From NCBI GenBank assembly GCA_003216295.1, contig QCJB01000005.1, positions 1 to 64,000 on the forward strand: a stretch of DNA of 64,000 nt, written 5' to 3'. Source of the stretch: Prochlorococcus sp. AG-402-P16. GTDB lineage: Bacteria > Cyanobacteriota > Cyanobacteriia > PCC-6307 > Cyanobiaceae. The notes beneath the pieces are model-generated. The model did not search any database. It had not been told where the DNA came from and saw nothing but the letters and a program-made list of their open reading frames with translations. A program made the translations under genes and the position numbers. The first letter of the stretch is position 1. Each line of letters begins with the position of its first letter. Of the stretch, positions 1-64,000 are shown in pieces.

Positions 1-296
1 TTCTAAGTGTAATAGGAATATCAAATCCCCATCTCTGAAGTTGAGAAAGATCTGACAGCTCGTCTCTTGTTGAACAAAATATTCGAAAGGCAAGGAAGTA
101 ATTTCTGTGATGATATGTAATGGAGCTGTTTTTGAACCTAGGCTCAAATCGAATATTAAATAAACTTCAGGTATTTATTTCTAGATCATGCGATACAAAT
201 GAATGGTTGATGGAATGCAATCTATTTCTGATGATCTGATTTTGGCAGGTGAATAAATATCATGGTGTTAAAAATAATAAATATTACTTGTAAGTA

Positions 297-389
297 CTAG
301 GACTTCAAAAGAGTTCCAAATAATCCACCAAATGCTGAAAAGATAATTATAGATACGATACAAATCGCAAGAATTTTAGAGAGATTCAT
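297..389 (-). CDS. tiny single-TM peptide, 30 aa (MNLSKILAICIVSIIIFSAFGGLFGTLLKS)
   Basis: Hand-translated minus strand; start cat at 387-389, stop cta at 297-299; hydrophobic segment; not in ORF track. Confidence 0.35.
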   Translation of the reverse strand: MNLSKILAICIVSIIIFSAFGGLFGTLLKS

Positions 390-805
390 TTTTTGTTGTA
401 ATAAGCGATTTTAGTCTTATTGATTCCTAAAGCATTGATCAATTGTAGTGCTTTATCAATTGATCGAATAGACAGTTGGAATCATCGATTGTTCATAAAG
501 CTGATTTTAAGCCTTTGTACATCTGTCCTTATCTTATTAATTTATCTTGCTATTGCTAGTGATTGAGCCATTTTAATCCCCTGAAAGATTTATGGATACA
601 TTTGTTTTTACAGCTTCTCAAAAAGCATCTTTTCAATGAATGTATAGGCTGAACACTGACAAAATTTCAATATAACCTTGAATTTCTGAGTTTTATCTAG
701 ATGGACCGGTTCCCATTATTTTTAGCTTTAATGTCTAGGACTAATATAAATATTGTCTGTTTGTTAATTATAAGTTAGTATTAGAAGTACACCCATTTAT
801 TTATC

Positions 806-1162
806 ATGCTCACTGGTAAGGATTTATTAGCCAAGGTCAAAGACTTGGGAGATGTCTCAAAATCTGATCTTGTTAAGGCTTGTGGATATGTATCCACAAA
901 GAAAGGAGGCGGAGAACGTCTTAACTACACAGCTTTTTATGAAGCACTTCTTGAGGCTAAAGGTGTAAACCTGGCTGCTGAAAGTGCAGGTGGTATTGGT
1001 AAAGGAGGAAGGAAGCTTAGTTATGTAGCCACAGTCCAAGGAAATGGAAATCTCCTGATAGGAAAGGCATACACAGCTCTTTTAGATCTCAAACCTGGTG
1101 ATAATTTTGAGATAAAAATGGGACGTAAAGGTTTCCGTTTGGTTCCTGAAGGAGAAGGCTAA
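806..1162 (+). CDS. CyAbrB/AbrB-like transcriptional regulator
   Basis: 118 aa; LTGKDLLAKVKDLG...SKSDLVKACGY N-terminus and C-terminal GNLLIGKAYTALLDLKPGDNFEIKMGRKGFRL pattern typical of cyanobacterial AbrB-like proteins. Confidence 0.85.
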   Translation: MLTGKDLLAKVKDLGDVSKSDLVKACGYVSTKKGGGERLNYTAFYEALLEAKGVNLAAESAGGIGKGGRKLSYVATVQGNGNLLIGKAYTALLDLKPGDNFEIKMGRKGFRLVPEGEG

Positions 1163-1193
1163 TAACCTGAAAGTATTTCAATATCATTTTTAT

Positions 1194-1231
1194 TTACCCG
1201 GGAAGCAATTATGCATCCTGGGTAATTTTTT
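1194..1231 (+). terminator. Rho-independent terminator downstream of the AbrB-like gene
   Basis: ttacccggga...tcctgggtaa 10-bp stem (one G-T wobble), inner gca/tgc pairing, followed by tttttt. Confidence 0.85.
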
Positions 1232-2359
1232 GTTAAAAATCTTCCTAAATATCTTCTGCAATTAGGGATTTATAGTTAATTTACTTGATGACATTCATGA
1301 ATTTCTTTTCTGTGGTTTTTGAAGTTTGATTTATTCCTCCTTATTCTATTTCTTAAAGACACTTTTGACTTTTGACTACCTTAGGGATTATTTCATGCTT
1401 AAAATTTGATTTTCATTTTAAAACTATTGATTTTTATTTAATTACTCGTTCTTTCTTGTTCTGAAATTTACGTACAAGCCATTATGATTTGATGTTTTTT
1501 GTTATGTGAATGATTATTATCAACTTTCCTTATCATCTAAGATAATTATCTGTCAAGCACTTCTTTTTTTTTATTACATCTTTGAAATCCTGAAATTATC
1601 GTTTTTTTATAATTTTGATATTTGTTATATTCATTTTTTTTATATCCTTTTGATTTAATTTTATTAAGTTGTATAAATGCTTTTATTTTTGTTTAATTTT
1701 CTTATAGGTGAATTTTGATAATACTTATGAACTAATTCATTCTTGGTTACTCTTTATGTAATTGTGTTTATGCCGGGATTGACTCTATTCTTCTGAGTTT
1801 AGGTGCTCTGCTTTCCTCTTTGAACAGGATAACCATTCCTTCTATCGAAATGGAAATATAATAGTATTGACGATTTAAATACTCTAATTACTACTAGCCT
1901 TCTTATTTTATTACTTGTGATTTGTTCTGATAATATATTTTTGGTTTGTAAATTATTTAACTTTACTACTTTTAGTTTGTATCCCAAAATATATTGCTAG
2001 GCATATTAAAAGAATAACAAGAAGGTTACTGCTGTTCCCTATAATCTCTATAAGCATATTTCTAGAACAACTTAAAATATTTTACATACCGAAACTCGTC
2101 ATTAGTAATAGTTTAATCTTCTTATAAAGTGCTGTTACAAACAATAATGCTATTTTTTGAAGAACTAAGTTCAGATAACCCTGTTTAACTAATTTTTTCT
2201 TTATTAAAAGGCCCTGAGGTGAGCTTGAAGTATTTTTTTTAACGATATTTATGAATATCATTAAGTGTATAAAGATTCTTCAATTCTTAAAATTAAAAAA
2301 ATTAAATTTTTAACATTCTGAAAAATAAATTTTAAAGTCTAGAATTTTAAAGCATTGCG

Positions 2360-2761
2360 CTAATAAAATTGATTGTTTTCATTAACAGGTTGCCATACTT
2401 TTCCTTTTGCTATTAATAATAACCTTCTTCCCCACAAAAGGAATGGGAATATTATTTGACTTCTTTTATTAGAGGTGAATGTGACTCGTAGTAATTCCAA
2501 TAGTGAGTCGTTGGGACTATCGATCTTTGAACAAATCCAACTAATAGCCTTTGAACCATTCATTATCTTCCCATCTGCTATGAGAATAGCTCCTTTATTT
2601 AGATCGTATCCTTGTTTATAGAGTGATGTTAATTTAGATAGATTTTCTCGCCCATCAATTATTTTTATAGAAGGTATGTTGCTTTTTAGTTCCAATAATT
2701 GAGCAAATTTATTGCAAAAAGGACATTCCCCGTCATATATAAATAAAGATTCAGTTGACAT
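2360..2761 (-). CDS. DCC family thiol-disulfide oxidoreductase
   Basis: N-terminal FIYDGECPFCNKFAQLL motif (DxxCxxC). Confidence 0.85.
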   Translation of the reverse strand: MSTESLFIYDGECPFCNKFAQLLELKSNIPSIKIIDGRENLSKLTSLYKQGYDLNKGAILIADGKIMNGSKAISWICSKIDSPNDSLLELLRVTFTSNKRSQIIFPFLLWGRRLLLIAKGKVWQPVNENNQFY

Positions 2762-2958
2762 TACTATTTATCAATTCTGTATTTTACATAAAATATACAA
2801 TAAAACGTGGATAAAAATCATAAATATGTAATTTATGATTTATTTTCATTTATTTAATTTATTTTTTGATTTTATAAAATCTTTGAATCTTTTCAGGTTA
2901 CAAGGCTAACAATGAATATATAATATAAGAGTATATTTTATTTGAATTACAAGTTAAT

Positions 2959-3123
2959 TCATTTGAAAATACTGCTTTTTACTTTTTCTTCTTGAATTTG
3001 TGGACGTAGTAAGGACATTGGCAGTGCGGTTACTATTGCGAATGATAGAACTAGTATTAAATCAGTTGTGAAATGGCTTAAACCCAGTTCTGACTGTGTA
3101 AGAGCAAAGCTTAGATAAGTCAT
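2959..3123 (-). CDS. small membrane protein, 54 aa (MTYLSFALTQSELGLSHFTTDLILVLSFAIVTALPMSLLRPQIQEEKVKSSIFK)
   Basis: Hand-translated minus strand; one TM segment; not in ORF track. Confidence 0.5.
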   Translation of the reverse strand: MTYLSFALTQSELGLSHFTTDLILVLSFAIVTALPMSLLRPQIQEEKVKSSIFK

Positions 3124-3444
3124 GTTGTCTTTTTTATTTGCAATATAATCTTATTTTGCTAATGTAATCAAAGATGTATTATGTAGTAAAAGTTATTACA
3201 TTTTCATGCATATTAATTTCCCCGTCTAAGTTTTTATATTGAATCATTTAGTTAGTGTTAGACCTTAGGAAATATTTATTTTTTTTTAATATTAATACTT
3301 GATCTTTTTTATTACCATAACTGATCTCATACTTAAGTATTTGATTTTGACCTAATTTTTATCTAGTGCCTCAGATAAATAAAATTTTGATTAGTATATT
3401 TTTTTGAGGAGTAGATTATTTCTCACTTATTTAAAAAATTTATT

Positions 3445-3678
3445 ATGTTTAAAATTTTATCTTATGTTCGATATTCTGATGCTTCATTAGTAGTTGACAA
3501 ACAGTTAATACTTGGATCAATTATTTTTTTTCTGATTTGTGGTGTATTGATCTTTCAAAACAGAATTTGGGATGAGGAGGAGTTCTCAAAAAATAAGAAA
3601 TGGCTTAATTGGAAAGAATCTGCAATTAAGTCTAATAAAGGTGATTTGACAAGAATTTACCCAAGATCTAAAAATTAA
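3445..3678 (+). CDS. small membrane protein, 77 aa, unknown
   Basis: ORF with one TM segment followed by a basic tail. Confidence 0.55.
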   Translation: MFKILSYVRYSDASLVVDKQLILGSIIFFLICGVLIFQNRIWDEEEFSKNKKWLNWKESAIKSNKGDLTRIYPRSKN

Positions 3679-3830
3679 GTCATTTATAGAAAAGATCTCC
3701 TCTCTTAGAAGTTTTCAAATCACTAATCGTTTGATGAAAGGAGGTCTGAGGTTTATGTTTTTTCTTGCTTGTTGTGCTTAAACCAGATAAAAATAGATTA
3801 CTAGCCCATTATTTTTGTTTGCTTTTCAGT

Positions 3831-5123
3831 ATGAATGAAATTAAATGTCCTGAATGTGGAAGCTCAATTACTATTGATGAGGATAATTATTCCAAAATTA
3901 TTAAGCAGGTTAGAGATAAAGAATTTGATGATGAATTAAATAAAAGGTTGTTGATGCTTCAAAAGGATAAGGAGAAATCAATTGAGATAGCTATTCAAAA
4001 TATTCGTTTTCAAATGCAGGAAGCCTCATATATTCATGAAAAAAAAATTCAAGATCTTCAGTCCAAATTAATTTCCGTTGAAAATGAGAAGACATTAGCA
4101 TTAAATAAAATTAAAAATGCCTTTGAAAAAGAACGTGATTCTCTTTCATATTTGCTACAGAAGACGAAGGATAGCAATGAATATGATAAGCAAATTGCCG
4201 TTTCAAGTGCTATCAGTGAATTAAAAGAGAGTTATGAAAAAATTAAACATAATCTCGATAAAGCTTCATTACAAAAGGATTTATCTGAAAGATCATTAAA
4301 AATGAAATATGAAATTCAGATTAAGGAAAGAGACGATGTCATTGAAAGACTACGCGACATGAAGATTAGACTTTCAACAAAAATGATTGGTGAGTCTTTG
4401 GAGCAACATTGTGAAAATGAATTTAATCGTCTTAGATCAACAGCTTTCCCAAATGCATATTTTGAGAAGGATAATGACGCGAGCTTAGGTAGTAAAGGTG
4501 ATTTTATATTTCGTGATAGTGATCAATTTGGAAATGAAATTGTCTCGATAATGTTTGAAATGAAAAATGAAAGTGATAGTACTTCTACGAAGAAGAAAAA
4601 TGAAGATTTCCTGAAAGAACTAAACAAGGATCGTATTGAAAAAAAGTGTGAATATGGCATTTTAGTATCTTTACTAGAACCAGATAGTGAATTGTTTAAT
4701 TCAGGTATTGTTGATTTTTCTCACCGCTATCCCAAAATGTATGTCGTTCGGCCCCAATGCTTTATAACTATTATCTCCTTATTGAGAAATGCATCTCTTA
4801 AAGCTCTAGAGTATAAGGCTGAATTAAAAGCAATTAAAGAACAGAATATTGATATTACTAATTTTGAAAATAGTCTAGAGTTATTTAAAAATGCTTTTGG
4901 TAAGAATTATTCTCTTGCCTCAAAACGATTTGAATCTGCAATTATTGAAATTGATAAATCTATTAATCACTTGCAAAAAACAAAAGATGCTTTAATAGGG
5001 GCAGATAGAAATCTTAGACTTGCAAACGACAAGGCTCAAGAAGTCACTGTTAAACGATTGACTAGAAATAATCCTACTATGAGGGAACAGTTTGATTTGA
5101 TTAATAATAAGCATGTAGCATAA
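3831..5123 (+). CDS. DUF2130-like protein: N-terminal zinc ribbon, long coiled coil, C-terminal nuclease-like region
   Basis: Start taken at [12 protein letters not shown] (internal Met 23 of ORF); coiled coil; [32 protein letters not shown]...[10 protein letters not shown]...IMFEMKNE typical of DUF2130. Confidence 0.75.
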
Positions 5124-5179
5124 TACTTTTATTATTTTTTAGTAATTTTGGTTTTAATATTGATGAATTAATAATTAAC

Positions 5180-5719
5180 ATGAGAGGTTGGGTTTACTTA
5201 ATTAAAAATGGAGATTTATATAAGATTGGAGTGACCAGAAACTTTGAATCTAGGATGCGTCAATTAAAACCAGATAAGATTATCTCTAAGTTTTATACAA
5301 ATAAATTTCTCGAGATAGAAAAAGAACTTCATAAAAGATATAAAGAAGAAAGAATACCCCAAACAGAGTATTTTCGTTTGAATAATTTACAAGTTAGAGA
5401 CTATATGAAGAAAGTAAATTCACTATTATTTACGAAAATTGTAATTTTGACTATTCTATTTAAATCATTTCTTCTTCTTTTTTTAATATTTGTATTCTTA
5501 ATCTTTTTTGAATCTTTATTTTCTAATGATATTGAAGCTATTTTATTTAATGCAACTTTACTTACTTATAAAATTACTTTATTGCAGGCATTTATCTCAA
5601 TAATTAAAGGCTCTGGAAATATTTTAACATTGGACTCTGATATAAAGATTAGATTTCTAAAATTCTTTATCTATATTATTTTTGCATTTTTTATAAAACT
5701 TTCATTAAGATTAATTTAA
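5180..5719 (+). CDS. GIY-YIG/T5orf172-like domain protein with C-terminal transmembrane segments
   Basis: N-terminal GWVYLIKNGDLYKIGVTRNFESRMRQLKPDK..EIEKELHKRYKEERI..TEYFRL followed by two or more hydrophobic helices. Confidence 0.7.
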   Translation: MRGWVYLIKNGDLYKIGVTRNFESRMRQLKPDKIISKFYTNKFLEIEKELHKRYKEERIPQTEYFRLNNLQVRDYMKKVNSLLFTKIVILTILFKSFLLLFLIFVFLIFFESLFSNDIEAILFNATLLTYKITLLQAFISIIKGSGNILTLDSDIKIRFLKFFIYIIFAFFIKLSLRLI

Positions 5720-5767
5720 TGAAAAAGTTTAAATAAGTAACTAAATATAAATAAAACTTTTATTTAT

Positions 5768-6130
5768 TTAATCATCGTCCCACATATCTGAATTTTGCTT
5801 CTCTTCTTCCTGTTTTTTAAGTAAGCTTAGTCTTCTATTAAACTCTAATTCTTCTGGAGTCCTTTCATCTTGTTTGTTATGTTTCGAACTTTTTGATTTT
5901 ACTTCTAATATCTTTTGACTTAATTCACCTGCAAAATGATCTTTAATTTCTTGCCAGGCTTCTTTCTCTTCAGCGTTACCCACTGTACCTTTGATTTGAT
6001 CTTCAATGATTTCTCTTGCAAATTCTCTGAGATCATTTTCAGACATTGAGGTTATTCGACTCGAGATATAAATATCCTTTATTAAATCTAATTCATCTTT
6101 TGATAAATCCTTAAATGTTAATTCATCCAT
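5768..6130 (-). CDS. conserved hypothetical acidic/charged protein, 120 aa
   Basis: Intact ORF with plausible codon usage. Confidence 0.6.
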   Translation of the reverse strand: MDELTFKDLSKDELDLIKDIYISSRITSMSENDLREFAREIIEDQIKGTVGNAEEKEAWQEIKDHFAGELSQKILEVKSKSSKHNKQDERTPEELEFNRRLSLLKKQEEEKQNSDMWDDD

Positions 6131-6355
6131 GATAGATAATATTAGTATATTTATAGACCTACTGGTTATTCATTATAATAGAGTATGGATTAACTCTTGA
6201 TAAAATATTTTGGACTTTAAACTTTTTTTTGATAATTACTGTCTTCTCATCATGAATGCCTAGATTATAAGCCAAAGTAGACATGTAACGATTATTCCTA
6301 TGATATAGCAATAGTTTATTTTGGCAATGGACTTGTTTATATTTATAAAGTATTT

Positions 6356-6607
6356 TTATTTATTATCATTTTTCAATAGTTTTGTAAAGATCGCTTCTAT
6401 CAAAACTGCTGTAAAGAAAAGACTTAACACTGGAATAAATAATGGAAACCATAGCTTTTGAAAAATATTATATAAACTAGGATTCCCATTTAAGCCTAAA
6501 ATTACACTACTTAAAAATAAAATTGCTCCTGCAATTAATATATATAGATTATAAATTAGTAGATTGTCAATTTTTTTTTTCCATTTGTTTTCAATTTGTC
6601 CTTTCAT
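6356..6607 (-). CDS. small two-TM membrane protein
   Basis: ORF, two hydrophobic segments. Confidence 0.5.
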   Translation of the reverse strand: MKGQIENKWKKKIDNLLIYNLYILIAGAILFLSSVILGLNGNPSLYNIFQKLWFPLFIPVLSLFFTAVLIEAIFTKLLKNDNK

Positions 6608-6857
6608 TTTAATAAGTTAATTTAGATCGCTTTACGTTTGCTTATGGAAATTTTTCATCCGCCTCTAAACGCATATAGATCAATTCCTATTGACTTTAGA
6701 TAGATTGCACCAGCAATTGCAACAGAATTTAAGCAAATAACAAATAACCACAGTTTCCAATTTTTATTATTTGGCTCCATTTGTTTATTCATTATTATTA
6801 TTTTATATATTATGAATTAAATTTCAATCCTTTGCAGCTTTTTTTACACTATTTGGT

Positions 6858-7109
6858 TTAGCTAAGAGCATCTAAATCTCTTCTGTAATGCCTTGAATGT
6901 TCAATTTTGGATTGACTGCAGTCCCACTCAGTATCTTCTAGCAAATCAGAATAATTATTGCATTTAGAAGGTAATTTTTTTTCTAGTATCCAACCAGCTT
7001 CATTTAAGAAATCTACATAATCTTTTGAGAAGATTTTGTCAGTAATTTTAGATAGACCGACAGAAGACTTTCCTTTTCTTTTTTGGGATTTGGGAGTTGT
7101 AGTTTGCAT
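6858..7109 (-). CDS. hypothetical protein, 83 aa
   Basis: ORF with basic N-terminus. Confidence 0.5.
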   Translation of the reverse strand: MQTTTPKSQKRKGKSSVGLSKITDKIFSKDYVDFLNEAGWILEKKLPSKCNNYSDLLEDTEWDCSQSKIEHSRHYRRDLDALS

Positions 7110-7210
7110 ATATAAAAATAATTATCTTAAGGTTATAACTATTTTCAGGATCAGTTGATTCAAATTTTTTGTAGTGTTAACCCTCGTTTTCTTTCATTTG
7201 AATAGGTTAA

Positions 7211-8251
7211 CTATCCTCCTTCCATCAAAATGTCCTTCAATCTTTCTCTGATGTCCATTAATTGATCTTGACTTCCTAAAAATATGAAAATCATTCCAGG
7301 TGATAATTTTATCTGATTTGTAGGGTTAGTTCTAAGTTTACCTGAGTCTTTAGTGGCTAGAAGTAATGCTTCCCCTTTTTTTGAAAATTCAATCTCTTCC
7401 TGATTTTCTTTTATGAAAGTATTGATCTTTTGTATATTTTTGGTCAATTTAAATTCTTCGATTTCACAATCCGACCCAGCTAATAAATCTATAAAATCAA
7501 CTGCTATTGGTCTTAATGCTGAAGCAGCCATGGTTCTTCCTGCGGCAACATAAGGACTGATTACAGCATTTGCACCAGCAAGTTTTAATTTGTTGGCAGC
7601 TTCTTCAGTTGCGGCTCTTGCTATTAATCTGCAATTTTTATTTAAAGCTTTTGCACTCAGTACTACATAAAGATTTGCTGCATCACTTGGAAGTGTTACT
7701 ACTAGGCTACGACAATTCTTAATTCCTGCCAAAAGTAAGGTCTCATCCATTGTCGCATCTTCTAGTAGGACGTTAAATCCTTTATCTTCTGCCTCAGTTT
7801 TTCTTCTAAGATCATTTTCTATTATCAGAGTTGATATGTTTTCGGTTTTTAGTTGTTCTGCAATTTCCTTACCGGTTCGACCATATCCACATATGATTAC
7901 ATGATTTTTCATTCTTCTTATTAACCTCCTTACTCTTAGTTCCTCTAATTTTATAAAATATCCCAACTCGGACAATTGAACAAACCTCTGAAGAGTTAAT
8001 TGAACTACAAATAATCCACCTCCTATGATTAAAAAAGTAATGATTCTTCCTGCTGAACTTAAAACTTCTACTTCGCCAAAGCCAATTGTCGTAATGGTTA
8101 TTAGCACCATCCATAGACAATCTCCCCAATCCCAACCTTCTGTTAATCGATACCCCAATGCTCCAAAGAAGAACAGAAAAATTAGTAGGGTTGTGGGTGC
8201 TGCCCAAACTTTTAAATAGCCTTTATATTTGTTGGATGTGAGCTTCTTCAA
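7211..8251 (-). CDS. potassium channel with RCK/TrkA-N domain
   Basis: TITTIGFGE selectivity filter between TM segments; NHVIICGYGRTGKEIAEQL Rossmann motif; TrkA-C-like tail. Confidence 0.92.
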   Translation of the reverse strand: MKKLTSNKYKGYLKVWAAPTTLLIFLFFFGALGYRLTEGWDWGDCLWMVLITITTIGFGEVEVLSSAGRIITFLIIGGGLFVVQLTLQRFVQLSELGYFIKLEELRVRRLIRRMKNHVIICGYGRTGKEIAEQLKTENISTLIIENDLRRKTEAEDKGFNVLLEDATMDETLLLAGIKNCRSLVVTLPSDAANLYVVLSAKALNKNCRLIARAATEEAANKLKLAGANAVISPYVAAGRTMAASALRPIAVDFIDLLAGSDCEIEEFKLTKNIQKINTFIKENQEEIEFSKKGEALLLATKDSGKLRTNPTNQIKLSPGMIFIFLGSQDQLMDIRERLKDILMEGG

Positions 8252-8420
8252 CTTAGTGACGTCCTTTGTCTTGCTTTTGTATAAGAGTATTTTTGGTTAA
8301 TTTCACTCTGTTTAATTGATTTGATATCAATTGCTCAAATTGAATTAAGTCAATAATGATGCATCTTCATTTTTTCTTATAGTATGAATTTAACACAATT
8401 TATTTTGGCACCTAATTTGT

Positions 8421-8642
8421 ATGGAATATCTTGGCTCTGATGACAAAAAGGAATTATTTAAGGAAGCTTACCAAGATATATCTGCCATTCTTGCAGGGTT
8501 AAGGGATCAAGGCATATCTGATTTGGAGATCTTTGAGTTTGGAAAGTCATTAATAAATCATTTCGATCCCATTAAAATGGAAAACCTAAAAAAAATATCT
8601 GACTACCAAGACGCTTTATTTAGAGAAGCAAATGATTTATAA
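8421..8642 (+). CDS. hypothetical protein, 73 aa
   Basis: ORF, helical. Confidence 0.5.
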   Translation: MEYLGSDDKKELFKEAYQDISAILAGLRDQGISDLEIFEFGKSLINHFDPIKMENLKKISDYQDALFREANDL

Positions 8643-8771
8643 GTATGAATCTTTCATGTAATAGGAATAACTTTTAATCAGATTACTAGTGCTATAACAA
8701 CATTCATTTGCTTATACTTTATAGAATATGTAGTTAAGTTAGAACATACAATTGTTTAATTATATCCGGTT

Positions 8772-8942
8772 TTATTTTTCTAAGCTATTAATTACTTCTT
8801 TGCATTCTTCTACTGATAATGATGAAAGAGGAGATGAAGCAGGAATTTCTAAAAGCATGCATGTAGCTATTATTTCAGATGAATCTACGCCTAGTGCCTT
8901 TGCTAATTCTCTTACTCTTAATGTAGCTGTGTAGAATGTCAT
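8772..8942 (-). CDS. 56-aa protein resembling a standalone IF2_N-type domain (MTFYTATLRVRELAKALGVDSSEIIATCMLLEIPASSPLSSLSVEECKEVINSLEK)
   Basis: Hand-translated minus strand; LRVRELAKALGVDSSEIIATCMLLEI resembles the IF2 N-terminal repeat; antisense to track ORF 8752..8934. Confidence 0.65.
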   Translation of the reverse strand: MTFYTATLRVRELAKALGVDSSEIIATCMLLEIPASSPLSSLSVEECKEVINSLEK

Positions 8943-9028
8943 GGTTTCTGATGATCTTATGATGACTTAAGTGTTGATTTTTTATTTTATTGCTAAGTAT
9001 ATAGATATGTGTTGGTTAATTTGTTTTT

Positions 9029-9226
9029 ATGCACGAGGATAAAGAGTTGAAGTCCACTCTTCATGAAGTTGTTTCATATGCGGTCAGACGAATGGAGTTA
9101 GCAACTGATTCACAAACTAGAAGATGTATATTTCAGGAATATAAGGAGTGGTTAGGCAACTCTATTGATGATTGGGTTTTATCCTTGCCTCATGACTGGG
9201 GTAGGTCTGATGCTAATTATTATTAG
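9029..9226 (+). CDS. small protein with EYKEWL motif, 65 aa
   Basis: ORF; VVSYAVRRMELATDSQTRRCIFQEYKEWL. Confidence 0.55.
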   Translation: MHEDKELKSTLHEVVSYAVRRMELATDSQTRRCIFQEYKEWLGNSIDDWVLSLPHDWGRSDANYY

Positions 9227-9241
9227 TTAATACAAATATTT

Positions 9242-9478
9242 TTAATTAAAGTTCTTCATAGCGCATTGGTATCCAGCTTCCCTTATGTCTTGTTTGTCAT
9301 CAATGATAGCTTTTAGTGCACAATCACAATAATTTTCTATTGAATCATTAGAAATAGACTTAGTTGCTGGGTTATTTAAAGCACTTGAAACACAGTCTTT
9401 CATTTGACTTTCAGGATATGAATAACCTGTGCCAGCAAAAGAAATAATTAAAATAGTTATAATTATGATTGCCTTCAT
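9242..9478 (-). CDS. predicted secreted small four-Cys protein, 78 aa
   Basis: Signal peptide-like MKAIIIITILIISFAGTGYSYP; Cys in KDCVSS, YCDCA, YQCAM. Confidence 0.6.
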   Translation of the reverse strand: MKAIIIITILIISFAGTGYSYPESQMKDCVSSALNNPATKSISNDSIENYCDCALKAIIDDKQDIREAGYQCAMKNFN

Positions 9479-9634
9479 TTTATTTAAAGTAATTTATTTA
9501 TTGTACATATCTGTTTGAATATTGATTAGATTTGTTTATAAATATATATTTTTTGAAGTTATTTTATTAATAATTAAACTATTATCTCATTTTTAATCTA
9601 AAGTATACTCAAATCATTGTATTTGTTTTCTTAA

Positions 9635-9850
9635 ATGTCATTAGATCAATTAAGAAGATTTTTAAAGGAAATGCAGAATGATGATTTTTTAAAGGAGGAG
9701 GTACTTTCTTCCTCAACGGCGGACGATATTGCCTTGATTGCATTAAGGAGAGGTTATGAATTCTCTGGAGATGAATTACTCAGATTTTCAGGAAAAAAAG
9801 TTGGAAGAGTTACAGTACAAAAAAATGATGTGCCAGGTGAATATAACTAA
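9635..9850 (+). CDS. Nif11-like peptide
   Basis: MSLDQLRRFLKEMQNDDFLKEEVLSSSTADDIALIALRRGYEFSGDELLRFSGK matches the Nif11 pattern. Confidence 0.8.
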   Translation: MSLDQLRRFLKEMQNDDFLKEEVLSSSTADDIALIALRRGYEFSGDELLRFSGKKVGRVTVQKNDVPGEYN

Positions 9851-9854
9851 ATAT

Positions 9855-9998
9855 CTATTTCCTATTACTTAGCTCATTAACTATTCTATCCCACTTTTTG
9901 CCGGCTTTAATATATTTTGCTCTATTCCTTCTTTGGATTAAATAATTAAAAAGAAACATAGTTAATATGAGTATAATTATTACAAAAATAAAAAACAT
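9855..9998 (-). CDS. small membrane protein, 47 aa (MFFIFVIIILILTMFLFNYLIQRRNRAKYIKAGKKWDRIVNELSNRK)
   Basis: Hand-translated minus strand; one TM plus basic tail; not in ORF track. Confidence 0.5.
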   Translation of the reverse strand: MFFIFVIIILILTMFLFNYLIQRRNRAKYIKAGKKWDRIVNELSNRK

Positions 9999-10168
9999 TA
10001 CCTTTTCTGCGTACTTTTTTATTATATGTTTTTTTTATAATATGTCTTTACCTCATTGATTTAATAATACTTATATTTAGTATTAAGTGAACATACTCAT
10101 TTTGACAATAATAATTTCCCATTTTCATTCATTTTCTACTAAGATCTAAAGTAATTATTACTAAATCT

Positions 10169-10501
10169 ATGGATATTACATTAATAGCGATTGCTATTTT
10201 TATTTTGGTGGCACTAGTATTTCTCGTGCTTTTTTTGTTTAAAAGTATTAATAAAAAATCTTTTAAAGCAGAAGATGGCTCCCTCTTTGCTAATCAAACT
10301 GATCTAGACATTTATCAATCTCTATATGACAAGACAAAACCATTATTTAGTTATAATGAGGAGAATGTTTCTGCTGAGTCAATACTAGGATTTCAGAAAA
10401 ATTTCTTAACTAAACTAAGAGTTGAAGGTTTCGCAGATTTAAAAACACTTGTCAAATATCGCAAACAGTTTAAGTTATTATCAGATTTAATTAATACTTA
10501 G
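10169..10501 (+). CDS. N-terminally anchored hypothetical protein, 110 aa
   Basis: ORF with N-terminal TM helix. Confidence 0.55.
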   Translation: MDITLIAIAIFILVALVFLVLFLFKSINKKSFKAEDGSLFANQTDLDIYQSLYDKTKPLFSYNEENVSAESILGFQKNFLTKLRVEGFADLKTLVKYRKQFKLLSDLINT

Positions 10502-10561
10502 GTTGATTTCGATTTTTTTACGCAAGAATATACTAATATAACATTAATTTTATAAGCTCTA

Positions 10562-10750
10562 ATGAGTAAATCTGAATATACAGAAGAAAGTCTAGCAGAA
10601 ATGAGAGAAGATGCCTTCGTAAATATCAAAGAAGCCTGTATGAGACTTCAAGAAAGATCAAAGTGTGGAAACGACGTTGTCATTAAAATGTTGGGCGAAG
10701 TATCTCAATTTTATGTTACTCAAGAAAAGAAAAATAAAAACTTAGCTTGA
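10562..10750 (+). CDS. hypothetical small helical protein, 62 aa
   Basis: ORF. Confidence 0.5.
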   Translation: MSKSEYTEESLAEMREDAFVNIKEACMRLQERSKCGNDVVIKMLGEVSQFYVTQEKKNKNLA

Positions 10751-11485
10751 TTTTGCAAATTCGTATTTTTTTAAAGGTTCCGGATTTATTAAGTTTGTAC
10801 AAGTATCTTTAAACAAACTAATATCCTCAACTGAGCCGTCAACTTTGATTAATTTACTGATTATCCCTGTAAACGTGATATCTCCACCTGTTGTACTTGC
10901 TAATACTGTTGAGGGATTAAATAATTTTAATAATTGAGGTAGTACAGTTTTACCTTTAATAAATTTACCTGCGAGTGGTAAAGAAAAATCTATTACTGGT
11001 GTTATTAATAAATCTATATGTCGAGGTTTAATTTTTTTATCAAGAAATCCATGTGGCTCAATATAAAAAGAATCTTGTCCTAAATCAATTATGTATCCAT
11101 TTTCAATATTTGGAACTGATGCACCTGATGTTGCCTGAATACGTAGTTTATTATTTTTATAGGTTTCTCCAGGACTTAATTTGTTTATGTTGCTAAAACC
11201 CATTTTGAATACAACTTTACTTGCAGCTTTTGATGCAATTACTGGTATATCTTTATTTATTTTTTCTAGTGTTGGAGTATGTGTATGATCTGGTTGCCCT
11301 TGTGTTAGTAATATATAATCAACCTCCTTAGGAACCTCAATTTCGTTTTTCATCTCCCCTTTTATAAGCCAGTCTCCAGGAGGGAAGGTCAAATCACCAT
11401 TCAACCATGGATCAATCAATATTCTCGTTTTATCCAATTCAATCAACCATCCATTAGCTCCGTAGTATGTAGCTTTTATTGTCAT
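10742..11485 (-). CDS. metallo-beta-lactamase-fold (UlaG/COG2220-like) protein with altered metal motif
   Basis: MTIKATYYGANGWLIELDKTRILIDPWL ... DYILLTQGQPDHTHTPTL; start chosen at internal Met 18 of ORF. Confidence 0.75.
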   Translation of the reverse strand: MTIKATYYGANGWLIELDKTRILIDPWLNGDLTFPPGDWLIKGEMKNEIEVPKEVDYILLTQGQPDHTHTPTLEKINKDIPVIASKAASKVVFKMGFSNINKLSPGETYKNNKLRIQATSGASVPNIENGYIIDLGQDSFYIEPHGFLDKKIKPRHIDLLITPVIDFSLPLAGKFIKGKTVLPQLLKLFNPSTVLASTTGGDITFTGIISKLIKVDGSVEDISLFKDTCTNLINPEPLKKYEFAKSS

Positions 11486-11792
11486 AGTTTTTTGTTCTAA
11501 TATAACTATTGTTGTTTTGAATGGTGGATTATTCAAATATCCAAATGATTTTATCTTATATATATAAAATTAATATTATTATAAATATAATAATACTTAA
11601 AATTAGTAACAGTGAAAATTTCTTTATGTATTTTTGAAATTCATACAACCAATCATTTTCCATGATATCAATAAATTTTTATTATTATATACTCTTAACT
11701 ATTAAGTTATCTAGTATTGTAGAATCATGTATATTTTTGGTTCTCTCGCTTAAGAACATATTTTTCTAATATTGATTTAATTTCTAAATATT

Positions 11793-12512
11793 ATGACAAT
11801 TCGAGATTGGGAAGGGGTTGCTCTAATTATTGGGCCTGGGGATATTGGTAATAGTATGTCTAACTATTTGAAAAAATATGCTCCAAAGTTGGATGTTTAT
11901 GTATGTGGAAGAGATCCATCTTTCGTAAATGGTATATTTTTAGACTTGGAGAATGACCATTCCTTTAGTTTATTTGAAAATAAAATTTCATTGTTTAATA
12001 AGCCGATTCGTTTAGTTATCAATACCAGTGGTTTTCTCCACTCTGAGCTGTTAAAACCTGAAAAGAGACTTTCACATATAAATCGCTCAAATATAATTAA
12101 GAATTTCTCCATAAATGCAATTGCTCCAATTTTGATTGCAAAAAGTATTGAAAAATTTATTAGACCAGAACTTCCCTTCTCCTTTGCAAGTTTAAGTGCA
12201 AGAGTAGGTAGTATTGGTGATAATAAATTAGGTGGTTGGTATTCATATAGGGCGTCTAAAGCAGCTCAAAATCAATTTTTAAAAACACTTAGCATTGAAT
12301 GGCGTCGAAAATTTCCATTTTCAATTGTATCTATATTGCATCCTGGTACTTGTAATACAAAATTATCAAAACCTTTTCAGTCGACTGTCCCTAAGCATAA
12401 ACTTTTTACTCCTGCTCAATCTGCTGAATATTTGATTAATATTATTTCTGAGCTAAAACCATCCGATTCTGGTAAGTTTTTAGCCTGGGATGGAACTGAT
12501 ATCTCCTGGTAA
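11793..12512 (+). CDS. short-chain dehydrogenase/reductase
   Basis: ALIIGPGDIGNSMSNYL; FASLSARVGSI; YSYRASKAAQNQF (YxxxK). Confidence 0.85.
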   Translation: MTIRDWEGVALIIGPGDIGNSMSNYLKKYAPKLDVYVCGRDPSFVNGIFLDLENDHSFSLFENKISLFNKPIRLVINTSGFLHSELLKPEKRLSHINRSNIIKNFSINAIAPILIAKSIEKFIRPELPFSFASLSARVGSIGDNKLGGWYSYRASKAAQNQFLKTLSIEWRRKFPFSIVSILHPGTCNTKLSKPFQSTVPKHKLFTPAQSAEYLINIISELKPSDSGKFLAWDGTDISW

Positions 12513-12617
12513 CTCATTGTTAATTATTCACTTAATTTTCTTTAGTTGTTTATTTCCCCTTTGAATTGTATAGATGTAATTTTAATTGTATTATATTAAA
12601 AGTCTTCTATTCAAAAA

Positions 12618-13310
12618 TTGAAAAAAAATATTATCGCAATAGGTGGTGGTGGCTTTGGTAGGAGTAATACCTCATATTTAATTGAAAAATATTTACTTAA
12701 TATTTCCGATAGTAAATGCCCAAAAATCTGTTTCTTACCTACTGCGACAGGAGATAATGATAACTATATTGTTCGTTTTTATTCTATTTTTACTCGCTTT
12801 AATTGTATCCCATCTCATATTGAATTTTTCAAACGAACTACCGATTTATATAATCATATTATGATGCAAGATGTTGTATTTGTTGGAGGGGGAAATACTA
12901 AGAGCATGCTTGCGATTTGGAATGATTGGGGTATGAGTGAATTACTTAATGAAGCTTACAATGAGGGAGTTGTCATGAGCGGAGTTAGTGCCGGAGCAAT
13001 TTGTTGGTTTACAAGTGGGATTACAGACTCCTGGGATAATGAATTAAGGATCTTACCCTGTTTAGATTTCATTAGAGGCACATGTTGCCCTCATTATGAT
13101 GAGGAACCTTCTCGTATTCCTTATGTAAAAAAAATACTACTTGAACAAAAAGTCCCTAATTGTTTTTCAATCGAAGGTGGAGCTGCTATGCACTTTATTG
13201 ATGGTAAACCATTTAAAAATGTAAGTTTTAAAAATAATAAAAATACTTATAATGTATACCAAATTAATAATTCTATAATTGAATCTCCCTTTGATAAAAT
13301 ACAATTGTAA
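12618..13310 (+). CDS. peptidase E (S51)-like protein
   Basis: GGGGFGRSNTSYLI; VFVGGGNT; GVSAGAICWF nucleophile motif; CPHYDEEPSR; TTG start. Confidence 0.82.
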   Translation: MKKNIIAIGGGGFGRSNTSYLIEKYLLNISDSKCPKICFLPTATGDNDNYIVRFYSIFTRFNCIPSHIEFFKRTTDLYNHIMMQDVVFVGGGNTKSMLAIWNDWGMSELLNEAYNEGVVMSGVSAGAICWFTSGITDSWDNELRILPCLDFIRGTCCPHYDEEPSRIPYVKKILLEQKVPNCFSIEGGAAMHFIDGKPFKNVSFKNNKNTYNVYQINNSIIESPFDKIQL

Positions 13311-13396
13311 TCAAATTTATAATAATTTACATATTTCATTTTTTTTTATAAATACGATTAAAATTATAAAATTCATTAAAAGTCCTACCATTTTAA

Positions 13397-13603
13397 ATGT
13401 ATTTATTTGAATTATCATTTTCAGAGATGGGGCTTAGTTTACCCCTTGTAATTGTATTAGTTATTTTTGGTGGTTTTTTTCTCATAAGCTTCTTTATAAC
13501 TAGTCCCAATATGGATACAAAAGGTTTATTAAGAGTTCTATATTCAAAACCTGTTAGGAAACCTGATGGATCGGTTGAATATCCAGAAAGTAGGAATAAT
13601 TAA
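13397..13603 (+). CDS. small membrane protein, 68 aa
   Basis: ORF with one TM segment. Confidence 0.55.
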   Translation: MYLFELSFSEMGLSLPLVIVLVIFGGFFLISFFITSPNMDTKGLLRVLYSKPVRKPDGSVEYPESRNN

Positions 13604-13764
13604 ATTTATCTCATATTAGTATTTGTTATGAATTCTTTATATCTTTATTCTGATTATTAAAGAAAATGGACTTTAGTTAGATTTTACTATGGTTTCACGA
13701 TCAATCTATTGTGAAAGTTAAAAATTTTATAGCCTCATTGGACTATTGAATAGTAACGTCGTAT

Positions 13765-15000
13765 ATGAACCTTAATCATGTTATAAAATTGGAAAAAAGT
13801 TTGCTTACTAAATTCGAGTGGATCAATAACTATAATATGAATTTTCTACCTTCCGGCCTGAATGGGAAAGCATTAAAAATTTCATTGGACGATATCCCCT
13901 CTAGAAATGAAGTTAGAGAAGCCATACCCAAGCACTGTTTTACTCGCCAGACCAAGAGATCTCTTTTTTATCTTACTAGGACAGTTGTTATTCAGATCAT
14001 AGTTGTTTTGCTAGGACTCTCGATTCCTCTTACCCAAGGGATGATTCCATTTTGGATTTTATATGCATTTCTTTCTGGTACAACCTCAATGGGACTTTGG
14101 GTTTTAGCTCATGAATGTGGACATGGGGCATTTTCAGATAATCGTAAATTAGAAACACTAGTCGGATATTGTCTTCATTCCTTTTTACTTGTTCCCTATT
14201 TTTCTTGGCAAAGATCTCATGCCGTTCACCACGCTTTTACTAATCACATAACTGACGGAGAGACGCATGTTCCTGTTGTGATTTCAGGTAATGGTAAATC
14301 TGAAAAAATGGGTGGTGAAAATGAAATGGAGTCGTCATTATTTTTTGGAAAAATACTTTATGGGATTAATCAACTATTCCTTCACTTGATTCTTGGATGG
14401 CCAGCATACTTACTTCTGGGCAAAACAGGTGGACCTCGCTATGGGACCAGCAATCATTTTTGGCCAACTGCTCCTTTCTCAAAAAAACTTTGGCCATCCA
14501 TATGGGCAAAAAAGGTATGGATCTCAGACTGGGGAATTGTTTTTATGTTGCTTTTGCTGACCTTTTGGTCTTTATATTTCGGCTTATATTCAATGATTAG
14601 TTTATATTTAGGTCCTCTTATTGTTGTTAATATTTGGCTTGTTATTTATACATGGCTACATCACACCGATACTGATGTTCCTCATCTCGGAGCCAGTCAA
14701 TTTTCCTATATGAGAGGGGCATTCTTATCTATAGACCGACCATATGGAAGAATTTTAGATTTTCTTCATCACTCAATAGGTTCTACGCACGCTATTCATC
14801 ATATTGAACCAACAGTACCTCACTATCATGCAAGACTTGCAACGAGAATCTTGAAAAATAAATTTCCTAATGTATATCTATATAATCCAACTCCAATTCA
14901 TAAGTCTCTTTGGCATATAGCTACGAATTGTGTTGCAGTAAAGAAAGATTATGATATTGATAGATACGTTTGGAAACAGCCCAACCACTCTCAATCATAA
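13765..15000 (+). CDS. fatty acid desaturase, delta-12/DesA-like
   Basis: Histidine boxes HECGHGAFS, HAVHHAFTNH, HAIHHIEP. Confidence 0.85.
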   Translation: MNLNHVIKLEKSLLTKFEWINNYNMNFLPSGLNGKALKISLDDIPSRNEVREAIPKHCFTRQTKRSLFYLTRTVVIQIIVVLLGLSIPLTQGMIPFWILYAFLSGTTSMGLWVLAHECGHGAFSDNRKLETLVGYCLHSFLLVPYFSWQRSHAVHHAFTNHITDGETHVPVVISGNGKSEKMGGENEMESSLFFGKILYGINQLFLHLILGWPAYLLLGKTGGPRYGTSNHFWPTAPFSKKLWPSIWAKKVWISDWGIVFMLLLLTFWSLYFGLYSMISLYLGPLIVVNIWLVIYTWLHHTDTDVPHLGASQFSYMRGAFLSIDRPYGRILDFLHHSIGSTHAIHHIEPTVPHYHARLATRILKNKFPNVYLYNPTPIHKSLWHIATNCVAVKKDYDIDRYVWKQPNHSQS

Positions 15001-15110
15001 TTATTAATCTAATTATTTTAATATTACTTTAAAATGAATTTAAACTACTTATATAACTTTTTTAAATTTTAAGGATTTTTATTTATATATTTATTTTAAA
15101 ATAAAAAAAA

Positions 15111-15293
15111 ATGACAAAAAAAGATTATGAAAGTTTCTTATTAAAAATTGATCAATTAAATAAATTGGTTGAATTAATTAATAAGTCACCTGAGAAGTAT
15201 AAATTATTTATTAGTTGTAAATCACATGATGATGTCGTAGCGCTTGCAAAACAATGGGGATTTGATATTGGTAAGAGATGGGGACAGTCGTAG
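15111..15293 (+). CDS. Nif11-like peptide, 60 aa
   Basis: YESFLLKIDQLNKLVELINKSPEKYKLFISCKSHDDVVALAKQWGFDIG; DDVVALAKxxGFDI is Nif11-like. Confidence 0.65.
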   Translation: MTKKDYESFLLKIDQLNKLVELINKSPEKYKLFISCKSHDDVVALAKQWGFDIGKRWGQS

Positions 15294-15313
15294 GCGTTCT
15301 ATTGAGAAGTGAA

Positions 15314-15565
15314 TTACTGTCCTCCTCCATTGCAGCTCCAAACCTTTGAGGGCATTCCTTGAGTATTCTTTCCATCGATGCGAAATGTTTTTATTATGCA
15401 TTCATTTTGTGAGTCCGCCCATGCTGAAATCGGTTCCAAATCTGTTGATATATCTTTAACTGATTTTGATACTGAAATAATTGAGATTGATGTGAATACG
15501 AGAGAAAGAGTACTTAAGCCTGCACAAATCAAGTATTTGTTACTTTCAAAAAATTCCTTTAGCAT
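15314..15565 (-). CDS. membrane-anchored hypothetical protein, 83 aa
   Basis: TM helix followed by extracytoplasmic tail with two Cys; preferred over antisense ORF 15378..15608. Confidence 0.55.
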   Translation of the reverse strand: MLKEFFESNKYLICAGLSTLSLVFTSISIISVSKSVKDISTDLEPISAWADSQNECIIKTFRIDGKNTQGMPSKVWSCNGGGQ

Positions 15566-15700
15566 CTCTAGAAATGATTATTTATTAACAACATTACTTA
15601 TGATTTAGATTTTTATCTTATTAAGTTATCCTTTGAAAATATTAGAGCATTCATCAAATTAATTATTCAATAACTTAAATGCTAAGTCTTTAATAAGGAT

Positions 15701-15859
15701 TTAATCCTTTTTTTCAAAAAAGTCTAAGATTTTTTTTAATCTATCTGTGTTTTCAAAATTAGGACTAGATGTGAGGAAAATCACTAAAACTATCATAAGC
15801 ACCCCAACACTAGATACACCTAATAAAAGTTGTTGAAATGGATCTAAGGATTCAAGCAT
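15701..15859 (-). CDS. small membrane protein, 52 aa (MLESLDPFQQLLLGVSSVGVLMIVLVIFLTSSPNFENTDRLKKILDFFEKKD)
   Basis: Hand-translated minus strand; not in ORF track. Confidence 0.5.
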   Translation of the reverse strand: MLESLDPFQQLLLGVSSVGVLMIVLVIFLTSSPNFENTDRLKKILDFFEKKD

Positions 15860-15960
15860 TTCTATTTGAGTTACACTTTTTAAAATCTTTCTTAATGATA
15901 ATTGAACAAAAGCCTTTATAACGCAATGGAAACTTTATGTTTTAGTTCTTAGATAATTAA

Positions 15961-16128
15961 TTACTTCTCTTTTTTTTCTTTTGGCCATCTTGCTTTTAAA
16001 TTTAGAGGGTTTTTGAGATTTATTTCTACAGGTTTTCCTTGCGCTAATGAGATCAATGCTTTAAACGCCCACCCTCCAAAAATTAATAGAACAGAGATTA
16101 ACAATACATAACTTATATTTGTAAGCAT
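15961..16128 (-). CDS. small membrane protein, 55 aa (MLTNISYVLLISVLLIFGGWAFKALISLAQGKPVEINLKNPLNLKARWPKEKKEK)
   Basis: Hand-translated minus strand; not in ORF track. Confidence 0.55.
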   Translation of the reverse strand: MLTNISYVLLISVLLIFGGWAFKALISLAQGKPVEINLKNPLNLKARWPKEKKEK

Positions 16129-16458
16129 AAATCTTTTATTAATTGAAAATTATATTAATACGTAATCAAGTAGTTTTTTCTATTGTAAATACAAATAAAA
16201 AATAATTTTCTTATGTTTTAATATATTCTAAGTGCTTATAAGCCTTCTAATTTAATGGCTAAATTCTATTCCCTTTGAATTTCTAAATCGACAGACCGAG
16301 CCTTTCAAGGAAATGTCGCTAGCTATAAATACTTATTATGTGCTTTTGTTTAGTCTGAGATTGTGTTTATTCTGCCATTTTTATTTTTATTATTTTTTAA
16401 CTTCTATTGATTTTTATCCGATTTGGTATGAATATGAAAATGTTATTATTTTTTTTGA

Positions 16459-16665
16459 ATGATCAACAGTACCTATTTATATCCATTTATCATATTATTA
16501 GCTGTTTGTTCTATCGTTTATTTATTTTTCAATTTTAGATCTGGCAAAAATCAAATAAGTAATAAAATTGTTTTAAAGAACTTGTTAGAGAGTTTAGATA
16601 TGGATTTACCTGATGAATTGAAGGGTTTAGATAATTCTTCTACCGATCCTCAAAAATTTTCATAA
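16459..16665 (+). CDS. small membrane protein, 68 aa
   Basis: ORF with N-terminal TM helix. Confidence 0.5.
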   Translation: MINSTYLYPFIILLAVCSIVYLFFNFRSGKNQISNKIVLKNLLESLDMDLPDELKGLDNSSTDPQKFS

Positions 16666-16685
16666 TACAACTTGGATTTATTCTA

Positions 16686-16856
16686 ATGTCCATGTTTAAC
16701 TTTGATGATACAGAAACCTCAGGAATCTGGTGGGCTACTAACGTTTCTATTAGAGATCTATGTTTAGAGCTTAAGGATGATACAAGTTGTGATGATAGTG
16801 AAATAGTTGAACTTCTCAGATCTATAGCAGAATCAATTGATGTGAATGGTTTATAA
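16686..16856 (+). CDS. small acidic protein, 56 aa (MSMFNFDDTETSGIWWATNVSIRDLCLELKDDTSCDDSEIVELLRSIAESIDVNGL)
   Basis: Hand-translated; not in ORF track. Confidence 0.45.
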   Translation: MSMFNFDDTETSGIWWATNVSIRDLCLELKDDTSCDDSEIVELLRSIAESIDVNGL

Positions 16857-16881
16857 CTTGGTAGATACAGAATAAAATTTA

Positions 16882-17919
16882 TTACTTATCCCATTGTAGT
16901 TTCCATTGAGATGTTTTCCACTGACCTGACCATGAGCTTCGTTTCTTATTCTGAATTTCAAGTTTCTCTTTAAGCCAGTCTTTAAGTGATGTAGGAACAA
17001 TATTTAACTCTTTCTGAATCATTTTTAATTTATTCATGTCAGCACCATATCCTGATCTTTCAATCCAATCTGCCATCACTCCTATGTCGTATTCCAAGAG
17101 CTTAATGGCTACTCTCGGAATCATTACATAATTGGTTTGAATCCCTTCTGAGGAAATTAACCTTTGGAGCAACATTGCCATTTCAAGCCCTGTTAGCTCC
17201 TCACCGGCAATATTGATAGATTGGTTTTTATATTTCTCTGGTTTGGATAAAACACCTCTTACCCATTTCCCAATATCATCTACCGCGATAGTCTGCCACT
17301 TAAAATTTTTACCAACTATTCCTGGAAATATTTCCTTAGAGATACTGTAGCCTGGTAATTTATTTTCGAAGTTTTCAAAGTAACTAACTGGTCTTAATAC
17401 AGTTGTGATTTGTTTAAGACCTACTTTTTCTATATATTCCTCGATATCCCATTTGCTCGTAAAATGCCCTGGAGCCGGATCATTTTTTAGTGGGTCTTTT
17501 GCTTTACTTATTGAACTAAAAATAAAGTGATTTAATTGTCCTTTTTCGAATGCAAATTTAACTTGATTTATCAAGTTGAAACCTTGTTCCATTTCATAAG
17601 ACCTGACAATACTACCTCTAAATAATTTCCACCCTTTTGTTGGTGTCGTATTTCCAAAAATCACATCTACTCCTTCAAAAGCTTTATTAAGGCTTTCAGG
17701 ATCCATTAGATCACCTTTTACTAATTCAACATTTTTTAATCTTCCTAGCTCTATAGCTTTTGAACTTTTGGTATTTCTTGTGATGGCTCGTATTTTGTAT
17801 TTATTTGTATTACTCAGCTCCTTAACAACTCCAGTACCTTGTCGGCTAGTAGCCATAGTGACTGCTATAACTGAATTTCTCTTTATATCTGACTCGACAA
17901 ATACTCCTTGATAACTCAC
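16882..17919 (-). CDS. NmrA-like / NAD(P)-dependent epimerase family protein
   Basis: VTMATSRQGTGVVKELSNTNKYKIRAITRN...GDLMDPESLNKAFEGVDVIFG. Confidence 0.8.
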   Translation of the reverse strand: MSYQGVFVESDIKRNSVIAVTMATSRQGTGVVKELSNTNKYKIRAITRNTKSSKAIELGRLKNVELVKGDLMDPESLNKAFEGVDVIFGNTTPTKGWKLFRGSIVRSYEMEQGFNLINQVKFAFEKGQLNHFIFSSISKAKDPLKNDPAPGHFTSKWDIEEYIEKVGLKQITTVLRPVSYFENFENKLPGYSISKEIFPGIVGKNFKWQTIAVDDIGKWVRGVLSKPEKYKNQSINIAGEELTGLEMAMLLQRLISSEGIQTNYVMIPRVAIKLLEYDIGVMADWIERSGYGADMNKLKMIQKELNIVPTSLKDWLKEKLEIQNKKRSSWSGQWKTSQWKLQWDK

Positions 17920-18141
17920 GATTTAAAACCTATTCAATATGGAATGTAAATCATAAGTGAATTTATGTAAAGTTGTCGTGATTTTCTGCCCGAAAGTGAT
18001 AATGAATACTGGAAAAGAATGTTGTTTACCGATAAGCCAGTTGCCTTTTCTTCTGATTGGTCTTTCGTAAAGGAATGTTTTATTTGCTTTTATAGATTCC
18101 AAATATTGGCTATGTATTTATTAGTTCTAAGTTTGATCATT

Positions 18142-18342
18142 ATGGCAAATGAAGTTCTTGCAAAAATTGATCGACAAAACATAATCTTTGATGTTGTCGA
18201 CGGCATTCCTCCATCAGGAGATGAATCAGATGAAATTAGATCCTTCCGTTCCCAAATAGAATCTGACAATGTGATGCTTGAATATTCAGCCGAAGAGTTA
18301 GGTTTTAATAATGTTTTGTTTGAGTACCTTAGTCAGGGATAA
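18142..18342 (+). CDS. hypothetical protein, 66 aa from internal Met
   Basis: MANEVLAKIDRQNIIFDVVDGIPPSGDESDEIRSFRSQ...; upstream ORF extension looks non-native. Confidence 0.5.
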   Translation: MANEVLAKIDRQNIIFDVVDGIPPSGDESDEIRSFRSQIESDNVMLEYSAEELGFNNVLFEYLSQG

Positions 18343-18362
18343 CTTTTGTTTATGTTAGAAAT

Positions 18363-18764
18363 TTAATCTAGGCCTTGAAATAATTCTTTGTGAACTGCAA
18401 ATGTATGGTATAAGCAAGTTCCATTTTCTGGAGATAATCTTTCACCGTCTTTATTCCATGCCAGCGAACATATTAGGTCTCCATCCCATTTTACTTTATG
18501 CTCATTAATTTTTTTTGACCAGTCTCTAACATTACTAAAATGCTCGGGCATAAATTTACCTATCTTTCTGCAGATTTCACATAGCACCGATAATATTGGT
18601 GGCTTTGAATCCAATTTTAGATCTTTAGTAAGTGAAGGCTGAGTAAATACACCAACGTATCTAATATGATCTATTATCTTTTGTTCTTTATCATTTAACA
18701 TAGCTTTTATACAGGCTTCTTCAAATTCATCGACGGGTGTTATTGGACGTATGTTAGAAATCAC
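18363..18764 (-). CDS. hypothetical protein, 133 aa
   Basis: Intact ORF. Confidence 0.6.
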   Translation of the reverse strand: MISNIRPITPVDEFEEACIKAMLNDKEQKIIDHIRYVGVFTQPSLTKDLKLDSKPPILSVLCEICRKIGKFMPEHFSNVRDWSKKINEHKVKWDGDLICSLAWNKDGERLSPENGTCLYHTFAVHKELFQGLD

Positions 18765-19078
18765 TTCGATAGTTTAATTATTTTTTAATTTTCTTATATT
18801 AGCAAATTCCTTCCTTATTTTTATATTTTGATTGAAGTTCATAGTAAATTAATTTATATTTTTTTCCATTTATTTTAATTGTTTTTTACCGATCAATCTT
18901 TTCGACAAACCACAGAGTCCTCATCTTTCATCAATTTGTGATTCGCTAAGATTTCTTCATGATTCCCTTTCTAAACCCAGTCATAGCTCACTTATGCCTG
19001 AGTTAAATGTTACAAATTAAAATATCAATGGTCATATTCCCTGATGACTGGTATTTATATTGGGTCTTACTAAAGAAC

Positions 19079-19228
19079 ATGCTTCCTTTAACTTTCGCTG
19101 GCCTACTAAGTACACCAGCTCCTACTGCACCAATCGTAGGTATCGCCTTTATGGCTCTATTTGGAATTATGGCTGTTGTCGTTGGCCCTAATTACGAAGG
19201 TTTTAATGATCCTAATACATCTAAATAA
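19079..19228 (+). CDS. 49-aa one-TM peptide, tandem copy A (MLPLTFAGLLSTPAPTAPIVGIAFMALFGIMAVVVGPNYEGFNDPNTSK)
   Basis: Internal Met of track ORF 19007..19228 gives the same length as homologous copy B; terminator downstream. Confidence 0.75.
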   Translation: MLPLTFAGLLSTPAPTAPIVGIAFMALFGIMAVVVGPNYEGFNDPNTSK

Positions 19229-19248
19229 TTAGATTATTTAGATAAAGT

Positions 19249-19290
19249 AAGTGGGTAGATATGTCTTGCATATCCATCCACTTTTTTTTT
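19249..19290 (+). terminator. Rho-independent terminator after peptide A
   Basis: aagtgggtagatatg-tctt-catatccatccactt stem plus T tract. Confidence 0.9.
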
Positions 19291-19520
19291 ATCAGAATCA
19301 CATGTAAAAAAAAAAGGAATGTTTCCTTCCGGATAATTTCAACAAAGCTTATATGTACTGTTATAAATAAGTATGTATAGAATATTTTCTGACATTTAAA
19401 CAATGGATTCTTATGTGTGTATCAAAATGTCTGTTTTTGGATTTTTTGTTTAAAAACCAGTTATTAATTAAATAAATCATTCGTTTTTCTGCTATTTATT
19501 ACTAGCTTTATTTATCTTTT

Positions 19521-19670
19521 ATGGGTAATTTATTATTCGCTGGCCTTACTAGTACTCCAGCCCCAACAGCAGTTCTAGTTGGAGTCGCTTCAATTGCACT
19601 ATTTGCAATTGTAGGTTTGATGGTAGGACCTGACTACGACGGTATGAATGCCCCAGAGGTGAAGAAGTAG
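19521..19670 (+). CDS. 49-aa one-TM peptide, tandem copy B (MGNLLFAGLTSTPAPTAVLVGVASIALFAIVGLMVGPDYDGMNAPEVKK)
   Basis: Hand-translated; 28/49 positions identical to copy A without gaps; not in ORF track. Confidence 0.75.
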   Translation: MGNLLFAGLTSTPAPTAVLVGVASIALFAIVGLMVGPDYDGMNAPEVKK

Positions 19671-19696
19671 ATACTATAAAAATTTACATAACATAA

Positions 19697-19754
19697 AAAT
19701 AACTAAGTGAACTAAATTAATTGTTTTTTCTTAGTTATTTTTTTTTTTTTTTTC
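19697..19754 (+). terminator. terminator after peptide B, overlapping the 3' end of the convergent kinase-like gene
   Basis: aaataactaag ... cttagttattt stem followed by a long T run. Confidence 0.8.
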
Positions 19755-20348
19755 TTTTAAATCAGTAATTAATTTATAATAAGATATCTTATCTGATGGA
19801 TTTAATGATATTACCTTATTTGTTTTTTGATATCCTTTAATAGATTTATAAAATAAATACCATGATTTATTAAACTTATTATTAACTTCTCTACTATTTC
19901 TATCTCTTTCTATTTTATCTCTTATTAGTCTTCTTTTTAAACATATTTCTTTTTTGCTTTCACAAATAATATTTATTGTTTCCTGATAACTTAAATCTAA
20001 ACGATGTGAAAATATTCCTTCTAATATTAGGAATTGATTTTCGTTTTTATAATTGACTCTAATTTTATTATTAGATGATTTTTTTCTTATAAAGTCATAA
20101 TTTGAAAATGAAATTAATGATTCTTTATTATATATTGAGCGAAGAGTTTCTTTTAATTCATTTTTCTTTATACTTATAAGTCTATCATATAAATCAAGTT
20201 TGAACTTTGATATAATTCGAATTAAAATATTATCTCTATAGTATGAATCTGTTTTTAATACTATTGAATCATCGAATAACTCTAATAGTTTATTTGTTAA
20301 ATGAGACTTTCCTGAGCCTGATGGACCTGTAATTACTATTGTTATCAT
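19731..20348 (-). CDS. uridine kinase-like P-loop NTPase
   Basis: MITIVITGPSGSGKSHLTNKLLELFDD Walker A; KTDSYYRDN; LEGIFSHR. Confidence 0.75.
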   Translation of the reverse strand: MITIVITGPSGSGKSHLTNKLLELFDDSIVLKTDSYYRDNILIRIISKFKLDLYDRLISIKKNELKETLRSIYNKESLISFSNYDFIRKKSSNNKIRVNYKNENQFLILEGIFSHRLDLSYQETINIICESKKEICLKRRLIRDKIERDRNSREVNNKFNKSWYLFYKSIKGYQKTNKVISLNPSDKISYYKLITDLKEKKKKNN

Positions 20349-20650
20349 TACTTAATTTCTAGATATTTATAATTTAGTCTAATTATAAATTTACTCCTAA
20401 TGATCAAGTATCAGGAAATTTTATTGTAATTAAGTTCTTCTGCAGTCCAGTTTCTGCTATTAAATTTGTTTTCAATAAATCTTAGAACTAGTATTATTAC
20501 AGGAATATGCATAAGTCCACCAAGTACTACGGTGATTTGGTTGTAAGGCATAATTTTTTAATTTAATTAGTTTTAATATACGTTATCAATCATTTGTTGT
20601 TCTAATATGTATCTTTTAGTCATATAAGTAATATTCTGGTTAGGTATAAA

Positions 20651-20878
20651 TCACATTAATTCTGATAGTTCCTTTTCGAAAAACCAATTTATTTCACCAT
20701 TCGTAAGTTTCACCACTAGGCCAAATTGATTTCCATCTACCATTTTATATCCCACTAGTTCGACCACTGGATCTTTTCTTATTATTTCAAGAATATTTTG
20801 CGGTAGTCGATCTTTTACTTCATTAATTTCTATTCTTAGACTTTGTCCTTTTTGAAGATTTGAAGAATTCCTAATCAT
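20651..20878 (-). CDS. DUF2862-like conserved cyanobacterial protein
   Basis: LQKGQSLRIEINEVKDRLPQ...VVELVGYKMVDGNQFGLVVKLTNGEINWFFEKEL. Confidence 0.7.
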   Translation of the reverse strand: MIRNSSNLQKGQSLRIEINEVKDRLPQNILEIIRKDPVVELVGYKMVDGNQFGLVVKLTNGEINWFFEKELSELM

Positions 20879-20917
20879 AATAAATTTCCTATTTATTCTT
20901 TCGTAAGGATAATTCAG

Positions 20918-21238
20918 TTATCCAATTATTGATAGTGATAATTGATTTTCAATGCCACTATATTTAATATATTCTTGAAATTCTGATGAGTTAAATGCCT
21001 TTTGAGCAGCAGCTTTGGATTCAAATTCAACTATTACACCTAATTGACCACCATCCCATTCGTTCAAATCTGAATTTTGGTTTACATCTTTAGCAATTAT
21101 TGTTCCACCCACTGATCTTAGCCATGGAACCACCGTTTTTACGTATTCGATGAATTGTGCTGTGCTTTCAATTTTGGCCTGCTTAAGCCAATAGCCTTTA
21201 GTTTTCATTTTCTTTACTTTTTCTTTAGATTCTCGCAT
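20918..21238 (-). CDS. DUF1330-like protein
   Basis: GYWLKQAKIESTAQFIEYVKTVVPWLRSVGGTIIAKD...GVIVEFESKAAAQKAFNSSEFQEY. Confidence 0.75.
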   Translation of the reverse strand: MRESKEKVKKMKTKGYWLKQAKIESTAQFIEYVKTVVPWLRSVGGTIIAKDVNQNSDLNEWDGGQLGVIVEFESKAAAQKAFNSSEFQEYIKYSGIENQLSLSIIG

Positions 21239-21402
21239 GCCTTCGCCGCTTTCGGCTCGATTAAGGAAATTATTTAATGTTTTAATTTATAACTATATTT
21301 ACTATTCGTTTTGACTTTGTCTTTTATGTAATTGATTTAATTATTCATCTACAAATATTTATTTTTAGATTAAAAAATAATTGGTTGTTAATATTTAAGT
21401 AT

Positions 21403-21630
21403 TTAATTTATTGGATTTATTGTTTCAAGTTTTACCTTTAGCTGCATCGCAAGATGTTGGCGGCCGACTGCTAGTACTTTTAGTGTATCTTCATGCATCC
21501 TTAATTGTGCGTCTGCAACTTGCATACCTTTAACGAGTTCCTGTACTTCTTTGGGCAGGTTTTTAAGATCATATTTTTTATCTTCAAATGTTAAAATTGC
21601 TTCCTTTTCATTTGATGTGTTATTTGACAT
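21403..21630 (-). CDS. small conserved protein (DUF6447-like)
   Basis: ILTFEDKKYDLKNLPKEVQELVKGMQVADAQLRMHEDTLKVLAVGRQHLAMQLK. Confidence 0.6.
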   Translation of the reverse strand: MSNNTSNEKEAILTFEDKKYDLKNLPKEVQELVKGMQVADAQLRMHEDTLKVLAVGRQHLAMQLKVKLETINPIN

Positions 21631-21679
21631 TCACTTAATATATATATAGTTGTTATTTAATATAGCATTGAATGCATTC

Positions 21680-23416
21680 TTAAAGGCTCTTAATAAATTG
21701 TTTATCGCAAAAATCTTTATATCTTCCTTTCCTGCTAATTAATTCATTATGGTTACCTACTTCACATATTTTGCCTTTTTCAATCACAGCTATTTTATCT
21801 GCCTTTTGTATGGTTGACAATCTGTGAGCGATTATCAAGACTGTTCGATTACGCATAGCTTGTTTAAGACCTTTTTGAACTGCTTCTTCGGCTTCCGCAT
21901 CCAATGCACTTGTTGCTTCGTCTAGTAATAAAATTGTTGGATCTCCTAGTAAAGCTCTTGCAATTGATATTCTCTGTAGTTGGCCTCCAGAAAGATTGGT
22001 ACCTCTTTCTTCTATAAATGTTTCATACCCATCAGGGAATTGTTCAATAAAATCGTGTGCATTTGCAATTTTTGCAGCATTTACAATGTTTTCTCTGGTT
22101 GTTTGCCTTCCAAATCTTATGGCTTCAGCAATAGTCCCTGAAAATATAAATGTTTTTTGTGGAACTATACCTATTAACCTTCTTAAATAGTTGGTGTTTA
22201 CTTTGTTTAAATTGTATTCATCAATAAATATTGATCCATTAGTTGGTTCTATAAATTTTAATATTAATGAAAAGATTGTACTTTTTCCTGCGCCAGAAGG
22301 ACCTACTAAGGCAATTATTTTACCACTATCTATATCTAAACTTATATCCTTTATTACGTCATTATCATGACTATAAGAAAAAAATACATTCTGAAACTTT
22401 ATACTCCCAAAAATCTTATCAGGTATAATAGCTCTAGTCGTTATCGGTATATCTTGTGGATTATTTGTTATTTCGTTTAATCTTCTTAGTGATGCTTGAC
22501 CTTGCTTTAATTCGTTATAATTAGTAGTTATATGGCTTATTGGATCAATTAACATTATTAATGCTGTAAAATAACTCCCAAACTCTTCATTAGACATGCC
22601 TCCAGCTTGTATTCTATAAGTTCCAATTGCGAGAATACTCAAAATTCCTATTACTTCTATTAATCCAACTATGGGATGTTGAAGGGCTACAAGTTTAAGC
22701 ATATTAAATTTGGCTTCTTTATGTAATTTAACTTGTTTATCAAAATCATTTTGCAACCATTCTTCTACTGCAAATGCTTTAACCATCGGTAGTCCTTGAA
22801 TTGCCTCTGAAAGCAAACCTGCTAATGCGCTAATTTTGTTTTGACTTTTATCAGATGCTTTTAATACTCTTCCTCCAAAATTACTAACTAATAATGCAAT
22901 TAAGGGAGCTAATATAATTGTTGCAAGTGATAAATTCCAATCAATAAATATCATATAACTAAATACTGCTAATAATTGAAATATTGATGGGGTCGTATCT
23001 TGAATAGATTTATAAATAACTTCCCCAACTCGATCAACATCCTCTGTAAGTCTGTACGCAATATCTCCAGATGAGAGTTTTTCAATGAAAAGAATATTAC
23101 TTTTTTGAAGTTTTCTAAAAAGTGTTGTTCGAAGATCTTGGCTTAATGCTAATGCGGGTTTTGCCAGGAGACTATCTTGTAGGTATTGCGCTATTTTTTG
23201 AATTATAAAAATAATTAGGGCTTGTAAAATTACGGTTAAAACTTGTTCTGTATTTCCTTGACCAATAGCAGGTATTAACTTCCCAGATAACCATGCGAGT
23301 ATTGGCCAACAAATTACGTATACAAGCATGCTTATTCCACCTAGCAGCAAGATTGGCAAATGTCCTTTGAGTCTCATTATTAGGTAAATGAAATTTATTT
23401 TGTTTTTTTGTTTCAT
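21680..23416 (-). CDS. ABC transporter, fused TMD-ATPase (MsbA-like)
   Basis: GPSGAGKST; LSGGQLQRISIARALL; LLDEATSALD; six-TM N-terminal half. Confidence 0.93.
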   Translation of the reverse strand: MKQKNKINFIYLIMRLKGHLPILLLGGISMLVYVICWPILAWLSGKLIPAIGQGNTEQVLTVILQALIIFIIQKIAQYLQDSLLAKPALALSQDLRTTLFRKLQKSNILFIEKLSSGDIAYRLTEDVDRVGEVIYKSIQDTTPSIFQLLAVFSYMIFIDWNLSLATIILAPLIALLVSNFGGRVLKASDKSQNKISALAGLLSEAIQGLPMVKAFAVEEWLQNDFDKQVKLHKEAKFNMLKLVALQHPIVGLIEVIGILSILAIGTYRIQAGGMSNEEFGSYFTALIMLIDPISHITTNYNELKQGQASLRRLNEITNNPQDIPITTRAIIPDKIFGSIKFQNVFFSYSHDNDVIKDISLDIDSGKIIALVGPSGAGKSTIFSLILKFIEPTNGSIFIDEYNLNKVNTNYLRRLIGIVPQKTFIFSGTIAEAIRFGRQTTRENIVNAAKIANAHDFIEQFPDGYETFIEERGTNLSGGQLQRISIARALLGDPTILLLDEATSALDAEAEEAVQKGLKQAMRNRTVLIIAHRLSTIQKADKIAVIEKGKICEVGNHNELISRKGRYKDFCDKQFIKSL

Positions 23417-23454
23417 TCCATCAAACTATCAATGTTTAATTTAAAAGCACGTAA

Positions 23455-23673
23455 ATGAAATTAGATCAATTTCTAAAATTTATTGGGATCGTTCAGACTG
23501 GCGGAGAAGCAAAATTGATTATTAAGTCAGGAAAAATATCAGTGAATGGCATAGTGGAAAACAGAAGAGGTAGGAAATTAATTGATGGTGATCAAATTAT
23601 TTTTGCAAATGAAACATACATTGTTCCAAATTCTGATCCTCTAGGCCGTAAGTTGGCAAGAAGCGAAAAATGA
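23455..23673 (+). CDS. S4-domain RNA-binding protein
   Basis: MKLDQFLKFIGIVQTGGEAKLIIKSGKISVNGIVENRRGRKLIDGD. Confidence 0.88.
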   Translation: MKLDQFLKFIGIVQTGGEAKLIIKSGKISVNGIVENRRGRKLIDGDQIIFANETYIVPNSDPLGRKLARSEK

Positions 23674-23682
23674 GGAGCTAGC

Positions 23683-24423
23683 GTGCGTAAACCGGTCATC
23701 GCAGGGAATTGGAAGATGAACATGACTTGTACTGAGGCGATTGAGTACATGCGGGTATTAATACCATTATTGAAAGACATACCAAAAAAAGATAGGGAAG
23801 TTGTTATTGCCCCCCCATTTACAGCCCTATACCCTCTCTCTGAGTTCATTAAGGACAGAAGCGAATATCTTTCTTTGTCTAGCCAAAATGTTCATTGGGA
23901 GGATAGTGGAGCCTATACAGCCGAGGTTTCTCCGCTCATGCTTAACGAGCTTTCAGTTAAATGTGCAATTGTTGGACACAGTGAGCCACGAAAATATTTC
24001 AGTGAAAGTGATGAACAAATAAATAAGAGAGCTCAATCGGCTCAAGATCATCGATTAATTCCAATTGTTTGTGTTGGGGAAACTATTGAACAAAGAGAGC
24101 TTGGTGAAGCGGAAAGGGTTATTAGAAGGCAAATTGATCAGGGTCTTGAGGGCATTGATGTAAAAAGGCTCATAGTCGCTTATGAACCAATTTGGGCTAT
24201 AGGAACTGGGAAAACATGTGAAGCAAATGAGGCTAATAGAATTTGTGGACTGATTCGTAAATGGACTGGTTACGATGACGTAATTATTCAATACGGTGGA
24301 TCAGTTAAATCAAATAATATTGATGAGATTATGTCTATGTCAGATATTGATGGTGTTTTAGTTGGTGGAGCTTCTTTAGATCCTAAAAATTTTGCTAGAA
24401 TTGCTAATTACGAATCAATATAA
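23683..24423 (+). CDS. tpiA: triosephosphate isomerase
   Basis: [41 protein letters not shown] start. Confidence 0.97.
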
Positions 24424-25243
24424 TAATTATCTGCCAGAACATTGGGAAAGAGAAACCCATTTAATGGCAATAGTAAACGTCACTGAAGATTCATTTAGTG
24501 ATGGAGGACTTTATATTGACTTACCTTCTGCAATTAATCATGCATCATTATGCATTAAACAAGGAGCACATATTTTAGATATTGGCGCTCAGAGCACACG
24601 TCCTGGTGCATCTGAGGTTGGAGCTGATATTGAGATAAAAAGATTGGTTCCTTTAATAAATGAATTAAAATCATTACATCCCGAGATTCCAATTTCTGTA
24701 GACACATTTCACCATTCTGTCGCTGAGAAAGTATTAAATCTTGGTGCTGATTGGGTTAATGATGTTAGTGGTGGTCGACATGATCCTGAAATTTTCAATG
24801 TTATTGCTGATAAAGGTTCACCGTATGTTTTGACTCATAGTCGTGGAAATAGTAAAACAATGGATTCTTTAGCTAGATATACAAATGTTGTTAAAGAGGT
24901 GAAAAATGAATTATCAAATCAAATTGATTTAGCACTATCTAAAGGTGTCAAAAATGAACAAATTATTATTGATCCTGGTATTGGCTTTGCAAAAAATGTA
25001 GATCAAAACATAACTTTGCTTCGAAATTTAGAAGAATTTGTTTCTATGAATTATCCTGTATTAATAGGAGCTTCTAGAAAAAGATTTATTGGGTCGATTA
25101 TTAATGAACCTGACCCTAATAAAAGAATTTTCGGGACAGCTGCAGTGGCTTCTAGATCTGTGATTGCTGGAGTAGATATTTTAAGAGTACATGATATTAA
25201 ACAAATCTCTCAGGTTATTATGATGACCAAATCAATTATTTAA
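24392..25243 (+). CDS. folP: dihydropteroate synthase
   Basis: [52 protein letters not shown]. Confidence 0.95.
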
Positions 25244-25250
25244 TAGAGAA

Positions 25251-28200
25251 CTAATCATCTGTATTAACTCCTTCGATTCTATCTTCAACTTCTTGATATA
25301 GTTCTTTTAATTGTTCAATATTTTCATCGGATGTATCCCAATATCCTCTACCATTCACTTCTAATAATGTACCAACTATTCTTCTAAAACTATGAGGATT
25401 CAATTCCATCAATCTTTTCCTCATTTCCGGATCATTTATAAAAGTTTCATTTGACTCTTCATATACAAAATTATCAACTTGCCCACTAGTTGCACTCCAT
25501 CCTAATGTGTAATTAAGTCTATTAGATACTTCCCTTACTCCTTCATATCCAGACTTGAGCATTCCTTCATACCATTTTGGGTTAAGTAATTTAGTCCTAG
25601 AATCTAATCTAATAGTTTCACTTAATGATCTAACCTGTGCATTGGCTGTAGTCGTGTCTGCTATATAACTACTTGGTGCTTTACCATCATCTCTAAGATT
25701 TTTAATTAAATTTGTTGGATCAGAATCAAAATAATGACTTACATCTGTTAATGATATTTCAGAAGAATCAAGATTTTGGAATGTAACATCAGCAGTTTTC
25801 ATAACTGATTCAAAAACATCTCTGTTCTGATTCATTTCTCCTGGATTATCAGCATTAAAAGCATAGGTTTTTCTTGAAAGGTACATTTCTTGTAACTCAT
25901 TTTCTTCTTCCCATGTTGAATTCTCTACTGCCAAATTGACATTCGAGCTATAACTACCACTCGCATTTGAAAATACCCTGCTTGCAGATTCCCTAATGCT
26001 TTTTCCTTCCTTTTCAGCTTGCTCAAGGGTATGTTTCCTTACGAAATTTTGTTCAAGTGGCTCATCTGCCTCTGCAGCCATTTTTACTGCTTGGTCAATT
26101 AATGCCATTTGGTTTATAAACAAATCCCTAAATACACCAGAACAGTTAACGACAACATCAATTCTTGGTCTTCCCAATTCTTCCAGAGAAAGTAGCTCTA
26201 ATTTATTGACTCTTCCTACAGAGTCTGGCTTTGGTTTTACACCTACAAACCAAAGGATTTGAGCTAATGATTCACCATAAGTTTTAATGTTGTCAGTCCC
26301 CCAAAGTACGCATGCAATAGTCTCAGGCCATGTACCTTGCTCCTCTTTTTGTCTTTCTATCAGCTTGTCTACTACACCCTTAGCTGAAGCAACAGCGGCA
26401 ATGGTTGGTATTGATTGTGGATCTAATGCATGAATATTTTTACCACTTGGTAATACTCCAGGATTCCTTATCGGATCTCCACCTGGGCCAGGAATAACAT
26501 AATCTCCATCTAGAGCTTTTAAAAGGCTCTCCATTTCTTTATCTGCACATATTTGCTCTAAACAAAATCTCAAATAGTCAAACAATTTATCAAGTGAACT
26601 TGCATTTACATTCTCAAAACCAGCTTTTTTAGCTGATGCTTGCCATGGTGATGGTATCGAGAAACCAATACCTCTCAAGAACTCAACAATTATGGTCCAA
26701 ATGCTTTTCTTCATATTTACTCTGCCATCTCTTCCTGTTAGGGACTTAACCATTGAACCAACAGCATCTCTTGATGTTTCTGTAATTAATTTATTGAGTT
26801 CAACATCTTCTAATTTGCCCTTGTTATTCCCTTCATAGACTTCCTCAATTGTTTTTCCTTTTGATTCGGCTAATAAACCTGGTAAAGATCTAATTCCATC
26901 ATCTTCTCTTTCTATTGATGCGATACTCACTAACGTTGCAATAGCTTCTTCAGCAGTAGCGGGTTTTCCAATAGTGTGCAGGCCACAAGGTAATAATCGA
27001 CTTTCTATTTCCATCAATTGTTTATAAACATTACCTACTACGAGATCTCTTTCATTTATTTCTAACTCGGAGGCATCTTTTTCAGGAAGTTTTACATCTT
27101 CATTAAGATTACATTTTTTAGAAGTTTCAACTATTGCGTTAACAATTTGAATTCCTCTTCCACTTTCTCGTAACTGTTGATAAGAACCAACTAATTCTCC
27201 AAGTTCTTTTAGACCTTTATAAAGTCCAGCATTTTCAGCAGGAGGAGTTAAATAACTAATTGTTGATGCGTATCCTCTTCTTTTTGCGATTGTTGCTTCC
27301 GATGGATTATTTGCTGCGTAGTAGTAGAGATTCGGCAGACCTCCTATTAATGAATCTGGATAACAAGATTCACTCATTCCCATTTGTTTCCCAGGCATGA
27401 ATTCAAGAGATCCATGGGTTCCAAAATGAAGAACTGCGTCAGCCTTCCACACCTTTTCTAGAAAAGTATAATAAGCTGCAAAACCGTGGTGAGGACTAGC
27501 ACTTCTGGAATAAAGCAATCTCATAGGATCGCCTTCATATCCAAAAGTTGGCTGTACTCCAACAAATACATTCCCAAATTCTTTCCCGTAAATAAGAAGA
27601 TTCTGTCCATCACTATTTAAATTTCCCGGTGGTTTTCCCCAGTTTTCTTCTAACCTTTCAGAATATGGAGTTAATTGCTCATATTCTTTTACGCTCATTC
27701 GATGAGCTATTGATAGTTCAGGAGACCCTTGTAAAGCTTCAGGATCATTTATTAATGTCTCCATCAGTTCTTTGGGATTATTAGGTAAATCTTTTATGTC
27801 ATAACCTTTTTGCTTCATTTCTTCTAAAACTCTATAAATAGAGCCAAAGACGTCTAAATAAGCAGCTGTTCCAACATTTCCTTTGTCAGGTGGAAAACTA
27901 AATACAGTGATAGCTAATTTCTTTTGATCACGTTTTTTGATTCTTAGTGATGACCATCTAATAGCTCTTTCAGCTATTGCGTCTACTCTGTCTTGGAGTG
28001 TATGAGCTTTGCCAGTTGCATCATCTCGACCAGATAAGACTATCGGCTCGATAGCACCATCTAATTCAGGAATTGCAATCTGAAGTGCAACTTGAACTGG
28101 ATGAAGACCGAGATCACTACCTTCCCATTCTTGTGTTGTTTGAAAAACTAATGGAAGAGCAACCATGTAAGGTCGATTAAGTCTCTTTAAGGCCTCGACT

Positions 28201-29264
28201 GCTTTTGGATGATCTTGCCTTGCAGGACCTCCTACAAGTGCAAAACCTGTAAGAGAAACAACGCCGTCTACAATTGGTTTGTCAGGGTTTATTGGATCGT
28301 AATAAAATTCGTTTACAGGCTTAGAAAAATCTAATCCACCGCAGAAAATAGGTATGACAGTTGCTCCCCTATATTCAAGTTCTTGAATTATTGCAACGTA
28401 GTGAGCATCATCTCCAGTAACAATATGACTTCTTTGTAGTACAAGGCCAATTACTGGTCCTTCTTTGGCCTTATTTGATAGGTCATCTCTTGAAGCTGTC
28501 CAATTGAGATATTCTTTTTTGTCTTCAAACATATTTGGAGCTAAAGGATGCCAAATTCCTAAATCTGGAAAAACTTCTGGCTCTGCAACTTCAATATTGT
28601 CTTTTTCAATATTTAATTCTGGAAATACGTATTTGTCTCCAAGCATTAGTAGGAAATTTCTCAGATTATCTGGAGTCCCCCCTAACCAATATTGAAAACT
28701 AAGCATAAAACTACGAGCATCTTGAGCCTTATCTACAGGTAGATACTTAAGAATTGAAGGAAGAGTATTTAAAAGCTTCAACATTGAATCTTGAAAGCCA
28801 GCGCCGCCAGCTTCTTTCCTCTTCTTCATGAAATCGCCAATGATGCTTTTACTTTGGCCTAGCTGTGCCATAGAAAAAGTACCCAATTTGTTCAATCTCA
28901 TTACTTCAGGCATTGAAGGAAATACAATTGCTGCTTTAAGATTTTCCTTGTGGGGTTCGACTGCATCAACAACTTTTTGCGCTAAATCCTCAATAAAAAT
29001 CAGAGAAGCTACAAACAGATCTGCTTTTTCTATATCTTTCTTAAAGTTTTCATAATTATTTGTATCCCTTAATTCTTCAATAAGATATCCATTTAATTCG
29101 ATTCCAATAGGACCATTTTGTGAATTTAATGAGTTAGCAGCCTGAGTAAGAGCATTTTGGTATTGAGGTTCAAGAACGACATAAACAGCCTTCATCACTG
29201 CTTTGTGCTTATGATTCTCAACAGGTGAAACTCTGCGATTGGCTGAGCGAACCTGTGTAAACAT
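25251..29264 (-). CDS. chlH: magnesium chelatase subunit H
   Basis: 1337-aa BchH/CobN family protein; [23 protein letters not shown]. Confidence 0.97.
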
Positions 29265-29377
29265 CTTTTCTTCTATCGGAATTCGAACAAGCCTAGTGTT
29301 CTCTGGGCCTTTACTGTGTTATTTAGTTAATGCCTGTTACAAGGAATATCAAATATGATTCTTGAAAAACTAAAACA

Positions 29378-30226
29378 ATGAGTTCAGATAATCATCCCAT
29401 ACCAGTTTTGGTCGCAGGAGCTCTAGGGCGAATGGGATCGGAGGTTATTAAAGCGATTAATTCATCTAATCATTACGAACTTGTTGCTGCAATTGACAAT
29501 CAGAAAGAAAAAGAAGGGCAAGATATTGGATCATTAATTGGTTTAGAACCTCTAGAAGTATTTGTCTCAAGCGATTTTGAAGGTTCTTTGTGTGCGGCAA
29601 GTCAAAACGTACCTAAAGATGGAGCAAATAATGGTGCAGTTTTAGTAGATTTCACGCATCCTAAAGTTGCTTATAAACATACTCGTACAGCTATCGCATA
29701 TGGTGTTCATCCAGTCATTGGAACTACTGGGATTACAACAGAACAATTAGAGGATCTTTCAAAATTTTCAGAAAAGGCTTCTCTTGGATCAGCAATCATA
29801 CCAAACTTTTCAGTTGGTATGGTTTTATTGCAACAAGCCGCAGCGGCAGCAGCCCGTTTTTACGAATACGCCGAATTAACAGAGATGCATCACAATAAAA
29901 AGGCTGATGCTCCGAGCGGAACATGTATAAAAACAGCTCAATTAATAGAAGAACAACGTTCATCCTTTAATAAACCTTTAGTAAACGAAGAAGAATCTAT
30001 TGAAGGTTGTCGAGGTGGATCTCGCTCAAGTGGTTTACGACTTCATTCAGTAAGGCTTCCTGGCCTTGTAGCACATCAACAAGTTATGTTTGGCTCTAAT
30101 GGAGAAACTTATGAGTTATCGCATAACACCATTGACCGTTCTGCTTACATGCCTGGTGTACTTCTAGTAGTTAAAAAGATTAGATCTTTTAATCAATTAA
30201 TTTACGGTTTAGAGAAAATTTTGTAA
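29378..30226 (+). CDS. dapB: 4-hydroxy-tetrahydrodipicolinate reductase
   Basis: [43 protein letters not shown]. Confidence 0.96.
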
Positions 30227-30237
30227 ATAATAATAAA

Positions 30238-30885
30238 ATGTTATTACCAATTAAACAAAATGAGATTAATAAGTTAATTCCTTCAGTCGCAACAGGAAAA
30301 CAATTTAATTCTGCATTAGGTAATCCCCAGAAAATTTTTCAGCGAATTATGGTTTCAACTATCGGAGGTGTAATCACTTTGCTAATAAGTCAAAGTCAAG
30401 TAACTAGCCAGTTTTATTCTTTATGGTTGGTATTAGGTGTAGTATTTTTACTATATATATTGTGGGGTCCAATACTTGAGGCTAGCAGAAAAAATTCAAA
30501 GTTTAAAAATTATTCTTTTGCAGCATTAGTTGATGGCTATATTGCAGATGTTTATGTTGAAGATAGAATTGAAAATCAACATGAACAAGCTAATAAAAAT
30601 GGTAGATTAGAACTAGTAGAAAAAAAGAGAACATGGGTAGTTGTTGATATAGAAGATGAAGATGGTTATCTAGCAAATATAAATTTTCCTTTGCAAAATA
30701 AGTTCAACATACTAAGAAAAGGTATGAGAATTAATTGCGTAGTATTTAGTAATAGAAGAGATTTTAGTAGTATTCAATCTATAAGTGATGCATGGTGCCC
30801 AGAAATAAAGTTATGGATTGGTAATTATCCATTTCTTCTTCGTCCTGCATTTGAAGAATTTGTAAATATAAGAATTTTAAATTAA
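30238..30885 (+). CDS. conserved membrane protein
   Basis: Two TM segments and conserved-looking soluble C-terminus. Confidence 0.65.
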   Translation: MLLPIKQNEINKLIPSVATGKQFNSALGNPQKIFQRIMVSTIGGVITLLISQSQVTSQFYSLWLVLGVVFLLYILWGPILEASRKNSKFKNYSFAALVDGYIADVYVEDRIENQHEQANKNGRLELVEKKRTWVVVDIEDEDGYLANINFPLQNKFNILRKGMRINCVVFSNRRDFSSIQSISDAWCPEIKLWIGNYPFLLRPAFEEFVNIRILN

Positions 30886-30915
30886 TGCACCTTTTTTTAA
30901 TGATATAATTATTAT

Positions 30916-32028
30916 ATGAATGTAGCAATTATTGGTTCTGGATTAACAGGATCCTTGGCAGCAATATCGCTTGCAAATGCCGATTGTAGAGTAGACTTAT
31001 ATGAAAGATTATCTGATGATGAACTTATAAATAGAGATAGAACATATGCAATTACCCATTCATCTAGAAAAATTTTAGATAAACTTTCTATTTGGGATAC
31101 TTTAATTAATGATTTAGTCCCATTTCAATATCTAAATGTTATTGATTATGAGTTAAATCAAAAGATTGAATTTAATAAGAAGGATTTAAGGAAAACGGAT
31201 CAACGATATTCAAATGTTGGGTGGATAGCAGATCATAAAAAAACAATGTTAGTTCTACTAAGAAAGATTTCTAGTATTGATAATATTAATAAGATCCCTA
31301 CTTCAGTAATTCGTAATCCAAATAACTATGATTTGATTGTTGTGGCCGATGGATCTAACTCTACAACCAAAAAGAAGCTTAAGGTTCCATCATTTCAGTT
31401 TGATTATGATCAAATATGTATTACTGCCAAGGTTCTTTTAAGAGGTGTAAGGACTGATGAAGCATTTGAAATATTTAATTCAGATGGACCTTTTGCTGTT
31501 TTGCCACTTGGTGGAGATTTATATCAAATTATATGCAGTCAATCTAGAAAAAAAGGTAAATATAATATGAGTTTATCTAAAGCATTATTTTTAGATTATT
31601 TAGCAACGAAGTTACCTTATGGTATAGAGGTGGATACAATTGTTGATCAAGCTAATTCATATCCAATTAAATTCTTATTAAATTATTCATTATTTAAAGG
31701 AAAGTATATTTTTCTTGGTGAATCTGCGCATGCTTTTCACCCTGTAGGTGGACAAGGTCTTAATTTATGTTGGCGCGATGTTGAATCTCTTAGAAGAATA
31801 GTTTCAACTCCTTTTATACGTACTAACAGTTTCCTGCTTCCAATTTTATATTCTATATCAAGAATTATTGATATTATGTCCATATCATTCTTAACAGATT
31901 GCTTAGTAAGATATTCACGAATTAATTTTTCGATATTAAATACGCCTAAGAAATTAATATTTTTTGTTTTAAGAAAGTCAGTATTTGCAAGAAAATTTTT
32001 TCTAAATATAATGACGAATGGACTTTAG
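30916..32028 (+). CDS. UbiH/COQ6-like FAD-dependent monooxygenase
   Basis: VAIIGSGLTGSLAAISLA; FLGESAHAFHPVGGQGLNL. Confidence 0.88.
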   Translation: MNVAIIGSGLTGSLAAISLANADCRVDLYERLSDDELINRDRTYAITHSSRKILDKLSIWDTLINDLVPFQYLNVIDYELNQKIEFNKKDLRKTDQRYSNVGWIADHKKTMLVLLRKISSIDNINKIPTSVIRNPNNYDLIVVADGSNSTTKKKLKVPSFQFDYDQICITAKVLLRGVRTDEAFEIFNSDGPFAVLPLGGDLYQIICSQSRKKGKYNMSLSKALFLDYLATKLPYGIEVDTIVDQANSYPIKFLLNYSLFKGKYIFLGESAHAFHPVGGQGLNLCWRDVESLRRIVSTPFIRTNSFLLPILYSISRIIDIMSISFLTDCLVRYSRINFSILNTPKKLIFFVLRKSVFARKFFLNIMTNGL

Positions 32029-32039
32029 TCATTTTTGCA

Positions 32040-32249
32040 ATGATTAATACTAGTAAGCCAATTAATCCTCCTTCTGATGAATTATGTGAATTTATAGTTG
32101 ATAAACTTGGAATTGCTCAAAGTGCTTTGGAACTTGGTGTTAAAAGATCTTCCTTAGAAAATTCTCCGTTGCCAATTGTTATGTGGAGCTATGGCTTACT
32201 TAACCTATCTCAACTTAGAAAGATACTTGTTTGGCAGAAAAATAACTAG
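32040..32249 (+). CDS. DUF2949-like small protein
   Basis: ELCEFIVDKLGIAQSALELGVKRSSLENSPLPIVMWSYGLLNLSQLRKILVWQ. Confidence 0.7.
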   Translation: MINTSKPINPPSDELCEFIVDKLGIAQSALELGVKRSSLENSPLPIVMWSYGLLNLSQLRKILVWQKNN

Positions 32250-32764
32250 TATTTTAAAGCGCTTTCAATAAATACTTCTGAATCTAATTTATCTCTACCC
32301 TTCAAATCTGATAGTTCTATAAGAAACCCATATCCTATAAGTTTTGCACCGCATAGGCTTATCAATTTACCAGCAGTTGAGGCGGTGCCTCCTGTTGCTA
32401 ATAAGTCATCAATTACAAGTATTCTTTTATTATTACTGATTAATTCCGATTGAATCTCTAGTCTGTCCTCCCCGTATTCCAGCTTATAATTAAGACCAAT
32501 TACTTTCCCAGGCAACTTATTAGGCTTTCTAATAGAAATGAAGCCAAGTTCATATTTAAACGCTAAAGCTGATGCTGTAATAAATCCTCTTGATTCTATT
32601 CCTGCTATGTAATCTGGCTCAATTTTAATTATAAGCTTTTCTAGAGGCTCCATTAATTGCTTCCATATATCAGGCTCTTTATAGATAGGATTAATATCCT
32701 TAAAGACAATTCCTTTCTTTGGATAATCATTTATTTCAGATATATATTTTTTCAGGTTTTCCAT
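32246..32764 (-). CDS. apt: adenine phosphoribosyltransferase
   Basis: FKDINPIYKEP; AGIESRGFITASALA; ILVIDDLLATGGTASTA. Confidence 0.95.
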   Translation of the reverse strand: MENLKKYISEINDYPKKGIVFKDINPIYKEPDIWKQLMEPLEKLIIKIEPDYIAGIESRGFITASALAFKYELGFISIRKPNKLPGKVIGLNYKLEYGEDRLEIQSELISNNKRILVIDDLLATGGTASTAGKLISLCGAKLIGYGFLIELSDLKGRDKLDSEVFIESALKY

Positions 32765-32849
32765 TGTTTACTTGCTATTTGCGGTGTGCGATTTTATAAA
32801 ACCAACAATAAACCTAGCCAATCTTCAAAGTCCTGTCATTATTTAAATC

Positions 32850-33455
32850 ATGACTTCATCTAATGTAGTGCCAGCAAAGACAAAAGTGGTAAATAACTCC
32901 TTAATTCATAACAAGCCCAATGGAGGTAGCTCATTTGATAATTTATCGATTACTAATGATGCTTCCAAAAAACTTGATTTTTTGATTTTGGTTATTGAAA
33001 CTCTACAAATCAATGCCACGGACTCAATATTTATGAAGGCTAAGAATATTGGCCTTTCTGAAGTCTATTCGAGCAGAGTCCAATTTTGGAAAATTAGATG
33101 CACCAATCCTTTGAGGACATCCTACACATATTCATCTCTTTCAACTGAACAGATTGATTCACTTGTTGAACTAATATCATCAATGGCTGAAAATCTTTAT
33201 CCGATTGTAAGACAATTACTTTCTTCAAAAGAACCTGAGACACTTACAAATGAACGCTGGTTTATATTTAGCTCAAGACTTAAGTCTTTAATTAAAGAAA
33301 GAATGAATTTACAGAGAAGCTTTGTTAATTCATTATTAAATGATTCAAGTAATAGTTTTTTTAGAGAGTTGTTAGTTATTCTTTCTTTATCTTGTGGACC
33401 TGCTGGAGCTAGTCGTTTAAAATCTTCATTATTTTATCAAAATAGAGAAACGTAA
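32850..33455 (+). CDS. DUF3038-like cyanobacterial protein
   Basis: 200-aa ORF with a family-typical pattern; abuts the DUF4335-like ORF. Confidence 0.65.
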   Translation: MTSSNVVPAKTKVVNNSLIHNKPNGGSSFDNLSITNDASKKLDFLILVIETLQINATDSIFMKAKNIGLSEVYSSRVQFWKIRCTNPLRTSYTYSSLSTEQIDSLVELISSMAENLYPIVRQLLSSKEPETLTNERWFIFSSRLKSLIKERMNLQRSFVNSLLNDSSNSFFRELLVILSLSCGPAGASRLKSSLFYQNRET

Positions 33456-34057
33456 TGATTAATTTATCCTATAGATATGATCAAAACTCTTCCTCACTTG
33501 TAGTAGGAGGCATGCCTGATGTTTCTAATGGAGACTCACAACAAACTATTGGCATTTTATCGACATGGACATTGAAGATAATTGGTTCTCCTTTATTAGA
33601 GGGAAAAAAAGAGCATCTTGATAATTTAATGCTAGTCATTCTAAAATATTCAAGATCATATATTTCTGGGATACGTAGAACAATTAAATCCGCTAATAAT
33701 GTCGTCTCAATAAGTCCTCAAGGTGCAAATCATAAATTAATTCTCAACAGCACACAAAAGGATGTAAAACCCTTGGAAATCATAATTGACGATTCTGAAC
33801 TATCTGATTTGACTCGTTGTCTTGATCTATTACGATTAGATCATAGAATTAATTTAAAATGGACTTATTTAATTGATAAACCATTTAGTAAGAGATATCT
33901 ACAAATTTATTTAAATAAATCGAATAACTATACACAAATCATTTTTTCTTTTATTATTTTCATAATTAGCAGTTCATTGTTATTTTTAATTCCAGTAGAT
34001 AATAAATATGAGACCATTAATGATTATAAAAACATTCCAATTAGTACTGATAAATAA
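33455..34057 (+). CDS. DUF4335-like cyanobacterial protein
   Basis: LSYRYDQNSSSLVVGG...IGILSTWTLKIIGSPLLEGKKEHLDNLM; 1-bp overlap with upstream stop. Confidence 0.65.
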   Translation: MINLSYRYDQNSSSLVVGGMPDVSNGDSQQTIGILSTWTLKIIGSPLLEGKKEHLDNLMLVILKYSRSYISGIRRTIKSANNVVSISPQGANHKLILNSTQKDVKPLEIIIDDSELSDLTRCLDLLRLDHRINLKWTYLIDKPFSKRYLQIYLNKSNNYTQIIFSFIIFIISSSLLFLIPVDNKYETINDYKNIPISTDK

Positions 34058-34060
34058 TTT

Positions 34061-34079
34061 CGTAGTAATTAATACTACG
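34061..34079. repeat. 7-bp perfect inverted repeat cgtagta-attaa-tactacg
   Basis: Direct reading; lies immediately after the upstream stop codon. Confidence 0.6.
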
Positions 34080-34222
34080 AGAAACACATTTTTTCTATAA
34101 TTTTTTTTATTATAATAATCCTTCTTTTATTATTTAAAAGTTAAATTAATCAACTTAAATTCATAATTACTCTCATAAAAGAATTTTTAAGTATAAAATA
34201 TATTTAATATTTTGATAAAAGT

Positions 34223-34873
34223 ATGAAACTATCATCTATAGATAGGCAAAAGATTGATAATTTAGAAGATGAAATATTTTATCAGAAGCCAAGATTTGTT
34301 AATCATCTTAGCCAACCTTTTCGTGATCGTTTGACGAGTGTTTACACAGAATATTTATCTAATCATTATGTCATTCTTGATTTGATGAGTAGTTGGGTTA
34401 GTCATTTGCCCTTAAATATTCAATATAAAAAAGTTATAGGACACGGTCTCAACTCATCTGAGTTAGAAGCTAATAAAAGACTTAATTATTTTTGGATCCA
34501 GAATCTAAATAAGAGTCAAGAACTCCCTATTGAAGATTCTTCTATTGATGCTTGTCTCATTGTCGCAGGATGGCAATATCTTCAATTTCCAGAAAAAATT
34601 TCAAAAGAACTTTCAAGGATTTGTAAATTAGATTCTATTCTTATTATTTCATTTACTAATCGTGCATTCTGGTCAAAATCTCCAAATATTTGGACTTATT
34701 CTTCTGAAGCTGAGAGAATAGAGTATGTAAAAAATGTTATATCTGAGAATGGTTGGAGTGTTGAAACGATAATTAATGAAAGAACATTTGATAGTAAAGT
34801 ATTCGGTTTTTATAGCATTGAAAGTGATCCATTCTTTTCCCTAGTTGCTAGAAACAATAAGTCTAATAACTGA
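34223..34873 (+). CDS. SAM-dependent methyltransferase-like protein
   Basis: VILDLMSSWVSHLP; IGHGLNSSELEAN; LPIEDSSIDACLIVAGWQYL. Confidence 0.8.
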   Translation: MKLSSIDRQKIDNLEDEIFYQKPRFVNHLSQPFRDRLTSVYTEYLSNHYVILDLMSSWVSHLPLNIQYKKVIGHGLNSSELEANKRLNYFWIQNLNKSQELPIEDSSIDACLIVAGWQYLQFPEKISKELSRICKLDSILIISFTNRAFWSKSPNIWTYSSEAERIEYVKNVISENGWSVETIINERTFDSKVFGFYSIESDPFFSLVARNNKSNN

Positions 34874-34924
34874 ACTAGTTATTCTTTATATTACTATTTA
34901 GAATAATAAAGAATAATAATAGCT

Positions 34925-35248
34925 ATGACTTTTTCACTACTTAAATTTAGCTCTGAAGACTGTGGTACTTGTCATCGGATGAGCTTCTTTGATTCTAAGG
35001 TTTCAAACGAATTAGGTATTCAGTTTGTTAATGTAATGCTTCAGGATACTGTAATTTATAGAAAATATAGAGCAATATTGCTTAGACAATATCCAACAAA
35101 AGAAGGTATGGGCTGGCCAACATATTTGCTCGTAAATAATCCCGAAGGTGAATTCGAAATAATTGGTGAATTGAAAGGTGGAATTGCAAAAGGTGAATTC
35201 AGGGAGAGACTAGCAAAACTTATACCTGATTCTGAAAAAACTAATTAA
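34925..35248 (+). CDS. thioredoxin-fold protein with CGTC motif
   Basis: LLKFSSEDCGTCHRMSFFD ... GWPTYLLVN. Confidence 0.8.
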   Translation: MTFSLLKFSSEDCGTCHRMSFFDSKVSNELGIQFVNVMLQDTVIYRKYRAILLRQYPTKEGMGWPTYLLVNNPEGEFEIIGELKGGIAKGEFRERLAKLIPDSEKTN

Positions 35249-35423
35249 CAGGCTGCATTAAGCCACCACCACCAGAGTCTGAATCATCATCATCATTACC
35301 AGCATCAACAGTCATAAGTGTATATACACCCAACGCAATCAAACTTACTAAACCACTAAATAAGCTAAGACCGTATTGGTTTGTACTGATTTCTATGACT
35401 TCTACCAATTTTAATAAATTCAA
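35241..35423 (-). CDS. small membrane protein with Asp/Gly-rich tail, 60 aa
   Basis: One TM segment then NDDDDSDSGGGGLMQPVN. Confidence 0.65.
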   Translation of the reverse strand: MNLLKLVEVIEISTNQYGLSLFSGLVSLIALGVYTLMTVDAGNDDDDSDSGGGGLMQPVN

Positions 35424-35506
35424 ATTTTGGAGAGCTTAGCAAGTTTTTTCTTCGTATGCGTTTTGGTGATCCAATTCTTTAATTGACACTCATTCAATCT
35501 GTCCAC

Positions 35507-38500
35507 TCAACTATTTTTTTTTGATTCTAAATCAGAGCTCATAATAGTAAGCCATTCAGTCAATTGACTTAGAATTTTATCTCCATCCTGTAGACCAAGT
35601 CCTCGAATGGTAACAGATGAACATCTATCACCTTTTTTATAGATAAATCTTCCATGGAGATGATTAGGTAGACTTTTTCTAAGAAGTTTAAAGGCAGGTT
35701 CATCCATTATTGTTTCTAATTCTATATTTGGCTTAGTTAATTTAATTCTTGAAAAACCACATTTTTTAGAGATTATTTTTAGTTTCATGACCTCAATTAA
35801 GGATTCTACTGCTTTAGGTAGAGTTCCAAATCTATCTACCCAGTCACTGCATAGTTGTACTAATGAATAATTGTTTTCACATTGCGTTACTAATCTATAG
35901 GCATTTAATTTTTCTTCAGGATCTGTTATCCAATCACCGGGTATAAAAGCGGTCACAGGTAAGTCGATTTGAGTGTCATCGACGGATGGTATTTCTTGAC
36001 CTTGAATTTCAGCAATTGTTTCCTGCAATAACTCCATATATAAATCAAATCCAATAGTTTCCATTTGTCCACTTTGTTCAATACCTAAAATATTACCAAC
36101 GCCTCTAATTTCCATATCCCTCATGGCAAGTTGATAGCCACTTCCAAGATCTGTAAATTCTCTAATGGCTTTTAATCTTTGCCTGGATGAGTCATTTAAT
36201 TTCTCATTACTTGGATAAAATAACCAGGCATGGGCTTGGACTCCACTTCTACCTACTCTTCCTCTTAATTGGTAAAGCTGAGACAAGCCAAACTTATGTG
36301 AATCTTCTATTAAAATAGTATTTACTCTTGGAATATCTAATCCGCTTTCTACAATTGTCGTACAAAGCATAATGTCTGCTTCTCCAGCATTAAACGAAAG
36401 CATTGCATTCTCTAATTCACCTTCATCCATTTGTCCATGTGCAATAAGTAATTTAAGATTAGGAATCATTAACTTTAGTTTTTCTGCTACTTCTTCTATA
36501 CCTTTTACTCTTGGGACAATATAAAAGATTTGACCACCTCTATCAATCTCTTGAGATATTGCACTTCTGATTATTTCATTATCTTGTGGTGCTAAATGAG
36601 TTTTAATTGGTCTTCTTAAGGGGGGGGGTGTAGTTATTAGGCTCATTTCACGTACACCAGAAAGACTCATATATAATGTTCTAGGAATTGGAGTAGCTGA
36701 TAAAGTTAAAACGTCTACGCTCTTTTTTAGTTGTTTAATCTTTTCCTTTTGATTGACACCAAAGCGTTGCTCTTCGTCAATTACCAAAAGACCTAAATCC
36801 TTATAACTTAATTTACTATTTAGTAGTAGATGAGTACCAATAACAGCATCAATTTTTCCCTCTTTAAGTCCTTGTAGAATTTCTCTCTTTTCGTTAGTAT
36901 TTTTAAATCTATTTAATAACGATACTTTGATTGGATATGGCGAAAAACGATCAGTTAATGTTCGCCAATGTTGTTGAGATAAAACTGTAGTAGGAGCTAA
37001 AAAAGCAATTTGTTTTCCAGAAGTTATCGCTTTAAAAATTGCTCTAATAGCAACCTCTGTTTTCCCGAAACCTACATCTCCACAGACTAATCTATCCATA
37101 GGTCTTTCACTTTCCATATCAATCTTTATCTGTGATGTTGCTTTTGCCTGATCAGGAGTCAATGAATATGGAAAAGAATCCTCCAATTCTCTTTGCCATG
37201 GTCCATCAGATGGATATTTAAATCCTTTTTCTTTTGATCTTTCTGCATATAGTTTTATTAAATCTATCGCTACCTTCTTAACTGATTTCTTTGCTTTTTC
37301 TTTTATCCTATTCCAATTAGTTCCGCCAAGTTTATTAATTTTTGGTGAGTTAGAATTTGAATTTCTATATCTAACTAAACAACCAAGTTGATCTGCTGCT
37401 ACACTTAATTTTCCATCTTGATATTTTATAACTAAATAATCTCGTGACTCACCATATATATTTATTTTTTCAATTTTTTGAAAAAGTCCAATACCATGAT
37501 TTCTATGAACTACATAATCCCCGGGTTTCATTTTATTAGGATCAATCTTTCTACTTGCTGATTGCCTTCTCCTTCTAATGTATCCAGTTCTAATAATATT
37601 GGATTGACCAAAGAGTTCCTTATCGGTTATTAATACAATCTTCCATGTGGGAAGAATAAAACCTTCTATTTCACCTTCATTATCATTTTTAATTGCTACT
37701 GGCAATTTGTCATCAATAACATTTAATATTCCATTTAAATCGGTATTATTAGGGACAAATTTTGAATAACAATCGTGCTCTTCTAAAAGAGCAACGGCAC
37801 GACTAGGTTGTGCGGAAATCATCCATACTGAAAAATTATTATTTATAAAGTCTTTAATTGATAAACTAATCTTTCCATACTGATTAGGAAGCCATTTATG
37901 AATCTTGCTAGAGATATTAAATGAATTAGTACTTAATTTTGAATCGTCTAGTTCAACCAGATCAACTCCTTTATATTCATCAATTTCTTCAAAGATAGAA
38001 TTAATATGTACATGAAGATTGGGTTTATACAATAATTTGTTTTTACTTAAGGTGTCTATTATTTTTTTGTTTTCATCGTAACTTTCACTAACAATATTAA
38101 ACCATGCGTTACCGTGAGATATTGCTTGTGATCTTTCATCAATAACGATAAAAAAATTTTTATCTAAGTAATTCAATAATGAGGCAGGTCTGTCAAAAAC
38201 TACTCCAAGATATTTATTGGCAGATTTTAATGTGGCTGTGTTAACTAATACTTCATATTCATTTTCAGTTAATAAGTTACTTATATCTATGTCTTTAATT
38301 GATAATAGTCTATTAATTATTAAGGGCTCAAATCCAGTTGGTGTAATACATATATTATTAATTCTTTCTAATGATCTTTGAGAAATGGGATCGAATTCCT
38401 TTATTTTTTCTATTTGATTTCCAAATAATTCCAATCTAATAGGAAGTTCGCTGCTTACTGGAAAAATATCTAGTATGTCTCCACGTCGAGACCATGTTCC

Positions 38501-39022
38501 TTCTTGATCAATATTATTCATTTTCCTATAACCAGATTTAATTAATTCATTTGAGAGTATGCTTAGGTCAATTTCATCTCCTACTTTTAATTTAATACAA
38601 TTTGATTTAAGAAATTCTAATGGTGGAAGATGTGGTTGTAATGCTCTCTCAGTTGCTATTATTGCAATACTTTCATTATTCCTAAGTTCTAATATATCGC
38701 TAAGAACTTGTAATTGTCCCCATAAAATCTCTGATGTTATTTCTGTTGAGTCATATGGAGATACTTCACTAGTTGGATATAAACAGGTCTTGTTCCATCC
38801 ACAAGCTTTTACAAGCGGATACCATCTTGTAGCATCTTCTAATGTGGGCACAATAATTAATAAATTATTTGAAACTTTCTTGGCTAATGAGGTTGTGATT
38901 AATGCTTTTGCAGTTCTTGATGTACCTGTAAGTTTTAATCTTTCTTCTCTATTTATTCTTTCAATTAATTCATTTGTTAAAGAATGATTTTGTAATTTTT
39001 TTGCAACAGATTCTAGTGACAC
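35507..39022 (-). CDS. mfd: transcription-repair coupling factor
   Basis: 1171 aa; [51 protein letters not shown]. Confidence 0.97.
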
Positions 39023-39076
39023 TACTTTTTAATCAATTAAAATTATTATTAGCATAACATTTTTTTTTGTTTATAG

Positions 39077-39754
39077 TTATTCTTCTTTGGATGTAGATTC
39101 ATTGCTTATATCTTTAAGTTTATTAACAAAAGCTATTAATTGATCTTTATTTAGTTCTTTTCTTGACGATACATTAAATTCTTTTTTTAGAAATTCTCTT
39201 CCTTTATTATGATCCCAGGATAAAAGATTTAGTATATTATCGGATTCCTTAATTATCGTGTCGATTTTCAATTTATCACCTCCCTCATCCTTAACCTTGC
39301 TTATATTTTTTAAAATATTTAAATAATTAATAATCTCACTATATTTAGTAATTTTATTTCTATTATTATAACCAAATTCTTTTTTTAGAAAATTTAATTC
39401 ATCTTCCCGCGACCATTGTAATCGATTCATTTCATAATCTATTTCAGATAGTTCCTTACTCCAGTCATTTGGAACATCATTTTCTAGATTATTTTCTAAA
39501 TTATCATTTTGCTCTATACTATTAATTGACTTGTCTTTTTCAGTTATCAGTTTTATACTCTTATTTATACTATCTACATTTGATTTCTTATAATTTATTC
39601 TTTTATATAATCTTGATATTGCATTATCCTCAGCTGATTCAGCTGTTGATCCTTCACCAAGTGCACTCCCTAATGTCCTATCATTATCCCAAGCCTCTAC
39701 AAGGACAATAGCTTTATTTTCTGATGAATGACATAGTTTAGATTCAATCCTCAT
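39077..39754 (-). CDS. conserved hypothetical protein with two internal repeats
   Basis: Start taken at MRIESKLCHSS (internal Met 34); two copies of LxW...FLKKEF...NxLKxIS. Confidence 0.65.
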   Translation of the reverse strand: MRIESKLCHSSENKAIVLVEAWDNDRTLGSALGEGSTAESAEDNAISRLYKRINYKKSNVDSINKSIKLITEKDKSINSIEQNDNLENNLENDVPNDWSKELSEIDYEMNRLQWSREDELNFLKKEFGYNNRNKITKYSEIINYLNILKNISKVKDEGGDKLKIDTIIKESDNILNLLSWDHNKGREFLKKEFNVSSRKELNKDQLIAFVNKLKDISNESTSKEE

Positions 39755-39840
39755 AATCCTTTTAATTAGTACCAAATTTGATTTCTTAGAGTTAACATAT
39801 ACCAAATAGCTTATAAAAATACTCCCTTTTCCCGAATTTA

Positions 39841-40551
39841 ATGGATTCAGCATCTCTTAGATCGTTAACTCCTTTACTTGATGGCATTGATAGGTGGGTA
39901 GAATTAGCCCCTCTTCTTCCTGTTATTGTTTCGTTGGAACTAGTTTTATCTGCTGATAATGCTGTAGCACTTGCCTCAATAACAAAAAGATTAAATAGAG
40001 TAGATCAACAGAAAAAAGCACTCAATATTGGTATATTTATTGCACTTATACTCAGGATAATAGTAATATTAACAGCGCAATTCGTTTTGGATTTTTGGCC
40101 TGTAAAGTTAATTGGTGGAATTTATTTAATATCATTGTCATTTTCCAAATTTATTTTTATTGATAATAAAGAAACTAAAGATATCAAATCAACTTCACAA
40201 GAAAAAAATAATACTAGCTTAATTAAGGTAATCTTATTACTTGCAATTACCGATTTGGCATTTTCTATTGATAGTATAACTGCCGCAGTTGCTATTAGTG
40301 ATCAATTTCTACTTGTTATTACTGGTGCCATTATTGGTGTTATCGCATTACGTTTTACTTCTGGACTTTTCATAAAATGGTTAGAACTATATGAAAATTT
40401 AGAAAAGGCAGGTTATATTGCAGTAGGGTTAATTGGAATTAAATTGATTATACAATTGATTTTCTTTAATTTTATAATTCCTGAGTATTTGTTCTTCCTT
40501 GTAATGTTATTTTTGTTTTTATGGGGTTTTTCAGTTAAGAATAATCTTTAG
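39841..40551 (+). CDS. TerC family membrane protein
   Basis: SLELVLSADNAVALASI; AITDLAFSIDSITAAVAIS. Confidence 0.9.
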   Translation: MDSASLRSLTPLLDGIDRWVELAPLLPVIVSLELVLSADNAVALASITKRLNRVDQQKKALNIGIFIALILRIIVILTAQFVLDFWPVKLIGGIYLISLSFSKFIFIDNKETKDIKSTSQEKNNTSLIKVILLLAITDLAFSIDSITAAVAISDQFLLVITGAIIGVIALRFTSGLFIKWLELYENLEKAGYIAVGLIGIKLIIQLIFFNFIIPEYLFFLVMLFLFLWGFSVKNNL

Positions 40552-40556
40552 AGATT

Positions 40557-41567
40557 TTAATCACTAACAAAATGATCATTATTAGTAATATTTGATTGAA
40601 TTGACAATGTATAACCATCTGTTAATCTCTTACCTTCTAATTTACCTTTTTTTATTTGGATAAAATCATCCTTAGCTTTGATTAAAAGGCCTATATCTTT
40701 ATTAATTAATGCAATATAACCGGGCACAATTTCTTTTCTATTAATTTCTCTTAAAATATTTTCTGTATTATTATATTCATTTTTTATGATACTAACTTCT
40801 AATATCTTTATACGCTTGCCATTAAAAATAGTGTATGCATTTGGATATAATCCCTTTATTTTATTGAATATTTTTCTACTACTTTGATTCCAATCGATTA
40901 AATAATCTTTCTTATTTATTTGCCTCGCATAGCTTGGAATACCTTTAAGATTTGATTGATCAGTTATATTTAGTTTTTTTATTCTCTCCTCCTTATTCAA
41001 AAATTGATATTCTTCAATAATTTTAAGTGATTTATTTAACAGTTGTGATGAAATCTTGCATAATTTTTCAGTAATGCTCTCAAGATTATCGTTGTCTTTT
41101 ATTTCTATTTCTTCGCTTGTTAAAACTGGGCCAGTATCTAGTCCTTCTTCCATTGCCATTATGCAAACGCCAGTTCTAGAGTCATTATTTAGAATGCTCC
41201 ACTGAATTGGCGCTGCTCCCCTCCATTTTGGTAGTAATGATGCATGGCTATTCCAGCAACCTAGATTTGGATGATCTAGTATTTCTTTAGGAAGTATTTG
41301 ACCAAAGGCTACAACTAAATAAATATCAGCTTTTAAATCTAAGAGGATATGCTTTGTGTTCTCATCCTTGCTTATTGATTCAGTTGTAAATACAGGAATA
41401 TTAAATTCTAATGCGACTTGTTTTACTGGTGAAGGGGAGAGCGTTTTACCTCTACCTCTCTTTCTATCAGGTTGTGTAACTACTGCAATAACATTATGAC
41501 CTGCCTTTATTATGTAACTTAAATTTTCTGCAGCGTATTTTGGAGTGCCCCAAAAAATTATTTTCAC
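40557..41567 (-). CDS. fmt: methionyl-tRNA formyltransferase
   Basis: [43 protein letters not shown]. Confidence 0.96.
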
Positions 41568-42952
41568 GCTTCACCTGTTATTGAGATATCTTCCACCCAA
41601 ACATGTGGACTTATACCTTGATGGGTAACAAATTGCTCATCTTCAATATTAACAATACTATTTAAAACTTTTAAAATATCACCAGCAATTGTTGCTGCTT
41701 CTATTGATGTTTTTATGCCATTTTCAACTAACCAACCGTCAAAAGGTAAGGAAAAAGATCCTTGACTAGCCTTTACTCCTGAATGAAGAGCTGATAATTC
41801 ATCTATTAAAATAAATTTAGTTTGTGTTGTTTTTATACTTAATGAGACATCCTTATTCAATTCACCAGAACTTTTATTAATAACTAACCAATCAGGAGAG
41901 ACAGAAACTTTGGCACCCAATCCAGCATGCCCAGTTGGTTTAACTCCAAATTTTCTGGCAGTTGCTTCAGAGTGAAGTAAGTTTTTTAAAATGCCAGACT
42001 GTATAAGGTTAATATTCTGTGTCGGAGTTCCTTCTCCATCAAAACTAAATGCTCCGATATTATCTGGATGAAGTCCCTCGTCGCTAATATTCAAACTTCT
42101 AACTGCCACTTGTGAACCAATTGAGTCTTCATTCATTAAACTTACACCGTCAAGAATTGATCTTGCATTAAACATTGAACTAAATGCACTTATTAACTGA
42201 AGAAAAGCTTCTGGTGTAAAACAAATTAAATATTTATTTGTTTCTACAGCTTTATAATTAAGATGACTAACTAATTTTTTTGATGTTTCTTTTATACATG
42301 AATCAATATCTAATTCCTTTAAGTTAGAATTTATTCTAATACCACCAGCACTCCTGGGTTTTTTGTTTTCTTCCTCACCTTTTGCATATAAATATATAGT
42401 AGATTGTGTTAGTTTCATAAATCTATTTGCACCTTCACTGTTTATATATAATCTCTCCATATAACTTTCACTCAGTCCGTTGTAAGGCACTGAATCAATT
42501 GATGGATGTGTATCTATCAACTTTTTTTCTGCTTTTTTTAGTATTTCAAGTAATTCATCAATTCCATGTTCATCGCTGATTTCAGAATTAATTTCTTTCA
42601 AAGGGGATTTAGCTAATGGAGAGAACTCAGGAGATTCCTTATCATTTCCAAATGAGCTGGCTTCGATAGCACCTCTAATTGCCTTCTTAATTCCATTATT
42701 TGTAAAGTCAGAAGTACTCGTTATTCCAACTTTATTCTGATCATTCCATACTCTTAATGTCATTGAATTACGAAGTGAACCCTTTAATTGCTTTGCATTA
42801 CCTTGTTGAACTTGTACTGAAATATCTCTACTTGATGATGCACCTATGTCCCATTTATTTATCGACTCTTCTTTGCTATATTTCAACAAAAGATTATTTA
42901 ATTTATCTGGATTTAATCCACTTGAGTTATTAAAATTAGATTCCTTAATCAT
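41564..42952 (-). CDS. pmbA: TldE/PmbA family protein
   Basis: 462-aa modulator of gyrase family; adjacent to tldD. Confidence 0.9.
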
Positions 42953-42954
42953 TT

Positions 42955-44400
42955 CTATCTACCTCCAACTGTTATTGAATCAACCTTTATGTGAGGCTGA
43001 CCAACCGTTACATTTACACTTCCACTCACAGAACCACAAAAGCCTGCAGCTAGATCTAAATCATTTGCGCACATTGATATTCTAGGTAATACTTCTTTGG
43101 CTTCTCCTATTAAAGTTGCCCCTTTAACTGGCTTATCAAGCTTTCCATTCTTGATTAAATACCCTTCCTCAACCGAAAAGTTAAATTGACCTGTTGGTCC
43201 GACACTTCCTCCACCCATTGATTTGCAATAAAGACCATTTTCAACACTATCTATTAAATTATCTGGAGAAAAAGATCCTTTTTTTATATAAGTATTTCTC
43301 ATTCTGCTCGCTGCAGCAAAAGAGAAATTTTGCCTTCTTCCACTTCCAGTTCTTGAGTGACCAGTTCTTATAGAGCCGGCTCTATCTGAAAGAAATTTTT
43401 TCAGAACACCATTCTCAATCAATAAAGTGTTTTGTGGTTCCATTCCTTCATCATCCATCGATATCGAGCCAAAGGCAAAATTTGAAAGCCCTTCATCAAC
43501 TGCACTCACAGCTGAATGTGCAATCTGCTCATTGACTTTGTCATGAAAAGGCGAAGTACCTCTTTCAATTTGTGTTGTTTCTAGTAGATGACCACATGCC
43601 TCATGAAAGATTACTCCTCCGAACTTATTGGCCAGAACTACAGGCATTTGACCAGCATCAACATATTCTGCATGAAGCATGTTTTGAGCACTTTCATTTA
43701 ATTCATTTGCACTATTTTCAATATCCCAGTGCCTCAAATCATTGGGATTGCCAGAACTTCCATATCTTCTTGCTGAAGTGGATCTCTTCTTATCTTTAAT
43801 TGCAATAACATTGATTCCAACTGTTTGGTGAAGGCGTATGTCTCTTGCAAAAACTCCGTCTGTTGCAGCAACAAGCACTTCTTGCCAATTTCTTGAATAA
43901 CTCGCTCTTCGTACTTGTAAATTTGAATTCTTTTTTGCAAGAGTTTCTGTAGCCTCAATTAATTTTATTGTTGCTTCACTAAGTTCAGGAGTATTAGTTA
44001 ACCATTGGTTTTTTAACTTGCCGAAATCCTTAAGCTCATTTAAGCCTTCAAATCTTTTTTTATTTGTAAGCCCAATCTGAAGTCCTAACATACCTAAAGC
44101 TTGACTTAAAGCGAAGAGTAACCCGCCTTCAGACAAATCATTGGTGCTTACAAAACCATCTTTCTTCCCAAGAAACACTCTTATACCCGCACCAATCCCA
44201 AAAGAGGGACTAACATTTGAAATATTGTCTTGTTCAGCAAGGAGTGAAATATTGTCAGATTTTTCGAGAAAAATTTCGACTAAGTCAGCACCAGCTGATT
44301 CACCAAGGGACAATAGTTCTTCAATTTTGGGCTTTAATGAATTGTCAAAATTATGAAATAACATATTGTCACTATGTTTTTTGAATTGTAATTCAGTCAA
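42955..44400 (-). CDS. tldD: TldD family metalloprotease
   Basis: GGVIFHEACGHLLE; intact HExxxH. Confidence 0.94.
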   Translation of the reverse strand: MTELQFKKHSDNMLFHNFDNSLKPKIEELLSLGESAGADLVEIFLEKSDNISLLAEQDNISNVSPSFGIGAGIRVFLGKKDGFVSTNDLSEGGLLFALSQALGMLGLQIGLTNKKRFEGLNELKDFGKLKNQWLTNTPELSEATIKLIEATETLAKKNSNLQVRRASYSRNWQEVLVAATDGVFARDIRLHQTVGINVIAIKDKKRSTSARRYGSSGNPNDLRHWDIENSANELNESAQNMLHAEYVDAGQMPVVLANKFGGVIFHEACGHLLETTQIERGTSPFHDKVNEQIAHSAVSAVDEGLSNFAFGSISMDDEGMEPQNTLLIENGVLKKFLSDRAGSIRTGHSRTGSGRRQNFSFAAASRMRNTYIKKGSFSPDNLIDSVENGLYCKSMGGGSVGPTGQFNFSVEEGYLIKNGKLDKPVKGATLIGEAKEVLPRISMCANDLDLAAGFCGSVSGSVNVTVGQPHIKVDSITVGGR

Positions 44401-44542
44401 TTTTGGTTTTTTTTTTTATTATGCCATTTGAAAGGCTTTACCGCGCGTTGCTATATGATTAAATTATTTTTTGTAATTCTTATATTTTAATTTTTAACAA
44501 AATTATTCATTTGAGATTATATGTATAAATATATTAATAAAT

Positions 44543-44998
44543 TTAATTAGGACCAATCCATTTTTGTCCATTTAATCTTTGAAGAACTCTTGAAATTAAT
44601 AATGATAATGTAGTTTTTTTCTCATCAATTAAAAATGATTCAACTATACTAGGCTCTGAATTAGACTCGGCTAATAATATAGTTTTATCAGATGTTATCA
44701 ATTCCTTATTAAAACAAAGCCAGAACTTTCTTTGTTCCTTAAATTCACAAAATACCATCCAGCAAATGCCACCTACAACTGGTCTATTTCCATGGATTAG
44801 CTTAATTTCATTAATTTCGGATCCTTTGTCATTTAGAGATTTTTTTAAACCAGGGATAAAATGATTGTTAATAAAGTCGTCAAATGGTTTATCTTCTAAT
44901 TTAGGAGGTTTAATAGGTTTGGCAGGTATAGAAGTTTCTTCTTTCTTTGTTGAAATCTGATTAGACTCTCTTTCTTTTGGTGTGTTTGAGTTTTCCAT
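44543..44998 (-). CDS. DUF2996-like protein
   Basis: FDDFINNHFIPGLKKSL...VVGGICWMVFCEFKEQRKFWLCFN...RVLQRLNGQKWIGPN. Confidence 0.75.
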   Translation of the reverse strand: MENSNTPKERESNQISTKKEETSIPAKPIKPPKLEDKPFDDFINNHFIPGLKKSLNDKGSEINEIKLIHGNRPVVGGICWMVFCEFKEQRKFWLCFNKELITSDKTILLAESNSEPSIVESFLIDEKKTTLSLLISRVLQRLNGQKWIGPN

Positions 44999-45065
44999 AA
45001 TTTCACTTTAGCAGATAAATGATTGTTAGGATATTTTTCTATTATATATATTAGTTTTTTATGAC

Positions 45066-45620
45066 TTACCAACTTTTATATGATTCATCTTCCCAGTCAT
45101 TAGGTTTTAAATTATTGTCAGTAGAGTACTTATCAATATTTTCTTTATTATTAAGTTGATCATCATAATTAGTAAAAACTTTGTTTTCGTATTCGCTATA
45201 TTCTTTGTTCTCGTGATATTTTATATTCAAATCTTTGTTATTACTGATAATTCTAAAACTAGCATTAATTGTTGGTAATGGATCATTGATATCTCTTTCA
45301 AATAATGTATTTTCAGACAAAGGACTATCATAATTATCATTTTTAAATAACATATCATCATCAATTTTTTTTATGTCATTTTCAGACTTCTTTTTTAATT
45401 GTTGGTACCTGGGCCTTGTAAGAATATAATTAATTAAATATGATAATGCAAAACCTGAGGATGTAGAAATTGCTATATATGTTCCCAAAGATATTTTTGG
45501 TGTTTGCCAAATTAATAGTTTTAATCGAGTATCATTTTTTTGATTATTAAATGATAAAAAAAGAATTATTACTATGGTTGAAAAAATTGGTATTAATTTA
45601 AATTGATAATTAGATTTCAT
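45066..45620 (-). CDS. two-TM hypothetical protein
   Basis: Intact ORF, TM segments, Asn/Asp-rich tail. Confidence 0.6.
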   Translation of the reverse strand: MKSNYQFKLIPIFSTIVIILFLSFNNQKNDTRLKLLIWQTPKISLGTYIAISTSSGFALSYLINYILTRPRYQQLKKKSENDIKKIDDDMLFKNDNYDSPLSENTLFERDINDPLPTINASFRIISNNKDLNIKYHENKEYSEYENKVFTNYDDQLNNKENIDKYSTDNNLKPNDWEDESYKSW

Positions 45621-46225
45621 CTCTTAGGACCACTCCAACGTTCAATACCATCTAAATGTTCTCCAAGGGAATCAAAAAGTCTAACAACAATGAAATCAAT
45701 AATATCGTCTATTGACTTTGGATTTGTATACCAAGCTGGAATTGGCGGAACTATTAAAGCTCCTGCCTTAGCAATACGACTAATATTTTCTATATGAATT
45801 AAATTAAATGGTGATTCCCTTGGAGAAATAATTAAAGGTCTATTTTCCTTCAAGTGAACATCAGCACATCTTTCAATTAAATCAAGTGAAAAGCCTGAAG
45901 CTATTCTTCCTAGTGTTCCCATAGAGCAAGGAACAATAACCATACCCTTTGTCTTATGACTACCGCTAGCAATAGACGCTGAATGATCGTTCCAGCGATA
46001 ACAATTTAATTCTCCAGATTTAACCTCCAATCTTTCTCTCCAATAATGACTTTGTGAGCTTGGGTCAATAGGAATATTTATATTTCGTTCACTCTTCGCA
46101 ACTTCATATGCACCCCTACTCAATATTAAGTCTACTTTTTTATTACTTTTTAATAACAATTGGAGAGATCTTTCGCCAAGTTGTATGGCTGATGCTCCTG
46201 TAATTGCAAGAACTATACTTTTCAT
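45617..46225 (-). CDS. ubiX: UbiX-like flavin prenyltransferase
   Basis: LAITGASAIQLGERSL; VIVPCSMGTLGRIASG; RPLIISPRESPFNLIH. Confidence 0.92.
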   Translation of the reverse strand: MKSIVLAITGASAIQLGERSLQLLLKSNKKVDLILSRGAYEVAKSERNINIPIDPSSQSHYWRERLEVKSGELNCYRWNDHSASIASGSHKTKGMVIVPCSMGTLGRIASGFSLDLIERCADVHLKENRPLIISPRESPFNLIHIENISRIAKAGALIVPPIPAWYTNPKSIDDIIDFIVVRLFDSLGEHLDGIERWSGPKR

Positions 46226-48520
46226 TTATGAATCAATAGTTACTTCATTACTATTAAGAATATTAGATTCATCATTTTCTAAATCTACAAGTACTAGATC
46301 GATTTGATTTTTAAGTATGTCAACTTTTAAAACTTTTACTTTTATTTGCTGGGCTAATTGATAAGTCTTTTTATTTTTTCTTCCAACTAAAAGATTCTGT
46401 CTTGATCTGTATTCATACCAATCATCACCAAGAGTACTTACATGAACTAAACCTTCAGCGTTTAATTCTGTGATTTCTGCAAAAAAACCATAGCTTTGTA
46501 CACCTGTAATAACAGCAACAACTTCTTTACCTATTATTTTTTGTGCTTCTCTACCTTGAGCGATAGAAATTATATTATTTCTAAATAATTTTGATTTATT
46601 CCGAATATCGTTTAAATAAATAATTAGCTTTTCATCAGTATATTTCTGAATTGTCTCTCGAACTTTAAGGGTAAAAAGATCCCATTTAATTTGATTCCAA
46701 CTATTCATTCTCCCTAATTCTATGGAAGTTTTACTTCGACTTGTAAGCTTATTTTTACCATCAATTAAAAGTGAACTTAATATGAATTGATTGAATATAT
46801 TCCAATAGTTAAATGATGGACAACACCAAGGAGATTCAATTTTTTCTTGATCAACATGTGGTAGTTCTTTTTTTATCTCTTCATTAAAATTTGAAGTATT
46901 AATTTTTAAATGTATACCAGGTATAATATGTTTAGCTAGTTTTTGAAGAATTTTTTTCTCAGAACTTGCCTCAAATGATTTAATTAATTCATCCATCGTA
47001 GCAGTTCCGTCAATATTAATTGATATGTCCTTATCAATTGATATAGCTGACTTTGACAATTCATTTAATTGCCCCTGCTCCACCTCTTCATGTTGCTTAA
47101 ATATAAAAGGTAAGTTATATCCAATTAAATGCTTTGCAAGTATATTATTGGATAATCTAATAAATATATCTAGCACTGATTGTGGATCATCAATATCAAA
47201 CGACTTTGTCCAGCCATAATAATCTCTACTTGGAAATGCTAGCTGCATTTCACTTAATCTTTCTAAATTTGGTATCTCCTGATCTAACTTAATTGATCCA
47301 TTCGAACACTGATTTAGTAACCTTGAGGTATGAAGAATAGTATATATAACTTCTATGCTTTCTTTTATAGGTTTAATCGCAATTGGTGTCGATTTAGAAG
47401 TTACTTTCCTCTTGTTAATACATTCAAGGTGCTTGGGTGTTATTAAATATTTAGGTTTAATTTGGCTAAGGGAAAAATTCCAATCAGTTATTTCTCCATT
47501 ACTGCTTATGTCAAGCATTAATGTCAAGGCTTCACATACTTCATTTGGCTTGAATTCAGATACTTTTTTTAAGGATTCGCTTAAATAATCTAACCATTTG
47601 TTTCCCAAGCAAATAGCCTCACCTTTTGCCTTTAAATAATCATCTACTTTACCTCCGATATTTATTCTTTCAGCAACAGTTGGCGAGTGAATCCATATTC
47701 TTGTACCACCATCAAAAGGTTGGGCAAATAATGCAGGTAATGATGGTGAATTAATACTTTGCCAACTTTTGAATATTAATGATGGTTGCTCAGTAAAGTC
47801 TATTCTCCCTTTTGAAGGAATTTTCTTTGGTGAAATTCTTGGTGAATTGTGATTTTGTTGTATGTTATTTTTCGAGAGTAATATTTCTATATCTCCATTT
47901 GTACCAGCATTAAGTGGCAGTTCTCTTGTAATTGAGCCAACAGCACAATATTGGGCTAATGGATATTTTTCAATCCTAATTTCATAGATATAATCCTTAG
48001 TAGGTATTTTATCATCATTATTATTATTTTGTATATCTATAATTACAGGTATTCTGTCGTCTAATGGATAGGCTTTTAAGACAGAGTTTTGTTTGTCTAA
48101 CTCAATTTTAGCTAGTAATATATCATTATGTCTATTTAAAATACACAGAATAGAACCCTCTGGAGCCCTTCTCTTTTGACCCTCTTTATTGATTTTGACA
48201 ATCACTGTATCTCCATGCCAGGCATGATTTAGATTGCCTTCTCTAATATAGATATCTTCCCCGTGATCCTCTCTAACAACAAAACAATATCCCTTGCTGC
48301 TGCAACGAACCTTACCTTTTATATGATTATCTTCATTATTTAATATTAAATTTTCATTATCTATATATTTGATAACTTCTAATTTATTAAGTGCTTTTAA
48401 TGCAACTTCAAGTTTTAGTTTATCATTTTTCTTTGTTAATTTAAGTAATTTCTCTAGCTTATTAACATCAATTCCATTAACTTTATCGATATTATCGAGT
48501 ATGTTTGAAACAGAAGTCAT
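46226..48520 (-). CDS. RNase II/R (RNB)-family protein with degenerate catalytic core, intact cold-shock-like and S1 regions
   Basis: KGKVRCSSKGYCFVVREDHGEDIYIREGNLNHAWHGDTVIV; C-terminal S1 GKEVVAVITGVQSYGFFAEI..EGLVHVSTLGDDWYEYR. Confidence 0.85.
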   Translation of the reverse strand: MTSVSNILDNIDKVNGIDVNKLEKLLKLTKKNDKLKLEVALKALNKLEVIKYIDNENLILNNEDNHIKGKVRCSSKGYCFVVREDHGEDIYIREGNLNHAWHGDTVIVKINKEGQKRRAPEGSILCILNRHNDILLAKIELDKQNSVLKAYPLDDRIPVIIDIQNNNNDDKIPTKDYIYEIRIEKYPLAQYCAVGSITRELPLNAGTNGDIEILLSKNNIQQNHNSPRISPKKIPSKGRIDFTEQPSLIFKSWQSINSPSLPALFAQPFDGGTRIWIHSPTVAERINIGGKVDDYLKAKGEAICLGNKWLDYLSESLKKVSEFKPNEVCEALTLMLDISSNGEITDWNFSLSQIKPKYLITPKHLECINKRKVTSKSTPIAIKPIKESIEVIYTILHTSRLLNQCSNGSIKLDQEIPNLERLSEMQLAFPSRDYYGWTKSFDIDDPQSVLDIFIRLSNNILAKHLIGYNLPFIFKQHEEVEQGQLNELSKSAISIDKDISINIDGTATMDELIKSFEASSEKKILQKLAKHIIPGIHLKINTSNFNEEIKKELPHVDQEKIESPWCCPSFNYWNIFNQFILSSLLIDGKNKLTSRSKTSIELGRMNSWNQIKWDLFTLKVRETIQKYTDEKLIIYLNDIRNKSKLFRNNIISIAQGREAQKIIGKEVVAVITGVQSYGFFAEITELNAEGLVHVSTLGDDWYEYRSRQNLLVGRKNKKTYQLAQQIKVKVLKVDILKNQIDLVLVDLENDESNILNSNEVTIDS

Positions 48521-48612
48521 AATAATTTTGCGATTGATTTAAATATTAGTTAATAAGTTAAATAACAACATTATCAATACTAATGATGAAGGATGGAATT
48601 TGAATCATAGTA

Positions 48613-48903
48613 TTATTCATTAATATTTTCATTTAAGCTTTGAAGTAAAAGGTTGCCTCCAATATATAAGAATACTATTCCTGCGATCAATTTTAAAAAG
48701 AAAGCTGGAATTAGATTTGCTATAGATCCACCTGCTAAAGCACCTAATAATGTAGCTAATATAAGGGCTGTTGATGAACCCAGAAATACAGCTAATGGTT
48801 TATTTGTTGTACTACTCAATGTTATTGTGGTTAACTGAGTTTTATCACCCATTTCAGCTAAAAAAACAGTGAAAAATGTGGTAAATAGCAGTGTAAGTAT
48901 CAT
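48613..48903 (-). CDS. GDT1/UPF0016 half-protein A
   Basis: FLAEMGDKTQLTTITLSS motif. Confidence 0.9.
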   Translation of the reverse strand: MILTLLFTTFFTVFLAEMGDKTQLTTITLSSTTNKPLAVFLGSSTALILATLLGALAGGSIANLIPAFFLKLIAGIVFLYIGGNLLLQSLNENINE

Positions 48904-49262
48904 TGGCTTAATTGATGGCTCTTTAGAAAGTCAAAGAAACCTTCCATTGAAAGGAATACTCCCAAACTTATCATAATTATTCCTGCTCCTAGGGTAAAGC
49001 GTTTACGTGGAAAATTATTTGCTATCCACCTACCTATTATTACTCCAAGGATACTAGTTGAAATTAAGGCCAGTGCGGCCCCGAAAAAGATTATTAATGG
49101 TCTACCTGACTGAGCCGAGAGCATTAATGTTGCAATTTGGGTCTTATCTCCTAACTCGGCTAGAAAAATCGTACTAAAAGAAGAAATCAATACTCCATAA
49201 AAAGTTGAAGAATCGCTTGCATCAGTCAATACATCTTTTGTTTTTGACTTAGAATGACCCAT
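48900..49262 (-). CDS. GDT1/UPF0016 half-protein B
   Basis: FLAELGDKTQIATLMLSAQSG motif; overlaps half-protein A by 4 bp. Confidence 0.9.
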   Translation of the reverse strand: MGHSKSKTKDVLTDASDSSTFYGVLISSFSTIFLAELGDKTQIATLMLSAQSGRPLIIFFGAALALISTSILGVIIGRWIANNFPRKRFTLGAGIIMISLGVFLSMEGFFDFLKSHQLSQ

Positions 49263-49562
49263 TTAACATTGCTAGAGAGATGTTATCTATAGAGATTAAC
49301 TAGGATTATTCATCTATATCTTATAAAAAAAAAGTCTAATTAATCAAGTTATAAGCTAATTGTTATTCTGATCTTTTAGCTAATAATGTGGAAATATAGT
49401 GAGTTAGACAAATAATTGAAGAAATTCAAAATTTTAAAGAACAAATGAGACGAAACCATCTCTATTGTCATATAGGTCTTTTCTGACCAATGATCAATTT
49501 TTTTAATGATTGTGAACCTATGTCAGTTTGTTTAGTAGAATCTCCACAGTTATTAATTCAAC

Positions 49563-49646
49563 ATGGGAAACCTTTTACCTCTTGTAGCAGTCTTTCTTGC
49601 AGGTCCAGCCATTGTCGCATTGATTTACTACAGAAGGGGTGTTTAG
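49563..49646 (+). CDS. 27-aa single-TM peptide, Psb30/Ycf12-like candidate (MGNLLPLVAVFLAGPAIVALIYYRRGV)
   Basis: Hand-translated; TM helix with AGPAIVALI and short basic C-terminus, resembling Psb30; not in ORF track. Confidence 0.5.
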   Translation: MGNLLPLVAVFLAGPAIVALIYYRRGV

Positions 49647-49649
49647 AGT

Positions 49650-51539
49650 TTAGTCAGATTCCCCTAGTGCTATTTCAGCAAAGGAAAGAATTTTTTTAGC
49701 AAAAAGTTCTTCTTTTTTGCTTGAAAAATTTAAATTTTCAATAATATCTGAACTAATACAGTTTCCAATATTATTTTTAATAATAATATCATTATTTCCA
49801 TTTAATTTACATGTATATAATCTATTATGTAGGTGAATATTTTTAATATTTGTGTGTTTTTTTACGTCTAAAATATTTAATTGAAGTTTTGAGGAATGTT
49901 TCCAGTTATTTTTTTCAATATGAAATGCAATATCAATTTTATCTTTGATCTGTAAATTTTTTTTATAATTCCATTTTATACCATCAATAATTCCTGTTCC
50001 ATCACTAAGTGATAGCTTTGTATGTTTTTGATTTATTATATAAATATCTTCTAAAGTACATCCACAGGACCAAAATACAGGTTGTTCATTTTTCATCCCA
50101 AATGGACCTAATAACTCTAATTGATCATACAATTGATAGTTAATTTGCTTAAATTTTAAATGAGCTTCAGGCTTTATGACTTTCTCAATATTCATATTGT
50201 TTATTGCAACACATGCCAGTTTATTTAATTTGTTCTCCAATTTTTTTATATTTTCTTTTTTAATTGTAAATCCACCTGCAGCCGAATGACCTCCATAAGA
50301 CTCGAGAAGATAATCACATTCATACAATACTTTATTTGCCTTTAATAGATGATTAGATCTAATTGAACCTCTGTATAAGCCATCATTGGCCTCAGACAAA
50401 ATAGCTGTGGGTAAATTATATTTTTCTAATATCCTTGCTGCAACAATTCCTATAACTCCAATATGCCAATCACTCTTTGTGACAACAATAAAATTAGTTT
50501 TATTATCTTTAGTCTTATTAATAATATCGATTGCCTCATCTTCTATCTGCAAAGTCATTGTTCTTCTTAACTTATTTACTGCAATGCACTTGTTAGCAAG
50601 TTTATTTGACTCCTTTTCTGAGTTACTAGTGAATAAGTCAATAATTAATCCTGGATCATCAATTCTACCAACAGCATTAATAACAGGGGCAATTTTATAA
50701 CCTATGTCATTTGTAGTTATTCCAGTTTTATCAAAATTCAATTTTCTAAAGATAGCTCTTATACCAATATTCTTACAATTTCTAATTTTTGGCAAACATT
50801 CCTTTAGCCATTTTCTATTAGCGCCTAATAGCGGTGCCATATCTGCAATTGTTCCAATACAAAAAAGTACATTAGCTGATGTATCATCAATATTTATTTT
50901 TTTTATATTGCAAATATACTTAGCCAACATATATGCAATTCCAACACCAGCTAAGTATTTGTAAGGGGAATCTATAGGTGCTTTTTCGGGATGAATTAAA
51001 GCAAAAAAATCTAGCTGTTTATCTGGGATTTTATGATGATCGGTAATTATCAAATCAATACCTAGAGATCTAGAATGCTGAATTGCTTCGAAAGCTGAAA
51101 TACCATTATCTACTGTGATAACTAGCCTTATACCCTTTTTATATATTTCATCTATCATTTTTGTATTTAAACCATAACCATCTTCTTTTCTAGATGGAAT
51201 ATAAGGAATTGCATCAGCACCTAAATCAGATAAAAGTTCTACTAATAAGTAGGTACTTGTTATTCCATCGGCATCATAATCACCACAGATTGCAATCTTG
51301 TCTTTTACATTACAAGCTTGAATAATCCTCTCAGATGCCTTATTAAGATCCTGAAAATGAGAATCCATATTTGGGAGATTAGGGGGGAATAAATATTCAT
51401 TTAATTCTTTTTCTATAATTATTCCGCGTCGAATTAAAACCTTTTGCAAAGTTTGGCTAAATATTAATTTTGATTTTAAATTAATATTTATTGGTTTTGG
51501 TAATATCCACTTCTTAATATCGTTATTTTCTTTTTTCAA
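49650..51539 (-). CDS. recJ: single-stranded-DNA exonuclease RecJ
   Basis: CGDYDADGITSTYLL; IITDHHKIPD; ESYGGHSAAGGFTI. Confidence 0.95.
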   Translation of the reverse strand: MKKENNDIKKWILPKPININLKSKLIFSQTLQKVLIRRGIIIEKELNEYLFPPNLPNMDSHFQDLNKASERIIQACNVKDKIAICGDYDADGITSTYLLVELLSDLGADAIPYIPSRKEDGYGLNTKMIDEIYKKGIRLVITVDNGISAFEAIQHSRSLGIDLIITDHHKIPDKQLDFFALIHPEKAPIDSPYKYLAGVGIAYMLAKYICNIKKINIDDTSANVLFCIGTIADMAPLLGANRKWLKECLPKIRNCKNIGIRAIFRKLNFDKTGITTNDIGYKIAPVINAVGRIDDPGLIIDLFTSNSEKESNKLANKCIAVNKLRRTMTLQIEDEAIDIINKTKDNKTNFIVVTKSDWHIGVIGIVAARILEKYNLPTAILSEANDGLYRGSIRSNHLLKANKVLYECDYLLESYGGHSAAGGFTIKKENIKKLENKLNKLACVAINNMNIEKVIKPEAHLKFKQINYQLYDQLELLGPFGMKNEQPVFWSCGCTLEDIYIINQKHTKLSLSDGTGIIDGIKWNYKKNLQIKDKIDIAFHIEKNNWKHSSKLQLNILDVKKHTNIKNIHLHNRLYTCKLNGNNDIIIKNNIGNCISSDIIENLNFSSKKEELFAKKILSFAEIALGESD

Positions 51540-51599
51540 AATTATGGCCTTTCTTGATTGTTTGCTAATAACAATTATATTTGAACAAAAGAAAATTTC

Positions 51600-52346
51600 A
51601 TGAAAAGGTTATCCGCTGTTTTTTGGGATGTTGATGGAACGCTTGCCGACACAGAGATTTGTGGTCATAGAATTGCTTTTAACCTTGCTTTTAAGGATTT
51701 TGATTTGAATTGGGTTTGGAAGGAAGAGGAATATATCGACCTATTGAGGATTTCTGGCGGTTTAAATAGAATTATTCATTACCGAAATTTATCTAAAAAG
51801 GGCATAACTCTAGACCAATGCTCAGATATTCAAGATAGAAAGAGCTATCACTATAAAAAGTTAATTAAATCTGGTAAAATTAAATTGAGAATTGGTGTTT
51901 CCAGGGTTATAAAAGAACTTTGGGAAAATGATGTTGATCAATATGTAGTAACCACAAGTGGCAGAGAATCACTTGAACCATTTTTAACAAATTCATTTCC
52001 TGATTATAAAAAATATTTTTCACAAATTATCACTTTTGAGGATGTTAAAAACCATAAACCATTTCCAGATGCTTACAAATTGGCATTAAAATTAAGTAAT
52101 AAATCACATTTGGAATGTCTAGCAATTGAAGACTCTGAAATTGGAGTTCAATCAGCTATCTCAGCTAATCTTAAGTGTCTTTTAACACTCCCTCCATGGT
52201 CTTCTTATGGGGTTAAAATCTGTCAATCTGCTAATTCCTGTGTTGACAGCCTCGGAAGTATTGAAAAACCTTCAAAGTTGATTTATGGTAAATCATTAAA
52301 CAATAGAAACGTAGACTATTGTTATCTTAATAATATTATTAATTAA
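51600..52346 (+). CDS. HAD-superfamily hydrolase, CbbY-like
   Basis: FWDVDGTLADTE; VVTTSGRESLEP; AIEDSEIGVQSA. Confidence 0.88.
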   Translation: MKRLSAVFWDVDGTLADTEICGHRIAFNLAFKDFDLNWVWKEEEYIDLLRISGGLNRIIHYRNLSKKGITLDQCSDIQDRKSYHYKKLIKSGKIKLRIGVSRVIKELWENDVDQYVVTTSGRESLEPFLTNSFPDYKKYFSQIITFEDVKNHKPFPDAYKLALKLSNKSHLECLAIEDSEIGVQSAISANLKCLLTLPPWSSYGVKICQSANSCVDSLGSIEKPSKLIYGKSLNNRNVDYCYLNNIIN

Positions 52347-52350
52347 GGAT

Positions 52351-52680
52351 ATGCAAAAAACAAACTTAAGAAAAATAATAGATGCGATAACTAAATATTT
52401 TTCACCAATTATATCGGACTCATGGAGCAAAAGAAGTTTATTAATTATCTCATTATTATGTGGTTTTTATTTTACAAATAGTTTATTATCATTTTTATTA
52501 GATAAATCTGTTAACACAATCTTTTTAGCTTTAATAACTATTTTGTTAATGGAATTTGTAATTAGATCATTACTAGTACCAAAAAAATCTTATTTTTTCA
52601 ATTTAATTCTAATAATTAATAATTTTAGGATTGGTTCTACTTATGCCCTTATTCTTGAAGCATTTAAGCTTGGCTCATAA
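52351..52680 (+). CDS. DUF565/Ycf20-like membrane protein
   Basis: 109 aa; two TM segments; NFRIGSTYALILEAFKLGS terminus. Confidence 0.7.
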   Translation: MQKTNLRKIIDAITKYFSPIISDSWSKRSLLIISLLCGFYFTNSLLSFLLDKSVNTIFLALITILLMEFVIRSLLVPKKSYFFNLILIINNFRIGSTYALILEAFKLGS

Positions 52681-52684
52681 TTAA

Positions 52685-52864
52685 TCAATCTGAATCTTCT
52701 TCTGAAGTTTCATTCATTGGGTAAACAAACCCCTGAGCTCTTCCTGTAAGAACCGATTTTCCTATTGATAATGCTTTCTCTGCTGCAATTGCAGCTTTCC
52801 CCTTCCAAATAGCATGTCTTTGATTCCTTTTTCCTTTAGAGGTCTTTTTCTTAGGTACTGCCAT
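52685..52864 (-). CDS. rpmF: 50S ribosomal protein L32
   Basis: Hand-translated [59 protein letters not shown]; below ORF track cutoff. Confidence 0.95.
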
Positions 52865-53033
52865 TTCTGTTCAACTTGTTTTGTTTATTTTATAACGTCA
52901 TACTCCAATTTATCAATAATTCGCATATCAATTAACTGACATCTTGTTCCTTTCTCTACAAAATCACTACTTAGCCTTCATGATGGCTATAGTTGTATAT
53001 ATATCTTTTTGAATTTATAGTATTATTCATCAT

Positions 53034-54764
53034 ATGAATAACAGTTATAGTCAATTAATTATAGATATCGAAAATGGCAATATTGAATCCATTATCTTAA
53101 TTCCAAATAGACGTGAGGTTATTGTTAAAACAAGAGATGGAAATCAGAAATTAATTCCAATATTTTACAATGATCAAAAAATACTTAGGTTGTCTGAGCA
53201 ATTTAGCGTCCCTCTAACCGTAAGAGATCTTCGGTCAGAACAGCGACTTGCTAATTTCATAACTGGTTTTGGATTGTCATTATTGTTTATTTTATCTATC
53301 TCATTTTTATTAAAAAGATCATCCAAGTTATTAAATAATATGCAGAGTTTTTCTCGCAGATCCTCAGAGGTTAAACCTGAGGAATTGGATAGAATTACCT
53401 TTGATGATGTAGCTGGATTAAACGAAGAGTCAGAAGAATTAAGAGAAATAGTATGTTTTTTAAAGAATCCACAAATTCTTATTGATCTCGGGGCTAAAAC
53501 ACCAAAAGGTATTCTCGTTGTTGGTCCTCCTGGAACTGGAAAGACTTTAATGGCACGTGCTATCGCTGGTGAGGCTGGTGTACCTTTCTTTTCAATTTCC
53601 GCTTCTGAATTTGTTGAAATGTTTGTAGGTGTCGGCGCTGGACGAGTAAGAGAACTTTTTAGAAGTGCTAAGGAAAAATCACCATGTATTGTTTTTATTG
53701 ATGAAATCGACTCTGTTGGTAGACAAAGAGGTGCTGGCATAGGGGGAGGTAATGATGAACGAGAACAAACACTTAATCAACTTCTTACCGAAATGGACGG
53801 TTTTGCTCCAAATAGCGGAGTAATTGTTATCGCAGCAACAAATCGACCAGACATACTTGATGGGGCATTAACGAGACCTGGGAGATTTGATAGACGAATT
53901 GACATAGATCTTCCAGATAGGAAAGCAAGATTTGATATTTTATCTGTTCACGCCAGATCAAAACCTCTCTGTGAGTCAATAAGTCTTAAGGATTTGGCTT
54001 CAAAAACACCTGGTTTTTCAGGGGCTGATCTCCAAAATCTTCTTAATGAGGCAGCAATACTTACTGCTAGGAAAGATAAACTTTGCATAACAAACTATGA
54101 GCTAGAAAAAGCTTTAGATAAAGCACAATTTGGATTGTTAACTAAGCCGCTTTGCGACATTACAAAAAAACGACAAATCGCTTATCAAATTATTGGAAGA
54201 ACACTTGTAGCGTTATTAATTCCTACTACTGACAAATTAGAGAAAATTTCCCTATATAAATCATTAAGTACAATCTCTGGTACAACCCATTTCACTCCAG
54301 ATGAAGAAATAATTGACAGTGGACTCCTTACCAGAAATTATATTTACAACAAAATTGTCATTTCACTAGGAGCAAGAGCCTCTGAGATCATTATATATGG
54401 AAGTAATGAGATAACACAGGGGTCGCAAAAAGACTTAAGCGATGTCTATTATTGGGCAAAACAAATGGTTACCAATTATGGTTTCTCTGATCTAGGTCCT
54501 ATTGCTTTTGAATCCGAAAACGATACTGTTTTTTTAGGAAGAGATCTAATGAGTAATAGAAAAGAATATTCACAGAAAACTAGTAAAAAAATTGATAAGC
54601 AAATAATATTAATAGCTAATAAAGCAATAAAATTTGCTATTCAACTTCTAGAGGATAAAGTTAACTTAATGGATAAGCTAGTTGAAGAACTAATAGATAA
54701 AGAAACACTTGATGCTGATTATGTAATAAGTTCACTCAACAATTTCTTATCTATAAAACAGTAG
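53034..54764 (+). CDS. FtsH-family AAA+ protein lacking HEXXH (putative protease-dead FtsH)
   Basis: [42 protein letters not shown] intact; [10 protein letters not shown] where AYHEAGHALV is expected. Confidence 0.95.
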
Positions 54765-54786
54765 AGTTTAATGTTAATTGATCATC

Positions 54787-55383
54787 TTATAATGCAGAAA
54801 AATATTCCTTACTACCTTTTGGATCTTCTTTCATAGTTTTATCGCCAGGTGTCCAACCAGCAGGACATACTTCATCAGGATGTGATTCAACATACTGATA
54901 AGCCTGTAAAACTCTAAGTGTTTCATCAATATTTCGTCCTACAGGAGCTTTATTTATTGTTGAATGCATAATCACACCATTTGGATTAATTATAAAAAGT
55001 CCCCTATCAGCCTCACCATCTTCATTTAAAACATTGTATGCCTGACAAATTTCTCTCTTAAGATCTGAGACTAGAGGATAATTTATATCACCAATTCCAC
55101 CTTGATTTCGTGGGGTTTGAATCCAAGCCAAATGTGTAAATTTACTATCAACTGATACACCAAGTACTTCAGTATTTTTGCTGTTGAAATCACTATATCT
55201 ATCACTGAAAGCAGTAATTTCAGTAGGACATACAAAAGTGAAATCCAATGGGTAGAAAAATAAAACAACATACTTACCTCTGTATTGAGAAAGTGTGATG
55301 TCTTTAAATTCTTGATCTACGACCGCAGTAGCAGCAAAGTCTGGTGCTTGCATGCCTACCCTGAGGCACTCATTTGTCGTCAT
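54787..55383 (-). CDS. 2-Cys peroxiredoxin
   Basis: [33 protein letters not shown]. Confidence 0.96.
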
Positions 55384-55506
55384 GGGATTTAATAAATTTT
55401 TAATTGGTTTAGAGGTTGGAAAAATACCCCTTTTCCTATTTATAATTTATCATGTAAAGTCGTTTCAATGATTTTCCATTTATTATTATTGCCATATCCA
55501 ACAAAA

Positions 55507-56034
55507 ATGCAAAAACACATATCCTGGGACCCTTCGCTAGTCAGAAAGTATGGATCATCAAACCATTTAAAGTTGTTAAATCAGTTAAGAAATGAAGTCA
55601 CGAAATATCCATTAAACAAAAAGAAAGATTTAGCATTAAAAGATAAAACAAATAATTCTCAATACAAGAACAGCCAATATTCAAGTATTTCTCAATCCCT
55701 AACCTCTTCAGAAAGTAATAGCAGCAATGATAAGAATATTAATCAGAATTTGGGTACTATTTATAAGTCAAATCACAATTCCTACACAAATGATATCAAA
55801 ATAAAATCAATAAAGGAAGCTGAATGTGAGGATTTAATTAGTTTAGATTCGACAACTAATAACAAAAACGAATCACCCACATCAAATATTAGCTTTAATA
55901 ACACTAAAAATTTTAATATTCATAAAAATAATATTTCATCCGATCCTGTTAACTCAAAAGATAATAAATTAAATGATAAAATGAACGAATCATTATCTTT
56001 TAATGATAGATTAAATAGAATTGATATGAAATAG
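55507..56034 (+). CDS. hypothetical protein, conserved-looking N-terminus with Asn/Ser/Lys-rich low-complexity tail
   Basis: Start taken at MQKHISWDPSLVRKYGSSNHLKLLNQLRNEV. Confidence 0.6.
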   Translation: MQKHISWDPSLVRKYGSSNHLKLLNQLRNEVTKYPLNKKKDLALKDKTNNSQYKNSQYSSISQSLTSSESNSSNDKNINQNLGTIYKSNHNSYTNDIKIKSIKEAECEDLISLDSTTNNKNESPTSNISFNNTKNFNIHKNNISSDPVNSKDNKLNDKMNESLSFNDRLNRIDMK

Positions 56035-56125
56035 TTTATATTTGAAGATAGTAATTTGATTTATACAAAAAATATATAGAATTTAAAGTTACAAAAATAA
56101 TATAACTTTTATAAAAAAAAATTAA

Positions 56126-56199
56126 TGTCAGTGGAGAGACTTGAACTCTCGACCTCAGCGTTATGAATGCTGTGCTCTAACCAGCTGAGCTACACTGAC
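56126..56199 (-). tRNA. tRNA-Met (CAU)
   Basis: GTCAGTGTAGCTCAGCTGGTTAGAGCACAGCATTCATAACGCTGAGGTCGAGAGTTCAAGTCTCTCCACTGACA; 7-bp acceptor stem, TTCATAA anticodon loop. Confidence 0.95.
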
Positions 56200-56803
56200 A
56201 ATCAAAATGCAAGATGGAAAAAGGATTTAGCAAGCAATACTAGCTTAACTCACCTAAAGGCTTTTGATCTAATACCATCTTGTATTCATTAAATATACTA
56301 ATTCAGAGAGTTCAAAAGCGGAAGACTTGCTTGAAATATTTTTGACGGTTTAGCATTGTTTTCCACCTTATTTTAATTATTCACGGTCTTCGATCTGAAT
56401 AGTTGCCTTTTTTCATTAATATTGCTAATAATTGAATGAGGGTGATCGGAACATGCAGAAGCTTCCCCAACAGTTAGCTTCGTCATCCTCAAACAACTCC
56501 ACCACTAACCATAAGCCAAATTTAAATATACACATCATATTTTTTTAATTATAAATTGATTAAAATATATTCAAAAATTACTTTCATATCTTTTTATATA
56601 AATAAATAATTTATCTATTTGTAATTAAATTTATGAAATATTAATATTTTACTATTTAATTTATTTTTTAATAAATATATTAAATAAATAAGGCATTAAA
56701 AAAAACTTAACTGTATTAAAAATAGCTGGTATAGTAAGTAAATCAAGATTAGGATAATATTTTCATTATCAATTTGATTAGTTTTAGATTTTAAGATTGT
56801 TAT

Positions 56804-56944
56804 TTACACTTCATCATCGTCATTCCCTACTCGAATTTCAACTCCTACGCAGGTCCCGAGAAACACTATAAACAAACCAATAATAGTTTTCCAGACTCCT
56901 ATATGTATTGAGGAGTCATCTATTTGAAAGAAATCTGGAATCAT
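56804..56944 (-). CDS. small membrane protein, 46 aa (MIPDFFQIDDSSIHIGVWKTIIGLFIVFLGTCVGVEIRVGNDDDEV)
   Basis: Hand-translated minus strand; not in ORF track. Confidence 0.5.
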   Translation of the reverse strand: MIPDFFQIDDSSIHIGVWKTIIGLFIVFLGTCVGVEIRVGNDDDEV

Positions 56945-56959
56945 TTACCAATAATACAT

Positions 56960-57166
56960 CTATTTATCCTCTTCCCAATCTTCTTCTGCTTTATCAAGAA
57001 TTTCTTCAACGGTATTTTCAAAAGTTTCAGCTACAGATCGCAACATTTTTGATATTGTTTCATCAGGACAGGCTAAATCCTTTTGAATCCCCTCTGCACA
57101 GTCTTTTATGTCTTCCCATGCATCAACTAGTACTTGAGAATCAACTGGTTTCCATTCTTCAGCCAT
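56960..57166 (-). CDS. small acidic helical protein, 68 aa
   Basis: MAEEWKPVDSQVLVDAWEDIKDCAEGIQKDLACPDETISKMLRSVAETFENTVEEIL; upstream aaaggaggt. Confidence 0.65.
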   Translation of the reverse strand: MAEEWKPVDSQVLVDAWEDIKDCAEGIQKDLACPDETISKMLRSVAETFENTVEEILDKAEEDWEEDK

Positions 57167-57793
57167 CTTTCAAAACCTCCTTTATTTATTTAATGAATTT
57201 CTTAACTCTTCAGGATATTAGCCATTGATTTGGTATCAGACAGTTTTTGTCGTGATCTTGCTAAAGAAATGAATTATTGTCCTGAAATAACTAAAGATAA
57301 GAATCATTCGCTGAAAAAGTAGTAATGCGATTGATGCCAGATTACTAATAACGCGTGTCAAAAGTCATAAGTAACCTTCTATTCATTCGCACATAAACAG
57401 GGTAAGTGCATCGTCTGGTGTTATTTCCGTAAATGTGAATGAAGCTCGTAACAACAAAAAAGCGTAGGGGGAATTCTGAAGCTTCATCGCAATAGAATTT
57501 TTATAGACAAAAAAAGAAAGCTCAAATCGATGCAACACTCTCATGAAAAGAAATTCAAGCATTGAGAGAAAAAGCCATAATTTCTGATTTACCCAATTCA
57601 AAGAAGTTTCAAACCTTGAATTCTTATTTACGAATTTTGAAAAGCATCTATAACTAAGAGTAGAGATTCATTTTTCTGATCATGCTTCTACCTAAACCAG
57701 TACGCCCAGTTGATTCTGAAAAAAAAGGAAAGTAGAATTATCGATATAATAAGAATTTAACTCTTTTTACGTTCAGATTAAAAATATTTATAT

Positions 57794-57820
57794 AAAATCA
57801 TTGGTATTACCAATGATTTT
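57794..57820. terminator. perfect 11-bp hairpin, aaaatcattgg-tatta-ccaatgatttt, followed by attttatt
   Basis: Direct reading; terminator-like, plausibly bidirectional. Confidence 0.65.
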
Positions 57821-58505
57821 ATTTTATTGAATATTTATTATTACTAACTATTAATAAAAAAAGTCATATTTATTACAGGAAATTTATTAAAATAAATTTG
57901 TATATTGACATTCAAAATATGTTTGTCAGTGTTAATTATAGTGTAATTGACACTAGGGCTTAACTCTTTACATCTGTTTCATGAAGACTGCAATTAGTAA
58001 ACTTCTAAAACTAAGGTATATAGCAGAAAATTCCTTAAATAAAACTTCTGAACTTAAGCAGGTATTTGCCCAAATAGAGGCTACTATCTAAAGAGCAGAA
58101 ACTCAAAAGGTTAATAAAAAAAAAGAGATTACTAAATAATACTAATGTGATCATTTGATTTATTATACATATTAATGAAATCTAGTCTTGTCTTAATACT
58201 TAGAGGTTTTAAATCTTGACTTTTCCTTTAGCTATTTATGGGTTCCTATTTTTAGAATAATATTATGTTATCCCAGATACTGCCAATAATCAAATTAAAA
58301 TAAATGTCCTAACTAAAGAATTATTGAGTATTATTTCAGGCAATAAACATTAGTGGATTGATTTATCATATATGTTGAATTAAATTCTGTGAAAACAAAA
58401 AAGAAATATTCCAAACAAATAAAAAAATAAATTGATTAGATTGCCATAAAAATAATTAGAACAAACAATATTCTATATCAAGATATAAAATATATTTTAA
58501 TTCTT

Positions 58506-58697
58506 TTAATGAGATATAAAATAATGCAGAATCAATGATAGTAAAATACCTGACCACAATCCCTTAATCCATACTAGGACAAGCATCTGGTAATTACTCA
58601 AGCGGAAATGATTCTGAATCGCAAGTGCTGCACGCTTATCAAGCTCACGAAATGAAAAGGATTTCTTATTTTTTGTAATAAATAATTTTCTAATCAT
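58506..58697 (-). CDS. small membrane protein, 63 aa
   Basis: ELDKRAALAIQNHFRLSNYQMLVLVWIKGLWSGILLSLILHYFISH. Confidence 0.45.
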   Translation of the reverse strand: MIRKLFITKNKKSFSFRELDKRAALAIQNHFRLSNYQMLVLVWIKGLWSGILLSLILHYFISH

Positions 58698-59054
58698 TGT
58701 TGGTATAGTTCCCTAATCTCTATGTTACCTTCTTTATGCCATAAAATATGAATTACTAATCTAATATATTGCAATCTATAGAATTTACTTATTTATATTT
58801 TGTATGTATTTTGGCACATTTTGAAAATAGAGTATGAGAATTTTAAGTGAAAATCATTATTCCAATTAATTAACATAAACATATTATGTATAAAGCACTA
58901 CTAATTTAATTTATTGAGATTGGTTTTTATCTAAAATTTATTAGCATAATCAAAAGTAAATCAAAAAAATAATTGTTTTACACTTATGACTACTTGAATT
59001 AAGAAAATACATTGTTATATTATAAATGATTTTATGAAGTAAGTTTTTTAAGGT

Positions 59055-59237
59055 ATGCATTTATTATTTAATTTGCTAGAACTTGAAGAGAAAGTTAATA
59101 ACATTACAAATTATTTTACTAATAGTGTAAATATTGCTAATAATTGTAATTGTCAGCATTGCGTTGAAATCAAAAATCAATTAAATCGAGCTGAAAAAAG
59201 ACAGTGTGAAATACTTAGCGAAACCTCATTAGAATGA
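59055..59237 (+). CDS. small protein with CNCQHC cluster, 60 aa
   Basis: NNCNCQHCVEIKNQLNRAEKRQCEIL. Confidence 0.4.
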   Translation: MHLLFNLLELEEKVNNITNYFTNSVNIANNCNCQHCVEIKNQLNRAEKRQCEILSETSLE

Positions 59238-59270
59238 ATCAATCAACTTTTTAAATATAAATATATTGGC

Positions 59271-59525
59271 TTATAATTTTTTATTATTATATGGAATTAC
59301 AGGAATAGTTACTCTAGTACTTTTAATATAATTATTTACTTCAAGCGAATTAGTCTCAGCACTGTTCGTTTTAAGATTACTGCGATCTTCTGGCGTATCT
59401 ATTTTAATCTGTTGCTTATTCGCTTCTATATTAATAAATAAAAAGTAAATAAATATAAGAAAAAGGTAAGGGAATGAATTTTTTAAATATTTAAACACGG
59501 ATAAAAAAGATTTCATATAAATCAT
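59271..59525 (-). CDS. membrane-anchored/secreted small protein, 84 aa
   Basis: N-terminal TM segment then polar tail. Confidence 0.4.
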   Translation of the reverse strand: MIYMKSFLSVFKYLKNSFPYLFLIFIYFLFINIEANKQQIKIDTPEDRSNLKTNSAETNSLEVNNYIKSTRVTIPVIPYNNKKL

Positions 59526-59674
59526 ATATTTTAATAATCTAATAATTTTATTATATATTAATATGATTTTTTTTTCAAGTAGAATCCAAAGTTGTTTTAA
59601 ATATTGGATATTGTAAATTGAAATAATTATAATACTGTTCCATATGCTTATATATTTTAAAAGTTTTCATTATT

Positions 59675-59698
59675 GATAGTTCGGTTTACTGAACTATC
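59675..59698. repeat. 10-bp inverted repeat gatagttcgg-ttta-ctgaactatc
   Basis: Direct reading (one G-T pair). Confidence 0.6.
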
Positions 59699-59876
59699 AG
59701 TAATGAGTTATTTGTTTATAATTATTTTTTATAGTTATTAAAATGAAATCAGAAAAAATTGAAGCTGCAGAAAGACGTATTAATGAATTAAAGACTCTCA
59801 TTAAGATCTGGTCTGAAAAAAAATAATCTCACGTTTTAATATTAATTACGTTAGGTTTACGGAATACCTAAAAAAA

Positions 59877-60083
59877 ATGCTTTCTCTTGCTACAGCACTA
59901 TTTTTTCCGGACTATGGAAGTTCTGGTGTTCCATGGGATTTAGTATTATTGCATTTTTATTTTTTTGTGATTTTCATTCCTTTTCTCATTATTTATAACG
60001 CGGCTCGAAATTCTGATTTTGAAAATCCAGATAGAGTTAAAGATCAAACCACTAGATATCCAGACTTGCATCCTCGAGCCTAA
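59877..60083 (+). CDS. small membrane protein, 68 aa
   Basis: MLSLATALFFPDYGSSGVPWDLVLLHFYFFVIFIPFLIIYNAARNSDFENPDRVKDQ. Confidence 0.55.
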   Translation: MLSLATALFFPDYGSSGVPWDLVLLHFYFFVIFIPFLIIYNAARNSDFENPDRVKDQTTRYPDLHPRA

Positions 60084-60131
60084 ATAATATTAGCTGATTT
60101 TTCTTAAATATAAGTCTTCATAGTTTTTATA

Positions 60132-60269
60132 TCATTCCTCGATTGCTTCTATCCATTCTCTAAATTCAATATGAATTGACATTTTGTTATAACCCTCAAT
60201 TTGGGTAAGTCTTTTAATTGTTGAATTAATAGTGACTTCAATACTATTTAATAATGTTTTTTTTGTCAT
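60132..60269 (-). CDS. small protein of the EYKEWL-like family, 45 aa (MTKKTLLNSIEVTINSTIKRLTQIEGYNKMSIHIEFREWIEAIEE)
   Basis: Hand-translated minus strand; similar to 60508..60693. Confidence 0.55.
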   Translation of the reverse strand: MTKKTLLNSIEVTINSTIKRLTQIEGYNKMSIHIEFREWIEAIEE

Positions 60270-60507
60270 TAAAATAAAATTTAATTTTTTCTAATTTCCT
60301 TTTTATAAAAGTGTAATTAGTAAAAACCGTAATTTAGTCAATTTTTTAATTTTAATTAATTGAATATTTTTGTAAAAATAAATATTGATAGTTCTTATAT
60401 TGTTTTATACGGATAAGGTTAAGTTAAGAAACTAATTTTGATTTTTGTAATAAATGAAACTGAAAAGTGGTTATTCTTGTTTAATAATAAAAAAAATTAC
60501 TAATTTT

Positions 60508-60693
60508 ATGTCACGAAGGCAATCAGGTGCAATACAGGCTGTTGAGGTAATGCTTAACGGATCTCTAAAACGACTTGATAATCTGAAGGGCATGAACAGA
60601 GAAGCCCTTTACGATGAATATAAAGAATGGCTGGAGGTAGATGAAAATAATTTAATAAATGATGGAGTTTTGTACTGTAATTATCTAGGCTAA
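60508..60693 (+). CDS. small protein of the EYKEWL-like family, 61 aa
   Basis: MSRRQSGAIQAVEVMLNGSLKRLDNLKGMNREALYDEYKEWLEVDEN; internal Met 19 of track ORF. Confidence 0.6.
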   Translation: MSRRQSGAIQAVEVMLNGSLKRLDNLKGMNREALYDEYKEWLEVDENNLINDGVLYCNYLG

Positions 60694-60702
60694 AAAACTT
60701 AT

Positions 60703-61203
60703 TTATTTGCTTAGTAAATTTAATTGTAAACATGTTGAATAACAAACTATTCCACATGCTACGGATAAATTCAAACTTCTAACTCCGCCAGTCTTTTTTT
60801 GATTCTCACCTCCTGGCATTGGTATCCCAGCAACTATTTCACACTTACTTATTATTTTATCGGGTAATCCTGTATCCTCTCTTCCGAATAAAAGTATATC
60901 TGTATCTTTATAAATAATATCTGAGATTAAATTATTACTTTTTTTGGTAAGAGCAATAATCCTTGAGTTGATAAATAATTTTTTATACTGTTCAAATGAT
61001 TCATATAAATGTACATCTACATCAGGCCAGTAATCCAAACCAGCTCTTTTTAAATATTTATCTTCAAAGCTAAAGCCAGTCGGCTTTATAATATCTAACG
61101 GTAAATTGAAGGCTAGGCATGATCTACCAATTGTTCCAGTATTTTGGGGAATTCTTGGTTCAAATAATGCGACTCTTGGACGAGAACTATTTAATGAATT
61201 CAT
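60703..61203 (-). CDS. TrmL-like SpoU-family tRNA methyltransferase
   Basis: VALFEPRIPQNTGTIGRSC; LLFGREDTGLPD; SLNLSVACGIVCY. Confidence 0.93.
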   Translation of the reverse strand: MNSLNSSRPRVALFEPRIPQNTGTIGRSCLAFNLPLDIIKPTGFSFEDKYLKRAGLDYWPDVDVHLYESFEQYKKLFINSRIIALTKKSNNLISDIIYKDTDILLFGREDTGLPDKIISKCEIVAGIPMPGGENQKKTGGVRSLNLSVACGIVCYSTCLQLNLLSK

Positions 61204-61757
61204 GGTATGAGATCACCATATTTATCCAAGTCAATTGCAGTCCCATTGATAGCAAGCCACCTTTTTTTTGATTGACGACTTATCAATGAGGTTAAGGTGC
61301 TATGACGTTCACGAAATAAATGACCTATTGATGTGGCAGGAACAATTCCCCAGCCAACTTCCTCAGAAACAACAACTATGCATAAATTTGCTTCTGAAAG
61401 GCAACTAAGAAATTTAATTTGGAAATTATTCCATTGCTCGTCATCTTCTATTAGGTGCTGCTCAACTAAGCCACCTAATGAATCAATTAATATTGACTCA
61501 TTTCCCACAATCGATTCAATAGCTTGGCAGATGTCTTTTGGATGCTCAATAAGCTTCCATCTATCAGGTCTTCTCTTCCTGTGAATATCTATCCTAACTT
61601 GCCAATCTGAATCATTTGGTCTTGGTTTTGATGTCGCTATGTAAGTGACGGGATCTTGCTCGGTTATTAAAAATTCAGCTAATTTACTTTTTCCACTTTT
61701 TGTCGGTCCAGTGATTGATATGAGTCCTTTATAGTTTTTGGCTATTGGTGTGATCAT
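61200..61757 (-). CDS. cobU: CobU-like adenosylcobinamide kinase
   Basis: ISITGPTKSGKSKLAEFL; YIATSKP; HRKRRPDRWKLIEHP; VVVSEEVGWGIVPAT. Confidence 0.88.
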   Translation of the reverse strand: MITPIAKNYKGLISITGPTKSGKSKLAEFLITEQDPVTYIATSKPRPNDSDWQVRIDIHRKRRPDRWKLIEHPKDICQAIESIVGNESILIDSLGGLVEQHLIEDDEQWNNFQIKFLSCLSEANLCIVVVSEEVGWGIVPATSIGHLFRERHSTLTSLISRQSKKRWLAINGTAIDLDKYGDLIP

Positions 61758-61892
61758 ATTCTGGGCTATTGGATAAATCTATTAATAGTGTTTTTTTATA
61801 TATTATATCGATATAGCTTCAAAATTAAAGGTATGCATTGATATGTATAATAAAGAATCAATATATTTATTTAAAGTTGATTGAATAGATAA

Positions 61893-62510
61893 ATGTATAA
61901 AATTTCTAGCTTGGTTATAATATTTGGATCTTTTTTATTAATTTTATCAATTATAAATATTGTTAATGCTAATCAAGTGAATCCAACTTTAGTTAGAGCA
62001 GAGACAATATCTGGTATGGCTTCAATAGCTTTAATAACTATTGGTTATCTCTGGACTGAAATTAACCCTATACAACCTTCTAAGGCTAACTTGGATGGAA
62101 AGGAGGGTTTCGAACTTTGTAAGAATTTAACAGACGATCAAAGAAATGAATTAGCCTGGGGAAGCAAGCAAATACTTACTGCAACAGCAGCTAGTACAGT
62201 ATTAATATATTGGGATAATAAAGTAATACTTAGAAGAGGCTTGATTTCTGAAAAAATATTTGAACCTGGAGAAATATGTAAAAGATCAATTGATCAAAAC
62301 CGATTAATCTCATTAGTTAATACTGAATTATTTCCGGGAAGACATGAGTTTGATGGCGTTTTAAATAATTTACCAGCAGTGATTGTTTATCCTCTTAAAA
62401 ATAGAGGCCTCACAATAGTTGGAGGTTGGTCAAAGAGATCGTTTACTAATTCAGATGAAAAATGGATATCAGGATGGTCTGATAAGTTATACGTACTACT
62501 CAGTAAGTAG
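61893..62510 (+). CDS. CCB-like (cofactor assembly of complex C, DUF2930) membrane protein
   Basis: Two N-terminal TM segments; soluble region resembles CCB2/4-type proteins. Confidence 0.65.
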   Translation: MYKISSLVIIFGSFLLILSIINIVNANQVNPTLVRAETISGMASIALITIGYLWTEINPIQPSKANLDGKEGFELCKNLTDDQRNELAWGSKQILTATAASTVLIYWDNKVILRRGLISEKIFEPGEICKRSIDQNRLISLVNTELFPGRHEFDGVLNNLPAVIVYPLKNRGLTIVGGWSKRSFTNSDEKWISGWSDKLYVLLSK

Positions 62511-63155
62511 GAAGTTAATAGTAGTTTCCACCTGTTTCTCATTAGATGTAAATAATAAAGTATTATCTTTTTTAAACCATTTTGCAAAGTCAGATTTAAT
62601 TTCAACGTGATATTCCTCTTCACCTTTTGAATTATATATATATCTATTGAATTCACTATTGTCGATTTTAAGTAGGCTTGAATCAATATTATACAATCCA
62701 TTAGTTGCCTTTATTCTAGTATTATCAAAATTAATATTAACTGGATTATTTATATCAATAATAGAGTTATTTAAATTCCAATCAAAAGAATCAGTAGTGA
62801 TATAGTAATCCTGGTTGTCAAGAAATGATATGTTTACACTATTAAAAACTCTAATGGAATTAGTTAAATTGTTGAGAGTTGAATTGCCAGACTTAACTTT
62901 AAAGTCTTGACCATTTTTATTAAGTAATTCAATTGAGCTTTCAAATATATCAATATCATTCAATGTTGGGTCAATTATGGCTTTAGGACTAGTGATTCTT
63001 ACGCTGGTTTGATTATTAGGATTTTCTTGAAGTAGTTCAAAATCATTAATGTAGCTTTTATTATCTATCTGGGTAGATGATTTATTTGATTTTTGACACC
63101 CAAATAGAGGGCATGTAGTAATTAATAGCAGAAAATAAATCGGTAAATACTTCAC
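62496..63155 (-). CDS. LptC-like lipoprotein
   Basis: Lipobox-like ITTCPLFGCQ; repeated beta-rich pattern. Confidence 0.7.
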   Translation of the reverse strand: MKYLPIYFLLLITTCPLFGCQKSNKSSTQIDNKSYINDFELLQENPNNQTSVRITSPKAIIDPTLNDIDIFESSIELLNKNGQDFKVKSGNSTLNNLTNSIRVFNSVNISFLDNQDYYITTDSFDWNLNNSIIDINNPVNINFDNTRIKATNGLYNIDSSLLKIDNSEFNRYIYNSKGEEEYHVEIKSDFAKWFKKDNTLLFTSNEKQVETTINFLLTE

Positions 63156-63166
63156 TAGACAGAATT

Positions 63167-64000
63167 CTAATTAAATTCAATTTTATCCATTACAGGACAA
63201 GGGTCGTGTAGTTCATTATCAGGATCTAACAAACCCCAATGTAATGATTTTTGAAAGTTAATAGCAGAAGAATCAATATTTAATTGATTTAATATTCTAA
63301 TACTTAAATTGGGTACAAAAGGATTTAGCAATATTGCAATAATTCGGCAAGATTCTAGTACAGAATATATATCAAGAGCAACAATATCTTTATTTGTTAT
63401 ATCTTTAATTAGCTTCCAGGGTGCACGATCATTTAGGTAAAGATTTGCACTATTAGCTAGATCTATAATTGCATTTGCTGCATTTTTAAAATTGCTATCC
63501 TTAAATGATTGCATATATTCATTTATTTTTATCTCTGATTGAACTTTAAGAGGAGATTCAGATAATAAAGAATTATCTATTGGAATTTTATCATTAAACC
63601 ATTTTTTAGACATTGTAATTGTTCTGTTTAACAAGTTACCAATGGTATTACTTAAATCACTATTAACAATATCCACAAATCTTCTCATTTGAAAATCACC
63701 ATCTTCACCAAATTCAATATCTCTCAAAAGATACCATCTCATCGCATCTATACCCCCATATTCCAAGAGTTCAATCGGGTCGAGCACATTACCTAATGAT
63801 TTACCCATTTTTTGCCCTTCTCGTGTTAAAAACCCGTGCCCAAAAACACTTCCAGGTGGTTTCATACCAGCAGAAAGTAGCATTGCTGGCCAATAAACTG
63901 CATGAAATCTGAGTATATCCTTGCCAATTACATGTACATTTGCAGGCCAATTACATAACGAGTCCTCGGTGAGTTCAGGAGAGTTTTGATCACGAAGAGA
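63167..64000 (-). CDS. metG: methionyl-tRNA synthetase, 3' part (runs off window end)
   Basis: GHGFLTREGQKMGKSLGNVLDP (KMSKS-equivalent KMGKS); frame stays open to position 64000 (SLRDQNSPELTEDSLCNWPANVHVIGKDILRFHAVYWPAML). Confidence 0.95.
   Translation of the reverse strand, partial: SLRDQNSPELTEDSLCNWPANVHVIGKDILRFHAVYWPAMLLSAGMKPPGSVFGHGFLTREGQKMGKSLGNVLDPIELLEYGGIDAMRWYLLRDIEFGEDGDFQMRRFVDIVNSDLSNTIGNLLNRTITMSKKWFNDKIPIDNSLLSESPLKVQSEIKINEYMQSFKDSNFKNAANAIIDLANSANLYLNDRAPWKLIKDITNKDIVALDIYSVLESCRIIAILLNPFVPNLSIRILNQLNIDSSAINFQKSLHWGLLDPDNELHDPCPVMDKIEFN

Follow-up and report, generated by a model that had tools for sequence, protein, structure and literature searches.

The RNB family of cyanobacteria includes a clade, Zam, that was found in every cyanobacterial genome searched and whose active site is degenerate; its sequence conservation sits mainly in the OB-fold domains and is low around that site (PMC9145284). 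Two cysteines in its first cold shock domain (CSD1), C73 and C79, are conserved, redox-active, and required in vivo, and the published phenotype of Zam concerns phycobilisomes (PMC9145284). In Synechococcus PCC 7002, Zam is dispensable and Rnb is essential, and the purified PCC 7002 Zam, which aggregated, showed neither nuclease activity nor binding to the RNAs tested (PMC9145284). The same study assigns Alr1240 of Anabaena to Zam, a protein that in its view has no working nuclease function (PMC9145284); a review reports Alr1240 to be an active RNase II that degrades unstructured RNA, binds RNase E 1:1, and stimulates it (PMC10989914). The literature leans to RNase E as the binding partner of Zam, rather than RNA.

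The window analyzed here is a stretch of 64,000 nucleotides from Prochlorococcus sp. AG-402-P16 (contig QCJB01000005.1, positions 1 to 64,000), and the 764-aa protein considered below is the picocyanobacterial version of this known family. A sequence-only reading had put the gene forward as an unusual find, a standing that it loses, as both the degeneracy of the site and the redox cysteines of Zam were already published in 2022 (PMC9145284). We identify the gene as zam because the positions of the cysteines, the placement in the tree, and the linkage of zam to ubiX agree. The gene, its domains, its cysteine pair, and its neighbors are as follows.

46226..48520, minus strand: zam ortholog, 764 aa, order CSD1-CSD2-RNB (pseudo)-S1, assigned from the reading frame, Pfam, the tree, and C73/C79 as in PCC 7002 Zam
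48146..48316, minus strand: CSD1/OB_RNB (aa 69-125), Pfam PF08206 at 68.3 bits, the slowest-evolving domain
48302..48304, minus strand: codon for Cys73, the N-terminal cysteine of the redox pair, C in 54/58 Cyanobiaceae and 33/33 other class Zam
48284..48286, minus strand: codon for Cys79, the C-terminal cysteine of the redox pair, C in 57/58 Cyanobiaceae and 32/33 other class Zam
47816..48145, minus strand: CSD2 and linker (aa 126-235), aligned to RNase R, mean rate 1.05
46766..47806, minus strand: RNB domain, predicted non-catalytic (aa 239-585), PF00773 at 99.5 bits
46295..46534, minus strand: S1 domain (aa 663-742), PF00575 at 38.7 bits, mean rate 0.40
45617..46225, minus strand: ubiX (UbiX-family flavin prenyltransferase, TIGR00421), next gene downstream of zam and a conserved neighbor
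48613..49262, minus strand: two GDT1-family cation/proton antiporter half-genes (PF01169) upstream of zam, conserved in Cyanobiaceae

The reading frame is intact and free of internal stops, both CSDs, the RNB domain, and S1 are all present, and the profile alignment to RNase R spans aa 2 to 753. With OB_RNB, S1, and CSD2 (34.4 bits) all above their Pfam cut-offs, the cold-shock-like N-terminal region and the S1 domain are indeed intact, as had been proposed. The RNB score, also above its cut-off, is low (99.5 bits, and 102 bits in the genome search), and TIGR02063, the NCBIfam RNase R equivalog, gives 168.6 bits, below its curated cut-off of 597.85. An AlphaFold2 model built on an alignment of Nostocales loci (~28% identical) was read for fold family and not for geometry because it is weak (mean pLDDT, 57; pTM, 0.44); its best fold matches are RNase R and RNase II structures, with Ssd1 (7am1) lower in the list.

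In a tree of 73 proteins, Rnb and Zam split from each other, and the window protein falls inside the Cyanobiaceae Zam clade (SH-aLRT, 100); the Escherichia coli rows of this tree sit on long branches. The gene order gdt1-gdt1-zam-ubiX is kept in Cyanobiaceae, and the zam-ubiX pairing recurs in most of the loci examined from the class; ubiX was not found beside zam in L218, L219, L222, L223, and L224. Downstream of ubiX lies a 184-aa open reading frame (45066-45620, minus strand) that has no convincing NCBIfam match (best E, 0.013) and was detected at this place in loci of the genus and in many of the remaining Cyanobiaceae loci, though not in every one. A zam match is present in 120 of 121 Cyanobiaceae genomes, spanning all 34 genera, and the gene is therefore kept for some function. 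None was found among viral contigs. The assemblies G009, G024, and G085 (88, 92, and 94% complete) have no zam match, possibly owing to assembly gaps, and the match at L017 (G013) contains one in-frame TAA that splits it near aa 388, reflecting either a pseudogene or an assembly error.

The sequence-only reading had centered on the missing Asp cluster that should precede the W+LWVHIADV segment. Positions 47661-47803 (minus strand) translate to IDFTEQPSLIFKSWQSINSPSLPALFAQPFDGGTRIWIHSPTVAERI, and the stretch quoted in that reading begins two residues before it. With E. coli K-12 RNase R and RNase II as numbering references, a MAFFT alignment equates D201, D207, D209, and D210 of RNase II with K251, P259, L261, and P262 of the window protein. 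An HH profile-profile alignment, independent of MAFFT, makes the same assignment, pairing SPSLPALFAQ with ARDFDDAVYCE and PWCCPSFNYWNIFN with HFTSPIRRYPDLTL, and the cluster is absent by both. The remnants of the site are as follows.

47735..47770, minus strand: former Mg site (aa 251-262), KSWQSINSPSLP, with the four Asp replaced by K251/P259/L261/P262 in both alignments
47666..47671, minus strand: E284-R285, invariant in 58/58 Cyanobiaceae Zam and not in other Zam
47609..47611, minus strand: C304, where RNase II has the clamp tyrosine Y253; C in 51/58 Cyanobiaceae
46790..46831, minus strand: PWCCPSFNYWNIFN (aa 564-577), where SPIRRY stood, with R500 lost in both alignments

The catalytic R500 is replaced by F570, and the SPIRRY motif reads CPSFNY. 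The picocyanobacterial orthologs agree: none of 58 Cyanobiaceae Zam sequences from 34 genera has Asp at 207, 209, or 210, which excludes a sequencing slip. We saw no substitute conserved Asp cluster in these 58 sequences either; the conserved acidic positions of the RNB domain (D241, E267, E284, D293, 424, 481, 487, 496, and 504) form no DxDD-like group. On these alignments, the Mg site is missing from the window protein, and we regard its identity as Zam, together with the loss of catalysis, as practically certain.

The same genome holds the second, intact RNB gene about which the sequence-only reading had asked. Rnb lies at G000:C5:65106-65969 (minus strand; 215 bits), 1.1 kb past the end of the window at 64000, and carries DDSQTFEIDDA and SPIRRY, keeping all four acids, Y253, and R500. 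Throughout the Rnb sample, D201, D209, D210, Y253, and R500 are present in 36/36 sequences, and position 207 is D or E. Because the catalytic residues are lost, the CSD and S1 domains are kept, and this intact gene is present, the window protein is very likely a pseudo-nuclease; the earlier proposal of an RNA-binding pseudo-nuclease thus very probably holds in its second part, whereas its first part is putative, purified PCC 7002 Zam, which aggregated, having bound none of the RNAs tested (PMC9145284).

We propose that picocyanobacterial Zam is an RNase R-derived pseudo-nuclease that would neither bind catalytic Mg nor hydrolyze RNA, whose CSD1 and S1 OB-folds may bind RNA and/or RNase E and tune RNA turnover, while bulk 3'-5' hydrolysis would fall to the separate, catalytically intact Rnb. 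As a whole, this explanation of Zam as a pseudo-nuclease regulator is one that we somewhat favor; for the specific role as a regulator of RNase E or RNA, drawn by analogy, we put the chances at about even. Mean site rates of 0.34 in CSD1 and 0.40 in S1 versus 1.15 in the RNB domain, which evolves about three times faster, locate the constraint in the OB-folds. The CSD1 residues R72, K76, Y/F78, and F80 are conserved across Cyanobiaceae Zam, a pattern suggestive of RNA binding without cleavage. C73 and C79 lie in the sequence RCSSKGYCF (family pattern, RCSSKG[FY]CF), and, judging from other cyanobacteria, the pair may couple Zam to the redox state of the cell where it is present. It is naturally broken in 5/58 Cyanobiaceae Zam, and redox control is therefore not universal; C73 is replaced by Ser in L088, L217, L222, and L223, and C79 is replaced by Ser in L189 and by Gly in L028.

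The partnership with RNase E would likewise carry over from other cyanobacteria. RNase E was not found in the source assembly; we reject a real loss, given that the assembly is 83% complete and the gene is present in 7/7 relatives. Only two phycobiliprotein genes, adjacent to each other (G000:C15:17373-18429), were found in this 83%-complete assembly, and the phycobilisome phenotype may therefore not carry over; this gene content, like the genome size and the AT-rich sequence, is in keeping with Prochlorococcus.

The alternative that survives best is that the former active site has been rebuilt in Cyanobiaceae into a conserved surface that would bind a protein, RNA, or a small ligand, so that the RNB domain would still have a direct role, in contrast to the weak conservation described for the active-site region of Zam as a whole; we consider this conceivable but on balance unlikely. 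The surface would comprise W253, P-x-L-P-A, E284-R285, C304, P564-W565, and N577-Q578. Positions 207, 209, and 210 are P in 56/58, L in 55/58, and P in 52/58 sequences over the 34 genera (exact P-x-L-P in 50/58), and they are accompanied by lineage-specific invariant residues; W253 is conserved in 91%, C304 in 88%, P564 and W565 in 93%, and N577 and Q578 in 58/58. The three former Asp sites have a mean rate of 0.33, a slowness that just 11 among the 343 RNB windows of the same pattern reach, and the stem leading to the clade is long (1.45 changes per site). However, about 3% of windows are then equally slow, which makes the support modest; averaged over its length, the RNB domain changes faster than either CSD1 or S1, as given above, and the conserved Pro, Leu, and Trp may merely stabilize the fold. 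There is thus modest evidence, from substitution patterns, that the ex-catalytic site was remodeled in Cyanobiaceae and not left drifting.

Beyond Cyanobiaceae, the site is in several states: in 33 Zam of other families, DD stands at 209/210 in 16, three of the four acids are kept in 6, and none has all four. When the site was left out of tree building, the resulting tree required five or more changes of the DD state, which shows that the Zam site was lost repeatedly, paralleling fungal Ssd1/Dis3L2 (PMC8097288).

A second alternative arises from the catalytic paralog. Although Rnb is ~600 to 700 aa long in most Cyanobiaceae genera, and in the one full-length example scanned HTH_RNase_II precedes RNB, that of the source genome (L001:1162-2445, minus strand) has 428 aa with RNB as its sole Pfam domain above the cut-off. 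The same bare architecture is found at 394 to 449 aa in the source genome, L099, L100, and L102, and similar shortening occurs in small-genome Cyanobiaceae (L098-L102). Comparison of these proteins indicates that the catalytic Rnb has shed its N-terminal domains in the source and related small genomes. The shortening invites a split-function reading for Prochlorococcus, in which the bare-RNB Rnb would supply catalysis and Zam the RNA-binding domains, with docking at the remodeled site of Zam; we judge such an arrangement quite improbable.

Still less credible is residual or alternative catalysis, in which Zam would hydrolyze RNA through acids drawn from elsewhere. In its favor, Alr1240 is reported to break down unstructured RNA (PMC10989914), and the 80 named Nostocales Zam carry two of the four acids at most; the 6/33 Zam with three acids also keep R500. 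Against it, the window protein lacks the four acids, the clamp tyrosine, R500, and any other conserved Asp cluster, and PCC 7002 Zam is inactive (PMC9145284). In 80 named Nostocales loci, a set that does not include PCC 7120, the source of Alr1240, Zam has E209 and N210 in 79/79 and R500 in 80/80; activity of Alr1240 would be surprising because every readable Nostocales Zam examined has this EN site. A decaying gene without function is the least plausible reading of all, for although the RNB domain evolves fast and a few genomes show the in-frame stop (L017) or missing match noted above, frames are intact in nearly the whole family, and family retention, conserved neighbors, and the strong constraint on CSD1 and S1 rule against it.

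The reading of Zam as a non-catalytic regulator concerns a protein that is near-universal in the picocyanobacterial family and that may frequently carry a ribonuclease annotation. To the parts of the published description of Zam that were accessible, our analysis makes modest additions: the P-x-L-P replacement, the EN and DD lineages, the broken cysteine pairs, and the shortened Rnb. The map of dead sites (P-x-L-P in Cyanobiaceae, EN in Nostocales, and DD elsewhere) offers test cases for weighing an inactive Zam against an active Alr1240, and the natural C73S or C79S Zam of Cyanobiaceae offer a way to probe the generality of the redox switch.

The closest known counterparts are the Zam of Synechocystis PCC 6803 and Synechococcus PCC 7002 (PMC9145284), which share with the window protein the domain order, the degenerate RNB site, identical C73/C79 positions, the clade, and a separate catalytic Rnb. 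In contrast to them, the window version has the Cyanobiaceae-wide P-x-L-P-A and CCP for SPIRRY, is only 25 to 30% identical to non-Cyanobiaceae Zam, and comes from a genome whose assembly yielded only two phycobiliprotein genes. E. coli RNase R and RNase II share the CSD-CSD-RNB-S1 architecture, RNase R being the best relative of solved structure, but the window protein has lost their four Mg-binding Asp, Y253, and R500. According to a review (PMC10989914), Anabaena Alr1240 is an RNB protein able to bind RNase E and to stimulate it, and PMC9145284 counts it as Zam; compared by description, it differs from the window Zam in being reported as catalytically active. Finally, the yeast pseudonuclease Ssd1 of the RNase II family (PMC8934651, PMC8097288) resembles Zam in its inactive and fast-evolving RNB domain, conserved CSDs, and repeated, independent loss of the site; unlike Zam, it is eukaryotic and derived from Dis3L2, and RNA binding, predicted for Zam, has been demonstrated for Ssd1 (PMC8934651, PMC8097288).
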